Source: Verrucomicrobiia bacterium (GTDB lineage Bacteria > Verrucomicrobiota > Verrucomicrobiia > Verrucomicrobiales > Akkermansiaceae). Taken from it: a stretch of DNA of 64,000 bases. Below are positions 1 through 64,000 of the stretch, one piece after another. Both the position numbers and the translations under genes were made by a program. The stretch lies in assembly GCA_030432565.1 (NCBI GenBank), contig JAUIGV010000022.1, positions 1 to 64,000 on the forward strand, written 5' to 3'. Each line of letters opens with the position of its first letter. Positions within the stretch are counted from its first letter, which is position 1. Below the pieces are notes generated by a model, which was not told the origin of the DNA, searched no databases, and saw only the letters and a program-made list of their open reading frames with translations.

Positions 1-1228
1 CGACCGAGATCGCTTCCTCGACGCGGAAGAAGACCTTGCTCTCGGCTGCCAGTTCCGGGAAGTCGGCAAGATTGACCCCAAACGTGGTGGATTCACCGGC
101 TTCGCCAACAACACCGTCGTCGAGATCGAAATCCCAGTTCTCCAAATCGGTGGAGTAGCGGACCGCGTAAATGCGGCCCGGAGCTGAGTTCCAGGTTAGG
201 CTCAATGTGGTGCCATTAACGTCAGTGGTGTAGTCAATCGCGGTGATGGCGAGATCCACAGTGGGAGCGCCCACGGTGACGGTGCCTTCGCCAATGATCC
301 AGTCTTCTGCGTTGGTGTAAGTGCCATTTGGAACCGGAGTGTAGGTGCCGGTGCCTTCGATATCGATTTGTAGCAGCCCTTCACCGATGAACTCGTTGAC
401 TCCGGCGTCCATGTTAAAAACACCTTTGGCTCCAATGAAAACGGCTGTGGCATCGTCGTCGATGGCACCTTCTCCGCCGACGGCATTGGCCGTGATTCGA
501 AGCGAGGCGATACCTCCGCCGAGTCCCGGGCGACCTTCAAGCGTCAGTTGCGGAGCCTGGCCAAATGCCCCCACCTTATCGGCAACCCAGTAGCTTGGTT
601 GTGGATTGTCCGCGTTACCATTGTCATTGAAGAGCCTGATATCTCCGGTGATCGTGTTTGGGGCATCCCCGGTAATGATGATGAGTTCATCTTCGTCGAC
701 ACCATCAGAAAAGCCGCCACTCCGTGAAAGAAGGAGGCTTCCGGGCCCACTTATGATTCCCTCGATCGTGAGGCTTCGGTCTCTTTCCTGGCGGATATGG
801 AATGGCAATGGGAACTCCGGGAGGTTCAGGTCCACGATCGTATTGTCGCCGCCATGTTTGAAGACGATATCCTGGTTGCCTGTGCCGGTCCCGGTAATTG
901 CGGCAATGGTGCCGATGGTGACGCCCTCGTTGGTCAACCTGATGGAGTTGTTGATCAATGAACTCCGGTCGATCGTGAAGGTGTCTTCACCATCGGGGAA
1001 TCCGTTGAGGCCGTCATCTTCACCACTGACCAAGGTCCAGTTCACGGGGTTGGTCCAGAGTTGCTGGAATGACTGTCCATCGTCATTGGGGGCTCCTTCG
1101 TTTGTTGCAGCATTGTCTATTCTAAAGGCGAACACTGCTGCTGGTGCCGTGTCGAAAAGGACGACAATTGTCGACAACGCTGCTGCGAGGCCGATTCCGT
1201 TTTTTGATATTTTAGTAGTCATATTCAT
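1..1228 (-). CDS. Secreted passenger/autotransporter-like repeat protein, 3' end beyond left edge
   Basis: The frame is open on the minus strand from ATG at 1228 to position 1, about 409 codons, and runs off the window. A second in-frame ATG lies at 1222. It opens with a signal-peptide-like stretch (basic residues, then GLAAALSTIVVLF) and is clearly a paralog of the next gene upstream. Both share GQSFQQ, NNS.RLT.EG, ITGTGTGNQDIVFK, LSRSGGFSDGVD and ADKVGAFGQA. After the shared body this protein does not end in a PEP-CTERM tail. It continues into a fibronectin-like segment (LSLTWNSAPGRIYAVRYSTD) of the kind often seen at the C-termini of verrucomicrobial exported proteins. The beta-rich body resembles PEP-CTERM/autotransporter passenger repeats. 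Function unknown; secretion is inferred from the signal peptide. No Shine-Dalgarno is evident. Confidence 0.8.
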   Translation of the reverse strand, partial: MNMTTKISKNGIGLAAALSTIVVLFDTAPAAVFAFRIDNAATNEGAPNDDGQSFQQLWTNPVNWTLVSGEDDGLNGFPDGEDTFTIDRSSLINNSIRLTNEGVTIGTIAAITGTGTGNQDIVFKHGGDNTIVDLNLPEFPLPFHIRQERDRSLTIEGIISGPGSLLLSRSGGFSDGVDEDELIIITGDAPNTITGDIRLFNDNGNADNPQPSYWVADKVGAFGQAPQLTLEGRPGLGGGIASLRITANAVGGEGAIDDDATAVFIGAKGVFNMDAGVNEFIGEGLLQIDIEGTGTYTPVPNGTYTNAEDWIIGEGTVTVGAPTVDLAITAIDYTTDVNGTTLSLTWNSAPGRIYAVRYSTDLENWDFDLDDGVVGEAGESTTFGVNLADFPELAAESKVFFRVEEAISV

Positions 1229-1263
1229 TGATGTGGGGTTTTTGGGATACATTCTGCAGAAAG

Positions 1264-1294
1264 AGAGCCTATCAGGAATCCCGATAGGCTCTCG
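1264..1294 (-). terminator. Inverted repeat between the two tandem secreted genes
   Basis: Perfect 11-bp stem, GAGAGCCTATC (1264-1274) with GATAGGCTCTC (1284-1294), 9-nt loop. It lies 70-100 nt downstream of the minus-strand PEP-CTERM gene and just upstream of its paralog. Only a short TTT follows on the minus strand, so it may be an attenuating or mRNA-stabilising hairpin rather than a strong terminator. Confidence 0.45.
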
Positions 1295-1362
1295 AACTAT
1301 GGTCTAACTTCTGGTCCTGAAGGTGAGCAAGTTAGCCAGGCCTTTGGAATTGATTTGGGGCA

Positions 1363-2430
1363 TTATCGCTTGCGGCGAGCGAGTCCGAGGATGGAAAGAG
1401 CCGCGAGAGCAAGGCTTGATGGTTCTGGAACGACAGCGCCTACGGTGAGGGTGCCAGCTCCTGCAAGCCAGGGTTCGGCATTGGTGTAGACGCCCGGGGC
1501 GATAGGAGCGAGACCGCTACCGAGGTCGACGAGCAGGTTGCCTTCGCCGATCACTTCGTTCACACCCGGGTCAAGACTTAGGATGCCGTTGTTCCCGATT
1601 TCAAGAATTGTGGCGTCGTCATCGATGGCACCCTCGCCACCGATGGCATTGCTGGTGATCCGAAGAGAAGCTTCTCCGGTCGCTGCACCGTTGGTGGCTG
1701 CAAGTGTGACTGTCGACGCTTGGCCGAACGCTCCAACTTTGTCCGCAACCCAAAAACTGGGTTGTTCGGCACTGTCGTTCAAAAGCTGGATGGCTCCAGT
1801 GATCGTGTTGGCTGCACCTCCGGTGATGGTAATGAGTTCATCTGGATCGACTCCATCGGAAAAGCCCCCGCTGCGAGACAGACGGAGACTGCCCGGGCCT
1901 CCAATGATCCCGTTGATTGTGATGCTTTTGTCTCTCTCGGCCCGAATGTGAAAGGGTTGGCTTGATGACAGGCTGTTAAGGTCACCAATGGTGAAGTCGC
2001 GGGTCTTAAAGACGATGTCCTGGTTGCCGGTTCCGGTTCCCGTGATGGAGGCAATTGCGACAAGGCTCCCCGGGGAACCTTCAGTCGTGAGTCTGGTCGA
2101 GTTATTGGCGACTCCGGTTCTGTCCATGATGATGCTGTCGCCGGCGTCGGGGTATCCGTTGGCTCCATCATCAACGCCACTTTGAAGGGTCCAGTTGTTC
2201 GGCGTGCCCCATCGTTGCTGGAAGGTCTGTCCGTCACTCCCGGGAACGGTATTATCATCTCCGGCAGTGTCGGTTCTGAACACAAAGACGGCCCCAGGTG
2301 CGACCTGTGACGTGACAAGGAGGGCGGCAAGCGCGAGTGTCTTTCGCGGGACATTTTTTGATTGATCATCATAATTATTGGATATCAGGGGTTGGATGCA
2401 TTTGGACCGCTTCCCGACAAGAAGTGGCAC
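1363..2430 (-). CDS. PEP-CTERM sorting domain protein, start region possibly frameshifted
   Basis: The secreted protein ends with a textbook PEP-CTERM tail: VPEPSS, a hydrophobic helix, then a basic cluster (ARRKR). In families studied elsewhere this tail directs processing by an exosortase and attachment to, or release from, the envelope. The body is paralogous to the neighbouring gene downstream. The frame opens at GTG 2430, but that puts 22 unrelated residues before the signal peptide, whose core is TLALAALLVTSQVAPGA. A better start, ATG at 2372 (MMINQK), is out of frame by one base at a run of six A residues (six T on the plus strand, 2353-2358). With seven A residues the product would begin MMINQKNVPRKTLALAALLV, a typical signal peptide. 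This may be a sequencing error, a real mutation or slippage. The gene is probably transcribed from the divergent promoter region near 2460. Confidence 0.85.
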   Translation of the reverse strand: MPLLVGKRSKCIQPLISNNYDDQSKNVPRKTLALAALLVTSQVAPGAVFVFRTDTAGDDNTVPGSDGQTFQQRWGTPNNWTLQSGVDDGANGYPDAGDSIIMDRTGVANNSTRLTTEGSPGSLVAIASITGTGTGNQDIVFKTRDFTIGDLNSLSSSQPFHIRAERDKSITINGIIGGPGSLRLSRSGGFSDGVDPDELITITGGAANTITGAIQLLNDSAEQPSFWVADKVGAFGQASTVTLAATNGAATGEASLRITSNAIGGEGAIDDDATILEIGNNGILSLDPGVNEVIGEGNLLVDLGSGLAPIAPGVYTNAEPWLAGAGTLTVGAVVPEPSSLALAALSILGLARRKR

Positions 2431-2453
2431 TCCGCACAGTTCGTCCCGCTGTC

Positions 2454-2489
2454 TTGTTATTGAAATGATTTTCGTATTTCAAGCTATGA
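2454..2489. promoter_or_regulatory. Divergent promoter and candidate operator palindrome
   Basis: TTGAAAT (2460-2466) and ATTTCAA (2476-2482) form a palindrome with a 9-nt spacer in the short region between the PEP-CTERM gene (minus) and the regulator gene (plus). Each arm also reads as a -35 hexamer, TTGAAA. On the minus strand it is followed after 17 nt by TAACAA (2459-2454), a plausible -10. On the plus strand it is followed after about 18 nt by CTATGA. The arrangement suggests two face-to-face promoters that one dimeric repressor, probably the adjacent regulator, could block together. The promoter and operator calls are inference; the palindrome is directly visible. Confidence 0.4.
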
Positions 2490-2512
2490 CCTAAAAGGGT
2501 AAACCATGGGGT

Positions 2513-3577
2513 GTGGAGATTTCTCGGTTTTCAGTGAAGTCAGCTTCGGTCCAAGTGGCCGAGTTCGTCCGCGACGCGATTGAGCGAAAGGTTTTTGTCA
2601 GTGAGGTCCCGGGGATTCATCAACTTGCGGCTGATCTCGGAGTCAATCACAAGACGGTGACCAAGGCCTTGGAGATTCTTGAGGATCAAGGGATTCTGAA
2701 ATCCGCGGGGCGCGGAAGGAGGCGCCGGATCGTGAAGGCTACGTCAAAAATGAGGGCTTCTCTGCGCATAGGGATTCTGTGCATTGAATCGGCGGATTCA
2801 AGTATTGACCCCGTGATCGATATTCAGCGATTGTTGACGAAATCGGGAAACACGCCTTTTTTTGCCGATAAAACTCTCACGGATCTCAAGATGGACGTGA
2901 GAAGGATTCATGAATTTGTGAAGAGTTCCGAGGCGGATGCATGGATTGTTCTGGCGGCTTCACGTGAGGTTTTGGAATGGTTTGCTTCACAGTCGGTTCC
3001 GGCCTTTGCCTTGTTTGGTCGTCGCCAAGGGGTCAACATTGCTGGTGCCGGCCCATTGACCCGTCCCGCACTTGTGGGAATCATGGAGAAGCTCTTCAAC
3101 CTCGGGCATCGCAGAATTGTCATGCTCAGTCGGGAGATGAGAAGGGTCCCCGAGCCCTCTGAATTTGAACAAACATTCCTTAACTGTCTCCGGGACCACG
3201 CGATTGAGGTTGGCTCCTATCACTTGCCGGCTTGGGAGGAGGGTCGGGATGGGTTCCAACGTCTGCTGAAGTCACTTTTCAAAGTGAGTCCTCCGAGTGC
3301 CCTGATTGTCCATGAACCTCACCAGTTGGTTGCCATCCTCCAGTTTGTCGCCGGCCGGGGAATTCGGGTTCCGGAAGATGTTTCCTTGGCCTGTTTGGAT
3401 TTCGATCACAGTTTTCGCTGGTGCAAGCCTGCGATCGCGCACATTTCCTGGGATGTCCGAAAGGCAGCCGGATGTGTTGAGAAGTGGGCCAACGAGATCA
3501 GCCGGGGAGTTGATGATCGAAAACAAACAGGCATTAAGGCTGTTTTCGCTGAGGGCGGGACGATTGGGCGGCGTTGA
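2513..3577 (+). CDS. GntR-type winged helix fused to LacI-type sensor domain, transcriptional regulator
   Basis: A protein of 354 residues starting at GTG 2513; no in-frame ATG lies nearby. Residues 10-70 form a GntR-like winged helix (AEFVRDAIERKVF, LAADLGVNHKTVTKALEIL, ILKSAGRGR). From about residue 80 to the end it resembles the periplasmic-binding-protein sensor of LacI/GalR regulators (LRIGIL, LGHRRIVMLS, ALIVHEPHQLV, VPEDVSLACLDFD). In such proteins a sugar-like ligand bound to the sensor changes DNA binding. This GntR-head/LacI-body design is common and often expanded in Verrucomicrobia, where ligands are mostly unknown. Its position divergent from the PEP-CTERM pair, with a palindrome between, suggests autoregulation and control of those genes. 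Confidence 0.85.
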   Translation: MEISRFSVKSASVQVAEFVRDAIERKVFVSEVPGIHQLAADLGVNHKTVTKALEILEDQGILKSAGRGRRRRIVKATSKMRASLRIGILCIESADSSIDPVIDIQRLLTKSGNTPFFADKTLTDLKMDVRRIHEFVKSSEADAWIVLAASREVLEWFASQSVPAFALFGRRQGVNIAGAGPLTRPALVGIMEKLFNLGHRRIVMLSREMRRVPEPSEFEQTFLNCLRDHAIEVGSYHLPAWEEGRDGFQRLLKSLFKVSPPSALIVHEPHQLVAILQFVAGRGIRVPEDVSLACLDFDHSFRWCKPAIAHISWDVRKAAGCVEKWANEISRGVDDRKQTGIKAVFAEGGTIGRR

Positions 3578-3592
3578 TTCGTTGCAGGTTGC

Positions 3593-5080
3593 CTATTCAA
3601 AATACTTCTTGATGAAGTCATCGGCATTTTTGCGGTGGGCTTCACGTTTCTCATCGGGCATTTTATCGAGGAGGCGGACCATCATAGAGAGACGATATTG
3701 CGAGGCGAAAAAGTCGCGGTGATCCTCGATGAAGGTCCAGTAGAGACCATCCCAGATGTCGCACCACTCACCTTTGGGGAAGTCCGACATTTTCCGGATA
3801 TAGTTGGAACCTGAAATGTAGGGTTTGGTTGAAAAGACCCCGCCGTCGGCAAATTGGGACATTCCGTAAACATTGGGGACCATGACCCAGTCGTAAGCAT
3901 CGATGAAGAGCTCCATAAACCATTTGTAAACGGCATCCGGGTGGATGCGGCAAAGGAGCATGAAATTGCCGAGAACCATGAGTCGCTCAATGTGGTGGGT
4001 GTAACCATCCTCCAAAAGAGCATGGATGGTATGGTCGATGGGCTCGATCCCGGTGGTGCCATCGTAGAAGGCCGCAGGCATTTTACGGGTGAACCCCCAA
4101 AAGTTCTCCTTCCGCTCCATAATGCCGTGGCGGAGGTAGATGATGCGCATGAATTCGCGCCACCCGATGATCTGGCGGAGGAATCCTTCGAGTGAATTAA
4201 GCGGAATCCTTGAATTGTTTTCGGCAGCTTCCATGGCGGCCTCCACGATTTCATCGGGGGTGATGAGGCCAATGTTGAGCGGTGGAGTCAGGACCGAGTG
4301 AAATATGACGCGAACCCGGGTTGAGATGGCATCCTCGTAGTCGCCGAAGAGTTCGAAGCGCTCCTCGAAGAAGAGAGACATCGCGTAGAGCGCTTCCCGA
4401 CGACTGGAGGGGTAGGTGAAATTCTCCTGCATGCCGGGGGCATCCGGGAATCGCCTGGCAACCCACTTTTGGGCAGCGGAGACCTCGTCGTTTGGCGTGG
4501 GAGAGTAGGGCTCGGGAACCGGTTGTTTTTTTGGAAGCTTCTTGCGATTTTCGGCATCATAGGACCATTTGCCGCCGACTGGTGAGCCGTCGGGTTCCAG
4601 GAGGAGGTCCATGCGCTTTCGTTGGGCTTCGTAAAATTTCTTCATGAAGGGCTTCTTCATGTCATCCATGATTTCCTCCATCCATTCATTGGGCGTGAGA
4701 AACATGGGCGACGGGAGTTTCTCTAGATTTAGGTCGCGCTTTTTGGCGAAACGTTGCAGCCGGCGTTCGATCAGGTAGTCGACGGTATCGACATAGACGA
4801 GGGTTTCGACGTCTTTTGGGACGTGCTTTTCGAGGAGGAGGTCGGTGCGACTGTTTTTTTCAGGCAGGTCAACATAGGTGAGATTTTCCCGGCCATCGGC
4901 CCAGCGTTTCATACTGGCTCGATGAAGAATCAGTTTTTTCGCGTGGAAGTTGAGGGGCTGTTCCCGGTCGGTTCCAAAGAACAGGGGATCCTCGATGAGA
5001 AGGGCCGGGTGATCGTCGGCAAGAGCCGGATGGGAAAGAAAAAGCTGATGAGGAAAGACAAGAGCGAGTGAACGCGACAT
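3593..5080 (-). CDS. Cryptochrome/photolyase-related protein (DPRP, FeS-BCP clan) lacking cluster cysteines
   Basis: A protein of 495 residues. I chose the ATG at 5080 (MSRSLALVFPHQLF) because this is where family members begin; an upstream ATG at 5113 adds only 11 residues. It matches the deoxyribodipyrimidine photolyase-related family: N-terminal Rossmann-like antenna domain, then the helical FAD-binding domain with NSLEGFLRQIIGWREFMR, GNFMLLCRI, NVYGMSQFADGG and ISGSNYIRKMSD. Characterised members repair (6-4) photoproducts and hold a [4Fe-4S] cluster through four cysteines. This protein has only two cysteines, at about 377 and 440, and the usual C-x2-C and CPFN loop before GLYW is replaced by a short FPKGEWCDIW segment. 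It therefore cannot form the canonical four-cysteine cluster. DNA repair or light sensing is the likely role, but the electron-transfer route must differ. It converges with the regulator gene. Confidence 0.88.
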   Translation of the reverse strand: MSRSLALVFPHQLFLSHPALADDHPALLIEDPLFFGTDREQPLNFHAKKLILHRASMKRWADGRENLTYVDLPEKNSRTDLLLEKHVPKDVETLVYVDTVDYLIERRLQRFAKKRDLNLEKLPSPMFLTPNEWMEEIMDDMKKPFMKKFYEAQRKRMDLLLEPDGSPVGGKWSYDAENRKKLPKKQPVPEPYSPTPNDEVSAAQKWVARRFPDAPGMQENFTYPSSRREALYAMSLFFEERFELFGDYEDAISTRVRVIFHSVLTPPLNIGLITPDEIVEAAMEAAENNSRIPLNSLEGFLRQIIGWREFMRIIYLRHGIMERKENFWGFTRKMPAAFYDGTTGIEPIDHTIHALLEDGYTHHIERLMVLGNFMLLCRIHPDAVYKWFMELFIDAYDWVMVPNVYGMSQFADGGVFSTKPYISGSNYIRKMSDFPKGEWCDIWDGLYWTFIEDHRDFFASQYRLSMMVRLLDKMPDEKREAHRKNADDFIKKYFE

Positions 5081-5371
5081 GGGAGATCTTGGAGCTGAAG
5101 TGGAAAAGCGCAAGCACCCGCACGAAACCCTGATGTCGACAAACCTTTAGGATGAGCTGGCCCGCATCCTGTGGACGTAACGTGGATCCATCAGGAAATT
5201 GGATGGTGATTTCAGCTCGGGTTTTTGGTGTGCACGGTGCGGGACCGCCGGCCCAGAAGGGGGGAGCTCGAAATGATCCTGCACGAGAGTCCCCCGCCAA
5301 GGTTATGAAGTGCCTGGATCTCGTTTTTAAATATGCCGAAGAAAATGCGGATTGCAGGCCTGGGCCCTTTT

Positions 5372-6178
5372 TCAGCTTTCCGTGATCCGCACCTGCGTTC
5401 GCTGTCGCTTTTGGAAGCGCGAGAGATGAGTAAACCCGGCATCCTTGATCAACTGCAGGCCTCTTTCAAAATCGCGGGCGACTTCGGATGGATGGTGGGC
5501 ATCCGACGAGAGGGTGATGGGGATGTTGGCCCCGGCGGCGAGAGTGAGGAATTCGGCGGACGGGTATTGCTCGGCGCAGGGTTTGTGAAAGCCTGCGGTA
5601 TTGAGCTCGATGGCGACATCGTTCCCGGCGATGGTCTCAATGACCGGGTCGTAAAAGCGGCGGAGGTCGCCGGAGGGACGGTAGGCAAATTTTTTGATCA
5701 GGTCGGGGTGGCCCAGGAAGTCGAAAAGCCCCGACTTGGCCATGGTGGTGTATTCCTTCCAGTAAAGGCTCCAGATTTGCTCAACGTCAGTTTCAGCCCA
5801 GCGCCCGAGCCATTTTGGATTGTCAAAATCCCATTTGTCGCCGAGGTAGTGGATAGATCCAATAAGGTAATCCCAATCGTATTGCGAGGCGAGGTGGCCG
5901 ATCCAGTCTCCGCAGTTGGGGAGCCAGTCGCACTCCAGCCCGGCACGAACGGAGAGTTTCTCACCAGCATGTTTCCGGGCACGCGCGATCCAATCGAAGT
6001 ATTGGGGAAGATTCTCCTCCAACATCCGCCACTCATCGAAAGGCTCGGGAGCCTGCGGAGCGTGGTCGGAAATGCCGTATTCGGCGAGGTTTTCGGCGAT
6101 GGCTTGATCGATGTATTCCTCGGGTTTGCCTTCGGCATGCAGGCAAAGAGGCGTGTGGGTGTGGTAATCTGCGAGCAT
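5372..6178 (-). CDS. PHP-domain histidinol-phosphatase (HisK/HisJ type)
   Basis: A protein of 268 residues from ATG 6178. It begins MLADYHTHTPLC, the first metal-binding motif of the PHP superfamily, followed by later ligands in GISDHAP, AGLECDW, IGSIHYL, FDFLGHPDL, IELNTAGF and SSDAHHP. This pattern is typical of trinuclear-metal histidinol-phosphate phosphatases of the HisJ type, which make histidinol in histidine biosynthesis. No other his genes are nearby, so the substrate is inferred from family alone; other phosphoesterase activities are possible. The start codon lies about 70 bp from that of the divergent phosphotransacetylase-like gene, so the two may share a promoter region. Confidence 0.82.
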   Translation of the reverse strand: MLADYHTHTPLCLHAEGKPEEYIDQAIAENLAEYGISDHAPQAPEPFDEWRMLEENLPQYFDWIARARKHAGEKLSVRAGLECDWLPNCGDWIGHLASQYDWDYLIGSIHYLGDKWDFDNPKWLGRWAETDVEQIWSLYWKEYTTMAKSGLFDFLGHPDLIKKFAYRPSGDLRRFYDPVIETIAGNDVAIELNTAGFHKPCAEQYPSAEFLTLAAGANIPITLSSDAHHPSEVARDFERGLQLIKDAGFTHLSRFQKRQRTQVRITES

Positions 6179-6249
6179 GGGTGCTTTGGCGTTGTCGGTG
6201 GGGCATTCTCTTACTAGGTTTCCCTCCCGGGCGCAAAGCCTCACACGTC

Positions 6250-7299
6250 ATGTCTCATTTTTCCGAGCCCAATTCGTTTACCAAACCTCTCTTCGACCAA
6301 CTGAAACGTCATCCCAAACGGATCGTTTTTCCGGAAGGCGAGGATGAGAGAGTTCTGCGCGTCGCAGCTCGTTTCGTGGAGTTGGAACTGGGAGTGCCCA
6401 TCTTGCTCGGAGACCGTGATCGGATTTTCGGAATGGCAAAGGAGCTCGATGTTTCCATGAATTTTGTTCGAGTGCTCAACCCGCTGAAGTCATCGGATTT
6501 TCAACTTTTTTGCAACAGGCTCGAACGAATCGAACGTTACCGCGGGGTTGTTGGGGTCGACGCCGAGGAGGTGGTTGCGAAGCCCCATTATTTTGCGGCC
6601 ATGATGGTCCAGTATGGTCAGGCGGATGCCTGCCTGGGGGGGAATCTCACCGAACCCACCGGGGTTTTCCGTCCGCTGCTCCATCTGATTGCGCCCGACC
6701 CGAAGGTTCCCAAGGTTTTTGCAGTTACTGTGATGACTTCAGATCGCCTCGCGAATTTTGGTCGTGACGGTGTCCTGTTTCTTGCTGACACCGGTTTGAT
6801 TCCCGATCCGAAAGTTGACGATCTTGCCAGCATCGCGGCCGAGACGGGGATGTTGGCCCGCCACCACATGGGCCGGAGGGTCCGGGTTGCCATGTTGAGT
6901 CACTCGAATCATGGTAGTTCTCGCAGCGAGTCCGCCCTCAAAATGGTCGCGGCTACGGCGGCCGCGAGGGAAAAGGTTTCGCTCGATGACTGTGTGATCG
7001 ATGGTGAAATCCAACTCGATGTCGCTTTGGATCCCGAGGTGGCAGCTTGCAAGCTGCCCGCGATGTCAAAGAACGAACGAGCCGACGTCCTCGTGTTCCC
7101 TTCACTGGATGCCGCGCACATCAGCTTGAAAATACTGCGTCATCTCGGCGGGGCGGAAAGCTACGGAAAATTAATCCGTGGGCTGACCCGTCCGGCTGCG
7201 CAAGTTCCGCGGACGGCAACCGAGGAAATGATTCTGGGAACTGCTGCCGCACTGGGCGTAGAGGCGATTCAATATCGTCTCCTGCACCCGCATGGATAG
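6250..7299 (+). CDS. Phosphate acetyl/butyryltransferase family enzyme
   Basis: A protein of 349 residues starting ATG 6250 (MSHFSEPNSF). It shows the phosphotransacetylase core throughout: RIVFPEGEDERVLRAA-like opening, DACLGG, MLSHSNHGSS, DGEIQLDVAL, ADVLVFPSLDAAH and a closing SYGKLIRGLTRPAAQ. It resembles the C-terminal transferase domain of MaeB-like malic enzymes and stand-alone Pta, which interconvert acetyl-CoA and acetyl phosphate. No acetate kinase gene is adjacent, so the exact acyl substrate is unproven. An upstream in-frame start at 6181 would add 23 residues unlike the family and overlap the divergent gene's 5' region, so I rejected it. Confidence 0.85.
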   Translation: MSHFSEPNSFTKPLFDQLKRHPKRIVFPEGEDERVLRVAARFVELELGVPILLGDRDRIFGMAKELDVSMNFVRVLNPLKSSDFQLFCNRLERIERYRGVVGVDAEEVVAKPHYFAAMMVQYGQADACLGGNLTEPTGVFRPLLHLIAPDPKVPKVFAVTVMTSDRLANFGRDGVLFLADTGLIPDPKVDDLASIAAETGMLARHHMGRRVRVAMLSHSNHGSSRSESALKMVAATAAAREKVSLDDCVIDGEIQLDVALDPEVAACKLPAMSKNERADVLVFPSLDAAHISLKILRHLGGAESYGKLIRGLTRPAAQVPRTATEEMILGTAAALGVEAIQYRLLHPHG

Positions 7300-7313
7300 T
7301 CCTTTTGTCGGCA

Positions 7314-7664
7314 CTAGCCCGGAGGCCACTGGAGTTGGCGTCCGGCCAGGAGGTGCAAGTGGAGGTGGGGCACCGCTTCTCCTCCATGGGGGCCGTTATT
7401 GACAATCACCCGAAAGCCGTCCCCGGCGTATCCTTCCTGGCGGGCAATCTCGCCGACCTTCAGCATGAGGTGCCCGAGCAGGTCGCGGTCCTCTGATGTG
7501 GCGAGGGCAATCCGGGTGATGGGCTTTTTGGGAATGAGCAGCAGGTGGACAGGGGCCTGCGGGGAAATGTCACGGAAGCAAAGACACAGATCGTCTTCAA
7601 AAACGATGTCCGCAGGAATCTCGCGGGCGATGATTTTCTCAAAAAGAGTAGGTTGCCGGCTCAT
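7314..7664 (-). CDS. HIT (histidine triad) family nucleotide-binding protein
   Basis: A protein of 116 residues of the HINT branch. It has the opening TLFEKIIAREIPADIVFEDD, the middle CFRDISPQAPVHLLLIPKKPI, and the histidine triad PHLHLHLL with H100, H102 and H104. HINT proteins hydrolyse adenosine phosphoramidates or acyl-AMP. It is the last gene of a minus-strand operon with the ATP-cone-like gene and nrdR. Its ATG overlaps the stop of the preceding gene (ATGA at 7664-7661), which indicates translational coupling. It converges with the phosphotransacetylase-like gene with only 14 bp between stops. Confidence 0.92.
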   Translation of the reverse strand: MSRQPTLFEKIIAREIPADIVFEDDLCLCFRDISPQAPVHLLLIPKKPITRIALATSEDRDLLGHLMLKVGEIARQEGYAGDGFRVIVNNGPHGGEAVPHLHLHLLAGRQLQWPPG

Positions 7665-8227
7665 GAGTCAAAGGTGAGATCGAGTTCCAGCTTGGGCGCG
7701 GAGTGGCGGTGTTGATAGCCTTCCAGAAACGAGGTGATCTCGATCCGGAATTGGGCCCTCGATGCCGGGCTGACGTCGGGTCCGCGAAGCAAGGTGATAC
7801 TTTCATTAATATCGCAGAGACGAATGGATTCGGCTCCGGCTTTCTGGAGGAGTCTGATTTCGTCGCCGAGTGAGCGGAAAAAATCCATTTCGGATCCCCG
7901 GCCGGCTTTCCTCGCCGGACCAATGAGAGAGACCGTGATCGGAGGAGCCAGGGGAGAGAGGTGTTGGGCGATGTCATCGCAGCCAATTTTTCTCAACATC
8001 GCTCGCATTCGGGCGTAGAGGTCCTCAATTGCGAAAACTCTGAGGGAGCAGCGTTTTTCGAGATAGTGCAGGATTCCGTCACGAATGTCGGCGATAAAGG
8101 GGCAGTCCGTGCGGTTGCAGGCCGCGGCTGCCCGGCTTAATGCTTCCTGGATCCAATCCGTTTCGTATCCGACCACGTGGTGATGGCCGATTTTTAAGGC
8201 AGGGAGATTTCCTGAGAGGCAGATCAT
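7661..8227 (-). CDS. Uncharacterised protein with a possible ATP-cone-like N-terminal domain
   Basis: A protein of 188 residues that I do not recognise as a named family. Its N-terminal half (about residues 15-90) has the helix pattern of an ATP-cone: WIQEALSRAAAAC, then FIADIRDGILHYL, then FAIEDLYARMRAMLRKIGCDDIAQHL, which resembles the usual I-Q-D-x-V-E-x2-L ending. The C-terminal half carries the strand-like segments ITVSLIGPA and SIRLCDINESI. It lies directly between nrdR (2-nt gap) and the HIT gene (ATGA overlap), so the three are almost certainly co-transcribed. NrdR itself senses nucleotides through an ATP-cone, so a role in nucleotide sensing or ribonucleotide reductase control is a reasonable but unproven guess. 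Confidence 0.75.
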   Translation of the reverse strand: MICLSGNLPALKIGHHHVVGYETDWIQEALSRAAAACNRTDCPFIADIRDGILHYLEKRCSLRVFAIEDLYARMRAMLRKIGCDDIAQHLSPLAPPITVSLIGPARKAGRGSEMDFFRSLGDEIRLLQKAGAESIRLCDINESITLLRGPDVSPASRAQFRIEITSFLEGYQHRHSAPKLELDLTFDS

Positions 8228-8229
8228 TG

Positions 8230-8718
8230 TTATTTGAAGAGTTTTCGTTGCATTGTGTCCTGACGGGAGCGGTTCTCGAGCGCCTGGATTTCGCGAATGA
8301 ATTCACTCACGTTGTCAAACTGCCGGTAAACCGAGACGTAGCGGACGTAGGCGACCGGATCAATGTCGTGGAGTTTGTCCATAACCTTGGCTCCGATGCT
8401 GGCGGATGGGACCTCATTGTGGTGGTCCTTGTGGAGTTCGCTGAGGATTTCATCAACCGAGCGGCCAATTACATCCATCGAGACTTTGCGTTTCTCGCAG
8501 GCCTTCACGAGTCCCCGGAAGAGCTTCTCCCGGTTGATCGCTTCGCGGGTGCCGTCGCGCTTGATGACGCGGAGTTCGGTTCGCTCGACCTGTTCGTAGG
8601 TCGTGAAACGAGATCCGCAATTCAGGCACTCCCGACGTCGTCGAATCGAGGTTCCGTCCTTGGAAGAACGGGAGTCGATGACTTTGTCCTGATGGTTTCC
8701 GCACTGAATACAACGCAT
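8230..8718 (-). CDS. nrdR: Transcriptional repressor NrdR
   Basis: A protein of 162 residues from ATG 8718 (MRCIQCGNHQDKVIDSR), the canonical family start. The N-terminal zinc ribbon is intact: C3, C6, C31 and C34. It is followed by the ATP-cone (VIKRDGTREAINREKLFRGL, ...VAYVRYVSVYRQF). NrdR represses ribonucleotide reductase genes in response to bound ATP/dATP. The last ten or so residues (NRSRQDTMQRKLFK) are a short basic extension beyond the usual end. No ribonucleotide reductase gene is in the window, and I saw no clear NrdR-box pair upstream. It is the first gene of the nrdR - unknown - HIT operon. Confidence 0.95.
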   Translation of the reverse strand: MRCIQCGNHQDKVIDSRSSKDGTSIRRRRECLNCGSRFTTYEQVERTELRVIKRDGTREAINREKLFRGLVKACEKRKVSMDVIGRSVDEILSELHKDHHNEVPSASIGAKVMDKLHDIDPVAYVRYVSVYRQFDNVSEFIREIQALENRSRQDTMQRKLFK

Positions 8719-9066
8719 GGCTGGGCGTCCCGTGGCCGGGAGGTTGCGAAGACTTGGCACCACCGGGCGGTCCGGAAAGTAAAAATGCAATCGCTATTTT
8801 CAGAACGTGAACAATCGTGACATTACCGGGGAAGGGGGTCGAAAAGGCTAAAAAACTTTCAGATCAATTGGATCATTGCTCTCGTGTCTTTAAAAAAAAT
8901 CCGAACAGCACACAGTCAACTGCGCTAACACGCTGAGGATTAATTTTAAGATCAGTGAAAGAATCTTCAAAAAAGCTTCACGAAATTCTTGTGAAAAAAC
9001 TCTTGTCCCAATCCGATTCCAATGGCAAAGAGTGCCCGCACGCGAGGCCCTTCGGGGAAGAGCAAT
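8719..9066. other. Intergenic region between nrdR and tRNA-Gly
   Basis: About 350 nt that must hold the divergent promoters of nrdR (minus) and tRNA-Gly (plus). It is A/T-richer than its flanks, with runs of A near 8891 and 8995. I see no convincing open reading frame, no clear NrdR-box pair and no confident -35/-10 pair. Confidence 0.4.
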
Positions 9067-9141
9067 GCGGGTGTAGCTCAGTGGTAGAGCGCGACCTTGC
9101 CAAGGTCGATGTCGAGAGTTCGAATCTCTTCACCCGCTCCA
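9067..9141 (+). tRNA. tRNA-Gly(GCC)
   Basis: The cloverleaf folds by eye. The acceptor stem GCGGGTG (9067-9073) pairs with CACCCGC (9131-9137), followed by discriminator T and an encoded CCA (9139-9141). The D-arm is GCTC-AGTGGTA-GAGC, the anticodon arm CGACC-TTGCCAA-GGTCG with anticodon GCC, and the T-arm GAGAG-TTCGAAT-CTCTT. Length 75 nt, usual for glycine tRNA with CCA included. Confidence 0.97.
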
Positions 9142-9149
9142 TTTTTCTT

Positions 9150-9179
9150 AAAGGGCTTGGGATGAATCCCAAGCCCTTT
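9150..9179 (+). terminator. Hairpin after tRNA-Gly
   Basis: Perfect 13-bp stem, AAAGGGCTTGGGA (9150-9162) with TCCCAAGCCCTTT (9167-9179), tetraloop TGAA. It sits 9 nt after the tRNA CCA end, so it is the probable transcript terminator, although only TTT and then GCATTTC follow. Confidence 0.65.
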
Positions 9180-9381
9180 GCATTTCGGGTCTACACCAAA
9201 TTTTGGGGACGAGGCTCTTGACGATATGGTCTGTTGGGATCGGATCCTCAGCGCCGACGAGGTGGCGCAAATTTGCGCAGCCGGTGAAGATGGGATTGCT
9301 CTTGGTGCGATTCCCGAGCCTTCCTCGGCGCTCTTGACATTGCTTGCGGGGACCTTCCTGTTGATCCGTCGTCGGAAGTAG
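9178..9381 (+). pseudogene. Remnant of a LamG-type PEP-CTERM protein
   Basis: The frame encodes only the C-terminal end of a familiar protein type. DDMVCWDRILSADEVAQI is the last strand region of a concanavalin-A-like/LamG domain, followed by a complete PEP-CTERM tail (IPEPSS, a hydrophobic helix, then RRRK). There is no signal peptide and no room for the rest of the domain, because the tRNA terminator hairpin lies immediately upstream. The only start candidate is a TTG at 9178. I read it as the 3' stump of a deleted exported-protein gene whose terminator (9406-9432) survives. A small functional protein cannot be excluded but would lack export signals. Confidence 0.7.
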
Positions 9382-9405
9382 ATTTATTCTTCAAATAAGC
9401 TGACT

Positions 9406-9432
9406 AGGCCGGGAGAAATTCCGGCCTTTTTT
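9406..9432 (+). terminator. Intrinsic terminator downstream of the PEP-CTERM remnant
   Basis: Stem AGGCCGG (9406-9412) with CCGGCCT (9421-9427), loop of 8 nt, running into six T residues. This is a classical rho-independent terminator on the plus strand. Confidence 0.8.
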
Positions 9433-9490
9433 CTCCATGGTTTGAGGGAAAATGCTCTTTCGCACTTCGTCATGAATGTTAGCCTGCCGC

Positions 9491-9880
9491 ATGACCCGAT
9501 TAAAACTTTGGCTGGTAGGATTTTTGATGTGTGGATTGGCATGCGGCGATGTGACCTCGATCAACGTGGAGCGTGCCGCTGCGAAGATGAAGAAGGATCC
9601 CAAAATCGTAGTGGTCGATATTCGCACTCCTGATGAGTTTGCGGAGGGCCACATCAAGGGCGCGATCAACATCAATATGAACGATAAGGATTTTGCGAAG
9701 AAGCTTGCCAAGCTGGACCGCAAGAAAACCTATTTAATGCATTGCCGCAGCGGGGGACGCAGTTCGGCATCGATCCCGGTTTGGGATCGGCTTGGATTTG
9801 AAAATGTGCTTCACCTTTCCGCCGGGACCCTGGGCTGGGTTAAGGCCGGGCAACCATTGGTGGTTCCCAAGAAAAAATAG
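9491..9880 (+). CDS. Secreted rhodanese-like domain protein
   Basis: A protein of 129 residues from ATG 9491. It has an N-terminal signal peptide (LKLWLVGFLMCGLACG) that could also be a weak lipobox, then a single rhodanese domain: VVDIRTPDEFAEGHIKGAINI and the active-site loop CRSGGR at residues 85-90. Single-domain rhodaneses move sulfane sulfur through the loop cysteine, here intact. The gene lies 21 nt upstream of an SLC13-type anion transporter, so the two are probably co-transcribed. A role in handling sulfur compounds outside the cytoplasm is inference. Confidence 0.88.
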   Translation: MTRLKLWLVGFLMCGLACGDVTSINVERAAAKMKKDPKIVVVDIRTPDEFAEGHIKGAININMNDKDFAKKLAKLDRKKTYLMHCRSGGRSSASIPVWDRLGFENVLHLSAGTLGWVKAGQPLVVPKKK

Positions 9881-9901
9881 CCCTGACTTTTCTGTCGGGC
9901 G

Positions 9902-11320
9902 ATGACGCGGGTAAAGGTGATGATGCGCTGGATGGCCCCGGTTCTGGGGACCGTCGCGGGATTTTCTGCCCACTCGCAGGGAATGGATCCCGAGCCTTCG
10001 TTGGCTTTGGGCGTTACCATTCTAACGGCGCTTTGGTGGATGTTTGAGGCGATCCCGATCCCCATTGCTTCACTGGCCCCCATTGCCCTGCTGCCACTCT
10101 TCGGGGTGCTCGACGCGAAAACCGCTGTTGCCCAGAGTTACGGGCACCCCTTGATTTTACTTTTGTTGGGCGGCTTTTTTCTTTCGAAAGGAATGGAGCG
10201 TAGCGGAGTCCATCGCCGTATGGCCCTGGGGATGGTGCGCTTGTGCGGTGCCAAAGGTGGTGACGAGGCCCGACCAAAATTTCTCATGCTCGGCTTCATG
10301 CTGGCTGCGGCGGTTTTGAGCATGTGGATCTCAAATACCGCGACGACACTGATGCTTTTACCGATTGCGCTGGCGGTTCTGGCTGGCGATCAAAAGTCGG
10401 AAGGGGAAAACCCGCTGGCTGCTCCATTAATGATGGCCATTGCTTATGCTGCAAGCGTGGGTGGATTGGGCTCGCCGATTGGAACTCCTCCCAATTTGGT
10501 TTTCATCGACCAGTATAAGGAGGCGACGGGAAGGGAAATGACCTTCACGCAATGGATGGCATACGGAGTCCCGGTAATCATTGTGATGCTGCCCCTCATG
10601 TGGCTTTGGCTGAGTCGAAAGCAGAGCGGAATGATGAAGTTTTCCCTTCCTGCAGCGGGGGCGTGGCGTCCGGCTGAAAAACGGACCCTGGTGGTCTTTG
10701 GTCTGACGGCGGTGGCATGGATGACGCGAGTCGAACCCTTCGGTGGATGGAGCGGATGGCTCGGTCTGACCGGAGCGAATGACGCTTCGGTGGCCTTTGT
10801 CGGGGTTATGATCTTGTTCCTCATCCCGGATGGCAGTGGCAGAAAAGGCGAGTCGAGTCGATTGCTTGATTGGGATAGCTGCAAGAATGTTCCGTGGGGA
10901 GTTTTGCTGCTTTTTAGCGGCGGCATTTGTCTGGCAACCGGGATCAAGGTTTCGGGGCTCAGTGCGCAAATAGCGGGTGCCTTGGGAGGCGTGGGAACTC
11001 TTCCAGTGCTCGCGTTGGTTCTGACGGTCTGTCTGTTGATGACGTTTCTCACCGAGCTTACCAGCAATACCGCGAGCACTATTCTGATCATGCCAATTTT
11101 GGCATCTGTCGCGCTATCGAACGAAATTGATCCTCTCGTCGTAATGTTGCCGGCTGCGCTGAGTGCGAGTTGTGCCTTTATGCTTCCGGTGGCGACCGCT
11201 CCAAATGCGGTGGTCTTTGGATCCGGTCACTTGACGGTTCCCGGAATGATGAGAGAAGGGGTTGTATTAAATTTCATCGGAGTGGCCGTGATGTCATTCT
11301 ATTGCTGGATCAGAGCGTAA
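9902..11320 (+). CDS. SLC13/DASS family sodium-coupled anion symporter
   Basis: A protein of 472 residues with about 11 hydrophobic segments. It shows the two diagnostic Ser-Asn-Thr hairpins of the divalent anion:Na+ symporter family: SNTATTLMLLP (near residue 145) followed by GSPIGTPPN, and SNTASTILIMP (near residue 390) followed by LPVATAPNAVVFGSG. Family members import dicarboxylates, citrate, sulfate or related anions with sodium. The sequence alone does not fix the substrate. The preceding rhodanese gene, 21 nt away, would fit a sulfur anion, but dicarboxylate is equally usual for this family. Confidence 0.9.
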   Translation: MTRVKVMMRWMAPVLGTVAGFSAHSQGMDPEPSLALGVTILTALWWMFEAIPIPIASLAPIALLPLFGVLDAKTAVAQSYGHPLILLLLGGFFLSKGMERSGVHRRMALGMVRLCGAKGGDEARPKFLMLGFMLAAAVLSMWISNTATTLMLLPIALAVLAGDQKSEGENPLAAPLMMAIAYAASVGGLGSPIGTPPNLVFIDQYKEATGREMTFTQWMAYGVPVIIVMLPLMWLWLSRKQSGMMKFSLPAAGAWRPAEKRTLVVFGLTAVAWMTRVEPFGGWSGWLGLTGANDASVAFVGVMILFLIPDGSGRKGESSRLLDWDSCKNVPWGVLLLFSGGICLATGIKVSGLSAQIAGALGGVGTLPVLALVLTVCLLMTFLTELTSNTASTILIMPILASVALSNEIDPLVVMLPAALSASCAFMLPVATAPNAVVFGSGHLTVPGMMREGVVLNFIGVAVMSFYCWIRA

Positions 11321-11468
11321 CGGACCGTCTCATTGGGCCCGGTGGCTTGCGGTGAAGGATCGGACCCGGGCAGGGACAAGGGAATGTGTTTTCCCTCGAT
11401 GGCAGAGACCGGGAAAAGTTGGACTGATTTTTTTGGCGAAGCCCCGGTGTTTTTCTCAATCGGCCAGC

Positions 11469-12734
11469 TTATAGCTGGTAGCACATGATGTGATTCTGCT
11501 CACGAATGTAGAGCTTGCCGTCTGAGACGACGGGGTGGGCCCATGACTCGGCTTCCTGATGGGCTGGCATAAAACTACCCTCCAGCTTGTAACCTTCCGG
11601 GGTGGCCTTGACGAGGGCGACATGGCCGCTTTGATAGCGGTAGATGAGGTAGCCATCAACAAAGGTCACGCAAGCGGAGCCGTGACCAACGCCCTTTTCA
11701 GGGCCCCATTTTACTTTGCCGCTTTTCATCTCAATACAGATGGGATCTCCGCCATTATGTTTGTGTCCGCCATAGATATGGCCATCGATTAGCAGTAAGC
11801 CGCCGTGGTGGTTTTGGAGAGTCTTGGGCTTAAGAAAGTAGACTTCCTCCGCGACAACACCGCTGCCTTTCTTAACGATTTTCAGGAGAGCCGAACCAGT
11901 GCCGTAGCCTGTGGAGCAGAAGACGTAATCGCCATCGACAATCGGAGTTGGGATGTTTGCGGTGGAATTCGCAACGTCGTTGTAGTTCCAAAGGTAGCGG
12001 CCGTCCTTGGCCCCGATTCCGATCACTCCGCGTCCAGTCATTTGAACGTATTGTTTTACGCCGCCGCCATTGGAGATCACGATGGATCCATAGCCGGCAC
12101 CGTCTTTGCCCTTCTTGCCGAGTTCCCCGGAATCGATTTTAGTCTTCCACTTGGTTTCGCCCGTCCGCTTATCAAGAGATACCATGAAGGCGTCGTTTCC
12201 GCCCGGGGTGCAAACCACGCGGTCGCCGTCGACGAGGGGGGACTCCGAGAATCCCCAACCGGACATCATTTTGCCCTTCCATTCCTTTTTGAAATCCTTG
12301 GACCAGAGCAGCTTTCCCTTGATTGAGAGGCAGGCAATGACGCCATTTGAAGTGGTGATGTAGAGGCGCTCCCCGTCCACGGTGGGAGCGGAGCGGGCTC
12401 CCTGATAACCGTGCTCTGGAACGAAGTCGGTGACCGGTGTCTTCCAGAGAAGCTTACCATCTTTGATTGAGAAGGCGCTGACACCCTGGCCACCCTCGAA
12501 ATTGCCGGTGGTATAGAGAACTCCTTTGGAAATGGAGACGGAAGAAAACCCCCGCCCGGATCCTTCCACGTTCCAGAGAAGTTTTGGTGGTGAGCCCTCC
12601 CAGCTTTTGATGATTCCTTTTTCGGAGGAGAGACCGGTGCGGTCGGGACCACGCCACTGGGGCCAGTCTTTGGCGTTTGAGACCGGGGAAAAAATTCCCA
12701 ATGAGATCACGGAAAGAAAAATCGCTTTTTTCAT
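11469..12734 (-). CDS. PQQ-binding-like beta-propeller repeat protein
   Basis: A protein of 421 residues from ATG 12734 (MKKAIFLSVISLGIF); an in-frame ATG four codons earlier is possible. The signal peptide ends near SNA-KDWPQWRGPDRTG, a hallmark opening of planctomycete and verrucomicrobial outer-membrane PQQ-like propellers. The repeats carry the blade pattern GVLYTTGNFEGGQGVSAF...DGKLLWKT, RLYITTSNGVIACLS..GKLLW, and similar units to the end. These proteins resemble BamB or PQQ dehydrogenases but usually lack cofactor residues; the function is unknown, probably periplasmic. The gene is divergent from dnaE. Confidence 0.88.
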   Translation of the reverse strand: MKKAIFLSVISLGIFSPVSNAKDWPQWRGPDRTGLSSEKGIIKSWEGSPPKLLWNVEGSGRGFSSVSISKGVLYTTGNFEGGQGVSAFSIKDGKLLWKTPVTDFVPEHGYQGARSAPTVDGERLYITTSNGVIACLSIKGKLLWSKDFKKEWKGKMMSGWGFSESPLVDGDRVVCTPGGNDAFMVSLDKRTGETKWKTKIDSGELGKKGKDGAGYGSIVISNGGGVKQYVQMTGRGVIGIGAKDGRYLWNYNDVANSTANIPTPIVDGDYVFCSTGYGTGSALLKIVKKGSGVVAEEVYFLKPKTLQNHHGGLLLIDGHIYGGHKHNGGDPICIEMKSGKVKWGPEKGVGHGSACVTFVDGYLIYRYQSGHVALVKATPEGYKLEGSFMPAHQEAESWAHPVVSDGKLYIREQNHIMCYQL

Positions 12735-12914
12735 GCCCCTTGACATAACTGAAATGAGGGGGAGCCGGCGAACTCTTTTTTGTGTTCCGCCCGGGTGCCG
12801 GAAGACCCTTTGGGGCGCAAGTTTGAAAGAATATCACCACTTATTCACAACGATCCGACAAGGCGGAGCAGTTCGGGATTTCCTCCTCTTCCCCGATACG
12901 TCACACTTCCTCCG

Positions 12915-15900
12915 ATGTCCGATTCCTTTGTTCACCTCCATTTGCACACCGAGTATTCGACTCTTGACGGGGCGTGTCGCACGAAAGATGTGGCAGCACG
13001 GGCCAAGGAACTTGGAATGCCGGCGGTTGCGATGACGGATCATGGCAATCTTTACGGGGCCATTAGTTTCTACAAGGCGTGTCATGCCGCAGGGGTGAAG
13101 CCTGTTATGGGGTGTGAGATCTACCTGGCTCCGGAATCGATTGAAAAGCGGGAAGAGATTCCAGGCCGAAAGCGGGCCTGTCACATGACCTTGTTGGCTG
13201 AGAATAATGTTGGTTGGGTGAACCTGCAGAAACTTGTTTCCAAAGGTCATCTCGAGGGAATGTGGTATGGCAAGCCGCGCGTGGATCGGGAGATCCTGCG
13301 GGAACACTCCGAAGGGATCATTTGCTTGTCAGGATGTATTTCCGGGCCGATCAACGAGTGGATTTTACAGGACCAGGAAGATAAGGCCTGGGAGACTGCT
13401 CAAGAATTGCTCGATATCTACGGGAAGGAAAATCTCTATCTTGAAATTCACAATCACGGGATGGAGCAGCAGGCGAAAATTCGTGACACTCTCGTGAAAT
13501 TTGCGGAGAAGATGGATCTCAAACTTGTCGCCGCAAATGATGTCCATTTTCTTAACAAGGAGGATCATGAAGCCCACGATGTAATGATCTGCATCGGGAC
13601 GAGCCGTTTGTTGATTGATGAAAACCGGATGCGCTACACTCCGGAGGTTTATTTTAAGACAGCCGGGGAAATGCGCGAGCTCTTCGCCGAATACCCGGGT
13701 GCCTGCGACACCACGCTGGAAATTGCGGATCGGTGCAATGTTGAATTCGTCCTGGATCCGACATCTTCGGAGAAATATCCCGAGTATAAGCCCGATGATG
13801 GGTCCACCCCGAATGATCACTTTCGAAAACTGTGTTTCGAAGGTCTGGAAACCCGCTATGGAAAGGAAAAGGCCCGGGATAAGGAACTTGTTGATCGTCT
13901 TGAGTATGAGATGGGGATTATTGTTCAACTCAAGTTTGCCTCGTACTTCCTGATTACGGCGGACTTTATCAACTGGGCGAAGGACCAGAATATCCCGGTT
14001 GGTCCGGGGCGTGGTTCGGCTGCGGGATCATTGGTGGCTTACACGATGGGGATTACGGATGTTTGTCCGATGCGTTTTGGTCTTCTTTTTGAGCGTTTTC
14101 TGAACCCGGAGCGGGTGTCCCCTCCTGATGTTGATATTGATTTTTGCCAGACCCGGCGACCCGAGGTGATCGAGTATGTACGGCAGAAATACGGTGAGCG
14201 TAATGTCTCCCACATTATCACATACGGGACGATGGGGGCGAAGTCGGTGATTCGTGATGTGGCCCGGGTTATGGGAATCAGCTACGGGGAGGCTGATCAG
14301 ATTTCCAAGATGATTGAAGCCAAGCCGGGGGTGAAGTTGGCGAAAGAGTATGCGGACAAGGAGGAGCTGCGGGAGAGAATTGAGAGCAGTGCAACCTATC
14401 AGGAATTGTGGGAATACGCCTTGAAGTTGGAGGGGATGAGCCGAAATGTTGGCGTGCACGCGGCGGGGGTTGTGATTGGCGACCGGGCACTCGATGAACA
14501 TGTTCCGTTGACGAGGGGAAACGAGGGGGAGGTTGTGACGCAGTATGACATGAGTGCGATTACGGATGTCGGTCTCTTGAAGATGGACTTCCTGGGTTTG
14601 AAGAACATGACCGTAATCCAGGAGGCCATCGATCATATCCACAAGCACACTCCTGATTTTGATATTTACGAAATCTCACTCGAGGATAAGGCGACTTTTA
14701 AGATGTTGAACGCGGGGGAGACGATGGGAGTCTTTCAGTTGGAGAGTGGTGGAATGGTGGAGACCTGCCGAAAGTACGGGATTAATCGGATTGAAGATAT
14801 AATTGACCTTTTGGCTCTCTATCGACCGGGGGCAATGCAATACATCGACCAGATGATCGAGGTGAAGGAGGGACGTAAGAAGCCCGTTTACGAGCACCCC
14901 CTTCTGGAGGAGATTTGTGGTGATACCTATGGAGTGATGATCTACCAGGAGCAGGTCCAGAACGCAGCAAAGATGCTCGCGGGATACACCCTGGGTGGTG
15001 CGGATATTCTTCGCCGTGCGATGGGTAAGAAAAAGCCGGAGGAAATGGCGAAGCAGCGAATGATCTTCGTGGAAGGGGCCTTTAAGACGAACCAGATCGA
15101 TGAGCGGAATGCCAATCTGATTTTCGACAAGATCGCAGGTTTTGCCGGATATGGCTTCAATAAATCCCACTCCGCTTGTTATGGCTTTATCTCCTACTGG
15201 ACTGGTTTCTTGAAGGCGAACTATCCCATCGAGTTTCTGTCGGCGCTTCTCTCCAACGAGATCACCAATACCGATAAGATTAGCGTGTTCGTTAACGAGT
15301 GTTTCCGAATGGGATTCGAGATTCTCCCTCCAAACCTGAACAAGTCGATGCTGCGCTTTGCTCCCGAAGAGATTCTGGGAGGTAAACAGGGGATTCGCTA
15401 CGGGCTCTCTGCGATTAAAAACGTGGGTGCGGCAGCGATGGCGTTGGCGATCAAGGAGCGGGAGGAGAACGGGGAATACGAATCACTTGATGACTTTTGC
15501 AACCGGCTTGATTCGAAGGTGATCAACAAGCGTATTTTGGAAAACCTCGTGAAGGCGGGAGCGATGGATTGGACCGGCGAGACCCGTGCGGGAATGACAG
15601 ATCGTCTTGAGAAGGTTGTGGCGAGTGCCAGTAGTGCCCAGAAGGACAGGGCTTCCGGGCAGGGAGGCTTGTTTGATGCGATGGAGTTTGCAGCTCCGCC
15701 ACCCGTAACGGCTGATTCCCCGGCGCCTGAGGAGTGGCCCAAGGACGAGCGCCTGGAGCATGAGAAAGAATTGCTTGGGTTTTATGTCACGGGTCACCCG
15801 CTTGACAAATTCCGGGGGGTGGTGGACTCCGACCGCTTTGTTAAGCTGGGGCTGCTTGACGAGGTTGATTTGAGTGACAAACGTGCTCGATTTCCCTTTG

Positions 15901-16373
15901 CGGGGATGATTAGAAGCATCGAACACAAGATGACCAAAACCGGAAAGCCTTTTGGGGTGGTGGTGGTTCAGGATTTTACCGGAGACCGGGAAATGGTATG
16001 CTGGAGCGAGAGCTATTTGCCGGCCCGGGACGCTGGCTTGATGGAGGCCGGTCGGGTCATTCAATTCAAGGCCCAGGTCACGGTGGATGACCGGACCGAA
16101 CAACGCCGTCTCACCGGATCCCAGATACGTGAACTTAAAGCGAAACGAGTGAAGAGAAACGAAATTGTCGAGTTGACTCTCTGGACCGGGCGCAACACGC
16201 CTGATGATTTACAGAGAATCAAAAGTATCCTGGCTGAATATCCCGGGAAGACACCTGTTCTCATGCATATCCAAAGCGGGGCGGGTAAGCGGGCAACGAT
16301 TGAATTGCCGGAGGAATTTCATGCCAGTTTCAATGTGGCTTTGCAGCGGGAGCTTGCCCCGTGGATGGGGTGA
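12915..16373 (+). CDS. dnaE: DNA polymerase III subunit alpha
   Basis: A protein of 1,152 residues from ATG 12915 (MSDSFVHLHLHTEYSTLDG), the usual family start; an upstream in-frame start at 12780 adds 45 unrelated residues. The domains run in order: the PHP domain with metal ligands in HLHLHTEYS and AMTDHGN, the polymerase palm with catalytic aspartates in PDVDIDFCQ, the fingers region (MGVFQLESGGM, YRPGAMQYI), the tandem helix-hairpin-helix region, an OB-fold (FPFAGMIRSIEHKMTKTG) and a short C-terminal region. Length is normal for the DnaE1 replicative enzyme that copies the chromosome. No frameshift seen. Confidence 0.97.
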   Translation: MSDSFVHLHLHTEYSTLDGACRTKDVAARAKELGMPAVAMTDHGNLYGAISFYKACHAAGVKPVMGCEIYLAPESIEKREEIPGRKRACHMTLLAENNVGWVNLQKLVSKGHLEGMWYGKPRVDREILREHSEGIICLSGCISGPINEWILQDQEDKAWETAQELLDIYGKENLYLEIHNHGMEQQAKIRDTLVKFAEKMDLKLVAANDVHFLNKEDHEAHDVMICIGTSRLLIDENRMRYTPEVYFKTAGEMRELFAEYPGACDTTLEIADRCNVEFVLDPTSSEKYPEYKPDDGSTPNDHFRKLCFEGLETRYGKEKARDKELVDRLEYEMGIIVQLKFASYFLITADFINWAKDQNIPVGPGRGSAAGSLVAYTMGITDVCPMRFGLLFERFLNPERVSPPDVDIDFCQTRRPEVIEYVRQKYGERNVSHIITYGTMGAKSVIRDVARVMGISYGEADQISKMIEAKPGVKLAKEYADKEELRERIESSATYQELWEYALKLEGMSRNVGVHAAGVVIGDRALDEHVPLTRGNEGEVVTQYDMSAITDVGLLKMDFLGLKNMTVIQEAIDHIHKHTPDFDIYEISLEDKATFKMLNAGETMGVFQLESGGMVETCRKYGINRIEDIIDLLALYRPGAMQYIDQMIEVKEGRKKPVYEHPLLEEICGDTYGVMIYQEQVQNAAKMLAGYTLGGADILRRAMGKKKPEEMAKQRMIFVEGAFKTNQIDERNANLIFDKIAGFAGYGFNKSHSACYGFISYWTGFLKANYPIEFLSALLSNEITNTDKISVFVNECFRMGFEILPPNLNKSMLRFAPEEILGGKQGIRYGLSAIKNVGAAAMALAIKEREENGEYESLDDFCNRLDSKVINKRILENLVKAGAMDWTGETRAGMTDRLEKVVASASSAQKDRASGQGGLFDAMEFAAPPPVTADSPAPEEWPKDERLEHEKELLGFYVTGHPLDKFRGVVDSDRFVKLGLLDEVDLSDKRARFPFAGMIRSIEHKMTKTGKPFGVVVVQDFTGDREMVCWSESYLPARDAGLMEAGRVIQFKAQVTVDDRTEQRRLTGSQIRELKAKRVKRNEIVELTLWTGRNTPDDLQRIKSILAEYPGKTPVLMHIQSGAGKRATIELPEEFHASFNVALQRELAPWMG

Positions 16374-16433
16374 TTCCAAAGTCCGCTGAAAGTTATCATG
16401 GCGGGAGTTGGGTGCGGGTATAATTTCGTTTCC

Positions 16434-16820
16434 ATGAGTGCAGGCCCGCGAAATTTTTTAACTCCAAAAGAGCCCAACGAGAACAAGGGTGGATTTCGAA
16501 AGGTAAAAAGGGGAGAAGGTGCGGCCTCTGTTTGGGGAGTGTCCTCCCATCGTGCCAGCGACCGTAAGATGCGGGTCCTGGGTGTGGTGTTCTTGGTGAT
16601 CTGTTTTGGTGTTCCGGTTTCGGCTGTTCTGGGAGCATGTTGCGGAGGGGCGTGGCCTCTTGGAATGCTATGGGGCTTTCTTGTGATCGCTCATCTTTAT
16701 ATGATCGCATCTGAAATGATCACTCATCGAGAGCTGCCTTCACGTGGATTGGGAATGTTGGTCTGTTGGGGCACTTTCCCCTTGGGATGGTTCCTCGCTT
16801 GGACCAGTAGCTTGCTTTAG
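16434..16820 (+). CDS. Small membrane protein of unknown function
   Basis: A protein of 128 residues if started at ATG 16434. The first 45 residues are hydrophilic and basic, and the rest forms three hydrophobic helices (VLGVVFLVICFGVPVSAVLG; LGMLWGFLVIAHLYMIAS; LGMLVCWGTFPLGWFLAW). A shorter 83-residue version from ATG 16569 would contain only the membrane part. I do not recognise the family. It follows dnaE by 60 nt on the same strand without an obvious terminator between. Confidence 0.55.
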   Translation: MSAGPRNFLTPKEPNENKGGFRKVKRGEGAASVWGVSSHRASDRKMRVLGVVFLVICFGVPVSAVLGACCGGAWPLGMLWGFLVIAHLYMIASEMITHRELPSRGLGMLVCWGTFPLGWFLAWTSSLL

Positions 16821-17080
16821 TTCCCGACTTGTTCTGCCATAGGTGTTATCTCAAATCCCGGCCCGATTGAAGCAATCGTCTCCAAGTCGATGGCTGGAGG
16901 AGCGTCGGTGATGTCACAGTCCCGGCCTGTAAACGACACGCAGTCGCGGTGGGAACCTGCCGGGGCTGGATTTCTCGTTGCTGCAAAGTTCGAGTGAGAG
17001 CAAACCTCCTAAAATTTATAGATCTTCGGTTATTAGACTTTCCCGCAAATGCCGTTCATCTAAGTTTCTTTGCGATCCAA

Positions 17081-20000
17081 ATGACAAAGATTCTTTTTTC
17101 TATCGTCCTGGCATGCAGTCCGGTTTTGGCCGCTCCGGATACCGTTGATACTGATTGGGCTAATACGGCCGGGAGCTATTTTGATTCCAATGCCTTTGGA
17201 GGTCCCGCGTCCATGTTGGTTCAACCTGATGGAAAGCTGCTCCTGGGTTCAAACTGGATGTCTGCTCAAGGCGGGGCTCTTTTTCTTCCGCTCACCCGTT
17301 TCAATCTTGATGGAACCGTTGACAACACCTTTCACGCTGATGATACGCCGGATGGGGGCGGATCGGGAATTTACTATGACTTGCAGGGGCAGCCCGAGGT
17401 CCATGGTTTGGCTTTGCAATCTGACGGAAAGATTCTGGCGGTAGGTTGTATGCAGGGCATGCGTGACGGGGCGACGACCGGGAGTTCCACGAAGTCTCTC
17501 GTTTCGAATGGTATCGTGCGGATTACGCCGGGAGGGGATCCGGATATCACTTTTCAGAGTGCGGGGATTGATACTGAGTTTATTGATGAGGTTATCACCC
17601 TGCCCAACGATAAAATCATCATCGCGGGTGGATTCAATGCGGTGAGAGATCAAGGTGGTCCTTTTGTCACTCGTTACGGGATTGCCCAATTGAATGTCGA
17701 TGGTTCGCTGGATACGTCCTTCAGTGTTAATCCTGCGGACTTCGGTAATATCACCGCAAACACGCTCTTTATCCGTCAGGTCGCTCCTACTCCAAATGGT
17801 AAACTTTATGTGGTTGGTAGTGCCGTGCCGGTGGGAGGGACGATTTTTGATGAGACTCCAGTTTTCGCCCGCTTGAATTCTGATGGTTCGCTCGATGCCT
17901 CGTTCGCTCCCTCTTATCCCTCCTCGGTCACCTCCTTCTTTGGTGTGGTGGTTGAGCCCGATGGGAAGATTCTCGCCCTCGGTGCGAACGGGAACTCAAG
18001 TAGTAGCACGAGTTATATGAATCGTTTCACCTCGTCAGGCGGAAGCGATGGGAGTTTTTCTCTTGATGTTTCGTTGACGAGCGTTTCTGCCCGTCCCTTG
18101 CGGCGCGGTCCCTTGGGACGGTATCTTCTTTTCAAACGTGATCCCGTCGAGGGGAATTCCCGGTTGGTCCGGATCAACGCCAACGGTTCGCTTGATCCCG
18201 CTTTCAATGCCTCGGGTTCGTATTTGACTCCTCCTTTTGGGGGCGCAACCAACGCCTTTTTTAATCAGGCTTTGGCTTCGCCAACCGGGAAGGTTTATGC
18301 TGGTGGTGGTTTTGACGTGATCAATGGAGAACCGACAGTGAAGGTTGTGGCGTTCGAAGGTGATGAGGTGCCGAATTCACCGGGGACGATTCAACTGGCT
18401 GCTGCGGCTTTTTCCGCCACAGAGGCTGAAGGAAATCTTCTCATTCCGGTGGTGCGAATCGGTGGTTCCACGGGAGCGGTTGCCGCGGACTACAGCTTTT
18501 CGACCGCTCTGGGCAACGCCACTGCAGGGGCTGATTTTGATGCGACCGGAGGAACCATTTCATTCGCGGCCGGAGAAGCGGGCACGAAGTATATTTCAGT
18601 GCCTTTGGTGGAAGACTCAATCGTTGAAACGCTCGAAGTATTTACCATTGATCTGGGCAACGCCACCGGGGCGGCTTTGGGCAATCCGAGCCAGGGTTTT
18701 GCCACCATCATCGACTCTGATTCACCTCCTTTGATTATTGCCCAGCCGATGCCGATCTTCGTTCCTCCGTTTGGCTTTTTCCAGATATCGGTTGGCGCTA
18801 TTTCCGGCAAGGATCCCACCACCTATCAATGGCTCAAGAACGGGTCACCTATTCCCGGCGCAACTTCTCCCCTTTATTTTAAGACGGACGCCAATGCCGC
18901 GAATGACGATGGTGAATATTGTGTCATCGTCACCAATCCCAATGGAAGCACGACTTCGGAGAAGGTCAACGTGGTGGTCAAGGATCCCGCTGAATTGAGT
19001 TTCACCGCTTCGTCAGCCGATGGGGTGGAGAACGAGGGAAGCGTCACCTTGACGATTTCGCGTGGCGGGTCGTCTGTAAATGCCGTTTCGGTGGGCCTCA
19101 CTTTGACTAATAATACCGCCTCTCCGGCGGACTATTCCATTTCTCCTGCCATGGTATCGTGGGCGGATGGCGATACCGCTGACAAGACGATCACGGTGAC
19201 CTTGACCGACGATGCTGACGTGGAGTCCGGTGAGACTTTTATCGCCACCTTAACGGATTATTCTGCTGACGCCGCACCCGGCGCGATCACTTCTTTGACC
19301 TTCACCATTCTCGATGATGATTCGCCGCTCACCATCACAACCCAGCCAGACTCCCAAAGCTTACAGGAAGACGAAGTGCTGACTCTCAGTGTCGCGGCAA
19401 CCAGTCAGACGCCGCTGAGCTACCAATGGCTTCTCGACGGGGCCCCGGTCGTGGGGGCAACGGATGCCACCCTCATTCTGGATCCGGTTGGGATTAATGG
19501 CGGGGGGATTTATACCGTTGAAATTACCAATGCAGCGGGAACAATTACCAGTGATGCTGCCATCGTGGAGGTCACTCCCGCGGCCTATTTGCAAACAAAT
19601 GCCCCGCCGACTCCAGACCTTGATCTGGCGGTCTATTCGATTGCCCTGATCGACAATCAAACGGCGTGGGTTTCGGGGAACTCGTCGACACTTGGGCAGA
19701 TTATTCAGAAAGTCTCGTTGAACCCGGCAGTCACTCCGGTGACGATCACCCTGAACCAACAAGCGGACCAAGTGATCCTGCTTCCGGGCGGGGGAGTGGC
19801 GGCCCGGGGGAATTTCACGACCGTGAACGGACAGAGCCAGAGCTATGTGGCGAAGTTTAGGGCAGATGGTTCACTCGATGTCGGGCAGATTGTGACCGGA
19901 ATTACGAACGTGCCCACCGCGATTGCGGTCGATGGTGCGGGGCGTCTTTTACTTGCCGAAGGCGGCAGTGATCTTCGACGCTTCGAATCCAGTGGCGTCC

Positions 20001-23000
20001 TCGATACCGGTTTTAATCCAGCGTCTTTTGGGTCAAATGCTTTCATTGAGAGTGTCGCAGTCGTAGGGGATTCCATCTATGCCGGTGGTCGTTTCACCTC
20101 CTCTGGTAGCGGCACCGCAGGGAATTATTTCACGAGATTAAACAGCGATGGCTCCCGCGATGAGAGTTTTACTTTCGCGATCAATCAAAGGGTGCTGGTC
20201 ATCGTGCCGCTTGCGGCGGGCAGGATCGCGGTTTTGACCCAACCGTCATCCGGGTTGGTTAGCCAGGCGGTTTATTTTTTATCACCGGCGGGTGTGGTCG
20301 AGCGTCAGTTTTCCTCGTTGGGAAGTCTGTCCCGCTTCGACTTCGATGTCGACGACAACGAGGCAATCTATGCTCCACGAGCCAACGGGGCTTTGCTCAC
20401 ACGTCTGAACGACGACGGGAGTTTTAATGCCAACTTTGGTGGTTTTGACTCCACGGTTTCGGCGATCGAGATTGACGAGGCCGGTCGGGTGTGGGTTGGT
20501 GGATTATTTTCAACTCTGGGCGGGCAGCCTGTTCCCAAGCTTGTGATTCTTAATGGTGAACCGGGGGAGCTTGCCATCATTGAAGACCCGATGCTGGTTT
20601 CGGCCGAGCCTGGCGGGAGTGCAACGTTCACCGTGTCCTCGGTATCCTCGGGGTCCATGACCTATCAATGGCGCAAGGACGGCTTTGATCTGCCTGGTGA
20701 AACCGGTGAGTCGCTTGTGATAGATCCGGTCCAGTCTGGTAATGCCGGGTTCTACGACGTGGTGGTGACCAATGCCGATTCGGGGTTCTCTCTCACTTCC
20801 GGGGAAGCCGAGTTGGTTGTTCTTGGGGCTCCCGAGATTCGTGAATCTCCGCCATCCGCGACTTTGATCGCGGGGGGAGACGTGACTCTGGAAGTCGGCT
20901 TTTTTGCTCGTGAACCGGTCTCACTGCAGTGGCAAAAAGATGGGGTGGATCTCCCCGGGGAAACGAATTCGACCCTTGATCTGGTCGCGGGTGAACTGAC
21001 CGATTCCGGAAATTATACCTTGGTGGTGACCAATAATTTCGGGGCTGAAACCTCCGCTCCAGCCAACATTCAATTTATCCCCGATCCAGCGGGTTTGGTG
21101 AGCGGGTTTATTCCGATGACGAATTCAATGGGCTTTCCCGGTTATGTTACCCCGGCTCCCGATGGAGGAGCTCTCCTGGGCGGTGGGACTTTGGCAGGGA
21201 GTTTTTCTAGATATCTTGGTCGTGTGGATTCAGCGGGCGTTCCGGATCCTGTTTTTTTGCCGGGGACCTCGATCAGCAGTGACAGTCGATCAAGTGGAGC
21301 GGTCTTCGATAGTGCGGGTCTTCCGGTGGTGGTCGGGAATCCCCGGGGATTTGGGTTTTTGATCAATAGCGTCTATCGAAATGTCGTGAAGCTTAATGCG
21401 GATGGCACATTCAACGAACCCTTTACCGGGACGGTCTCGAATCAAAGCGGCTTTGACTTCGTGGCAATTGACTCCAGTGACCGGATCTATTTGGTCGGCG
21501 CGAACAAGCTCTCCCGTCTCAATTCCGATGGCACGGTCGACGGGACCTTCCCGGCGAATTTCAGCGGAATTCCGAAAGCGATTGAGCTTGATGCGTTGGG
21601 ACGCCTGCTGGTTCTCACGACAACGGGGGTGGTGCGTTTTGAGACCGATGGGAGTGCCGATACGGGCTTTAACTTTGATTCCTCGATTCCGATCAATCCT
21701 GCGTTCGTTGCTTTTGATATTAGTGCCGACGGGAATCTTCATGTTGCCGCAGCCAATTCGGGAAGTCGCCGGATCTATCAAGTGTCTGATGACGGCACCT
21801 TGCTGAAGACCTTGAACAATCCGGGCAATCTCGGGAGTCTGAACCTTTTGGATTTTGCGGTGCAGGAGAACGGGAAGTATCTCCTCGCGGATGCTTCGTC
21901 GATCGGGTTGAACCGGGTCTTGCCCGACGGATCTCCCGACCCTCTCTGGCAGATTGGCAGTGGCTTTAACTCACCGGTTGAGGTGGTGGAAGTGACTGAA
22001 GATGGCCGAATCTGGGCCGCCGGTAATTTCAGCCAATTTCAGGGGAACTCTCATTATGGGTATGCTCTTTTAAATGGTGATCCCGTAGATGTTGTCATCA
22101 CCAGCCAGCCGGAGGGTCTGAATGTTGATCTTGGAACAAGTGGATCCTTGTCGGTTGCTGCTATTGGTTTTGACGGGGCTCCGGTAACCTTCCAGTGGCA
22201 AAAGGATGGGGTGGACCTCCCTGGAGAGACGGGAACGACACTTTTTTTTGCCAGTTTTGATGAAGGAGACGAAGGAATCTATGAGGCGGTCGTCACCAAT
22301 ACGAATACCGGCCGCGAGCGTAAAAGTGCGGCGGCTGTGGTCACGGTCTTTGGCGCTCCGGAATTGGTATCCTTCACAAGTGAACCGCAGGATCTTGAGA
22401 TTGATGACGAATTGTCTCTCTCGGTTGAGGTCACGGGAGCCCAAACTCTAGATTATCAATGGCAAAAGAATGGCGATGACATACCCGGCGCGACCAATGC
22501 GGCCTTTTCGATTCCGGCAACTGTTGAGAGTGATTCCGGTGATTATCGTGTCGTGGTGAGTAATTCATTTGGCACCCTGACGTCCGAGGTGGTGCCGGTA
22601 ACGGTGGTGTTTTCTCCTGCTGCCGTGAACCCCGGAGATCGCGGTCTGGTATTTAATGGCACGGTGGAAAGTATTCTTTCGCTTGCGGATGGCCGGACCT
22701 TGGTCGGTGGTTCCTTTTCCCGTGTGACCTTTGATGGAGTGAATTACAACGTCGATGAACTCGCCCTTCTTAACGCGGATGGATCCCTTGATACCAACTT
22801 TGACCTGAATCCATCGGGCGCGGTCTATTCCCTGGCGCGTGATCGCGATGGCGGAATTCTCGTGGGTGGTCGGTTTGTCTCCATCGGTGGCCAGTCGAAA
22901 GCAAGAGTGGCCCGCTTGAAGCCCGATTTCACGCTTGATCTTGATTTTGGGTCGAATGTCGGACCGAATGGTGATGTTTACACCTTTGAGGCCAGCGGCG

Positions 23001-25723
23001 ATGGCCGGTATTACGTGGGCGGGATTTTCAATCAATGGGATGGCAACCCGGGGTCGGGGTATTTGGTTCGCCTGGACAGCAATGGGATTTACGACAGTTC
23101 TTTTGCTCCCGAAGGTCTGAATACCACGGAAAAAGTGATTCCGCTTCCAGATGGCCAGGTCATCGCGGCGGGTGCATTTACCGCGAACGGCTTGGGGCGT
23201 ATCGCTCGTTTTAATGAAGATGGCACGGTGGATTCTACTTATCCGGTTACCAGTAATCGTTACTTATTCGATATCGCATTTCAACCCGACGGCAAGCTGG
23301 TCGCAGTCGGTCAAAACGGCCGGATTATCCGATATCATATTGATGGAAGCCAGGACTTTTCTTTTGCGCCGACGGCCGACAGCCGCAATATCAAAGCGGT
23401 GGCGATTGAGGCCAGCGGGAAGATTCTTCTGGGGGGGCTTTTCACGACCATCAACGGGGAGGATGTCACGGGCTTGGTCCGACTTAATGCTGATGGCTCC
23501 ACGGATGAGAGTTTCGATGTGAGAGACGGAGCGAACGGATCGATTGAGGACATCGCGATCCAGCCGCTCGGGAGGATTTGGATCGGGGGAAGTCACTCCA
23601 GCTATCGAGGGGAGTCCACCGGGCGTTTGACCCTGCTCAATGGAGATCCTTTGGATCTTGCGATCGTGCAAGGGCCGGGAAATGCCGAAGTTGATCCCGG
23701 AACGAACGCGACCTTCAGCGTGGTCGCGGTGGGGACTGATACCTTGAACTATCAATGGTCTCGAAATGGCATCCCGCTGACGGATGGCGGTGATATTTCC
23801 GGTGCCACCACCGACACCCTGACCATCGCGAATGCCGAGGATGCGGACGAGGATTCTTACGAGGTCGTCGTGACTCATTCGGTGACGATGGAGAGTCTGA
23901 CCTCAAGTTCGGCGAGTCTGGTGGTTTTGGGCGCGCCTGAGATATTGGCCCAGCCCGAAGGTGTCACCACCGAGAACGGACTGGCCGCGACCTTTGAGGT
24001 TTTGGCACGGGGCGCGTCTTCCTTGACCTACCAATGGTTCCGCGATGGTGACCCGTTGAGTGACGGCGAAACCATTTCCGGGGCCACGACCCCCGAGCTT
24101 ACCTTGAGTGATCTTGAGGTCGCTGATTCCAGTAATTTATTCGTCCGGATGACCAACGGGCTGGGCTCGATTGATAGTGAAGTGGTCTCTCTTCTCGTGG
24201 AGAAGCTCCCGGCATCCAGGGATCGCTCGGTTGTGTTGCCGACTTTCAACTCCACGGTGCGCGCCCTGTATCCGAATGAGGACGGCAGCTTTGTGGTGGG
24301 CGGAAGTTTCTCGACAGTCACCCATTCAAACGGTTCGGCCGGGCTGAGATATCTGGCGCGAATTCTGGCCGATGGCACCCCTGATCCTGACTTCGCTCAG
24401 ACCAACTCGGGCAGCGTGGTGCAGTCGATTGATCGTGATGCCGTTGGTAGCTATCTCGTGGCGGGAGGCTTTACCCGTTTGCGTCGCGGCTCTGATTTTC
24501 CGACGCGTAACCGGGTTGCCCGGATTCTTGCCGATGGCTCGGTGGATGCCGCGTTCGACCCCGGAGTTGGGCCGAACAACACCGTCCAGGTGGTGAAGGC
24601 TCTTCCGGATGGGAAGGTGCTGATCGGAGGAAACTTTACCAATGTGTCTGGAGAACCGGGAACGGCTTACATCGCCCGCTTGAATGTTGATGGCTCGGTT
24701 GATGACAGCTTTGTTTCGCAGGCCACCGGATCCGTCGACGATATTGCCCTGGTGGGAAATGATTACTGGCTTTCGGGCGGAAGTTCCTACGACGGGAACT
24801 TTTATCACGTGCGGATCGACTCCACCGGAGCGGTGCTTGGCAGCTTTGGCTACGACGGCACCATGACTGCCAACAAGTTGATCCCGACTGCGGACGGCGG
24901 AGTTGTTTTGGGATCCACCACCTATCCCTACCTTCAAAAAGTGGATGGGAGTGGTCAGCGTGATACGAACTGGCCCAACCTGTTGAATGGCGGAGGACCA
25001 AACAACCGGATCTACGAACTGGCCCGGCTTGGTAATGATCGAAGCGTGGTTGCCGGGACCTTCTTTACTTATAGCGGAATCTCGGCGCCCAACATCATGG
25101 TTGTGGATGCCAATGGAAATCCGGAGCCTGACTTTTTGCCCGGCGCAGGCTTCAACGGCAGTTATCCCTTGATTGTGAAAACCGATTCGCTGGGGAGGAT
25201 TTGGTGTGGAGGAAGTTTTACAAGTTATGACGGAGAGACGGTGAGCAGGATGGTTGTGCTTAACGGATACGAGCCCTCGGCGATTGATCCGTTTGAAGCA
25301 TATGTCGATGATCTTCCTGTTGATCAGCAGGATGCAGGCGATGATCCGGATCGCGATGGTCAAAGCAACCTTGTCGAGTTTGCCTATGGAACCCTCGCCG
25401 AGGATGCGACCAGTCGAACCCAAATCAAGGTGTCATCAAACCTTGCTGCCAGTGCCGAAATTAACTCTCTGAATGCAGGTTCCAACCTGCCAGCCGGCGA
25501 GAGTTATTACACCGTCACCTATCGCTTCCCATATGATTCCCAGGGCGTGACGATTACGGCGCAGGCTACCTTAAATCCGGGGACCTTTAATGATGGTTCG
25601 GCCCAGATTATTCCTCTCGGTGATCCGGTGGATGATGGTGACTATTTCCTGCAGAGATATTATGTGACTCCGGGGCAAAGTGGAGCCATCCGGGGCTTCA
25701 CCAGACTGAAACTAGAGCGCTAA
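17081..25723 (+). CDS. Giant secreted protein: five delta-60 propellers with Ig-like and Calx-beta modules
   Basis: A protein of 2,880 residues from ATG 17081 with signal peptide TKILFSIVLACSPVLA. The modules, by eye, are: delta-60 (DUF5122) repeats 44-420 (VQPDGKLLLG, LNSDGSLDASF); Calx-beta 436-547; Ig-like 551-633; Calx-beta 640-749; Ig-like 752-832; propeller two 847-1160; Ig pair 1165-1331; propeller three 1340-1667; Ig pair 1670-1843; propeller four 1850-2190; Ig pair 2194-2375; propeller five 2383-2728. Each Ig-like domain carries a Y/LQW-x-(K/R/L/F)-(D/N)G core. The C-terminus has a calcium-loop-like DDPDRDGQSNLVEF and no PEP-CTERM or membrane anchor. The architecture fits an extracellular adhesive or matrix protein. 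The function is unknown; calcium binding is inferred from the Calx-beta and DxDxDG motifs. Confidence 0.93.
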   Translation: MTKILFSIVLACSPVLAAPDTVDTDWANTAGSYFDSNAFGGPASMLVQPDGKLLLGSNWMSAQGGALFLPLTRFNLDGTVDNTFHADDTPDGGGSGIYYDLQGQPEVHGLALQSDGKILAVGCMQGMRDGATTGSSTKSLVSNGIVRITPGGDPDITFQSAGIDTEFIDEVITLPNDKIIIAGGFNAVRDQGGPFVTRYGIAQLNVDGSLDTSFSVNPADFGNITANTLFIRQVAPTPNGKLYVVGSAVPVGGTIFDETPVFARLNSDGSLDASFAPSYPSSVTSFFGVVVEPDGKILALGANGNSSSSTSYMNRFTSSGGSDGSFSLDVSLTSVSARPLRRGPLGRYLLFKRDPVEGNSRLVRINANGSLDPAFNASGSYLTPPFGGATNAFFNQALASPTGKVYAGGGFDVINGEPTVKVVAFEGDEVPNSPGTIQLAAAAFSATEAEGNLLIPVVRIGGSTGAVAADYSFSTALGNATAGADFDATGGTISFAAGEAGTKYISVPLVEDSIVETLEVFTIDLGNATGAALGNPSQGFATIIDSDSPPLIIAQPMPIFVPPFGFFQISVGAISGKDPTTYQWLKNGSPIPGATSPLYFKTDANAANDDGEYCVIVTNPNGSTTSEKVNVVVKDPAELSFTASSADGVENEGSVTLTISRGGSSVNAVSVGLTLTNNTASPADYSISPAMVSWADGDTADKTITVTLTDDADVESGETFIATLTDYSADAAPGAITSLTFTILDDDSPLTITTQPDSQSLQEDEVLTLSVAATSQTPLSYQWLLDGAPVVGATDATLILDPVGINGGGIYTVEITNAAGTITSDAAIVEVTPAAYLQTNAPPTPDLDLAVYSIALIDNQTAWVSGNSSTLGQIIQKVSLNPAVTPVTITLNQQADQVILLPGGGVAARGNFTTVNGQSQSYVAKFRADGSLDVGQIVTGITNVPTAIAVDGAGRLLLAEGGSDLRRFESSGVLDTGFNPASFGSNAFIESVAVVGDSIYAGGRFTSSGSGTAGNYFTRLNSDGSRDESFTFAINQRVLVIVPLAAGRIAVLTQPSSGLVSQAVYFLSPAGVVERQFSSLGSLSRFDFDVDDNEAIYAPRANGALLTRLNDDGSFNANFGGFDSTVSAIEIDEAGRVWVGGLFSTLGGQPVPKLVILNGEPGELAIIEDPMLVSAEPGGSATFTVSSVSSGSMTYQWRKDGFDLPGETGESLVIDPVQSGNAGFYDVVVTNADSGFSLTSGEAELVVLGAPEIRESPPSATLIAGGDVTLEVGFFAREPVSLQWQKDGVDLPGETNSTLDLVAGELTDSGNYTLVVTNNFGAETSAPANIQFIPDPAGLVSGFIPMTNSMGFPGYVTPAPDGGALLGGGTLAGSFSRYLGRVDSAGVPDPVFLPGTSISSDSRSSGAVFDSAGLPVVVGNPRGFGFLINSVYRNVVKLNADGTFNEPFTGTVSNQSGFDFVAIDSSDRIYLVGANKLSRLNSDGTVDGTFPANFSGIPKAIELDALGRLLVLTTTGVVRFETDGSADTGFNFDSSIPINPAFVAFDISADGNLHVAAANSGSRRIYQVSDDGTLLKTLNNPGNLGSLNLLDFAVQENGKYLLADASSIGLNRVLPDGSPDPLWQIGSGFNSPVEVVEVTEDGRIWAAGNFSQFQGNSHYGYALLNGDPVDVVITSQPEGLNVDLGTSGSLSVAAIGFDGAPVTFQWQKDGVDLPGETGTTLFFASFDEGDEGIYEAVVTNTNTGRERKSAAAVVTVFGAPELVSFTSEPQDLEIDDELSLSVEVTGAQTLDYQWQKNGDDIPGATNAAFSIPATVESDSGDYRVVVSNSFGTLTSEVVPVTVVFSPAAVNPGDRGLVFNGTVESILSLADGRTLVGGSFSRVTFDGVNYNVDELALLNADGSLDTNFDLNPSGAVYSLARDRDGGILVGGRFVSIGGQSKARVARLKPDFTLDLDFGSNVGPNGDVYTFEASGDGRYYVGGIFNQWDGNPGSGYLVRLDSNGIYDSSFAPEGLNTTEKVIPLPDGQVIAAGAFTANGLGRIARFNEDGTVDSTYPVTSNRYLFDIAFQPDGKLVAVGQNGRIIRYHIDGSQDFSFAPTADSRNIKAVAIEASGKILLGGLFTTINGEDVTGLVRLNADGSTDESFDVRDGANGSIEDIAIQPLGRIWIGGSHSSYRGESTGRLTLLNGDPLDLAIVQGPGNAEVDPGTNATFSVVAVGTDTLNYQWSRNGIPLTDGGDISGATTDTLTIANAEDADEDSYEVVVTHSVTMESLTSSSASLVVLGAPEILAQPEGVTTENGLAATFEVLARGASSLTYQWFRDGDPLSDGETISGATTPELTLSDLEVADSSNLFVRMTNGLGSIDSEVVSLLVEKLPASRDRSVVLPTFNSTVRALYPNEDGSFVVGGSFSTVTHSNGSAGLRYLARILADGTPDPDFAQTNSGSVVQSIDRDAVGSYLVAGGFTRLRRGSDFPTRNRVARILADGSVDAAFDPGVGPNNTVQVVKALPDGKVLIGGNFTNVSGEPGTAYIARLNVDGSVDDSFVSQATGSVDDIALVGNDYWLSGGSSYDGNFYHVRIDSTGAVLGSFGYDGTMTANKLIPTADGGVVLGSTTYPYLQKVDGSGQRDTNWPNLLNGGGPNNRIYELARLGNDRSVVAGTFFTYSGISAPNIMVVDANGNPEPDFLPGAGFNGSYPLIVKTDSLGRIWCGGSFTSYDGETVSRMVVLNGYEPSAIDPFEAYVDDLPVDQQDAGDDPDRDGQSNLVEFAYGTLAEDATSRTQIKVSSNLAASAEINSLNAGSNLPAGESYYTVTYRFPYDSQGVTITAQATLNPGTFNDGSAQIIPLGDPVDDGDYFLQRYYVTPGQSGAIRGFTRLKLER

Positions 25724-25755
25724 AAATGCCGCCCCGGAGTCGTTTCCCGGGCGGC
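25722..25755 (-). terminator. Terminator of glycyl-tRNA synthetase gene
   Basis: Stem GCCGCCCCGG (25728-25737) with CCCGGGCGGC (25746-25755), one mismatch, followed on the minus strand by five T residues (25726-25722). It lies 45 nt past the glyS stop and touches the stop of the giant gene, so it may work for both strands, though only the minus strand has the T-run. Confidence 0.7.
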
Positions 25756-25800
25756 CATTGATGAGAGTGGGCGAACTCTTAAGAGCCAGCCGGAAGTTTC

Positions 25801-27198
25801 CTAGCGGATTCTCTCGAGGAGCCATGGAAGAAGGTCGCTAATGGCGACCCGCTCTTGCTCCATCGAGTCGCGGTGACGGATGGTGACGGTGTCTTTCAAG
25901 TCTTCCTTGCCTTCCTCGAGACCCACGGTCTCGAAGTCGATGGCGATGCAGAAGGGCGTGCCGACTTCGTCCTGGCGACGGTAGCGGCGGCCAATCGCGG
26001 CGGTCTCGTCGTAGAAAACGTTCATGTAGGGCTGGAGGAGGTTCTTCACTTCCCTGGCCTTTTCCACAAGCTCGGGCTTGTTCTTCAAAAGCGGAAGAAT
26101 AGCGGCCTTGATCGGAGCGATCGCGGGTTTGAAGCGCATCACGGTGCGAATATCCTGTTTGCCGCCTTCCTTGGTAAGGTCTTCTTCGTCGAAGGCCTCA
26201 CAGATTAAGGCGAGGATGGTGCGGTCGCAACCGGCGGACGGCTCCACAACGTGAGGAATGAAACGCTCCTTGGTTTGTTCGTCGAAATATTCAAGTGGCT
26301 TGCCGGAGTGTTCCTGATGCTTGCCAAGATCGTAGTCGCCGCGGTAGGCAACGCCCTCAAGCTCCTGCTGACCAAAGGGGAAGTCGTATTCAATGTCGTA
26401 TGTCTTTTGCGAGTAGTGTGCGCGCTCGCCATCGGGGATGTCCAGGACGTGAAGTTTCTCCTTGTCGAGGCCGATCTCGTCGTAAAACGCAAGGCGTTTT
26501 TCAAGCCACTCGTCGGTCAGGCGGAGGCCATCCTCGGGGCGGCAGAAATACTCAATCTCCATTTGTTCAAACTCGCGCGAGCGGAAGGTGAAGTTTCGCG
26601 GGTTGATTTCGTTTCGAAAGGCCTTCCCGATCTGAGCAATGCCGAAAGGCAGCTTTACCCGATTGGAGTCCATCACGTTTTTGTATTGGACGAAGATCGA
26701 CTGGGCGGTTTCGGGGCGAAGATAAGCGACCGCGTTGGGATCGTTCTCGTCGGCCGAGGCTCCCATCTGGGTTTTGAACATGAGGTTGAACTCCTTGGGT
26801 TCGGTGAGTTCGCAGGTTTTGTCCTCGCCTTTGGGCAGGGTTTGCTTTTTCTCGCAGAGCGGAGCTTCTTCAAGAGTGTCGGCACGGTAGCGTTTTTTGC
26901 AGACCTTGCAGTCCACCATCGGGTCGGAGAAGCCTCCGACGTGTCCGGAAGCGGTGAGCACGGCCTGGTGGTTGAGGACGGAACCATCCATTCCGAGGAT
27001 ATCATCGCGTTCCTGAACATTTTTACGCCACCAGAGATCCTTGAGATTACGTTTCACTTCGGTCCCGAGCGGGCCGTAGTCCCAGCATCCGTTCAGGCCA
27101 CCGTAAATCTCGGCGGACTGGAAGATGAATCCTTTGCGTTTACACAGGGAAACAATTTTTTCCATGCGGGCGGTATCGGTCTGGTCTTTGTTGGCCAT
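25801..27198 (-). CDS. glyQS: Glycyl-tRNA synthetase, homodimeric class II type
   Basis: A protein of 465 residues from ATG 27198 (MANKDQTDTARMEKIVSLCKRKG). It has the class II core: GFIFQSAEIYGG and WDYGPLGTEVKRNL near the N-terminus, a zinc-knuckle-like insertion with CKVCKKRY and later cysteines, motif 2 (FRNEINPRNFTFRSREFEQMEIEYF), motif 3 (EPSAGCDRTILAL) and a C-terminal anticodon-binding domain (YDETAAIGRRYRRQDEVGTPFCIAIDFE). This is the alpha2 enzyme charging tRNA-Gly, whose GCC isoacceptor gene lies about 17 kb away in this window. Start sites further upstream are rejected because the family begins here. Confidence 0.96.
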   Translation of the reverse strand: MANKDQTDTARMEKIVSLCKRKGFIFQSAEIYGGLNGCWDYGPLGTEVKRNLKDLWWRKNVQERDDILGMDGSVLNHQAVLTASGHVGGFSDPMVDCKVCKKRYRADTLEEAPLCEKKQTLPKGEDKTCELTEPKEFNLMFKTQMGASADENDPNAVAYLRPETAQSIFVQYKNVMDSNRVKLPFGIAQIGKAFRNEINPRNFTFRSREFEQMEIEYFCRPEDGLRLTDEWLEKRLAFYDEIGLDKEKLHVLDIPDGERAHYSQKTYDIEYDFPFGQQELEGVAYRGDYDLGKHQEHSGKPLEYFDEQTKERFIPHVVEPSAGCDRTILALICEAFDEEDLTKEGGKQDIRTVMRFKPAIAPIKAAILPLLKNKPELVEKAREVKNLLQPYMNVFYDETAAIGRRYRRQDEVGTPFCIAIDFETVGLEEGKEDLKDTVTIRHRDSMEQERVAISDLLPWLLERIR

Positions 27199-27390
27199 GG
27201 TCTTGGTTCGAGGAATTTTCTCTCGCGGGCCGCGAGGAAACAGGAGAAATGCCACAGGGGAAAGGTTTTTTGACAGCGCAATGGCAGGAATTTTCCCCCG
27301 AGTTGGCGTGGATTGGCAACTCAGTGGGTTGCCTTTTGAAAAGAGTCGGGAATAATTGGAGCAGGCAGGAGTCTTACCTGCGAAAACATT

Positions 27391-27480
27391 ATGAAAGGAA
27401 TCTTAATTGGAACCGGAGTTGTCGGGGCATACGTGGCCCTGCAAATGTGGATCTTGCCCGCGATGGGCGTCCAAACCTGA
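27391..27480 (+). CDS. 29-residue single-helix membrane peptide
   Basis: ATG at 27391 opens a 29-codon frame: a basic start (MKG), one strongly hydrophobic helix (ILIGTGVVGAYVALQMW), then LPAMGVQT and TGA. The composition is that of a real small membrane peptide rather than random sequence, and it is upstream of the NRDE gene on the same strand. There is no good Shine-Dalgarno. If the TGA were read through, only ten more codons follow before the next stop. I cannot name a family. Confidence 0.4.
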   Translation: MKGILIGTGVVGAYVALQMWILPAMGVQT

Positions 27481-27608
27481 GCGAGCAAGGGAATGTCCTC
27501 AGGTGGAGGATGAGGAAAGGCCAGCCAAACGCTTCCGGTCGGAAGCAAAGATAAGTCCGACAAGGATCAGGATAAAAAATAATTTCCTTCGGATTCCCGG
27601 CGCTGTCG

Positions 27609-28292
27609 ATGTGCACTCTTACCTGGAGCCGCTTACCCTCGACCGGGCTGGAGATCCACTTTAACCGGGATGAGCTCAAAACTCGTCCTGTGGCAGATCC
27701 CCCGGCTCTTTTCAAGTCCGGGGATTCTTCGTTTTTAAGTCCGAGGGATCCCAAGGGTGGAGGAACGTGGATGTTGGTCAACGATCGCGGCGTCGTGATC
27801 TGTCTCTTGAACAAGTGGGAGCTTGATGGGCGGACGATTGAATCTCCGCTGAGCCGGGGTCGGTTGGTTTGGTCGATGGCGGAGACCAAGTCGCTGGACG
27901 AGGTTGCGGACAAGTTGGCCAATTTGGATCGATACCAGGCGTTTACACTTGCGGTGTTTTCCCCCGGTGGTGATTCGTGCTGGGAGTGGACCGGTGAGGC
28001 GTTGACGAGAGGTGGGGTGCCGGAGGTTCTCACCTCGTCGTCATTTCGGTTTGAGGAAGTCAGAAAAGCGAGGCTTGCCTGTTTCACATCCGGGCTGCGC
28101 GGGGAGGATTTCCACGCTTCGCGGCATGATCCACCCTCGCCTTACTCAGTTCGGATGAATCGTCCTGATGCGCAAACGTGGAGTCGCTCGCGGTTGCGAG
28201 TTGGTGATCAAATTTCCTGGTATTATTTGGCGGAACAAGCGGATCTTAAGGGCGATCCTGTTGAGACGTTCGTCGAACTTCCCTTGCAATGA
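27609..28292 (+). CDS. NRDE family protein (TANGO2-like)
   Basis: A protein of 227 residues beginning MCTLTWSRLP, followed by the diagnostic FNRDELKTRP and later GGTWMLVNDRGVVICLLN. The catalytic-like Cys2 after Met removal is typical of Ntn-hydrolase-fold proteins to which NRDE/TANGO2 members are related. The family's enzymatic activity is not established; eukaryotic relatives affect lipid and acyl-CoA handling and heme trafficking. The stop codon overlaps the ATG of the next gene (ATGA at 28289), so it is translationally coupled to the ATP-grasp gene and heads the five-gene cluster. Confidence 0.85.
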   Translation: MCTLTWSRLPSTGLEIHFNRDELKTRPVADPPALFKSGDSSFLSPRDPKGGGTWMLVNDRGVVICLLNKWELDGRTIESPLSRGRLVWSMAETKSLDEVADKLANLDRYQAFTLAVFSPGGDSCWEWTGEALTRGGVPEVLTSSSFRFEEVRKARLACFTSGLRGEDFHASRHDPPSPYSVRMNRPDAQTWSRSRLRVGDQISWYYLAEQADLKGDPVETFVELPLQ

Positions 28293-29377
28293 CCTTGCGA
28301 TCCAAACGACTTCTTTGGGGAAGATGGCAGCGATTGCTTCGTTGGGAGTTTTGGCCGGTGTGGGCGGTCTATCCTCCGGTCTTGGTTTCGTGGCTCTGGC
28401 ACTCGATTCGATTGCGAGGTTTTACCCTGTGGACGAATTGTAATCCCGCCATGAAGGCCAGTGGGATGGCGATGGAAGAAAAGGGCGATATTCTGGATTC
28501 ATTTCAAGAACCGGAGGGTCATATCCGTCTTGCCCGTTATCTCCGTATTCGGGGTGGTGTCGATGACGCTCTTGAACAAATCGATTTGTTCTTAGAGAAT
28601 CACGGATTGGATTTCCCGCTGGTTCTCAAGCCCGACCTTGGTCAGCGGGGGCAGGGAGTCGGGATCGCGAAGGACCGGGAGGCTGCAAGATTCTGGATTG
28701 ATCACTGTGATGAAGGATTTTTAGTTCAGGAGTATATCGCCGGGCTCGAGTTTGGAGTGCACTGGGCCAAATTTCCCGATGAGGAGAAAGGGAGAATTAC
28801 TTCTCTTTGCGGCAAGTATCCCCAATCGGTGACTGGTGATGGTGATCGGACTTTGGAGGAGTTGATCCTCTCTGATGATCGGGCTGTTCTCATGGCCAAA
28901 TACTACTTCGTAAAATTCAAAAAAAACCTCGATCGCGTGATTGGCAAGGGCGAACGCTTCACTCTCGTTGCGATTGGAACCCACTCCCGGGGCGCCATTT
29001 TTACGGACGAACGTCACCTGGTGACCGATGAAATGTGCGATGCTTTTGATGAGCTGGGAGAGCGTTTTCCCGGATTTAATTTTGGTCGTTACGACGTCAG
29101 GGTTCCGTCGGTCGAAGACTTACAGGCCGGGCGAAATATCCGGGTTCTTGAGCTGAATGGAGTGATGGGAGAGCCTGCCCACATTTATCAACCGGGATAC
29201 CCGTGGCGGAAGGGGATGAGTGATCTGTGCGGACATTTTAAGCTGGCCGCTGAAATTGGTGCCGCCTGGCACAGGATGGGGGTCGATCCTCCCGAGGCAG
29301 GGGACTTGCTTGATCTAATCCGGAAACACTGCGATAAGAACTATCTTGAAGTTGATGAATTCGAGCGGGAGATTTGA
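28289..29377 (+). CDS. ATP-grasp domain protein, carboxylate-amine ligase-like
   Basis: A protein of 362 residues. The N-terminus is basic and Trp-rich with a hydrophobic segment (WEFWPVWAVYPPVLVSWLW), followed by an ATP-grasp fold: FPLVLKPDLGQRGQGVGIA (ATP lysine and glycine-rich loop), LVQEYIAGLEFGVHW (strand before the adenine pocket), and a metal/phosphate site near FGRYDVRV and VLELNGVMGEP. ATP-grasp enzymes join a carboxylate to an amine or thiol via an acyl phosphate. The WEFWP-type N-terminus marks a subgroup I recall as widespread but unassigned. It is coupled by a 4-nt overlap to the NRDE gene and overlaps the acyltransferase downstream by 23 nt. A ligase step in making a modified lipid headgroup is a reasonable guess. 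Confidence 0.82.
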   Translation: MTLRSKRLLWGRWQRLLRWEFWPVWAVYPPVLVSWLWHSIRLRGFTLWTNCNPAMKASGMAMEEKGDILDSFQEPEGHIRLARYLRIRGGVDDALEQIDLFLENHGLDFPLVLKPDLGQRGQGVGIAKDREAARFWIDHCDEGFLVQEYIAGLEFGVHWAKFPDEEKGRITSLCGKYPQSVTGDGDRTLEELILSDDRAVLMAKYYFVKFKKNLDRVIGKGERFTLVAIGTHSRGAIFTDERHLVTDEMCDAFDELGERFPGFNFGRYDVRVPSVEDLQAGRNIRVLELNGVMGEPAHIYQPGYPWRKGMSDLCGHFKLAAEIGAAWHRMGVDPPEAGDLLDLIRKHCDKNYLEVDEFEREI

Positions 29378-30158
29378 GCAATTTGCGGATGTGCGGAAGC
29401 ATCTGCCCTTTCTGGCTCGTCACGAGGGCCTGGCCTGCCTGCTCGAAAAACTTCTTTGCTATCCTGAGATCCGTCGGGCTTTTGCTGATTCGGAAGGGGA
29501 AGAAAATCCCTTCGCCGGAGTTGCCCGACGACTGGGTCTGGAGATTCGGGTTGAGGATTTGGCCGGGCGAATTCCCAAAGATGGTCCGGTTGTTGTGGTC
29601 TCCAATCATGGCTTTGGTGGATCGGATGCGCTCGCCTTGCAAGCGGTGATGAATGGTCTCAGGGATGATTTTAAGGTCTTGGCGAATCGTGAGGTGACGC
29701 TGCTTCCCGGAGTTGCCGATACCGTGATCCCGGTTTCAATTTTGGATCAGGATGACACGCGGGAAAACATCGCCAGTCTTAGGGCAATGTTGCGGCACGT
29801 GAAGATGGGGCGTGCACTGGGGGTTTTTCCTGCAGGTCGAGTGGCCTTTTGGAAGGGGGATCGAATGGTTGATCCGCCATGGAGCGAGCATGTCGTAAAG
29901 TTGCTCCGGCGAATGAATACCACCATCGTTCCTCTATGGTTTTATGGGAGGCCTCCGGCTGGGATCAGCTTTCTCTCACGGCTTTCCGGATTTGTTCGCA
30001 CGGCTTTAATCCCGACCGGATTGGCCAAGATGAGAGGGCGGGAAATTGTCGCCCGTGCCGGGGAGCCCATCGATAGCCGTGAACTTCGGGAGCAGGGTGA
30101 CAATGCCGGACCGTGGCTGCGCAAGAAATTGGAGTCGCTCTCAGATTTAGGGAATTAG
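29355..30158 (+). CDS. PlsC-like lysophospholipid/lyso-aminolipid acyltransferase
   Basis: A protein of 267 residues from ATG 29355 (a TTG three codons earlier is an alternative). The acyltransferase core is VVVVSNHGFGGSDALAL with H85 and D91 spaced H-x5-D. Most PlsC enzymes have H-x4-D; the longer spacing is typical of the hemolysin-like/OlsA-related branch that O-acylates lyso-ornithine and similar lipids. A second block, LGVFPAGRVAF, matches the substrate-binding motif of glycerolipid acyltransferases. It overlaps the ATP-grasp gene by 23 nt and is followed 38 nt later by the DinB-like gene and then an OlsB-like N-acyltransferase. I infer a membrane-associated O-acylation step of an aminolipid; the precise acceptor is unknown. 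Confidence 0.82.
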   Translation: MNSSGRFEQFADVRKHLPFLARHEGLACLLEKLLCYPEIRRAFADSEGEENPFAGVARRLGLEIRVEDLAGRIPKDGPVVVVSNHGFGGSDALALQAVMNGLRDDFKVLANREVTLLPGVADTVIPVSILDQDDTRENIASLRAMLRHVKMGRALGVFPAGRVAFWKGDRMVDPPWSEHVVKLLRRMNTTIVPLWFYGRPPAGISFLSRLSGFVRTALIPTGLAKMRGREIVARAGEPIDSRELREQGDNAGPWLRKKLESLSDLGN

Positions 30159-30196
30159 ATCGACCTGGTGTCCCTCTCACCTCAAAATCGAACGAC

Positions 30197-30709
30197 ATGA
30201 AAAATTTGATTCATGCAAACATTTATCTTCTGGAGCAAGCCGGACGCCTGCTCATCGAGATGACAGATTCCGACTACGCTGCGCCCGATGGGACCCTTTA
30301 TGGGTCCAGTCTGGGACAGCACCTCAGGCATTGCCTGGATCATTATGCCTCTTTTTTACGAGGTCTGCCAGAGTCAGCCATCGATTACGATCACCGTGTT
30401 CGTGAACAAGAATTGGAATGCTCAACAAGTTGTGCGCGGAAAGAGATTTTGCAGATTCGAAGCCGACTAGAGGAGATTACGGAGTTCGATGTGACGAGCC
30501 GGATCAAGGTGAAAATGGATTGCGGTGGCGCGGATCACTCCTGGCATGAATCGACGCTTGGTCGGGAGCTTCAGTTTCTGGTGAGTCATACCGTTCATCA
30601 TTTTGCGATGATCAACGGGATGTGCTCTTATCGCGGAATTAAAATGGAGGAAGGGTTTGGGATTGCGCCCTCAACTCTGCGCCATCGCCAACTCGCGACC
30701 ATCGATTGA
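30197..30709 (+). CDS. DinB-like four-helix bundle protein
   Basis: A protein of 170 residues from ATG 30197 (MKNLIHANIYLLEQAGRLL). Helices and candidate metal ligands fit the DinB/YfiT superfamily: SLGQHLRHCLDHY with H42/H45/H49 and FLVSHTVHHFAMING with H131/H134/H135. DinB-fold proteins often act as metal-dependent thiol or thiotransferase-like enzymes, but most are uncharacterised. It sits between the two acyltransferases of the candidate aminolipid cluster, 38 nt after one and 66 nt before the other. No direct lipid link is visible in the sequence itself. Confidence 0.78.
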   Translation: MKNLIHANIYLLEQAGRLLIEMTDSDYAAPDGTLYGSSLGQHLRHCLDHYASFLRGLPESAIDYDHRVREQELECSTSCARKEILQIRSRLEEITEFDVTSRIKVKMDCGGADHSWHESTLGRELQFLVSHTVHHFAMINGMCSYRGIKMEEGFGIAPSTLRHRQLATID

Positions 30710-30775
30710 TTCAATTTAAGAGCCCGTATCTTTCGATATGACCAATTTCAGCCAATCTGTTAAAACGGCGACTTC

Positions 30776-31711
30776 ATGAAAGCCATCACGAAGACGAAGA
30801 GTTCACTTCAAGAGATTGCAGAAGCGGTTCCTGCTGATCTTCTGTTGAAAGATATCGCTGCGATCGGGGAGGCCGGGCCGCTTGCGACCCAGGGACCGTT
30901 TGACGTTTATCTTGCTCAGGCGCGAGCCATCCCGAATGTCTTGCTGGAGATTGGGCGTTTGCGCGAGGTCACCTTTCGTTCGGTCGGAGTGGGGACCGGC
31001 AAGTCGCGTGACCTCGATCATCGTGATGACTATTACGGCCACCTCTTTCTTTGGGATCGGGAAAAAATGCGGGTTGCCGGCGGCTATCGTTTGGCGCGGA
31101 CCGATCTGATCTTTGCGGAATTTGGTTTTGAGGGCCTTTACTCGGGGACACTTTGCGAATGTGACCCGTCCTTGATGGACTTTCTCAATCCCGCCCTCGA
31201 GCTTGGCCGTTCGTGGGTGCAGCCCGACTACCAACGTTCCATGCATTCCTTGCTCGGACTTTGGAAGGGAATTGGTCAATTCGTGGCCCGCTATCCTCGT
31301 TACCACAGACTCTTCGGAGCTGTCACGATCAGTGATGATTACACCTCGATTTCCCAAAACCAAATCGTTCGTTTTCTGCGGAGAACCAAAACCGACAGCA
31401 CCTGGGGGAAGGCGATGCGTGCCATCTTACCATTTCAGGAACGTCCGGAAGAGTTCACCCCGGGATTTGAAAGTATCGAGGAGGTTTCGGCAAAGGTCGC
31501 CACCCAAGAGCCCGACGGGAAAGGGGTGCCCGTGCTTCTGCGTCAGTATTTAAAGCTCAACGCCACTCTTTTGGACTTCGCCTACGACCCCAAGTTCCAG
31601 TATTGCCTTGATGCCATGGTCCTTGTTGATCTGAAACAAGCGCCTCCTTTGCTCCTGAAAAGATATATGGGCAGGGATGGCTACGAGAGGTTTAGGCGCG
31701 GCATCGAATAG
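30776..31711 (+). CDS. OlsB-like GNAT N-acyltransferase (hemolysin-related, acyl-ACP dependent)
   Basis: A protein of 311 residues from ATG 30776. The central part has the features of the ornithine acyl-ACP N-acyltransferase family (acetyltransferase_5/COG3176-like): IGRLREVTFRSVGVGTGKSRDLDHRDDYYGHLFLWD, VAGGYRLARTD, LELGRSWVQPDYQR and YPRYHRLFGAVTISDDY. Known OlsB enzymes attach a 3-hydroxy-fatty acyl group to ornithine; relatives use glycine, lysine or other amines. Together with the upstream PlsC-like gene this gives the two acylation steps found split as OlsB and OlsA or fused as OlsF in other bacteria. The stop is 1 nt from the stop of the convergent lipoprotein gene. The substrate amine is not determinable here. 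Confidence 0.82.
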   Translation: MKAITKTKSSLQEIAEAVPADLLLKDIAAIGEAGPLATQGPFDVYLAQARAIPNVLLEIGRLREVTFRSVGVGTGKSRDLDHRDDYYGHLFLWDREKMRVAGGYRLARTDLIFAEFGFEGLYSGTLCECDPSLMDFLNPALELGRSWVQPDYQRSMHSLLGLWKGIGQFVARYPRYHRLFGAVTISDDYTSISQNQIVRFLRRTKTDSTWGKAMRAILPFQERPEEFTPGFESIEEVSAKVATQEPDGKGVPVLLRQYLKLNATLLDFAYDPKFQYCLDAMVLVDLKQAPPLLLKRYMGRDGYERFRRGIE

Positions 31712-31712
31712 C

Positions 31713-32897
31713 CTAACGGCCAAAGTAGGCCTGTCCCTCCGGTGAGGCGATGAACTTGTCGAGAAAACCCTCGGCGAAGTCTTCCTTGGTCAGTCTGACT
31801 TCAAATTGTTTTGCGTAGTCTTCGAGCAAGGTAGCCAGCTTGCCAAACTCATCGAGTTGGGTCAGGCACGTTATTTTACTCCACCAATAATCCTCGCTTT
31901 CAGGGCTGGCTGAGAGAGCTTTGTCGGCCCATTCCAGGCCCTTGCTGAAGTCTTCAGCAAGCACGCAGATCAAGGAATCGTAGTAGTCTAGGTAGTGGTC
32001 GTCATCGACAAATTTCCTGATGGTATTCAACTTTTGATGGGTTCCATCCCAGTCTTCCCGGTTGAAATCGGCATCGAGAAGCAGGAGCGCAACCCCGGCG
32101 TCATCCGGAAATGCAGCTTCGAATTTTTCGGCCTCCTTTAGGTGGGCGTCGACATTGTCCACCAGGCTGTTGAGGTAAGCGCTCCAGAAAAAGCGTTCCT
32201 TTTGAAGTTTTTCGGGGAGAGCCCGGTAGGCGTTTTGAAGAGCGTTGATATCTCCGGTTTGGGTCGCGTTGTTAATCGCCTTGATGGTTTCCAGGTGATT
32301 CGAAATGTCAGCCTCATCCTTCTTTTTAAAGGCGCGGGTAAATTTTGAACCCAGAAGCTGTTTGATGGTGGGGAGCACGAGCCTCCGGGTTGTCATGCTG
32401 CTCCAGTCACTGTTGCTCAACATATAGGTGTCATAGGCTTTAATCTGCCCGGACTCATCGGGCAGAGCCATGATAATCATGTATCCAAATCCTCCATCAT
32501 CAGTGAATCTGAAGAGGGGCATTTTCATGCCCTGGAAATTGAGCAGCTTTACGTAGGTTAGCTGTTGGTTCAGCACTCCCCAGCCAAGGCCGCCGGCCCT
32601 TTGGCTCGTCCCCTTGATGATGCCTCCCATGAATTCTTCAAATTCAGAGGGTGGGAATTCGATCCCATCAAGTGCTCTTAAAAAATAGCCGCGCGGGTTA
32701 AAGGCCCGGGCAATTTCATCGGCATTCCCTTCTTTCGCGTCCTGGGCAAACTTTTTGCTAAACTTCTCGACGTTTGCAAGGTCGGCCTCGGTGAGTTCCC
32801 GAATGGTCTCTCCCCTGAGAGTGGAGCTCTCTTTCGAATCTTTACAACTGGCAAGAAAGACGACGGTGGCAAGGCCGAGTAGCTGGAATAGCTTCAT
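31713..32897 (-). CDS. Lipoprotein of unknown function with helical-repeat C-terminus
   Basis: A protein of 394 residues from ATG 32897. The signal is a lipoprotein type: LGLATVVFLASC-K with a clear lipobox. Residues 40-190 form an alpha/beta region with no family I recognise (NVEKFSKKFAQDAKEGNADEIARAFNPRGYF). From about residue 215 on it is helical and TPR-like (LQNAYRALPEKLQKERFFWSAYLNSL; ALSASPESEDYWWSKITCL). The mature protein is probably envelope-anchored. It converges with the OlsB-like gene, and no operon partner is obvious. Confidence 0.75.
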   Translation of the reverse strand: MKLFQLLGLATVVFLASCKDSKESSTLRGETIRELTEADLANVEKFSKKFAQDAKEGNADEIARAFNPRGYFLRALDGIEFPPSEFEEFMGGIIKGTSQRAGGLGWGVLNQQLTYVKLLNFQGMKMPLFRFTDDGGFGYMIIMALPDESGQIKAYDTYMLSNSDWSSMTTRRLVLPTIKQLLGSKFTRAFKKKDEADISNHLETIKAINNATQTGDINALQNAYRALPEKLQKERFFWSAYLNSLVDNVDAHLKEAEKFEAAFPDDAGVALLLLDADFNREDWDGTHQKLNTIRKFVDDDHYLDYYDSLICVLAEDFSKGLEWADKALSASPESEDYWWSKITCLTQLDEFGKLATLLEDYAKQFEVRLTKEDFAEGFLDKFIASPEGQAYFGR

Positions 32898-32953
32898 TGG
32901 CTGGAGTGTTCCAGATCGCACTCGAAAGTCGAGTGAGCATCTGGCAATGAAAT

Positions 32954-32982
32954 AAAAAAACCGCCTGTTGTTCAACAGGCGG
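32954..32982 (-). terminator. Terminator of the coiled-coil protein gene
   Basis: Perfect stem CCGCCTGTTG (32961-32970) with CAACAGGCGG (32973-32982) and a minus-strand T-run of seven (32960-32954), directly after the minus-strand gene ending at 33005. Confidence 0.85.
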
Positions 32983-33004
32983 GTCGGGGGAAGGATGATG
33001 AAAT

Positions 33005-33832
33005 CTATTCTTCCTCTCCGGACTTTTCCTTTCTTTCCCTGTTCTGCCTCTCAAGCTCTCTGCGAGCTTCTTCCAACTGGCGACGTTGCTTTTCGAGCAT
33101 TTTGGTTTGTTCCATTAACTCAAGCTTGTAGCGCTCGAGTTCTTTTTTCTTGTTCTCAATCATGCGGGCTCTGGCTTCATCTTCCTCGCGTTTGCGCATC
33201 ATTTCAGCGTGGCGGGCTCGCTCCATTCGCTCTGCATTTTCACGCTCGCGCAGCTCTTCCCGCTCTGCAATTTCACGTTGATGATGCTCGTGCTCCTCGT
33301 GTCCCCTGGCTAAGTCTTCACGTGCCTCCCGAATGTCGGCGAGTTCTTCCCGGGCTTGATTCAGGGTATCGCGCAGTTCATCCAAAACCCTGCCCTGGGG
33401 ATTGGGCCGGTCCTGGTGGGCTGGCAGATGCGGTCTGCTGGCGTGGGCGGCTTCAAAAATTTTTCGGGCATCTTCACGGTTGATCTTCTTCTGGGCAATC
33501 AATTCTCCAAGCACGCGGCCCAAAGCATCCGGGCGTCGTTGTCCCGGGATCTGGCGTGAGTTTTCCGGTTTCGCCCGCAGTGGTTGATCTCTTCCGGCTT
33601 GAGGCTTTGCTGCAAGTTTCTTCTTTAGCTCGGCATATTTTTCATTGGCCTGGTCGCGGGTCATATCACCCCGCTCAACGGCACCTTCAATCCGTTCTTT
33701 GACGCGGTCCCAATTAAAGTTTTCGGCTTTTGGTTGATCCGCTCTGCCGCGGGGAGCCCGCTCCCGCTCCTGGGCGGCAAGCGATGAAACCAAGAGAGCG
33801 GAAAGAGTGAGAGTTGGGAGGAATTTCTTCAT
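33005..33832 (-). CDS. Secreted highly charged coiled-coil/single-alpha-helix protein
   Basis: A protein of 275 residues from ATG 33832 with signal peptide KKFLPTLTLSALLVSSLAA. The mature part is almost entirely charged: a short first half with repeated turn motifs (RVKERIEGAVERGDMTRDQANEKYAELKKKL, then GELIAQKKINREDARKIFEAA) and a second half of about 130 residues rich in E, R, K and Q (REELADIREAREDLARG, KQRRQLEEARRELERQ). The i to i+4 opposite-charge pattern suggests a stable single helix or coiled coil. No catalytic motif. Envelope structural or scaffolding role is inference only. Confidence 0.75.
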   Translation of the reverse strand: MKKFLPTLTLSALLVSSLAAQERERAPRGRADQPKAENFNWDRVKERIEGAVERGDMTRDQANEKYAELKKKLAAKPQAGRDQPLRAKPENSRQIPGQRRPDALGRVLGELIAQKKINREDARKIFEAAHASRPHLPAHQDRPNPQGRVLDELRDTLNQAREELADIREAREDLARGHEEHEHHQREIAEREELRERENAERMERARHAEMMRKREEDEARARMIENKKKELERYKLELMEQTKMLEKQRRQLEEARRELERQNRERKEKSGEEE

Positions 33833-33916
33833 AGCCCCTTCTGATACCATTTGAGGGGAGAATGTCGAGTTTGAGAGTACGAAGAAACTTTTCAGAATTT
33901 GAGACGCTTGTTAGAG

Positions 33917-34666
33917 ATGCCCGGGATGGTGATCGCTTCGTGGATATTATTGTTGGTGGGTTTCGGAGCGTTCGCCTGGTTCTTTGCGATTCGAGGGAGG
34001 GGATCTCTGCGGTATTGGATCCGAATTTTCGAGGTGGAAGAACAGTGGGTTCTGGGAAAGACTTTCGAGGTGGATGACCGGGCTGCTCATGAGCAGTTTT
34101 TTACGGATGCGAACGCGGTCGTGAGGTCGCTTGATCGCCGCACCAACAAGGTTTGGAGGCAGTGGGACCGGAGTTCCGGGAAGGTGTTCCTGGGTCTCGT
34201 TTTCAACGTTCCACCGGATGAAGGGGTTCCGGCCGGATACGAGCTGCGACAATTGCCCGGGCGAGAAGTGGTTCGGCTTTCCGGGACAAATCGGATCGAT
34301 GAGAATTCGGAGATAGAAGCGGTCAAATCATACGCTGCGGACAAGGGGTTAAAGTTGGACCTGGAGTATCCGGGAAGGTTGTCCGGACAATCGTTCAGCC
34401 TCTATCAGTGGGATATCGTGCAATCTGTGGCTCAACCACCGACAAGTGGTTTCTCCCGTCTGGTCGAGGCCACTTATCAATTGCGAAACAATTTGGTGAT
34501 TCCCTTGCTCGCGACCTGGATCGCTCTGGCTCTGATTGGGACGGCCCAGCCGGTGATGCTGGTTCTTGGAATTCTCCTCATTTGTTTCCTGTCAGGGGCT
34601 TGCAAGTTCGTCTTCATCCATCAGATGACCGATGAAGCGGACGAAATTCACCTGCAGAATTACTAG
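33917..34666 (+). CDS. Membrane protein of unknown function
   Basis: About 249 residues from ATG 33917; starts at TTG 33899 or ATG 33926 are also possible. One N-terminal membrane helix (VIASWILLLVGFGAFAWFF), a soluble domain of about 150 residues with Trp-rich strands (VWRQWDRSSGKVFLGLVF, LEYPGRLSGQSFSLYQWD), and two C-terminal helices (NLVIPLLATWIALALIG; PVMLVLGILLICFLSG). I do not recognise the family. It is divergent from the coiled-coil gene, and a hairpin follows it. Confidence 0.7.
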   Translation: MPGMVIASWILLLVGFGAFAWFFAIRGRGSLRYWIRIFEVEEQWVLGKTFEVDDRAAHEQFFTDANAVVRSLDRRTNKVWRQWDRSSGKVFLGLVFNVPPDEGVPAGYELRQLPGREVVRLSGTNRIDENSEIEAVKSYAADKGLKLDLEYPGRLSGQSFSLYQWDIVQSVAQPPTSGFSRLVEATYQLRNNLVIPLLATWIALALIGTAQPVMLVLGILLICFLSGACKFVFIHQMTDEADEIHLQNY

Positions 34667-34675
34667 ATACGGGCG

Positions 34676-34705
34676 AAAAAAAAACGTCCCGGTTTTCCGG
34701 GACGT
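34676..34705 (-). terminator. Terminator of the cytochrome/dehydrogenase gene
   Basis: Stem ACGTCCCGG (34684-34692) with CCGGGACGT (34697-34705), tetraloop TTTT, and a run of nine T on the minus strand (34684-34676). It lies 29 nt past the stop of the large minus-strand gene. On the plus strand only TTT follows, so use by the opposite gene is possible but weaker. Confidence 0.85.
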
Positions 34706-34733
34706 TTGATGGAAGGTTGTCGTCAGCTTTGAC

Positions 34734-37700
34734 CTACTTGTTAATCGTCTTCATGCGGAGCATGCCGACACCGGTGAGGCCCGCAATGACGAGTGTAATG
34801 ATGATTCCAATTGTGGGGGCGCCAAGACCGGTCGAAGGAATTTCGGGAATGGCCGGGGCCGGAGCGTCACTGATTACAGGAGTGCCGTCCGCACTGACTG
34901 GCTTTTTGAAAGGATCAATAAGATCCTTAACGTTGAGCATCGGCGGGGGAACCTTGCTGAGAATGTCTTTATTGGCTTCCTTGTATTCGGCGACCATCTC
35001 CGGAGTGACTGCGGAAGCGCTGTTTCCGAAGGAATTACGAATATAGGTCAGGACCGCGGCGATGTTTTCGTCCGGCTGTCCTGCTCCCATGGCGACCATT
35101 GGTGCCGCGAACTGATAGTCCTGGCCGTTGACAGTGATGGCACCCTGAAGTCCACGAAGCTGGATTCCGATTAGGTTTTCCACCGGGCCGGTGACCCATT
35201 CGGATTTCTCAAGAGGAGGGCCGACATTGGGCATCCCCTGACCGGTCGGGCCGTGGCAACCAAGACACAAGTTGTATTGCGCTTTTCCAAGTTCCATTAC
35301 GGCGGGGTCAATTTCGTTATTTTCGCTCACGTTTTGATCAGGTTCAGGTTTCGGACGGGCGGGAGTCTCGGTGCTTTTTGTCCCTTCGTCCATCTTTTTG
35401 GAGTCGGCAAGTAAAAGTTCCTTTGCCTGATAAGGGGCGGGCTTTTCCGGATTGGGTTTGGTCAGCGTCAAAAGCCAGGCGATGACATCGCGGGCCTCGT
35501 AAGGGGTGAGAATGGCCCCCATGGCAGGCATGGCGGAAACGGGTTTCGGTTGCCCGGCGAGGTCGGACAATTTAATCCGCCACACAGCTGACTCGCTTTC
35601 CCTGAGATCGAGGTATTTGTCTGTGCTGGCCACGATGGTTCCGCTCTTGCTGGTTCCGTTTTTGAGCTTCACCTCAGCGACGCCAAAGCCGTCGGCAATT
35701 TTTGCGTGAGGGAGAATGAGTGACTCGAGCAGGCCCTTGGCGTCGTGTCTTAGCGCCACCCCCATGAGGTTGGGGCCGGCTTCGCCGCCTTCCGAGTGGC
35801 CGGGCTCGTGCCGGTGACAACGCATGCATTGGGCCGCGGCATGAGTTTGGAAGATCTTGAATCCACGACCGGCATCACCTCCGGCCAGCGAAGGCTCCCA
35901 GGGAGCGAGCGAATCATCCTTTGGCAGCGAGTCCTCATAATCAGCGAGGGCGGATTTGATCGCCGGCTCGCCGCGTTTCCGGGCCGCCATCAAAAGATCG
36001 AGGCGGGTGGCGCGGTCGCTCTTGCCATCCTTGAGGTCGACCAGGCCCTCCCGAATGACGGGAATGGCATACTCGGCCGGAAGTTCGCCGATAATTCCCC
36101 AAGCGGTCTGGCGGCGTGCGGTGCTATCCGATTGGAGTGCTCCTTTGAGCGCCGCCACGGTGGAAGCCGGATCCCGCTCAGACGCGAGTTGAAGGGCTTT
36201 GCTGGCAAGCTCGTCGTTTTTGGAACGGGCCGCTTCGGCGAGGATTTTATCGACGTTTTCGGGGTTTCCCTTGAGGAAAAGATCAAGGGCTGCCGCGCGG
36301 GTTTGTCCGTCGGTCTTTTGATCACGGATAATGCGGGTGAGGCTTCCCGAATCGAGCCCTTTGTGCTCGATGCCATATTTTAGGGCAAGCTTCATCGCTT
36401 CGCCGAAGATTTCCTGTCCTCCGTCGAGGAGAAGTCCGATGTGCTCGCCGAGAACTTTCTCCATAATGGCGGGATCGCGGGGAGCAAGAGGGGAGTGATA
36501 ACCGAGGGATTGATCGACGACGTGTGGTGTTTCCCACATCGCAAGAAGCCGCATCGCTTCCTTCCGCTCTTCGATGGGGAAGAGTGGATTCACGGCGGCT
36601 TTGATGACACGGAGAAGATTTTGTTCGTTGGGAATCCGGTAGGCGGAGTGGATGAGTCGGCGCAAGATCATGCGGCTGACCGGGCGCTGGGGAGTGCCAA
36701 TTGATTCGTCATCAAGGAGGGCTGCCAGAACGGGGCGGGCGGCTTCCATGTGGGTGTCGTGAATGGCGCGGATGGCATCATTCGAGATCCCCAGGTTGGT
36801 GTCACCAAGGAAGGCCATCACCTTGGGGCTACCCATTCTCCTCAGGGCGATGACGGCGGCGTGCCTGACCGCTTCCGAATCATGGCGAACGAGATCGGCG
36901 ATCTCCTGGTCTTTTGCAATTCCCACGAGCGCCATCACTCCGGCATGGCGTAGAACGGGATCGTCATTACCGTTGAATTCGATCATCGCTTTGATCGCGG
37001 GGAGCGCCTTGGGATCTCCGATGCGGCCGACCGCAATCGCGGTAAGGGCGCGCACCCGGGGGGATCCATCCGTCAGAGCCGGAAGGAGGACATCCGCAGT
37101 CTTGAGCTGAGCTTCGCCAAGTGCTTTGGCGACCTGTGCCCGCACCCGGGGATCGTTGCTGCGGAGCTGCTGGGCGAGGATGCCGGTTGCCACGGTGTTT
37201 CCCTTGCGCGCGATCATTCCAAGTCCCCAAATTCCGTGGAGGCGCTCGATATGATTGATCTGCTGATTGGCTGCGGAGACGAAAAGGGGGAGTGCTTCGG
37301 GGCGGGTGGCCAGGTGAAGTTGGGCGCGGAGGCGGACACGCTGATCGGCGTGCGAGAGTAGCCTTGCCAGGTCTCGGGGAGGAGCGGTTTTGAAGTCAAT
37401 TTCCGCGAGGAAATCGGCGACACTTTTTCCGGGATTCTGTTCCTCAAGAGTGTAAACACGTCCGGCATTGTGCGATTGCCAGCCGCTGACGAAGTCAGAC
37501 ACGTAGAGCTTCCCATCGTAGCCCCATTCGATGTCGGTGGCGGCGACCCCCCAGTTGAACTTCCCGGATTGATCGACTGCAAATCCGGCGCCATCATCTT
37601 TGATACTGAAGTTCCAAATGCCGGAGGCTGCGGCACCACCCCGGTAGTCGCAGATGAGGAATTGGTCTTTGCAGCCTAGGCTGAATCCAGTGCCCGGGTA

Positions 37701-39248
37701 GTAGGCGAGTCCGGACGGGCCGGAGGTGAGATTCAGCATGGGAGGGACGATGTGTCCCGGCTGGCTGCCATTCCGGGGCTCCCACATTTTTTCCTGCATC
37801 CACTGGTTGATGGGACGGTCGGGAATGCCGGCCGTTTTGTGGAAGGAGTGGAGGACCTGATGGCCCATGCGCCAGCCGGAGTCGGCTCCTTCAAGCATGA
37901 AGACGACGCGCGCGCGATCGCCCTGGTCGGAGTTGTTATCAACGGTGATGCCGGTGCCGAATTGATCGAAGGCGATTTCCTTGGGATTTCGCAGGCCGGT
38001 GTGGACCACCTCCATGTTCGAGCCATCTGGTTCGAAGCGAAGGATCGCGCCTTGGTTCGGATATTTGTATTCGCGGCCTTCCTTTGTCGTGAATGAGAAT
38101 CCACGGTCGCCGATTGTGGTGTAGAGGCGGCCGTCGGGGCCGAGTGCGAAACCATTGAGGTCATGACCCGAGAAGGAGACGCGCACGCCAAATCCGTCCT
38201 GAATGACGCTTCGCTTGTCAGATTTCAGATCGCCATCTTCATCCTCGAGCATCCAGATATTGGGAATGCAGGCAAAGTAGATCTTACCCTCGAAAGCCAT
38301 GATACCGGCTGCGGTTCCGTCGAGTAGATCGTTGAATTTTTCGGCGAAGATTTCCGCCTTGTCAGCCACGCCATCGCCATCGGTGTCAATGAGGACACGG
38401 ATTTTTTCCGAGACGGAGGTCATTTTTTCGAGGGGGAGTTTCTCCTGCCACTTCTTGTGCATCGCGATGCGATCGTCGGTGGTCTGCGCCGAGATGTCGT
38501 CCATAAGCCAGTAAAGATGGTTCCGGTTGTCTTCGACTCCGAAGCGGAAGCGGTGCGTTTCGGCGAGGAAAACACGACCTTCTTCATCCACCGTAAGCGC
38601 GGTGGGCGAGTAGACGCCGAGTGTCTTGTTTTCAGCGAAAAGCCTGGCCACCGCACCCTCGGGGATGGTGAGGCCGGGAAGAACATCGGTGGAAACCAAC
38701 CCGTCTTTGTTCGGTTGGGCTTCGCGATATTTGGGTTTGGGGAAAAATGGTTTTGGGCTGTCTGAAAAGACGAAGTGGTCAGCGTTGATAATACCCCAGC
38801 CACCGGGTTCTGCATCGATGATGCGGATCTTGGCTTGCTCCCCTTGATGCTCTTTGAGGGTCCAGACGATCGGTTGCATTTCGAGGCTGTTTTGCCCGGT
38901 CGCCTCGAAGACGACCTTGTCTCCGATGAGGAGTTGGACTGCGGTTTTTTCCTTGTGATTGCCTCCGGCGATTTTGAAGCCAAGAAAGGGTTGGGAAATT
39001 TTGAATCCAGGCGAAGTGAGCGAACCGGTCGGCTTGTCGCCGCCGTGAGCCGAACTGACGAAATACTGGTCCGAGTAATTGGTAATCTTGCCATTCACTC
39101 CCGGCGGGGTGACGGCGGTGGGGGCTTTCCCGAAAGCATTGCCCTCGACGGCCCACTCGCCGAAACCGTCGGATTCGAAGGCGTCGAAGACCAAGTCGGT
39201 GGCCGTGGCGGGCAGGGCGAGGGATGCGAGAAGAAGTGAAGTGCGCAT
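34734..39248 (-). CDS. PVC-type membrane-bound dehydrogenase/HEAT/cytochrome c protein
   Basis: A protein of 1,504 residues from ATG 39248 with signal peptide TSLLLASLALPATA. In order: a jelly-roll/concanavalin-like domain (about 20-165), a six-bladed dehydrogenase-type propeller (about 190-620: LFAENKTLGVYSPTALTVDEEGRVF, DTDGDGVADKAEIF, GLRNPKEIAFDQFGTG), HEAT-type repeats (about 640-1090: VRLRAQLHLATRP, PRVRALTAIAVGRIGD), a first heme motif CMRCH at 1141-1145, a second CLGCH at 1328-1332 and a C-terminal membrane helix. This domain order is a hallmark of Planctomycetes/Verrucomicrobia. Members are thought to oxidise sugars or other compounds in the periplasm and pass electrons to c-type hemes. 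Both heme-binding motifs are intact; the substrate is unknown. Confidence 0.93.
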   Translation of the reverse strand: MRTSLLLASLALPATATDLVFDAFESDGFGEWAVEGNAFGKAPTAVTPPGVNGKITNYSDQYFVSSAHGGDKPTGSLTSPGFKISQPFLGFKIAGGNHKEKTAVQLLIGDKVVFEATGQNSLEMQPIVWTLKEHQGEQAKIRIIDAEPGGWGIINADHFVFSDSPKPFFPKPKYREAQPNKDGLVSTDVLPGLTIPEGAVARLFAENKTLGVYSPTALTVDEEGRVFLAETHRFRFGVEDNRNHLYWLMDDISAQTTDDRIAMHKKWQEKLPLEKMTSVSEKIRVLIDTDGDGVADKAEIFAEKFNDLLDGTAAGIMAFEGKIYFACIPNIWMLEDEDGDLKSDKRSVIQDGFGVRVSFSGHDLNGFALGPDGRLYTTIGDRGFSFTTKEGREYKYPNQGAILRFEPDGSNMEVVHTGLRNPKEIAFDQFGTGITVDNNSDQGDRARVVFMLEGADSGWRMGHQVLHSFHKTAGIPDRPINQWMQEKMWEPRNGSQPGHIVPPMLNLTSGPSGLAYYPGTGFSLGCKDQFLICDYRGGAAASGIWNFSIKDDGAGFAVDQSGKFNWGVAATDIEWGYDGKLYVSDFVSGWQSHNAGRVYTLEEQNPGKSVADFLAEIDFKTAPPRDLARLLSHADQRVRLRAQLHLATRPEALPLFVSAANQQINHIERLHGIWGLGMIARKGNTVATGILAQQLRSNDPRVRAQVAKALGEAQLKTADVLLPALTDGSPRVRALTAIAVGRIGDPKALPAIKAMIEFNGNDDPVLRHAGVMALVGIAKDQEIADLVRHDSEAVRHAAVIALRRMGSPKVMAFLGDTNLGISNDAIRAIHDTHMEAARPVLAALLDDESIGTPQRPVSRMILRRLIHSAYRIPNEQNLLRVIKAAVNPLFPIEERKEAMRLLAMWETPHVVDQSLGYHSPLAPRDPAIMEKVLGEHIGLLLDGGQEIFGEAMKLALKYGIEHKGLDSGSLTRIIRDQKTDGQTRAAALDLFLKGNPENVDKILAEAARSKNDELASKALQLASERDPASTVAALKGALQSDSTARRQTAWGIIGELPAEYAIPVIREGLVDLKDGKSDRATRLDLLMAARKRGEPAIKSALADYEDSLPKDDSLAPWEPSLAGGDAGRGFKIFQTHAAAQCMRCHRHEPGHSEGGEAGPNLMGVALRHDAKGLLESLILPHAKIADGFGVAEVKLKNGTSKSGTIVASTDKYLDLRESESAVWRIKLSDLAGQPKPVSAMPAMGAILTPYEARDVIAWLLTLTKPNPEKPAPYQAKELLLADSKKMDEGTKSTETPARPKPEPDQNVSENNEIDPAVMELGKAQYNLCLGCHGPTGQGMPNVGPPLEKSEWVTGPVENLIGIQLRGLQGAITVNGQDYQFAAPMVAMGAGQPDENIAAVLTYIRNSFGNSASAVTPEMVAEYKEANKDILSKVPPPMLNVKDLIDPFKKPVSADGTPVISDAPAPAIPEIPSTGLGAPTIGIIITLVIAGLTGVGMLRMKTINK

Positions 39249-39687
39249 GGAAAGTGGACGTTGTGGGTGCGAGAGAATGGCTTGGGGTGGGGAATACGCA
39301 AGAATTCCGGGAAGCTTTCCCTGTGGGGAAAACGTGTCGAGTGGTGGTTTTCGTCTCCGGAAAATCAGAGAAGGAGGGGGATTCTGGCAGTTCTCGTGTT
39401 GCTTTTCTCATCTCGGGGTGGACCACGGGCCATTGGTGTTCCTCTTCCTCCAAAAATATCTTTGCCCTAGTCGACTCTGGAGTGAACTTCTGCCCGGACG
39501 CCCGGGCAGGGGGGACAGGAGCGAGGGAAAAGCATTGATATTTCTCATGAACGGAATTCCTGGGACCCAATCTTCAGGGTTTTCAATCGTTGGGCGGGTT
39601 GAGTGGGAATCTCAAATGATTTTCGGCTTGCTCTAAGGGCACATTTTTGAGGAGGCTTGCAGTAGCCGTTCCCCTTTAAACGACATT
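39249..39687. other. Intergenic region between the cytochrome and LamG genes
   Basis: About 440 nt upstream of two divergent genes. I see no convincing gene. One 8-bp perfect hairpin, CTGCCCGG (39490-39497) with CCGGGCAG (39502-39509), lies near its middle with no T-run, so it is more likely a regulatory or RNA-structure element than a terminator. Confidence 0.4.
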
Positions 39688-40509
39688 ATGAAAATACCAT
39701 CAACCCTCCCGCTTTGCCTTCTCACAGGTTTCGCCCTCCTTGGGCAGAGCTCTGCAACGACTGTCTTGCACTACCGCGTTAACGACACAGACGCTGCAAA
39801 TGTTGCCGCTGGCACGGTTCCAGGTTTTGATGGCAGTGCGGATGGAGCCGCTATCGGGGCGGGCGGCACCTTGAGCGCAGATGTGCCGACAGTCGGTGTC
39901 CCCGCTGGAGCTGGCAATCGCTCCTTGAGCTTCGCTGGTGACGGTGGTTTCAATCTTCCAGGAACCCGGCAACTGCTCAACTCGACCATCGACGCGAATG
40001 GCGGATTTACCTTCGAGGCTTGGTTCAATTTTGCGGGTGGTGGTAACGTGAACTCAATCATCGATTACGCCGGAACGGAAAAGCTCGTGCGTCGTGCCGC
40101 GGCAACAGGAGTTTCAATGACCGCTGCTGGTGTCGGTGATCCATTGATCGGTGCGACCGGCACCAATTCCTGGCATTATGCAGCTGTCGTTTTCACTTCC
40201 ACGGGGCTCTCTGGCGCCGATATTACCGGTGATTTCACTTTCTATCTTGATGGCACCACCCCTGTGGGGACCCTCACCGGTCAGACAATCACGGCCTTTG
40301 GTGATTCTCTGAATCGCACAATCTCGGTGGGTGCTCACCCGGTCGGCTTCCCCGGTGACTTTTACAACGGCCAGATCTATGAGCCCCGGGTTTCGTTGGG
40401 TGCACTCAGCGCCGGAGACTTGCTCTATACTGCCATTCCTGAGCCCGGTGCCCCACTTCTTCTCACCTTTTCTTCGGTGCTCGTGTTCCTCCGACGCAAG
40501 AGGTCCTAG
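39688..40509 (+). CDS. LamG-domain PEP-CTERM protein
   Basis: A protein of 273 residues from ATG 39688 with signal peptide KIPSTLPLCLLTGFALLGQSSA. Residues 25-245 form a concanavalin A-like/LamG domain (GGFTFEAWFNFAGGGNVNSIIDYAG, HYAAVVFTSTGLSG, DFTFYLDG, GQIYEPRVSLGALS). A PEP-CTERM tail follows (IPEPG, hydrophobic helix, RRKRS). LamG domains often bind sugars or act as adhesive modules. The protein is an obvious paralog of the N-terminal domain of the next gene 80 nt downstream on the same strand. Export is clear; the ligand is unknown. Confidence 0.9.
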   Translation: MKIPSTLPLCLLTGFALLGQSSATTVLHYRVNDTDAANVAAGTVPGFDGSADGAAIGAGGTLSADVPTVGVPAGAGNRSLSFAGDGGFNLPGTRQLLNSTIDANGGFTFEAWFNFAGGGNVNSIIDYAGTEKLVRRAAATGVSMTAAGVGDPLIGATGTNSWHYAAVVFTSTGLSGADITGDFTFYLDGTTPVGTLTGQTITAFGDSLNRTISVGAHPVGFPGDFYNGQIYEPRVSLGALSAGDLLYTAIPEPGAPLLLTFSSVLVFLRRKRS

Positions 40510-40589
40510 AGGGGGGATTCCGCCCAATTGGTCTCTAACCGGGGTATGGTGTGAGCCGTGCCGGGATATCGGTTGGACTATATTTAAGG

Positions 40590-43500
40590 ATGAAAATTTT
40601 CATCTCGTGTTTGCTTGCTTGCGCAGCGACTTTAATTCTTCACGGGCAAGCCGTCTTTCATTACCGGGTCAGCGATTCTGACAGTGCCACCGTCTCCGGA
40701 GGCGCTGTTCCGAGTGTCACTGGATCCGATGGTGTGGTCAGTGGACCGGTGAGCCTGTCTGCAGATATTCCGGTCAATGGGGTCCAGGCAGGAATGGGGA
40801 ATCGTTCTCTGACATTCGACGGCGGTGCCGGAGTGCTGACTCCGGGGACTCGGCAGCTGCTTAATGCCAATATTCATGCTGCAGGTGGTTTCACCTTCGA
40901 GGCCTGGTTTAAATACACAGGATCCGGCAACGTGAACGCGATTATCGATTACGCGGGCACCGAAAAATTGGTGCGTCGGGCCGGCGCGACCGGGGTCTCC
41001 ATGACGGCTTCCGGGGTCGGTGATCCGCTAATTGGGGCGACTGATGTGAACGAGTGGCACTACGCTGCTGTCGTTTTCACCTCCACCGGACTCTCCGGCG
41101 GAGACGTCACCGGAGATTTTACGTTCTATTTGGATGATAATGCTCCAACCAGCACGCTGACCAACCAGACGATAAGCGATTTCGGTGACAGCCTCAATCG
41201 CACGATTGGGGTTGGGATGCATCCACAAGGATTTGGCGGGGACTATTTTCAGGGGTTCATCTATGAACCTCGGGTCAGCCTCGGCGCTTTGACAGGGGGG
41301 CAGTTGCTCTTTTCTTCCCGTCCCGGGATCGTTTCCTTCACGGCGACGCCTCAAAACATCACGACGGGTCAGAGCAGTATCTTGTCATGGGAAGTTTCGG
41401 GAGCGGATTCCGTGACGATCAGTGGGGTGGCCGGGGAGCTGTCGAGCGACATGGGGGACGTCAACGTGTCGCCAACGACGACCACTTCTTATATCCTCAC
41501 TGCAAGCAATGCCAGCGGTGACTCGACTTTGCCAGTGACGGTATTTGTCAACGCCGAGCCGCTCGCGCCCATCCTCAACGAATTCATGGCGGACAATGCC
41601 GGAATCGTGAATGACGAAGATGGAGAGACTCCCGATTGGATCGAATTGAAGAACCCGAATCCATTTCCCCTCGGGGTCACCGGGTGGTCGCTGACTGACG
41701 ATCCCTTGCTCCCGCAAAAGTGGACTCTTCCCGCTGGTGCGGAAATTCCTGCCAACGGGTATCTCCTCGTGTTTGCATCGGGCAAGAATCGCCGTGTTCC
41801 AGATGGTGAATTGCATACTAATTTCCAGCTTTCCAGTGGTGGTGAATATCTGGCGCTTGTGCGGCCGGACGCTTCGGTCGCGCACGAGTTTTTGCCAGGC
41901 TATCCCAATCAATTTGAGGACATCGCATACGGCACCCAACCGGACGGAATGACCTACCGGTTTCTAACCGACCCAACACCCGGTGGGGAAAACTCAACGG
42001 CCGGGGTGATTGGATTTGTCGAGGATACCAAATTTCAACCTGACCGCGGCTTTTACGATACGGAACAAGTGGTGACGATTACCTGCCCGACGCCGGGCGC
42101 GACGATCGTCTACACGACCGACGCCAGCACGCCCAGCCTGTCCAACGGGACGCAGGTTCCGGCGGCCGATAGCTTCACCCCGCCGGTTGCCACGATCACG
42201 ATCGGGCAGACGACCACCTTGCGCGCGGCGGCGTTTCTTGAAGACTACAAGCCAACGAACACCGACACGCACAGCTATTTCTTTCTCGATGACATCGTCT
42301 TGCAGTCTTCCAATGGTAATGCGCCAGCGGGGTGGCCGTCGGGATCGCTGAATGGTCAGAGTTTCGACTACGGAATGGATCCAAATATCGTGAATGACGA
42401 GATTTGGGGGCCGCAGTTGCGTGCCGCGATGTTGCAAATTCCATCGATCTCAATTGTGACCGACCAGAATAATCTCACCGGGGCCAGCGATGGAATCTAC
42501 ACCCATGCTGGCAATGATGGTGACACGTGGGAAAGGCCGACTTCGGTCGAGCTTTTGAACCCGGACAACAGCCCGGCATTTCAAGTGAATGCGGGTGTAC
42601 GCATTCGCGGAGGTTTCTCGCGTGGAGGGTTCAACCCCAAGCACTCATTCCGCTTGTTTTTCCGTAGTGAGTATGGACCGTCCCGATTGCGATACCAGTT
42701 GTTCGGCTCCGAAGGTGCGGATGATTTTGATAAGATCGATTTGCGCACCGCCCAGAATTACGCGTGGAGTAACAACACTGGGAATAACGAGTTGCACAAC
42801 ACCTTTATCCGGGACGTGTTCCATCGTGACAGCCAGCGCGACGTCGGGCAACCCTACACACGAAGCGCCTATTATCATCTCTACCTCAATGGACAATATT
42901 GGGGGCTCTACCAGACGCAGGAACGCGCGGAGAGCGCTTACGCCAACACCTACCTTGGCGGTAGACGGGATGACTGGGATGTGGTCAAACCCTCTGGTGG
43001 GAGTGTCAATGCGATCGATGGCACCATCGATGCCTATCGGGCGCTTCACACGCTCGCGCTCGGCGGATTTTCCTCTGACGCGACCTATTATGCGGTTCAG
43101 GGAAAAAACTCCGACGGGAGTGATAATCCTGCTCTTCCGGTCTACCTCGACGTCGATAATCTGATTGACTACATGCTCATCAATTTCTTTTGCGGAAACA
43201 GGGATGGCCCGCTCAACCTAGGCAACAGCGGGCCGAACAATTTTTATGGCATCCGCAATCGCGAAGTTAGCGCGCGAGATCCCTGGCGTTTTCTTTGTCA
43301 CGATTCCGAGCATTCGATGGCGGCCTCAAACCATAACGTGAATGTCAACGTTACCACCACCGTTAGCACTGGCCAGTCGGCGGGTGCTTTTAATCCCCGC
43401 TGGCTCAATCAACAGCTTGCGCAGAACGAAAACTATCGCCGTCGCTTCGCAGACCGGGTGCAGCAACATCTCTTTAATGGCGGTGCGCTCACCGAAGAGA

Positions 43501-45368
43501 AAAATATCGAACGTTGGAATGCCCGCGCGGCAGAGATTGATCTGGCAATCATCGGAGAGTCGGCGCGCTGGGGGGATCAGCACAACGAACCTCCGCTCGA
43601 CAAGGAGACCTGGGAGGCTGAACTCGACTGGATCACCGACGTGTTTTTTGCCCAGCGCAAGGACGTCTTACTCGGACAGTTGCGCACGGCCGGGCTTTTT
43701 CCAGGCCTATCGGCACCTGCCTTTAATCAACACGGTGGGCGTGTGCCGAATGGTTTCGGAGTGGTAATTACCAGTCCTTCCGGTGCCATTTTCTATACCA
43801 CCGACGGCAGTGATCCGCGCGGCGAGGTGACTCAAACAACGACCTCGCTTCTCAGTGAAGGTGCCGCCGCGACGGCTTGGATTCCGACAGCTGATATCGG
43901 CACCAGTTGGCGGGGTGGGGCGGAACCGTTCGATGACTCGAGCTGGCTCGGGGGCACGACCGCGATCGGCTACGAAGCCAGCCCTGGCGGAGGAGTGGAC
44001 TACACCGACTTCATCGGTATTAATGTTGAGGACATGCGTGGGAACGTGACCTCGGTTTATGCGCGCGTGCCGTTCACTGTCGCTGATCCAACTGCTTTCA
44101 ATGCGCTATCCCTGAAGATGCGCTATGAAGACGGTTTCGTTGCCTATATCAACGGGATTGAGGTTGCCAGCGCCAACAAGCCAGCATCACTGCAGTGGGA
44201 CTCGGCGACCAACAACGGATCCAGCAACGCCGATACCGCCGCCATTGGATTTGAGAATTTCGATATCACACCGCACCTGGGCTCTCTGCAAGTGGGTGAA
44301 AACGTCCTGGCGATCCATGGCCTTAATGCCAACCTTAACAGCAGTGATCTTTTGCTCGAGCCAGAGATCACAGGCTCCTTGGTTGAGACCAACGCGTCCG
44401 GCATCGCCTATGGCGGCCCCATCACTCTCACCGAGCAGAGCACGCTGCGTGCCGCCGTGTTGGAGGGCGGGCAATGGTCGGCTCTAACCGAGGCAACATT
44501 CCTGATTGATGCCGTGCCCGCCGACGCGGGCAATCTGGTCGTTTCGGAGTTTAGCTATCGCCCTGCCAGTCCGACCTTGATCGAAAATCCGGATGGCACC
44601 TTCGACCGTGGAGATTTCGAGTTTGTTGAGTTGCAGAATATCTCCGATAGTCCGGTCGATCTCAGCGGTGTAAGTTTCACGGATGGAATCGATTTTCAGT
44701 TTCAGGACAATACCGTCCTGCCGGCAGGAGGCTACCTTGTGCTGGTGAAAAATCCGGCTGCCTTTAGCGCTCGTTACCCCGGAGTTGCGGTGACGGACAC
44801 TTTTGGTGGAAGTCTCAGTAATGGTGGCGAGCAGGTGATTCTCTCTGGAGCCGATGGCAGCGAGATTCGTAATTTTACTTACAGCGATCAGTTCCCTTGG
44901 CCCACCAGCGCGGATGGCGACGGCTATTCCCTGGTGTTGGCTTGTCCCGGTGCCAATCCCGATCACAACGATGCCGCAAGCTGGCAGCCTGCCAGTGGGA
45001 TTCATGGGACACCGGGATACGCCGGAGGCCAGAGCTATGCAGACTGGGCGATTGCGGAAGGAATCATTGGTGCACCCGGAGATGACGATGATTTGGATGG
45101 TTTCGCCAACTTGTTTGGATACGCGATTGCCGCACAACCAGCGATTGGGATTGTGGGTAATCAGTTTAGGGTATCGGTCGACCAGAATCTTTGGGCCAGC
45201 GGTGTCCTGCTGGAGGTCCAGATTTCCGATGACCTGAAGGAGTGGACTGCTCTTGTCCCAATGGCGGCCAGTCACAATGGTGATGGCACCCGGACCCTGA
45301 CCTATTTGGGAGCCGGTGCTGACATCACCACGCGGCAGTTCGCCCGGTTGAAGGTGACTCAAAAGTAA
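40590..45368 (+). CDS. LamG + CotH-kinase + lamin-tail multidomain secreted protein
   Basis: A protein of 1,592 residues from ATG 40590 with signal peptide KIFISCLLACAATLILHG. Domains in order: LamG (about 22-240, closely similar to the preceding gene), Ig/FN3-like (about 245-325), lamin-tail domain one (about 327-460, NEFMADNAGIVNDEDGE), chitobiase-like strand domain (about 482-565), CotH kinase (about 609-1043, including YHLYLNGQYWGLYQTQER and LCHDSEHSM), a second chitobiase-like module (1045-1085), a beta-sandwich with the DGFVAYINGIEVA core (1088-1262), lamin-tail domain two (1313-1467) and a C-terminal calcium-loop-like region (GDDDDLDGFANLFGY). CotH-type kinases phosphorylate secreted proteins in spore formers; here the role is presumably extracellular but unknown. 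Confidence 0.9.
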   Translation: MKIFISCLLACAATLILHGQAVFHYRVSDSDSATVSGGAVPSVTGSDGVVSGPVSLSADIPVNGVQAGMGNRSLTFDGGAGVLTPGTRQLLNANIHAAGGFTFEAWFKYTGSGNVNAIIDYAGTEKLVRRAGATGVSMTASGVGDPLIGATDVNEWHYAAVVFTSTGLSGGDVTGDFTFYLDDNAPTSTLTNQTISDFGDSLNRTIGVGMHPQGFGGDYFQGFIYEPRVSLGALTGGQLLFSSRPGIVSFTATPQNITTGQSSILSWEVSGADSVTISGVAGELSSDMGDVNVSPTTTTSYILTASNASGDSTLPVTVFVNAEPLAPILNEFMADNAGIVNDEDGETPDWIELKNPNPFPLGVTGWSLTDDPLLPQKWTLPAGAEIPANGYLLVFASGKNRRVPDGELHTNFQLSSGGEYLALVRPDASVAHEFLPGYPNQFEDIAYGTQPDGMTYRFLTDPTPGGENSTAGVIGFVEDTKFQPDRGFYDTEQVVTITCPTPGATIVYTTDASTPSLSNGTQVPAADSFTPPVATITIGQTTTLRAAAFLEDYKPTNTDTHSYFFLDDIVLQSSNGNAPAGWPSGSLNGQSFDYGMDPNIVNDEIWGPQLRAAMLQIPSISIVTDQNNLTGASDGIYTHAGNDGDTWERPTSVELLNPDNSPAFQVNAGVRIRGGFSRGGFNPKHSFRLFFRSEYGPSRLRYQLFGSEGADDFDKIDLRTAQNYAWSNNTGNNELHNTFIRDVFHRDSQRDVGQPYTRSAYYHLYLNGQYWGLYQTQERAESAYANTYLGGRRDDWDVVKPSGGSVNAIDGTIDAYRALHTLALGGFSSDATYYAVQGKNSDGSDNPALPVYLDVDNLIDYMLINFFCGNRDGPLNLGNSGPNNFYGIRNREVSARDPWRFLCHDSEHSMAASNHNVNVNVTTTVSTGQSAGAFNPRWLNQQLAQNENYRRRFADRVQQHLFNGGALTEEKNIERWNARAAEIDLAIIGESARWGDQHNEPPLDKETWEAELDWITDVFFAQRKDVLLGQLRTAGLFPGLSAPAFNQHGGRVPNGFGVVITSPSGAIFYTTDGSDPRGEVTQTTTSLLSEGAAATAWIPTADIGTSWRGGAEPFDDSSWLGGTTAIGYEASPGGGVDYTDFIGINVEDMRGNVTSVYARVPFTVADPTAFNALSLKMRYEDGFVAYINGIEVASANKPASLQWDSATNNGSSNADTAAIGFENFDITPHLGSLQVGENVLAIHGLNANLNSSDLLLEPEITGSLVETNASGIAYGGPITLTEQSTLRAAVLEGGQWSALTEATFLIDAVPADAGNLVVSEFSYRPASPTLIENPDGTFDRGDFEFVELQNISDSPVDLSGVSFTDGIDFQFQDNTVLPAGGYLVLVKNPAAFSARYPGVAVTDTFGGSLSNGGEQVILSGADGSEIRNFTYSDQFPWPTSADGDGYSLVLACPGANPDHNDAASWQPASGIHGTPGYAGGQSYADWAIAEGIIGAPGDDDDLDGFANLFGYAIAAQPAIGIVGNQFRVSVDQNLWASGVLLEVQISDDLKEWTALVPMAASHNGDGTRTLTYLGAGADITTRQFARLKVTQK

Positions 45369-45407
45369 GCAGGAAGCCGACGCTTTTGGCCAAGTCGGTG
45401 ACTCTGG

Positions 45408-46514
45408 CTAGGACAGATTTTTGAGGATGGTCGCGCCCATTTCGGCAGTGTTCACCTTGGTTTCACCTTCAGCGCCAGTGAAGAGATCGCCGGTTCGAAG
45501 GCCTGAATCGATGGTGGCTTGGACGGCGGCATCGATGGCGTCGGCTGCGGCGGTTTCGCCAAGTGAGTAGCGGAGCATCATTGAGACGGAGAGAATTTGT
45601 GCGATGGGATTGGCGATGCCCTGGCCGGCGATGTCGGGAGCTGAACCACCGGAGGGTTCATACATTCCGAAGTAAAGCCCGCTGGCCTTTGCTTCGCCCA
45701 GCGAGGCTGAAGGAAGCATGCCAAGTGATCCGGAAATCATGGCCATTTCGTCGGAAAGGATGTCGCCGAAGAGGTTTTCGGTGACGAGGACGTCAAAGGA
45801 GTCCGGGCGCTTGACCAATTGCATCGCGGCGTTGTCGACATAGAGGTGATCCATGGTGACTTCAGGATATAGCGCTGCCACTTCGTTGGCGGTTTCGCGC
45901 CAGAGAACAGAGGTTGCGAGGACGTTTGCTTTATCTACTGAAGTGAGTCGCTTGTCGCGCCCCATGGCAGCCTTGAAGGCGACATGTAAAATATTTTCGA
46001 TTTCCGACTTCTTGTAAACCATGGTGTCGAAGGCGACGGGTTCACCATTGCGATCTTCGCGGCCCTTGGGCTCGCCAAAGTAGATGCCACCGGTGAGTTC
46101 CCGCACGCAGAGGACATCGAAGCCATTCGGGATGAGCTCATTTTTGACGGGCGAGGCGTGGGTCAGAGCCGGGAGACAGGATCCGGGGCGGAGGTTGGCG
46201 AAAAGGCCAAAGTGTTTCCGCAAGGGCAGGAGGGCGCCGCGCTCGGGCTGGATGTCGGGAGGAAGGTTTTCCCACTTGGGACCGCCGACGGAACCAAAGA
46301 GGATGGCATCAGCCTTTTCGCTGGCTTCGATCGTTTCCCTCGGGAGAGGGGTCTCGTTGTTGGTTGCGTCGAGGGCTGCTCCGCCCACGAGGTGAGTGGA
46401 GCGGGAGATTTCAAAATCAAATCTAGTGGAGACGGCGTCGAGGACTTCGAGGGCGACATCCATGACTTCGGGGCCGATTCCGTCGCCGGGGAGCACTGTG
46501 ATGGTGTGAGGCAT
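45408..46514 (-). CDS. leuB: 3-isopropylmalate dehydrogenase
   Basis: A protein of 368 residues starting ATG 46514 ([22 protein letters not shown]). Family motifs are complete: [18 protein letters not shown], the substrate arginines in [15 protein letters not shown] and [16 protein letters not shown], the metal aspartates in [16 protein letters not shown], and NAD-binding [19 protein letters not shown]. This enzyme oxidatively decarboxylates 3-isopropylmalate in leucine biosynthesis. No leuA/leuC/leuD gene is in the window. It converges with the CotH-type gene. Confidence 0.96.
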
Positions 46515-46678
46515 GGGCTTGTCTAGTTTGAAGAGCGGAAATGCTAAACTCTAAAATTGGCAAAATCGAGTTCCCGGGCAGAAAGTCTTCCGCAACCGCA
46601 GGGTGCCGGTGCGGGCTTCCGTTATTTTAAATTGGGCATGCGTTTGAGACGTCCTTCTTTTCTGTTTTTTTAGTAGCC

Positions 46679-46936
46679 GTGAAGCCTTTTGCCTTGAGTG
46701 CTTTGATGATGTCTTTGACTTTGAGCAAAGCTTCAGCTGTCGCGACGGTGTCGGCTTGATCTCAAACTTCGGTTCCGACAGTTACTTTGGAGTCGTGGGC
46801 TGACGTGATTGATGGTGCCAACGGCGCCACTTTGAATCGAATCGACGATGGCTACGGGCCGGGGATTGACCGGATCGACGTGGTTGTGCCAAAGCCGGAT
46901 GAGGGATGGTTCTTTATGCGGGTTGGAGCTCCTTGA
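46679..46936 (+). pseudogene. Broken secreted-protein gene with an in-frame TGA
   Basis: From GTG 46679 the frame reads a signal-peptide-like start (VKPFALSALMMSLTLSKASA) and then TGA at 46757-46759. It resumes in the same frame as SQTSVPTVTLESWADVIDG, continues through RIDDGYGPGIDRIDVVVP and closes with GWFFMRVGAP and TGA at 46934-46936. The start is a normal export signal and the last segment looks like the natural C-terminus of a verrucomicrobial exported protein, so the region reads as a heavily shortened, nonsense-interrupted gene. It overlaps the 3' end of the convergent GNAT gene. A sequencing error or recoded TGA is possible but there is no sign of a selenocysteine element. Confidence 0.55.
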
Positions 46937-47453
46937 ATGTTTTGCGCATGATCCATTCGAGGTCTACTTGATCTCCGACGGGAAAGCCGTATTCGCCGAT
47001 TTTTTCAAAGCCGTATTTTTGGTAGAACCTGATGGCACGAGGGTTTTCGCTGAAGACGCTGACGTAGATTTCGTCAGTGTTAATCGACCGAAAGTAGTTC
47101 ATGGCCCACTCCATGAGTCGGTCACCGAGTCCCTTGCCCAGGAATGATTTCCGCACATAGACCTGCCAAATCTCTCCTGCGTCAGGCGAGGGTGATTCGG
47201 CGGGGACATGAACAGGGCCGACTTTGATAAAGGCAACGAGTTCACCGTCGGACTCGATGACGCGATGAGTGAGTTTGGGGTCGGCGAGTTCTTGGGCGAC
47301 GACGGCGTCGGAATAGACTTCCTTGAGAAAGTGGTTGAGATCTTCCTGGCGATAAAGGGTGCCGAAAGTCTCAATGAATGTGCTCCGTCCGAGCTCGGCA
47401 AGATGCGGGGTGTCTTCGATCTCCGGATTACGGAGTTGGAATTCTCCGTTCAT
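46914..47453 (-). CDS. GNAT family N-acetyltransferase
   Basis: A protein of 179 residues from ATG 47453 (MNGEFQLRNPEIEDTPHLAEL); an ATG at 47480 would add nine residues and overlap the upstream gene's 3' end by 17 nt. GNAT motifs are clear: the acetyl-CoA loop VYVRKSFLGKGLGDRLMEWA (Q/R-x2-G-x-G/A pattern) and the closing FYQKYGFEKIGEYGF. The acceptor is unknown. The nearest relatives by motif are ribosomal-protein/amine acetyltransferases. It follows the DUF1080 gene on the same strand with a gap of at most 10 nt, so it is probably co-transcribed. Confidence 0.88.
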   Translation of the reverse strand: MNGEFQLRNPEIEDTPHLAELGRSTFIETFGTLYRQEDLNHFLKEVYSDAVVAQELADPKLTHRVIESDGELVAFIKVGPVHVPAESPSPDAGEIWQVYVRKSFLGKGLGDRLMEWAMNYFRSINTDEIYVSVFSENPRAIRFYQKYGFEKIGEYGFPVGDQVDLEWIMRKTFKELQPA

Positions 47454-47463
47454 GGACGTTTCG

Positions 47464-48234
47464 TTATTCGGTGGGCTCAAGTTGCTTGAGCTGGATGTTC
47501 CGGAACCAGACGGGTTGGCCTTCGGCCTGCAGGGCGATGTGTCCGTGCGAAAGTTGGAGGGGCGCGCCAGCGGCGAAAAGGTCTTTCGTTGGGACTACGG
47601 CTCCCCTGGGGTCAAGTTGTGGCTTTTGGTAGCGCAGGACTTCCTTTCCGTTCACGCGATGAATGATCTCTTTATTCCCTCGAACTTCGATTTCGATCTT
47701 CACCCACTGATCGGCCGGGATGGTGGGGGCGGAGGATTGTACGATGTGCTGGGTGATGAGCTTTCCATCCATTTCCAGATTGGTGCCGGGGGTGCAAACG
47801 TTGCCGGTGGGGCGCTTGCCTTTGTCTTCGTCGGCGAGGAATTGAAACTCAAGGCTGACGGGAAAGCCTTGGTTGAGAGTCATGCTTTGAGGAGGTTGCG
47901 AGTGAACCATGATGCCGCTGTTGAGGTTCACGTAACCGGGAGCGTCTTCCATCATCTTTCCGGCAAACTTGTATTCCATGCGGAGAATGTAGTGGGAGTA
48001 GGAGAGGTTGGAGTAGAGGTGGCCGAACTTACCTTCGAATTTCGGGTATTTGTCGTATTCGCATTTCAAGATGCCATCTTCCACGCGGAAGGTGTTGAAG
48101 GCGTTTTCTCCGAGAGGGTGTTTGGCGATTTTCGGAGTCCAGCCGGAGAGGTCTTTTCCGTTAAAAAGGGTGACCCACTCCGAGGCGTGGAGGGGGAGGG
48201 AAAGCGCGGCGGTGAGAATGAGTTTGCGAATCAT
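47464..48234 (-). CDS. DUF1080 / 3-keto-disaccharide hydrolase family secreted protein
   Basis: A protein of 256 residues from ATG 48234 (an earlier in-frame ATG at 48246 also exists) with signal peptide IRKLILTAALSLPLHA. The body is the concanavalin-A-like DUF1080 fold: WVTLFNGKDLSGWTPK at the start, ILRMEYKFAG and NSGIMVH in the middle, a Cys-containing GNVCTPGTNLEMDG loop, and HIALQAEGQPVWFRNIQLKQL at the end. This family is greatly expanded in Planctomycetes and Verrucomicrobia; a few members hydrolyse 3-keto-disaccharides. The substrate here is unknown. Confidence 0.9.
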   Translation of the reverse strand: MIRKLILTAALSLPLHASEWVTLFNGKDLSGWTPKIAKHPLGENAFNTFRVEDGILKCEYDKYPKFEGKFGHLYSNLSYSHYILRMEYKFAGKMMEDAPGYVNLNSGIMVHSQPPQSMTLNQGFPVSLEFQFLADEDKGKRPTGNVCTPGTNLEMDGKLITQHIVQSSAPTIPADQWVKIEIEVRGNKEIIHRVNGKEVLRYQKPQLDPRGAVVPTKDLFAAGAPLQLSHGHIALQAEGQPVWFRNIQLKQLEPTE

Positions 48235-48303
48235 GGAAGAGATCATGTCATCTTGACCTGATTTGAAAAGCGACCTTTCTTGTCGATGGTTTTCCGCAGT
48301 GGC

Positions 48304-49224
48304 TTAGTTGGGCTTCTGCCGGACGATCATCGCGTTGAGAGGCATAGGGAGGGCCACCCGTGTCTCCTGTTGCTTCATCTTCATTTTATGGAGAAGAGCC
48401 ACCGCTTGCTCATACTGGTCTTTTGCAGAGGTGTAATTACTCTGTTTCAAGGCAAGCGAAATGGAATCGTCCTGACGCTCATCGGTGATTTTCGCGAGGG
48501 CTTCAAATTGCAAGTCCAGCAGCTTGATTTGGGCGGTGAGTTTTTTGCGAGTGGCTTCGTCATCGCCCGCGACTTGCAGTTGGGCTTTCGCCATTGCGGC
48601 TTTGCTTTGGAGGGCGGCGAGGTCTTTGCGGGCTTCGGTATAAAGTTCCAATTCGGCTTTCCCGAGCGGGTTGGGAATGTGGTCGAAATACGGGATCCCG
48701 TATTGCTGGATCAGGACGGTGAGTTCCTTGCGGTGGTCTTGGACGAGGTTCGACTGCGCGATGAGTTCGTTATCCAGTGCCACGAGAGTTGCGTGGGAAG
48801 TTGAAAATTCGAAGTCTTCCCGGATTTCAAGGTAGGCGTCGATGAGGTCATTGATGATTTTCTTGCCTGATATTTTTTCGCTGGAGGCGACGGTGATTTT
48901 GGCCATGTCGGTTCCTTCGATTCTGGTGACTTTGAGGGAGTTTTTAATGCGATTGAGATCGGCCTTGAGGTCGGCCCACTTGCCTTTATGGGAGGCCTTC
49001 TCCAGGACTTCTCCCATCGAAATGCTGGCGATTTCATTGGCGATGAAGTTGTCAGTGCGAATCGCCGGATCAGCGAGAACGAGGCTGCTTGGGAGGATTT
49101 GCACGATCGCGGTGCTGACCCTGGCGTCTGTTGTGGCCTTTTCCTCATGGTGATCTCCGTGGGCGGAGTCACAGGAAGGGAGGGCGAAGAGGAAGGTGGA
49201 AATGAGGAGAAGGGCTTTTGACAT
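48304..49224 (-). CDS. Lipoprotein with a Wzz/GumC-like chain-length domain and long helix
   Basis: A protein of 306 residues with lipobox FLFALPSC-D. Residues 50-140 have the order of a Wzz/GumC periplasmic domain: a NEIASISMGEVLEKA segment, a DLNRIKNSLKVTRIEGTDMAKITVASSEK strand-helix and KKIINDLIDAYLE. A long helix of heptad-like, charged sequence follows (LALKQSNYTSAKDQYEQAVALLHKMKMKQ). Classic Wzz proteins have two membrane helices and control polysaccharide chain length; this one has a lipid anchor instead and no second helix. No capsule genes are adjacent, so the assignment is by fold-like pattern only. Confidence 0.7.
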   Translation of the reverse strand: MSKALLLISTFLFALPSCDSAHGDHHEEKATTDARVSTAIVQILPSSLVLADPAIRTDNFIANEIASISMGEVLEKASHKGKWADLKADLNRIKNSLKVTRIEGTDMAKITVASSEKISGKKIINDLIDAYLEIREDFEFSTSHATLVALDNELIAQSNLVQDHRKELTVLIQQYGIPYFDHIPNPLGKAELELYTEARKDLAALQSKAAMAKAQLQVAGDDEATRKKLTAQIKLLDLQFEALAKITDERQDDSISLALKQSNYTSAKDQYEQAVALLHKMKMKQQETRVALPMPLNAMIVRQKPN

Positions 49225-49323
49225 GACTAGGGTTTAGAGCGGTGAGACCAAAAGAAGCAAGCAGGCGTTCAATGAACTAGAAAAAGATTCGGCAGCGCGC
49301 TTTGGTTTGTCAGACTTTTGGCC

Positions 49324-50676
49324 ATGCGAATCCTTTTGCTCAGCGTCTGTTTGATAAGCTCGGTTCCGGCTGAATCAGTGGCTTTGGATTCATTGCTGGA
49401 AACACCCGAGCTGAAGCCTGCTTCAGTCGGGGTGTTTGTGATTCCGCTGGACGGCGGGGAGACGGCTTTGGAGTGGCGGGCGGACAAGGCCTTGATTCCG
49501 GCTTCGACTATGAAGGCGGTGACGACGGCGACGGCGATGCAAGTTTTGGGACCGGAATTTTGTTTTGAGACCCATCTTTATCAAAAAGGGAATGACCTGG
49601 TGGTGAAGGGAGGAGGCGACCCGACGCTTGGCGCAACGGGCGCGGAGGGGGCGTTTTCAAACTGGCTCACGGAGATGAAATCGCATGGAGTAAACGAGTT
49701 TGAAGATCTATGGATCGATCCGACCCGTTTCGAAGAACAGCGGGCTCCCAATGAATGGCCGTCGGGAGATGTGGGGAATTATTATGGCGCGGGGCCATCG
49801 GGGGCGAATTATCACCTGAACTCATTTTCGCTCACCTTTAAAACGGGTTCGGTTGGTGAGCGGGCTCGTTTGAGCAGGGTTTTTCCAAAGCCTCCCGGCG
49901 TGGAGATTTTGAACTACATGCGGACCGGGTCGGCGAACAGTGGTGATCAGGGATATGTCTATGGCATCCCGGGGTCGAAGGTTTTGACCTTGCGAGGAAC
50001 GGTACCGGCCCGGGGAACCTTTACAATCAAAGGGGCTTTGCCGGAGCCTCCGTTGATGCTTGGCACCGCTTTGAAAAGTTACCTTGTGGGGAAGGGGATC
50101 GAGGTTAACGGGCAGGTGAAAGTCGGACCGATTGATGTTGGTGGAATCGCTCCTTTTCACGTTTCGAAGTCACCTTCACTGGCCAAGATTATCAAAGGAA
50201 CAAACCATCGAAGCGTGAACCTCTATGCCGATTCGATTTTTAAGATTCTGACACCCGTCGGATCGACCAAAGCGTCGATCGACAAAGTGAAGACGCATTG
50301 GCAGAAGCAGGGAGTGGATTTGACGGGGTTCGTAATGCACGATGGATCCGGATTGTCGCCTCGCGGCGTGATCACGCCACGCCAGCTCGGGATGATCTTA
50401 AAAATGGCGCGGGGGCACGAGACGGGGCCGGCTTTTCTGGAGAGCCTGCCGTTGGCAGGGAAATCGGGAACTCTTGTGGGATTTGGAAAGGGGACGACGA
50501 TCGAGAATAATGTGCGTGCAAAATCGGGTGGCTTGACCGGAGTTCGGGCTTATGCGGGATATTTCACTGGTCAGAGCGGCCGTGAGTATGCCTTTGCAGT
50601 CATGGTCAATAATGCGATTGGATCCCCAACCGGAAAATTGGCAAGCTTCCTCGCGGATTTGGTGGATGAGAGCTGA
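49324..50676 (+). CDS. dacB: D-Ala-D-Ala carboxypeptidase/endopeptidase, PBP4 type
   Basis: A protein of 450 residues from ATG 49324 with signal peptide RILLLSVCLISSVPA. Penicillin-binding motifs: S-x2-K at S61-TMK-64, SxN-type SVNLYADSIF, and the K(S/T)G triad AKSGGLTG. The middle of the protein holds the large inserted domain typical of class C PBP4 (DLWIDPTRFEEQ...YHLNSFSLTF). These enzymes trim D-alanine from peptidoglycan stems and cut cross-links. It is divergent from the Wzz-like lipoprotein gene. Confidence 0.92.
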   Translation: MRILLLSVCLISSVPAESVALDSLLETPELKPASVGVFVIPLDGGETALEWRADKALIPASTMKAVTTATAMQVLGPEFCFETHLYQKGNDLVVKGGGDPTLGATGAEGAFSNWLTEMKSHGVNEFEDLWIDPTRFEEQRAPNEWPSGDVGNYYGAGPSGANYHLNSFSLTFKTGSVGERARLSRVFPKPPGVEILNYMRTGSANSGDQGYVYGIPGSKVLTLRGTVPARGTFTIKGALPEPPLMLGTALKSYLVGKGIEVNGQVKVGPIDVGGIAPFHVSKSPSLAKIIKGTNHRSVNLYADSIFKILTPVGSTKASIDKVKTHWQKQGVDLTGFVMHDGSGLSPRGVITPRQLGMILKMARGHETGPAFLESLPLAGKSGTLVGFGKGTTIENNVRAKSGGLTGVRAYAGYFTGQSGREYAFAVMVNNAIGSPTGKLASFLADLVDES

Positions 50677-50744
50677 ATTCGAAGTTTTTTCGATGTGAGT
50701 GAATAGAAAGTGGAGTAGTCTCGTCGCACTCGTCAGTCCCCGCC

Positions 50745-51944
50745 ATGAAACGTTTGTTCCCTTTCACACTATTTGCCTCGCTTGTTTTGATCTCATGTCA
50801 GGAGGAGGCGAAAGTGACTGCTCTCCCTGAAATTGAAATAGCGAGGGAGGAGATGTCAGCTCTTAAGAGTGAAATTGCCCGGCTGGAAGAGCGGCTAGTT
50901 GAGCAACAGAATGTTCAAATGCGAAAGGATGCGGAGCAGGCGGAAATGCTGGGCACTCTCAAAGGTTTGATGGAGGAACTTAAGAGTAAAACAGAGGAGA
51001 AGGTTGTGGCAGCTCCCCTTGAAAAAGTCGGAGTTCCGGCGGTTAATCCGGAAGAGGAGGAAGTGCTTGCCAAACAGCGGCTTGCGGCGAGGCAGAAAGC
51101 GGCAGGGGAGGAATTGGAGTTTTTGGAGACAACAGTGGGAGATAAGTATCACGATCTCGTGATTAGTCGTGTGACCGATATTGGGGTGGTCTTCAGGCAC
51201 CGCGACGGGCTTGCGCGCGTCCCCTTTTCCCAGCTGCCGCTCGCGTGGCAGGAGCGTTTTTTCTATGATCGGGGCAAGGCCTTGGAAGCTTTTAAAAGCG
51301 AAAAAATGGCGCAGGCCCGGTATGACGAAATGATCGAGGAACAGCTGGCCAAGCTTGCCGAAGACGGTGATACCAAAGCTCTCAAAGACAGTCTGGCGAG
51401 GCTGGAAGGCGTGGTGGCCCAGCTCCGTAATCAGGCTGCTGTTGTTCCGGTGCAGGCTCCGGTGCAAGGGGGGATTGTCGTGAATCCACCAATAATCGTG
51501 CATGATAATTTTAATAATCAGGACGATTTTTTGTGCCCTCCGGTCATTCACCCTCCGGTTGTGAGCCCCCCGGTGATCAGAAATCAGCCTTTGAATGTTC
51601 CAACGATCCGGAAGGGCACTTCAACCCACCTCCAGACCCCTTCGCTCAATCAATCGCGACCGCTTCGCTCGACCACTCGCCCCAGTGAGAATGTTGGTGC
51701 CCCGGATTCGACTCCCGGGCGGTCGGTGGTGCGGCCAACTTCGCGCTCGACGTCCTCAACGGTTCAGAGATCCCGTCCAACGGTGCAGCGGTCGGCTCCG
51801 ACGGTGCAGCGTCCAGCCACGAGATCAAGTAGCGAGGCGGCGCCGCGTTCGCGTTCGTCCGCTCCGAGGTCCGCCCCCACACCTGCTCCGACCCCTCCGA
51901 GACCGGCCACAATACGTCCTGCGGTTCGACGCAGCGTGAGATAG
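50745..51944 (+). CDS. Lipoprotein with coiled coil and Arg/Ser/Pro-rich tail
   Basis: A protein of 399 residues from ATG 50745 with lipobox FASLVLISC-Q. Residues 30-90 are coiled coil (EEMSALKSEIARLEERLVEQQN). Residues 125-190 contain a short conserved-looking segment common in verrucomicrobial exported proteins, DLVISRVTDIGVVFRHRDGLARVPFSQLP. The last 120 residues are low-complexity, basic, and rich in Pro, Ser, Thr and Arg, with the unit PTVQR(S/P) repeated near residue 350. The tail probably contacts an anionic partner such as peptidoglycan, polysaccharide or DNA; that is inference. Function unknown. Confidence 0.8.
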   Translation: MKRLFPFTLFASLVLISCQEEAKVTALPEIEIAREEMSALKSEIARLEERLVEQQNVQMRKDAEQAEMLGTLKGLMEELKSKTEEKVVAAPLEKVGVPAVNPEEEEVLAKQRLAARQKAAGEELEFLETTVGDKYHDLVISRVTDIGVVFRHRDGLARVPFSQLPLAWQERFFYDRGKALEAFKSEKMAQARYDEMIEEQLAKLAEDGDTKALKDSLARLEGVVAQLRNQAAVVPVQAPVQGGIVVNPPIIVHDNFNNQDDFLCPPVIHPPVVSPPVIRNQPLNVPTIRKGTSTHLQTPSLNQSRPLRSTTRPSENVGAPDSTPGRSVVRPTSRSTSSTVQRSRPTVQRSAPTVQRPATRSSSEAAPRSRSSAPRSAPTPAPTPPRPATIRPAVRRSVR

Positions 51945-51990
51945 TCGCGGGACGTTTGCGCGCGGGCGTGATGTTTGCTAGCCTTCCCGC

Positions 51991-52482
51991 ATGAGCGCTT
52001 CATCGGTGGAATTGACCCACCTCTTTATTTCTCCCGGCCACAATTACTATGGTCGGCACGGGAAGGGGTCGGAGGATCACGAGATTCTCGATCGGGAGGA
52101 GATCGAGTGTGTCGCGGGACGGGGGCTCGTCGATGATCGATTTTTCGACTACAAGCAGGATTACAAGGGACAACTCACTCTTTTTGATTACACCACCTAT
52201 GAACGGGTGATGAGCGAGTTCGGACTTCCCGCATTAGAACCGAGCGCTTTTCGACGGAACGTGATCGTCAAAGGCGCTGATTTGAACAATTTGATTGGAA
52301 AAGACTTTCGGCTTGGCGAAATCGAGTTATCGGGAAGTGAAGAGGCGAAGCCTTGCTACTGGATGGACGAAGCCTGTGCGCCGGGGGTCGAGAAATTCCT
52401 GCGCGGGTCTGGCGGGCTGCGATGCCGGATTAAGACCGGCGGGACCTTGACCAAGGGAATCCAACCACTTGAAATCCTTTAA
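51991..52482 (+). CDS. MOSC domain protein
   Basis: A protein of 163 residues from ATG 51991 that consists of a single MOSC domain: a start like HLFISPGHNYYG, the central FRRNVIVKGADLNNLIGKDFRLGEIEL, then KPCYWMDEACAPGVEKFLRGSGGLRCRI with the conserved cysteine and a closing GGTLTKG. MOSC domains bind molybdenum cofactor or carry sulfur on a cysteine. It is the first gene of a compact run with DUF2288 and rlmN, with a gap of 2 nt to the next gene. Confidence 0.9.
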   Translation: MSASSVELTHLFISPGHNYYGRHGKGSEDHEILDREEIECVAGRGLVDDRFFDYKQDYKGQLTLFDYTTYERVMSEFGLPALEPSAFRRNVIVKGADLNNLIGKDFRLGEIELSGSEEAKPCYWMDEACAPGVEKFLRGSGGLRCRIKTGGTLTKGIQPLEIL

Positions 52483-52484
52483 AA

Positions 52485-52814
52485 ATGGCTTCGGAAGAAA
52501 TGCGCTACGGGATGTTGGGCGAGGACACCTCGTCCATGGAGGAGAAGCTTGCCAAGTATTCCGGCGAGGTCGGTTGGGGATATCTCAAGGAGCATTATCA
52601 AAATGGCGTCCTGTTTTTTGTAGACCAAGGGTTGTCGCTGGAGGAAGTGGGCGCTGCCATTTCGACAGACGAAACCGCGAAGGTGAAGGCTTGGTTGAAA
52701 TCAGCCGACCTTGTCAAAATCGAAGAAATTCACGCCATGCAATGGGAGGGCTCGGAGCAGCAGTTTCAGGCTCTGGTGGTTTCTCCCTTCGTCCTTTGCC
52801 GACCAATTTTCTAA
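52485..52814 (+). CDS. DUF2288 family protein
   Basis: A protein of 109 residues from ATG 52485. The sequence matches the DUF2288 pattern: KLAKYSGEVGWGYLKEHYQNGVLFFVDQGLSLEEVGAAIS, then VKAWL and a closing FQALVVSPFVLCRPIF. The family is small and uncharacterised. It lies 2 nt after the MOSC gene and ends 1 nt before the rlmN start, so the three are almost certainly one operon. Confidence 0.88.
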   Translation: MASEEMRYGMLGEDTSSMEEKLAKYSGEVGWGYLKEHYQNGVLFFVDQGLSLEEVGAAISTDETAKVKAWLKSADLVKIEEIHAMQWEGSEQQFQALVVSPFVLCRPIF

Positions 52815-52815
52815 T

Positions 52816-53856
52816 ATGCTCACCCAGTCACAACTTGCGGAGCTTTTGGCCGACCATGGCCAGCCTTCCTATCGGGCCACCCAGATTCTTGATTGGATTT
52901 TCAAGAAACGCGCGAAGTCGTGGGATGAGATGACCAACCTTCCGGAGTCGCTCCGTGAGGATTTGGCCGAAAAATATCCGCTCCGGCCACTCAAGCACAC
53001 CTTGACGAAGGGGTCGAAGGACACCACGAGGAAGTTCCTCTTGGAGCTCGGAGACGGCCGGTATGTTGAAACCGTTCTCATTCCGGCTTCGCCCGCGCTT
53101 TATGGTGAGCGATCTGACCGTCATACCCTGTGCGTTTCGTCGCAGGTTGGGTGTGCTTACGGTTGCAAGTTCTGTGCCTCGGGACTCGATGGCTTCACCC
53201 GCAATCTCTCCGCTGCAGAAATCGTTTCCCAGATTATTTTGGCCGAGGAACTATCGGGGGAGAAGGTGAATAACCTCGTATTCATGGGGATGGGGGAGCC
53301 TCTTGCCAATTTCAAAAACCTCTGTCTCGCCCTTGAAATGATCACCTCGGATTGGGGGCTCAATATCGGCGCTCGTCGCATCACGGTATCGACGTCAGGC
53401 TTGGTTCCCCAAATCAAGAAGCTTGCGGAATTACCCCAGCAGATCCGGCTCGCGATCTCGCTCCATGGTCCGGATGATGAGACTCGCGATAAAATCATGC
53501 CGGTGAACCGCAAGTTTCCGGTCGGGGAGCTTTTCGGAGCGCTGCGGGTCTGGAATTCGAAGAAAAACCAGAAGATCACCTTGGAATACATCCTTATCGA
53601 TGGAATTAATGCAGATCCAGAGCATGCCATGATTCTCGCCAAACGGGCGGCCTCGATCACAGCAAAGGTTAATTTGATCCCCTATAATACCGTGGAGGGC
53701 CTGGAGTGGGTGAGACCTTCCGACACCGCTTGCCGGAAGTTTCAAAAAGTCCTGACCCAGGCCGGAGTTTCGGCGACTTTGCGTCTCGAAAAAGGCCATG
53801 ATATCGATGCAGCGTGCGGTCAGCTTCGCCTCAAAAAAGAGAAAGGAACCCTTTGA
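52816..53856 (+). CDS. rlmN: 23S rRNA (adenine-2503-C2)-methyltransferase / tRNA A37 methyltransferase RlmN
   Basis: A protein of 346 residues from ATG 52816. It is a radical SAM enzyme with C113-x3-C117-x2-C120 (CAYGCKFC) in the usual position, preceded by the helical N-terminal domain (SYRATQILDWIFKKRAKSWDEMTNLPESLRE). Near the C-terminus is GHDIDAACGQL, whose cysteine is the methyl-carrying residue of RlmN. The enzyme methylates C2 of A2503 in 23S rRNA. The gene runs on from DUF2288, and its stop is about 80 nt before the next start. Confidence 0.96.
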   Translation: MLTQSQLAELLADHGQPSYRATQILDWIFKKRAKSWDEMTNLPESLREDLAEKYPLRPLKHTLTKGSKDTTRKFLLELGDGRYVETVLIPASPALYGERSDRHTLCVSSQVGCAYGCKFCASGLDGFTRNLSAAEIVSQIILAEELSGEKVNNLVFMGMGEPLANFKNLCLALEMITSDWGLNIGARRITVSTSGLVPQIKKLAELPQQIRLAISLHGPDDETRDKIMPVNRKFPVGELFGALRVWNSKKNQKITLEYILIDGINADPEHAMILAKRAASITAKVNLIPYNTVEGLEWVRPSDTACRKFQKVLTQAGVSATLRLEKGHDIDAACGQLRLKKEKGTL

Positions 53857-53939
53857 GAATCGCTTTGAGAGAGGGAGATTCAGGGACTTTTTCCTTTTCT
53901 CGTGGCACAGGAAACGCTTCGCTCTTCACACCTACGATT

Positions 53940-54806
53940 ATGAAAACCTCCCTCATTCTTTTACTAACCGCCCTCTCGACCTTCGTGGCAGTAGGGCAGG
54001 TGAGCATTTCGCTCAAAGTGGATCGCCGCCAATACCTTAAGCACGAGCCGGTTACGGCGGTTGTGACAATTACGAATCGAAGTGGTCGTGAACTCGACTT
54101 TGCAAGCAAGCTCGAGGGCTCCATCGCACACAGCTGGCTTGATTTCAGCATGCGGGACTCAGGTGGTCGTGCCATGCAGAAACGCCATAACAAGGTTTTT
54201 CAGCGTGCGGTGATTCCGGCAGGCCGGAGCATGTCCCGCCGGGTGAACCTGAGCGGAATGTTTAGTGTGGCCAAGGTCGGAAATTTCTCGGTGACCGCCC
54301 ATGTCCGCCGCCCGGGAATTGACGAAGCCAGCTACACCTCTAATTCGGGTCACTTCACGGTGGGGAGTGGAAGCACTCTTCATAGTGTGCCCTTTGGTGT
54401 TCCCAACAGCGCTTTCCCAAAGCGGGAGTATAATGTTCTGACGTTTAACGACGGGAATAAAACTGCGATTTACACTCAGGTGATGGACACCAATACAGGC
54501 ATTTCACTCTCGACTTACCGTCTCAGTGAGTATCTGGGATTTGTGAAGCCAAGAATGGCACTGGACCGCAAAAATCACCTTCACGTCCTCTATTTGGCCA
54601 GCCCTGAGGTCTTTGTGCACGCTACGGTAGACCAAGATGGCAGGCACACTGGAACCGAGTATTTCAAGAGAGCCTCGGGCCGTAAGCCGCATTTCGTGGA
54701 GTTTTCCGACGGACAGGTCGTGGTGGCCGGGGCCATCAAATATGACCCGGCAAAGGAGGCTAAAGATGCTCCAAAAGCCCGGCGGGCATCCGAGCGCCCC
54801 AAGTAA
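53940..54806 (+). CDS. Secreted protein of unknown function
   Basis: A protein of 288 residues from ATG 53940 with signal peptide KTSLILLLTALSTFVAVG. The first 110 residues look like an Ig-like/beta-sandwich domain (SISLKVDRRQYLKHEPVTAVVTITNRSGREL) of the kind found in secreted proteins with C-terminal propellers or strands. The rest is strand-rich (YNVLTFNDGNKTAIYTQVMD, HLHVLYLASPEVFVHATVD). I do not recognise the family. The signal is clear and the gene has its own start 84 nt after rlmN. Confidence 0.72.
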   Translation: MKTSLILLLTALSTFVAVGQVSISLKVDRRQYLKHEPVTAVVTITNRSGRELDFASKLEGSIAHSWLDFSMRDSGGRAMQKRHNKVFQRAVIPAGRSMSRRVNLSGMFSVAKVGNFSVTAHVRRPGIDEASYTSNSGHFTVGSGSTLHSVPFGVPNSAFPKREYNVLTFNDGNKTAIYTQVMDTNTGISLSTYRLSEYLGFVKPRMALDRKNHLHVLYLASPEVFVHATVDQDGRHTGTEYFKRASGRKPHFVEFSDGQVVVAGAIKYDPAKEAKDAPKARRASERPK

Positions 54807-54883
54807 TTTTAATTGTTGGCAGAAAAAGATTGTCGGGATCATCAATTTTTTTTAAAAATTAAGCGAACTAAGATTTTCACCTC

Positions 54884-55498
54884 ATGAAATCATTCCTCAC
54901 TTCACTTATCTTACTTTCCATTGTCTCTCTGCATGCGTCGGCTGGCACCTTCAACACGGTCGTAATCGATGCGGGGCACGGTGGACGGGACAATGGTGGA
55001 AGCTACGGAAAGGTTTACGAGAAATGGCTCGCTCTCGATACCGCATTGCGCGTTGAGAAGAAGTTGAAGGCCAAAGGTTACAAGACGGTTATGACCCGCC
55101 GAAGTGACAACTTCATTACCCTCCCGGGGCGGGCGAAAATCGGCAATCGTTACCCGAACTCGATTTTTGTAAGCATTCACTACAACTTCACCTGGAAGCG
55201 TGATGTTTCCGGTCTGGAGACATTCTACTGTTCGTCCCGTTCCAAGCCTCTCGCGGCTGCGGTTCAAAAGGGAATGCTCGACGAGGTCAAGTCGGTCAAT
55301 CGCGGTGTCAAATACGCCCGTTACTATGTTATTCGCCACGCCCAAAATCCTGCCATCCTCGTGGAAGGCGGATTTGTTTCGAATTCCAAGGAGCGCGGTC
55401 GTACCAAAGAAGGTTGGTATCGTGAAGCCATCGCCGATGGCATCGTCAACGGAATCTCGGAATACAAGAGTCTTCGTCGTCGCGGCAAGGCTTACTAG
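54884..55498 (+). CDS. N-acetylmuramoyl-L-alanine amidase (amidase_3)
   Basis: A protein of 204 residues from ATG 54884 with signal peptide KSFLTSLILLSIVSLHASA. Zinc ligands and catalytic glutamate match amidase_3: IDAGHGG with H32, E46 in KVYEKW, SIHYN with H99, and a closing VEGGFVSN. These enzymes cut the bond between N-acetylmuramic acid and the stem peptide. The protein has the catalytic domain alone, without SPOR or LysM. It is followed 16 nt later by the methyltransferase gene. Confidence 0.92.
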   Translation: MKSFLTSLILLSIVSLHASAGTFNTVVIDAGHGGRDNGGSYGKVYEKWLALDTALRVEKKLKAKGYKTVMTRRSDNFITLPGRAKIGNRYPNSIFVSIHYNFTWKRDVSGLETFYCSSRSKPLAAAVQKGMLDEVKSVNRGVKYARYYVIRHAQNPAILVEGGFVSNSKERGRTKEGWYREAIADGIVNGISEYKSLRRRGKAY

Positions 55499-55514
55499 TT
55501 CTTGTTTGGAAATA

Positions 55515-56111
55515 ATGTCGGTGGACTGGAACGAACGTTACCGAACCGGCGACACTCCATGGGAGAAAGGGGAGCACCATCCGGGGCTTCCTTTTTTGTT
55601 ATCCACTCATCAAAATTTGGTTGAGAGTTCGCGGAGCATTTTGGTTCCAGGCTGTGGATTTGGACATGACGCTCATCTGATCGGAGAAGCCGTGGATGGT
55701 GACATCCTTGGTTTGGATCTTGCGGATGAGCCCATTCGCCAAGCCGGAGAAAGGTCGCGGCGGGAGAAAACATCCTGGGTGGTGGGCGATCTCTTTGAAT
55801 GGGAAGGCGAGTATGACCTCGTTTTTGAGCACACTTGTTTCTGTGCCATTCCGGTCGATCGCCGCGAGGATTATGTCACGGCAATGGCGTCGTTGATTCC
55901 AGGGGGGGGACACCTTCTTGGGATTTTCTTCCTCAATCCGGATCACGAAGGCGAGGAGGGCCCGCCCTTTGGAGTGACCGTTGAGGAACTCCATAAATTC
56001 TTTGGGAGCGAGTTTGAACTCGCTTGGTCCCAGCCTCCCGCCCTGACCTTCGATTCCCGGGCAGGCGACGGAAGGGAACTCTGCATGCTATGGCGAAGAA
56101 AAGACCATTGA
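55515..56111 (+). CDS. SAM-dependent methyltransferase, thiopurine methyltransferase-like
   Basis: A protein of 198 residues from ATG 55515 (MSVDWNERYRTGDTPWEKG). It has the class I Rossmann motifs ILVPGCGFGHDAHL and ILGLDLADEPIRQA, and GDLFEWEGEYDLVFEHTCFCAI. The opening WNERYRTGDTPWEKG is typical of TPMT-like small-molecule thiol/selenol methyltransferases. The substrate is unknown. Its 3' end overlaps the start of the next lipoprotein gene by 22 nt. Confidence 0.88.
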   Translation: MSVDWNERYRTGDTPWEKGEHHPGLPFLLSTHQNLVESSRSILVPGCGFGHDAHLIGEAVDGDILGLDLADEPIRQAGERSRREKTSWVVGDLFEWEGEYDLVFEHTCFCAIPVDRREDYVTAMASLIPGGGHLLGIFFLNPDHEGEEGPPFGVTVEELHKFFGSEFELAWSQPPALTFDSRAGDGRELCMLWRRKDH

Positions 56112-56995
56112 TTGGATCGCCTTCGATTTTGTCGTGTGCCTTTTTTCTGGTGTCAGTCGCGGCATGCCGAGAGGAGGAGCTTGGGCTTCAAGAAAAAGAA
56201 GGCGAGGAGCCTGGGGTGAAAGGCGTGCTTGTTTCCAAAAGTTTTCCTCCGGTGGGAACTTCCGAAGTGAGAGCTTATTCGTTGCCCCCCGGAGTGCCGC
56301 GCTTTTTTGAAAACGGAAAGTTGGTCCCGGAGATCGATCCGCTCCAAGGCGTCGTTCTGACGGGCGAGTTGCTGGCAGAGGCCTGTGAAGCTCTCAATTC
56401 TCCGAAGTATCATGAAATGAATTTTATGTGCTTTGAGCCTCACGATGCTCTGATCTTTTTTGATGCCGAGGGAGAAATCGTAGCCTCGGTGATTATTTGT
56501 TTCACCTGCTATAATCATCGTATTTATCCCCGAGAGTCTGCACAAAACCTGGATTACGGGCTTCTCGCAAAGGTCTTTGCCCGGCCGGAGCTTCAGGGGG
56601 GATACCCATTCGAAAAGAAGGGCGTCGATTCTTATGTTGCGGAGTATGAAGGCCTGCTGACCAAGAGTTTTGCAAAATTGGCAGCGAGTCGTGGCCGGAC
56701 CGTGATTCCGGAGCGCTGGAAGGTCGCAGAATCGAAAGACAAGGTTAGGATTCTTCCTGGTGACGAAGTCTACGTTTCCTCGGATTTAAAGTTGGATCCG
56801 GTCGATGGGAAAGCAAAGGTGGATCTCAGGGGGGGGTTGAAACCCAAGCACTGCAAGAACGCAGTTGAGATTGGAGGAATGACCGAGGCTGAGGCTTCCA
56901 GGGTCGTTCGAGATCTCTTTTTGCAGGGGGAAATCTACCATCCGTCGACCAGGATCAAAGTGGTTAAGGCCAGTCGTTTTCTTGATGAGAAATGA
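56090..56995 (+). CDS. Lipoprotein with a polysaccharide-export-like C-terminal region
   Basis: A protein of 301 residues from ATG 56090, overlapping the methyltransferase by 22 nt. Lipobox-like signal SCAFFLVSVAAC-R. The middle contains PHDALIFFDAEGEIVASVIICFTCYNHRIYP with a CxxC-type pair in FTCYN context. The last 80 residues (ILPGDEVYVSSDLKLDPVDGKAKVDLRGGL..., then IGGMTEAEASRVVRDLFLQGEIY) have the order of a poly_export/Wza-like domain. This is a visual resemblance, not a search result. If correct it is an outer-membrane-anchored export accessory; otherwise the function is unknown. Confidence 0.68.
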   Translation: MAKKRPLIGSPSILSCAFFLVSVAACREEELGLQEKEGEEPGVKGVLVSKSFPPVGTSEVRAYSLPPGVPRFFENGKLVPEIDPLQGVVLTGELLAEACEALNSPKYHEMNFMCFEPHDALIFFDAEGEIVASVIICFTCYNHRIYPRESAQNLDYGLLAKVFARPELQGGYPFEKKGVDSYVAEYEGLLTKSFAKLAASRGRTVIPERWKVAESKDKVRILPGDEVYVSSDLKLDPVDGKAKVDLRGGLKPKHCKNAVEIGGMTEAEASRVVRDLFLQGEIYHPSTRIKVVKASRFLDEK

Positions 56996-57046
56996 GGAGG
57001 CAAATTCTCATGGCCTCAAAAGGTGGGGCACGACATCCTCAAGGAG

Positions 57047-57400
57047 ATGTCCCATTTTTCCGAACAGACGATCTGGCTTGGCTCGACCCTTTTCGGTTTG
57101 GTTCTTCTCTGGTGGATGGAAGTGGATAAACGAAAGGCGACGATTCTGATTCTAGTCACGGCTGTGCCAGCTCTCGTGGGCGGTCCGATTTTTCCTGCTG
57201 ATAGTATTGGGGCGAACGGTTTTCGGTCATCGTCGGGGTGGGCGAGGCCACTGATGATTCCGGAATCAACGCGCGGATTTCCGTGTTTCAATTCCAACCG
57301 GAACGAGCAAAACAAGCGGAATTCTGGCTCTGCTTTGCCTTGTGAAGCGGGGGCAGATTCTGCCTCGAGTTCAGGAGAGGGCTTGCGCGGTTTTCTTTGA
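57047..57400 (+). pseudogene. Possible frameshifted small membrane protein gene
   Basis: From ATG 57047 (an in-frame GTG lies at 57023) the frame codes two hydrophobic helices (TIWLGSTLFGLVLLWWM; ATILILVTAVPALVGGPIF), then degenerates into low-complexity sequence after residue 57. In the next frame, from about 57220, a cleaner stretch appears (FSVIVGVGEATDDSGINARISVFQFQ) and runs to a TGA near 57343. This suggests a one-base frameshift in a small membrane gene. No homology is recognised, so it may also be chance. Confidence 0.25.
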
Positions 57401-57934
57401 CGATGAGAAAGAAATAGTCCGGGTTGCTGCCACGAATATGCCGCTGAAGAGCGCTTGGGCGATCAGGGCGTTTCGGAAGAACAGCCAGGTCGGAACATAC
57501 CCGGGAAGGCCGGTCCAGAGGGCCTGGCCCAGGGTCGCGAGGGACTTGGGCGCGTAAAGAGGCTCAAAGGCCCAACTCAGGGTGTTGGTGATAAGATAAA
57601 AGATCAAAGCTCCCAAGAGTGAACCGGCGAAGGTTTTCAACGGAGAGCTCTTACGAAAGAGTTTGGCCAAGCCGACCATGGCGGTAAAGCCGATCGCAGG
57701 GACAATGACTTCCATGCCAACCGGGTAGCCCTGTATGATGCTGGTGATGGGATAACTAATGACCCAAGTGGCTGCGGCGAGGATGACTCCACGTGAGCCA
57801 AAGAGTGCCATTCCACAAAAGAAGAGGGCTCCGAAGGGTTGAAGGTTTCCAAAAGACTCTGGATTCAGGGCTCCGATAATACGGGCTGAGATCAGGACCA
57901 AGGCAAAGACGATGACAGGAAGTGCTCGCTGCAT
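57371..57934 (-). CDS. DUF6580-type integral membrane protein
   Basis: A protein of 187 residues from ATG 57934. It has about five hydrophobic helices (ALPVIVFALVLISARIIGA; FGALFFCGMALFG; VILAAATWVISYPI; GMEVIVPAIGFTAMVGLA; GSLLGALIFYLITNTL) and the pattern of the DUF6580/ECF-substrate-binding-like family. No ATPase partner is adjacent, so a vitamin or metabolite uptake role is not demonstrated. It is divergent from the sulfatase. Confidence 0.75.
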   Translation of the reverse strand: MQRALPVIVFALVLISARIIGALNPESFGNLQPFGALFFCGMALFGSRGVILAAATWVISYPITSIIQGYPVGMEVIVPAIGFTAMVGLAKLFRKSSPLKTFAGSLLGALIFYLITNTLSWAFEPLYAPKSLATLGQALWTGLPGYVPTWLFFRNALIAQALFSGIFVAATRTISFSSSKKTAQALS

Positions 57935-58018
57935 GGGCGGAATCTAAAGCGAATCAGCGGAGAATGAAATTCCAGACTTTGTATTCTTTTTGGCAGGGAG
58001 AGTGGGGTAAACTCGCAA

Positions 58019-59749
58019 ATGGAATGGTTCCGATCCCTTGTCTTGCTTGCTTCGCTTACGATGGTTCTCAGTGCTGACCCGCGACCCAATGTCGTTGTTT
58101 TTCTCTCTGACGATCAGGGATGGGGGGATTTGAGCCATTCCGGAAACAAAGACCTTAAGACTCCGAATATCGATTCGCTGGCTCGTGATGGCGTGAGTTT
58201 TGACCGTTTTTTTGTCTGTCCGGTGTGTTCACCGACCCGGGCGGAATTCTTGACCGGGCGTTACCATCCGCGTTCGAATGTTTATTCGACCTCGGCGGGG
58301 GGAGAGCGCATGGATCTCGACGAGACGACGATCGCCGACTTATTCCAGAAGGCCGGCTATGCAACGGGGGCATTTGGGAAGTGGCACAACGGGATGCAGT
58401 TTCCCTACCATCCGAACGGGAGGGGCTTCGATGAGTTTTACGGTTTCTGCAGCGGTCATTGGGGGAATTATTTTTCACCGATGCTGGAACAAAACGGCGA
58501 AATCGTGAAGGGAGAGGGATTTTGTATTGATGATTTCACGACCCAGGCGATGACGTTTATGGAGAAGATCAAGGGGGAGGGCCGGTCGTTCTTTACCTAC
58601 CTTCCTTATAATACTCCGCATTCACCGATGCAGGTTCCGGAAGAGTTTTGGAAGAGATTTGCGCAGAAGGAACTCGTGATGAAGAACGGGGACCAGCATC
58701 TCCGATGTGCGTTGGCAATGTGCGAGAATTTGGACTTCAATGTCGGCCGGGTTCTCGCGAAACTGGAACAGCTCAAGGTGGCAGACAATACCATCGTCGT
58801 CTGGTTTCATGACAACGGGCCGAACGGAAATCGATGGAATGGCGGGATGAAGGGGCGAAAGGGGTCGGTTGAAGAGGGTGGATGCCGAAGTCCTCTCTTC
58901 ATCAAATGGCCCGGTGGTATCAAGAAGGGGCTGCGCGTTGAGAAGATTGCTTCGGCGAGGGATTTGTTGCCGACTCTTTGTGAGTTGGCGGGAATCAAAG
59001 TGTCGCCTTCGAAGCCTCTCGATGGAGCCAGTTTGATGCCGTTAATTAAAGATCCCGGGGCCGAGTGGGTGGACCGGATTTTTATCAGCCAATGGAAAAA
59101 CAAGTTTGGAGTTCGCTCCCAAACCCATCGACTGGGTGAGAAGGGAAAGCTCTTCGATATGGTGGCAGATCCGGCGCAACTCAAGCCGATCGAGAACGAA
59201 GAGGTTTCCCGCGAGTTGAAGCAAGCCTTGGCAAGATACAAGAAAGAGGTGCTTACGGGATATGGCGGAGCAAAGGACGAGCGGGCCTTTGTGATGGCGT
59301 ATCCTGGTTCGTGGATGACGCAGCTTCCGGCCCGCGACGCCGTGGCGACCGGTGGGGTAAGGCGGTCAAACCGTTACCCAAACGATTCCTACTTTGAGAA
59401 CTGGAAATCAACCGATGACCGGATCATCTGGAGAGCCGAAGCAGGAGAGTCCGGACAATTTGAAGTAGAAATCTTCTATGCCGCCCGGAGTGGTGGGTCA
59501 AGATATCGACTTTCGTTCCATGGGAGCGAGCTGGATTTTGAAATCCCGAAGGCCCATGATGTTCCAAAGCTGGGAGCGGAGGCGGATCGTTCACCGCGAA
59601 ACGAATCCTACACCAAGGACTGGAAACGTTTGAAGGTCGGCCGGATCAAACTGAGCCAGGGGAAAGGTGATCTTGTCCTGCAGGCGCTTAAAATTTCAGG
59701 GGAAGAAGCGATGGAATTCCGTCTCCTGACTCTGAGGAAGGTCAAATGA
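58019..59749 (+). CDS. Secreted type I sulfatase
   Basis: A protein of 576 residues from ATG 58019 with signal peptide FRSLVLLASLTMVLSA. Catalytic features are complete: RPNVVVFLSDDQGWGDLS metal site, the formylglycine cysteine at C70 in CSPTRAEF (C-x-P-x-R), GKWHNG, and FHDNGPNGNRWNGGMKG. About 160 residues at the C-terminus (GSWMTQLPARDAVATGG, SGQFEVEIFYAARSGG, DWKRLKVGRIKLSQGKGDL) form a beta-sandwich like a carbohydrate-binding module. The sulfatase removes sulfate esters from glycans. No sulfatase-maturing enzyme is in the window. Confidence 0.94.
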   Translation: MEWFRSLVLLASLTMVLSADPRPNVVVFLSDDQGWGDLSHSGNKDLKTPNIDSLARDGVSFDRFFVCPVCSPTRAEFLTGRYHPRSNVYSTSAGGERMDLDETTIADLFQKAGYATGAFGKWHNGMQFPYHPNGRGFDEFYGFCSGHWGNYFSPMLEQNGEIVKGEGFCIDDFTTQAMTFMEKIKGEGRSFFTYLPYNTPHSPMQVPEEFWKRFAQKELVMKNGDQHLRCALAMCENLDFNVGRVLAKLEQLKVADNTIVVWFHDNGPNGNRWNGGMKGRKGSVEEGGCRSPLFIKWPGGIKKGLRVEKIASARDLLPTLCELAGIKVSPSKPLDGASLMPLIKDPGAEWVDRIFISQWKNKFGVRSQTHRLGEKGKLFDMVADPAQLKPIENEEVSRELKQALARYKKEVLTGYGGAKDERAFVMAYPGSWMTQLPARDAVATGGVRRSNRYPNDSYFENWKSTDDRIIWRAEAGESGQFEVEIFYAARSGGSRYRLSFHGSELDFEIPKAHDVPKLGAEADRSPRNESYTKDWKRLKVGRIKLSQGKGDLVLQALKISGEEAMEFRLLTLRKVK

Positions 59750-59903
59750 GGAGTGTTAACTTTTTGTGATCCTGGGAAGCCCTGCACTCGTGGCATGGAT
59801 TTGCCGTTACGGGTGAAGCGATTTTAGGAATTGGAATCTTCGCTTTGTTAGCCGCCATGCTTTCAGCCTGGCTGACTTCCCCAGGTTCGCCGGTTAGGCT
59901 TCG

Positions 59904-60677
59904 CTAACGGGCTTGCAGGATTTTCTCAGTCTCGAGTCCGGTCAGAGACTTGAGCCCCTTGATCATGCGGGCGAGGATGAACCCGCCGACAACAAGGAGG
60001 GGAACGCCGATGACCAGGAAGCCCCAGCCGGTGATGCGGCCGACGTCTTCGTTGTAAAGCTCTTTCCAGTTCCCTGCCGTGGGATCGAGATCGTGGAGAA
60101 AGTAGTAGGCGAGGCCGAGGTTCATGGCTGCTGAAAGGCAGAAGGAACCAAAAAAGAGAAGGGTGGAGGACCAGAGGAGTTTTCCGAGTTCGGTTTCCTT
60201 GCCGTTTTCCTTGACCTTTTTATTGATGCGACCGTGATCAAAGATGGCGTCATTGTAGACAAAGGCGTTGAATAGCGGGGTCGCTGAGCGATGGGTAATT
60301 AGAAAGAGAGAGCCAAGAATGAGTGGCTGAACGGCTTCCTTGATTCCGAAAAGGAGCGGTGCGTTTTTACGGGTTTCGGGATCATCGCCCGAAAAAAGGT
60401 AGATGGTGATAAGTCCGGTCAGGAGAACGTTAAAAACGCCGACGGCAGAAAAAGTATTGAGCTTTTTGTGCTGAATGAAGTGCCAGATCCCGTAAGCGAG
60501 TGGGATGGCGATGGCCAGTCCCATGGCGATGTAGGGCCCGAGATGCCAGGTTTTGTCTCCGTCTTTGCTGCAATGACTCAGGATGAGCACGGGAAGGATG
60601 ACATTGACGATAATATCGGTCAGCGGATTATCCTGTTTTTTCGCGGCAGGTGTGAGTGCTTCTTTGGAGTCGGTCAT
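59904..60677 (-). CDS. VC0807-like integral membrane protein
   Basis: A protein of 257 residues from ATG 60677 (MTDSKEALTPAAKKQDNPLTDIIVNVILPVLILS). It has six or so hydrophobic helices: PYIAMGLAIAIPLAYGIWHFI, FSAVGVFNVLLTGLITIYLF, PLILGSLFLITHR, LFFGSFCLSAAMNLGLAYYFL, WGFLVIGVPLLVVGGFILA. The order recalls the VC0807 family of intracellular-septation-like membrane proteins; the assignment is by pattern only. The region 59750-59903 before it holds no gene I can support. Confidence 0.65.
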   Translation of the reverse strand: MTDSKEALTPAAKKQDNPLTDIIVNVILPVLILSHCSKDGDKTWHLGPYIAMGLAIAIPLAYGIWHFIQHKKLNTFSAVGVFNVLLTGLITIYLFSGDDPETRKNAPLLFGIKEAVQPLILGSLFLITHRSATPLFNAFVYNDAIFDHGRINKKVKENGKETELGKLLWSSTLLFFGSFCLSAAMNLGLAYYFLHDLDPTAGNWKELYNEDVGRITGWGFLVIGVPLLVVGGFILARMIKGLKSLTGLETEKILQAR

Positions 60678-60703
60678 TGGAAAAATTTTGATGTGATGAA
60701 TCG

Positions 60704-60732
60704 AAAAGGGCCCGCTCGCTAGCGGGCCCTTT
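60704..60732 (-). terminator. Terminator of the aldolase gene
   Basis: Perfect 12-bp stem AAAGGGCCCGCT (60705-60716) with AGCGGGCCCTTT (60721-60732), tetraloop CGCT, closing into four T on the minus strand. It lies 23 nt past the fba stop. Confidence 0.85.
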
Positions 60733-60754
60733 GAAAATTGGAATGGAGGAAGCT

Positions 60755-61783
60755 CTAGGAAGAGTAGATGCTGTTTCCGGATGAGCGGAGCTCGTCGCAA
60801 GCTTGCTTCATGCGGTCGCAGAGGGACTGCTCGGCTTTCTTGAGATAGCTGCGGGGATCGTAGCACTTTTTGTTGCCGACCTCGCCATCGATTTTGAGCA
60901 TGCCTTCGATGTTCTCACACATATGAGTGACGATTGGGCGGGAGAAAGCGTATTGGGTGTCGGTGTCGATGTTCATCTTAACCACTCCGTAATCGAGCGT
61001 TTCCTGGAGGTCCTCGGGAGAGGTTCCGGAACCTCCGTGAAAGACGAGGTCCATTTCGGCTTCGGGTCCGTATTTGTCGGTGACAACTTTTTGGCCATCG
61101 CGCAGAATGGTCGGTTTCAGTTTGACCGAGCCCGGTTTGTAGGAGCCGTGAACGTTGCCAAAGGTGGCGGCAAACATGAAGCGGCCGATGGGGCTCAGGG
61201 TTTCGTAAACCTGCATCATGTCCTCGGGCGTGGTGTAGAGCTTCTCGGCAGGAAGGCCGGAAGTGTCATGACCGTCTTCTTCTCCGCCAACGCAGCCAGC
61301 TTCGATCTCAAGAATGATATTGAGCTCGACGCACTCCTTGAGGAGTTCGGCGGAGATCCTCATATTTTCGTCGAGGTCAACAACCGATCCGTCAAACATG
61401 TGGGATTGGAAAAGCGGGCCCTTGCCCCCGGCGATGCGCTTACGGGAAGCGTCGAGGAGGGGGCGAAGGAAGGAATCGACCTTTTCGGGGTGACAGTGAT
61501 CGGTGTGAAGAGCGACGAGAATGTCGTATTTCTCGGCGAGGGTGTGGACAGCCTCAGCGAGGACAATGGCTCCGAACGCAGCATCACCGACGGCGGTGCC
61601 GGACGCGAATTGACCACCTCCGGTCGAGACCTGGATGATGCCGTCGGACTTGGCTTCAGCAAAAGCCTTGAGGGCTCCGTTGGCGGTGGTAAGAGAGGTG
61701 ATGTTGATGGCGGGATAAGCGTATCCACCCTTTTGGGCGGCATCGAGCATCTGGGCGTACTGTTCTGGGGTCGCGACTGGCAT
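60755..61783 (-). CDS. fba: Class II fructose-bisphosphate aldolase
   Basis: A protein of 342 residues from ATG 61783 (MPVATPEQYAQMLDAAQKGGYAYPAINITSL). Zinc-dependent type: ligands in ALHTDHCHPEK and NVHGSYKPG, metal/phosphate loop in FHGGSGTS, and KMNIDTDTQYAFSRPI. It carries the long loop GGEEDGHDTSGL of the FbaA branch. It splits fructose 1,6-bisphosphate in glycolysis and joins trioses in gluconeogenesis. Divergent from the nucleoside transporter gene, with 107 nt between the starts. Confidence 0.95.
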   Translation of the reverse strand: MPVATPEQYAQMLDAAQKGGYAYPAINITSLTTANGALKAFAEAKSDGIIQVSTGGGQFASGTAVGDAAFGAIVLAEAVHTLAEKYDILVALHTDHCHPEKVDSFLRPLLDASRKRIAGGKGPLFQSHMFDGSVVDLDENMRISAELLKECVELNIILEIEAGCVGGEEDGHDTSGLPAEKLYTTPEDMMQVYETLSPIGRFMFAATFGNVHGSYKPGSVKLKPTILRDGQKVVTDKYGPEAEMDLVFHGGSGTSPEDLQETLDYGVVKMNIDTDTQYAFSRPIVTHMCENIEGMLKIDGEVGNKKCYDPRSYLKKAEQSLCDRMKQACDELRSSGNSIYSS

Positions 61784-61890
61784 GACTGCGAGGGAGTTAC
61801 CCTAGATCGGTGGGACTGGCAAGGATGGTCTTGTGCCATCCCGGAAACCCTAAGCTGGCGCTTTCAAGAACGCCTCACTAGTCTGCCCGC

Positions 61891-63096
61891 ATGAGCATCG
61901 TCGGAGTGATTTTCCTTCTCGCCCTTGGCTACTGTTGTTCCTCCAACCGGAAGGCGATTTCCTGGCGGACGGTGGGTGGGGCATTTGGAATTCAGGTGGC
62001 TTTTGCGGTTTTTGTTTTAGCAACGCCGTGGGGGCAATGGTCCCTGGGCAGGCTAACGGACGGGGTAAATGCTCTGATCGGTGCCGGGGGGGAAGGGATT
62101 GCTTTTTTGTTTGGTGATTTAGCCAATCCCGGAGGGACCATTGGTGGGGTTTTTGCGTTCTTTGTGCTTCCGGTGATTATCTTTTTCTCCGCACTGATCT
62201 CGGTGCTTTATTATCTAAAGATCATGCAGGTCATTATTCTGGTGGTGGGGGGAGGACTGCGAAAGGTGCTTGGCACAAGCCGCGCGGAATCGTTTTCGGC
62301 GGCTGCAAATATCTTTGTGGGGCAGACCGAGGCGCCTTTGGTGATTAAGCCGTATCTGTCCAGAATGACCCGTTCCGAATTGTTTGCCGTGATGGTGGGC
62401 GGTTTGGCAAGTATCGCAGGCTCGGTGTTGGCAGGATATCAAAAAATGGGGGCGGATACCGGGCATTTGATTGCCGCTTGTTTCATGGCTGCGCCGGGCG
62501 GCTTGCTTTTCGCAAAGCTCATCATCCCGGAAACGGGGAAGGTGATGGATGGGAAGCTGGAATTGGCGGAAGGGGATGAGAAGCCGGAGAATGTTTTTGA
62601 TGCCGCCGCGCTGGGGGCTTCGAACGGGCTGAAGTTGGCTCTCAACGTGGGGGCGATGTTGCTCGCATTTGTGGGCTTGATCGCGGTGGTCAATCTCTTC
62701 TTCGGTGAAGTAGGTGGTTGGTTTGGCGATCCCGATTTCAGTCTTGAGAAGTTGCTCGGCTGGATCTTTGCGCCGGTGGCCTACTTGATTGGAATCAATG
62801 GCGGGGAGATCCAGCAAGCAGGCAGCCTCATCGGGCAGAAGGTGGTGGTGAATGAGTTCGTGGCCTTTGGGAGTTTCGAGGCAATGAAGGAAAGTCTGAG
62901 CCCCAAAACCCAGGGTGTCGTGACGTTTGCGTTGTGCGGTTTTGCGAACCTGTCTTCGATTGCTATTTTGTTGGGAGGCTTGGGAGTGATGGCACCGGGC
63001 AGGAGAAAAGAAATCGCCAGAATGGGATTGAAGGCGGTCTTTGCTGCGACTTTGGCAAATCTAATGAGTGCGGCTTTGGCGGGGCTGCTTTTGTAG
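61891..63096 (+). CDS. Concentrative nucleoside transporter (CNT/NupC family)
   Basis: A protein of 401 residues from ATG 61891 with about ten hydrophobic segments and CNT signatures: [48 protein letters not shown] (the G-Q-S/T-E-A-P motif), NEFVAFGSF and [19 protein letters not shown]. Family members import nucleosides with a proton or sodium ion. The conserved EAPL and NEF residues are intact. Nucleoside specificity is not readable by eye. Confidence 0.94.
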
Positions 63097-63104
63097 CTTC
63101 AAAA

Positions 63105-63137
63105 CGTGACAGGCTTTCGAACTTTCGTGCTGTCACG
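63105..63137. promoter_or_regulatory. Inverted repeat upstream of the right-edge gene
   Basis: CGTGACAG (63105-63112) and CTGTCACG (63130-63137) make an 8-bp palindrome with a 17-nt spacer, 30 nt before the ATG at 63167. There is no T-run. It could be an operator or an RNA hairpin; function unproven. Confidence 0.35.
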
Positions 63138-63166
63138 GGCTCATTTAAGAGGCATATTGCCTCCTT

Positions 63167-64000
63167 ATGAGCCGCACACTCACAATCGTCTTAGGGACTA
63201 TTTTGTCTGGTCTTGTCCTTGGTGACGTCGTCATCAATGAAATATCAGCCACGCACACCCCTCGCAATTTGCGGTGGGATGGGAATGATCAAGCCTATGC
63301 GGGGGCAGGGCCGGCGTGGTGGTCGACCTCGTTCGATGACTCAAGGTGGAATTCGGGAAATTTGCCGATGGGGTATTCGCTGGGAAGCATATCCACGGAT
63401 TTGGGTCCGGATCTACGAAATATTTCGCCTTCATTCTATGTGCGGAAGACTTTTGATGCGTCCGCTTCAGAGGCGTTTTCGGCTGCCCCGATGGTCCTGA
63501 GTATCAACTACAATGATGGGTTTATCGCCTGGATCAACGGGGTGGAAGTGGCCCGGCGAAATATGGGCGCGGTGAAGGCTCACATTTACCACGATCAGTT
63601 GACGCATCGTATCAGCACCTCGGGCACGACCAATGAGTCGATTACCTTGCCGGTGGCTTCTGGATTGTTGATGGAGGGCGAAAATGTGATCGCGGTTCAG
63701 ATCAATAATCACACGCTGACGGGTAATATGCGGCTTGATATGTCACTACGGATTAATGAGCCGTCGGGTGCCGATCCTCAGCTTTTTTCATCGGGTGGTG
63801 CCGTGACTTACCTGCCCGGATTACGTGAACCAACGGCAGGCCTGGTCGATCCCGCGACGCCTTCGGAAGATCCCTCGGATTGGATTGAACTTTATAATAG
63901 CGGGCCGGATTCCGTGGATCTTGAAGGCTGGAGTCTGAGTGATGATTTGACGGAGCCTCTCAAGTGGACCTTTCCCCCGGGAACAACAATACCTGCGGAA
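63167..64000 (+). CDS. Secreted protein with beta-sandwich and lamin-tail domains, cut by right edge
   Basis: The frame is open from ATG 63167 to the window end, 278 codons, with signal peptide RTLTIVLGTILSGLVLG. Residues 20-30 begin a lamin-tail domain (VVINEISATHT). Residues 45-195 are a beta-sandwich (WWSTSFDDSRWNSG, DGFIAWINGVEVARRN, MEGENVIAVQINN) closely resembling the module at about residues 1088-1262 of the CotH-type protein at 40590. Lamin-tail sequence resumes at the end (SDWIELYNSGPDSVDLEGWSL). Probably another large CotH/lamin-tail secreted protein continuing outside the window. Confidence 0.82.
   Translation, partial: MSRTLTIVLGTILSGLVLGDVVINEISATHTPRNLRWDGNDQAYAGAGPAWWSTSFDDSRWNSGNLPMGYSLGSISTDLGPDLRNISPSFYVRKTFDASASEAFSAAPMVLSINYNDGFIAWINGVEVARRNMGAVKAHIYHDQLTHRISTSGTTNESITLPVASGLLMEGENVIAVQINNHTLTGNMRLDMSLRINEPSGADPQLFSSGGAVTYLPGLREPTAGLVDPATPSEDPSDWIELYNSGPDSVDLEGWSLSDDLTEPLKWTFPPGTTIPAE

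Follow-up and report, generated by a model that had tools for sequence, protein, structure and literature searches.

A minus-strand gene in the 64,000-nucleotide stretch of contig JAUIGV010000022.1 that was analysed as a whole (hereafter the window), from a Verrucomicrobiia bacterium of the Akkermansiaceae, very probably encodes a photolyase that uses light to repair DNA and belongs to the cluster-free branch, published as subgroup M, of the prokaryotic (6-4) family. We favour this reading because the predicted fold is complete, none of the four ligands of the [4Fe-4S] cluster is present, the ligands are absent throughout the branch, and the residues on the FAD side and on the lesion side are conserved. 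The missing cluster has already been described for this branch of the family; the window protein is a further member of it, and its remaining value is that of a natural comparison for PhrB.

A complete predicted photolyase fold without cluster ligands

The coordinates proposed in a sequence-only reading of the window proved to be exact, and the strand, which had not been given there, is the minus strand (Table 1). Two Pfam domains were recognized in the 495-residue product, PF04244 (DPRP; E 8.8e-49, 166.7 bits against a cut-off of 22.1) and PF03441 (FAD_binding_7; E 1.3e-7, 31.7 bits against a cut-off of 27). PF00875, the N-terminal domain of class I CPD photolyases, gave no match at E <= 0.001, and no NCBIfam model scored above its cut-off, the two best reaching 19.6 and 19.5 bits where 317 and 885 were required.

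Table 1. Features of the photolyase locus, in positions of the window.
Feature	Position	Strand	Details and basis
Gene of the probable cluster-free prokaryotic (6-4) photolyase	3593..5080	minus	495 aa, ATG at 5080, stop TAG ending at 3593; translation, Pfam, AlphaFold model and structure search
Shortened loop FPKGEWCDIW, residues 434-443, replacing the loop of PhrB C438/C441/C454	3752..3781	minus	Alignment
Codon of P347, aligned to ligand PhrB C350	4040..4042	minus	Pro in 118/119 distinct cysteine-less rows
Codons of W387 F388 (PhrB W390 Y391), predicted medial and proximal path residues	3917..3922	minus	Alignment; roles as reported in PMC5887102 and PMC12082625
Codons of H362 H363 I364; H362/H363 correspond to PhrB H365/H366 of the (6-4) lesion site	3989..3997	minus	Alignment; role of H366 as reported in PMC4619345
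PHP-domain gene, upstream of the photolyase gene and 291 bp away	6244..5372	minus	

The AlphaFold model of the window protein, built with 50 aligned sequences, had a pLDDT of 92.9 and a pTM of 0.93. When it was used in a structure search the ten best matches were all FeS-BCP (6-4) photolyases (Z 41.0-43.7, rmsd 2.1-2.6, 473-485 residues), and the next family was represented by Thermus DNA photolyase at Z 26.2, where a family missing from the search results is not counted as excluded. The whole fold is like that of PhrB (4dja), RsCryB (3zxs), Cc(6-4)PL (9hnk), the Vc enzyme (7ykn) and SePhrB (8ijy), and the FeS-BCP family fold that had been read from the sequence is borne out by these matches together with PF04244 and PF03441.

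Only two cysteines, C377 and C440, occur in the whole protein, just as the sequence-only reading had it. The PhrB numbering used here was taken from an alignment to 4dja that was checked at the ligand positions, and according to this alignment none of the four ligands is kept: C350 is replaced by P347, a deletion has removed the segment that carries C438 and C441, and D441 stands in the place of C454. C440 lies one residue before the position aligned to PhrB C454, and C377 is aligned to no ligand position. The replacement of the ligand loop by FPKGEWCDIW was likewise read correctly. With none of the ligands left, the claim that the usual [4Fe-4S] cluster cannot be held stands on sequence grounds, and a lack of this capacity is well supported. 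The reading frame is intact and the gene is under purifying selection, with dN/dS values of 0.05-0.17 (six of seven pairs, with unsaturated dS), which makes it unlikely that the ligands are missing through a sequencing error or because the copy is decaying.

Two states of the cluster site in the family

Among 235 distinct rows of the family, a count that takes in the window protein and three PDB chains, all four ligand cysteines were found in 116 and none of them in 119, and not a single row had one to three. A targeted hunt for intermediates in 20 extra rows from the Chitinophaga, Prochlorococcus and Microbacteriaceae-bin phylum samples, mostly near the score boundary between the two types and at the low end, yielded 15 rows with the four cysteines and 5 without. 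The 235 rows remained from 252 that had been gathered from named genome contigs, from the relatives and the phylum of the window, from the genomes behind twelve of those loci, from the phyla of a Chitinophaga, a Prochlorococcus, a Rhodobacteraceae bin and a Microbacteriaceae bin, and from the three PDB chains, which are partial and were taken from printed alignments (4dja, 8ijy, 9q8f). A partial sequence (L030) and L001-L004, which are two copies of the window gene and two other photolyases, were excluded before counting. Sampling was not random, cysteine-less rows having been obtained mostly through searches with the window protein and four-cysteine rows mostly as best PF04244 matches, and 116:119 is thus no frequency. 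In the five phylum samples PF04244 was matched in 189 genomes and rows were read from 126, the unread rest including 25 low-scoring ones in the sample from the Chitinophaga phylum.

Loss of the ligands in one organism alone is ruled out by the first alignment, in which all 29 rows besides the window protein, each of them a best match to it, have the short loop as well. Further rows from the same relatives were of the four-cysteine type in 12 of 14 cases, among them a row (L122, genome G024) that belongs to the same genus, and both types are present within the order of the window. The occurrence of the four-cysteine type in the same order and genus means that the state of the cluster site goes with the lineage of the gene rather than with the taxonomy of the host. 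On the cysteine-less side are Verrucomicrobiota, Planctomycetota, Bacteroidota, Ignavibacteriota and Prochlorococcus. The Bacteroidota of this branch include Chitinophaga rhizophila and Mucilaginibacter flavus, which are presumably non-marine. Ma et al. (2019), in their work on PromaPL, are said to have explained the missing cluster by a marine shortage of iron, and because of these presumably non-marine members such an explanation would not cover the whole branch.

One four-cysteine member (L248) has a shortened cluster loop and sits on a very long branch. Two contigs, from bins labelled Microbacteriaceae (L035) and Rhodobacteraceae (L062), carry a photolyase that either shares 84% identity with the window protein or has a Prochlorococcus-type loop, and these contigs are probably binning contamination.

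A phylogeny against PhrB-type proteins, as had been suggested in the sequence-only reading, placed the window protein on the cysteine-less side. In a careful tree of 43 rows, from which the cluster columns had been removed, one branch parts the four-cysteine from the cysteine-less proteins with a support of 100/100 and in 100% of 200 bootstrap trees, and the same split was obtained in a quick tree of 99 rows (100*). Prochlorococcus marinus MIT 9401 (L075), whose protein is 49% identical over residues 3-491, lies inside the cysteine-less branch. There was no sign of several independent losses, both trees requiring a single change, with room for rare cases outside the sample. Rooting the tree with four photolyases from other classes gave the four-cysteine group a support of only 54; the outgroup branch was very long (2 x 4.35 changes per column), and L172, a four-cysteine row, adjoined the cysteine-less branch, so that this rooting favoured neither a loss of the cluster nor its original absence there.

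Cysteine-less members have been reported before. In a study that sorted 110 prokaryotic 6-4 photolyases into seven subgroups, the four cysteines were described for all but subgroup M, which comprises 20 members from multiple lineages, P. marinus PromaPL among them (PMC9178010). A homologue of Tyr460 was reported in 2015 to be absent from 7% of 464 members, the cysteines being missing there too (PMC4619345), and most picocyanobacterial Phr2 proteins are described as devoid of them (PMC9426592). Several orthologues without the cysteines have also been mentioned together with the suggestion that the cluster is perhaps not needed for repair in all of them (PMC12082625). The word Verrucomicrobia does not occur in the papers that a literature search on this topic listed.

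Prochlorococcus loci stood in for PromaPL when the window protein was placed with subgroup M. The Prochlorococcus copies also lack the four cysteines and are 49-50% identical to the window protein over nearly its full length, and the two copies that were placed on trees are both inside its branch. No difference in the cluster-loop signature was found between them, the hosts belonging to Cyanobacteriota and Verrucomicrobiota, respectively. A place in a family that never has a cluster, which the sequence-only reading had named as counting against its own claim, is what emerges here, in the form of a branch published as subgroup M (PMC9178010). Phr2 of Synechococcus RS9916 is described as being of the PromaPL type, and forms from subcluster 5.1 are reported without the four cysteines (PMC9426592).

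A possible substitute for the cluster

The cluster loop is about 10 residues shorter in cysteine-less than in four-cysteine rows, and where the loop of the FeS-BCP proteins ends the window protein has the motif WxxxWD, of which W439, W443 and D444 are invariant in all 119 distinct cysteine-less rows. Structure prediction of the 430-450 region, an analysis that had been proposed together with the initial observation, gave a short loop right after which a helix (residues 438-453) begins, with pLDDT values of 95-97 for residues 431-450. From this model we propose that the structural job of the cluster in PhrB would be taken over by the shorter loop running straight into helix 438-453, and that the invariant W439, W443 and D444 and the near-invariant P347 would form a packed aromatic corner as a substitute. 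In PhrB itself, every reported attempt to obtain a cluster-free protein led to poor expression or insolubility, the tested cysteine mutants being either not expressed or insoluble (PMC4619345).

Could an iron-sulfur cluster or another metal still be bound, through ligands other than cysteine or in a dimer? Such a role would suit C440, which is a cysteine in 98 of the 119 distinct cysteine-less rows, but the same position is occupied by Gln, Glu, Thr or Ala in the other 21, C377 is aligned to no ligand position, and the loop with two of the ligands is gone. We therefore regard metal binding of this kind as extremely unlikely.

The electron path to FAD

The second half of the initial claim, that the protein would need a different electron path to the FAD or a different function, was not supported, as the medial tryptophan, the lesion-site histidines and the Mg2+ aspartates are all kept and are shared with the FeS-BCP proteins (4dja, 8ijy, 9q8f and 113 other rows). 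In the Caulobacter enzyme the cluster is reported to lie about 18 A from the FAD, direct transfer between them was judged negligible, and the path was assigned to a proximal Tyr/Phe pair, a medial W389 and a distal W341 (PMC12082625). The medial residue of the window protein, W387 (PhrB W390), is found without exception in the distinct rows of both groups (119 cysteine-less, 116 four-cysteine). Its proximal pair is F388/F392, an Fx3F motif that has been reported in another family member (PMC12082625). Photoreduction and repair were retained in PhrB Y391F (PMC5887102), and a Phe is found at PhrB position 391 in 49 of the 116 four-cysteine rows.

The distal tryptophan, PhrB W342, is Y339 in the window protein. 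Replacement of W342 is reported to block photoreduction (PMC5887102), and since this residue is essential in PhrB, it is at Y339 alone that the window protein truly departs from the path as known. Cysteine-less rows have Tyr at this position in 101 of 119 cases, Trp in 16 and other residues in 2; of the 116 four-cysteine rows, 16 lack Trp there and have T (7), A (4), Y (2) or one of three residues seen once each, so that this Trp was not taken as a defining feature of the family. The outer step of the path is thus not conserved in the window protein, yet variation at this step is seen with and without the cluster, and the two are not strictly linked. A coupling of electron path and cluster as a rule is ruled out by the variation of the path within the four-cysteine rows, although Tyr at the W342 position is still far commoner in the cysteine-less ones. 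For the window protein we propose that FAD would be photoreduced via F388/F392, W387 and, as the outer residue, Y339.

Eleven four-cysteine members from the phylum of L035's genome (L221-L224, L226, L227, L229-L232 and L234) have T, A, L or R at the position of PhrB W342 and Met at that of Y391. It is unlikely that the described photoreduction path is the same in these eleven proteins, although the ligands are kept.

Lesion site, substrate and antenna

H363, L367, M407, Y421 and Y427, which correspond to PhrB H366, L370, M410, Y424 and Y430, are identical in every cysteine-less (119/119) and every four-cysteine row (116/116), and H362 is found in 118/119 and 116/116, respectively. D175 and D250, the equivalents of D178 and D253 that are predicted to hold Mg2+ in the Caulobacter enzyme (PMC12082625), are identical throughout both groups (119/119 and 116/116). 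In PhrB, repair is reported to be abolished in H366N, and Y424 to be required for lesion binding and repair (PMC4619345). The sequence evidence favours (6-4) repair for the window protein: reduced FAD would pass an electron to the (6-4) photoproduct, H363 would donate the proton, and D175 and D250 would hold Mg2+.

The main rival to a (6-4) photolyase is an enzyme that repairs CPDs, or both types of lesion, the loss of the cluster having gone along with a change of substrate. The nearest functional evidence comes from Phr2 of Synechococcus RS9916, which raised the UV-B survival of E. coli without photolyase or SOS response nearly tenfold in a light-dependent manner, and with this and three other constructs survival after UV-C was 10 to 20 times higher, again depending on light (PMC9426592). 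The same paper, published in mBio in 2022, reports a protective effect of phr2 under UV-B, a source of relatively few (6-4) lesions, in Synechococcus RS9916 as well as in E. coli, and its authors predict CPD and not (6-4) repair for cysteine-less Phr2 (PMC9426592). Against this stand the residues for (6-4) repair, PhrB H366 and Y424, and the site-lining L370 and M410, with their complete identity in the cysteine-less rows; PromaPL, moreover, is named a 6-4 photolyase elsewhere (PMC9178010), and the genome of the window already has a photolyase of class I CPD type, as judged by domain content (L002). On balance we consider CPD repair unlikely. The UV hyper-resistance operon nudix-phrB of Prochlorococcus MED4 (PMC2955971) was set aside as in vivo evidence for this branch, since at the MIT 9401 copy no nudix-like neighbour was seen by eye among ORFs of at least 90 aa.

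A further ORF of 391 aa in the same genome (L003; G000:C30:48300-48653) contains a photolyase FAD domain (residues 75-191) but gave no match to PF00875. It is presumably similar to the single-strand photolyases with reversed domains (Z-domain, Phr7-like), a designation based in part on PMC9426592.

A cryptochrome-like light sensor, in which the fold is kept and DNA repair is gone, would be in keeping with the regulatory effects described for RsCryB of the same family (PMC9178010) and with the Tyr in place of the outer Trp of the photoreduction path. The checked lesion-site residues are kept, however, a signalling extension is absent (residues 3..495 of the model align to 2..508 of the PhrB chain), and a relative confers light-dependent UV survival on E. 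coli (PMC9426592), and a sensor role is accordingly very unlikely.

The two groups also differ near the N terminus. At residues 10-12 the window protein has P-H-Q where FeS-BCP proteins have the motif G-D-Q, the Asp being replaced by H11. This Asp is present in 108 of the 116 four-cysteine rows; in the 119 cysteine-less rows a P is followed by H in 83, by N in 31 and by something else in 5, and then by Q in 116. For the Caulobacter enzyme a contact between D11 and the lumazine antenna is reported (PMC12082625), and we infer that D11 is the Asp of GDQ, the Caulobacter row of the alignment starting later. Lumazine synthase is present in the genome of the window, as in all 14 control genomes; for the antenna of the cysteine-less branch, in which this Asp is replaced, lumazine would be a candidate at most.

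Genome context

A nearly full-length tblastn match to the PHP-domain gene was found beside the photolyase in 7 of 21 loci, and a fragment at the end of the locus in 2 more. The photolyase is at least 80% identical to that of the window in all loci with a match. The other 12 of the 21 loci gave no match to the PHP gene, an absence that is weak where the flanks are only about 1.5 kb. A conserved operon was rejected, as the PHP gene adjoins the photolyase only in close relatives, and a functional link is not claimed.

Implications

It may be asked whether the cysteine-less proteins form an enzyme class of their own, in which the cluster was exchanged as a unit for an aromatic WxxxWD plug in one all-or-none step, while the antenna site (P-H/N-Q instead of GDQ) and the range of substrates (CPDs, or both types of lesion) changed along with it. 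To this combination we assign a low probability. If it were true, the branch would be a natural cluster-free control for the purpose of the [4Fe-4S] cluster of PhrB, and what this cluster does in prokaryotic (6-4) photolyases has been called still elusive (PMC12082625). Natural cluster-free relatives sidestep the insolubility or lack of expression of the PhrB cysteine mutants, and the all-or-none pattern together with the WxxxWD/Pro signature points to residues that are worth examining.
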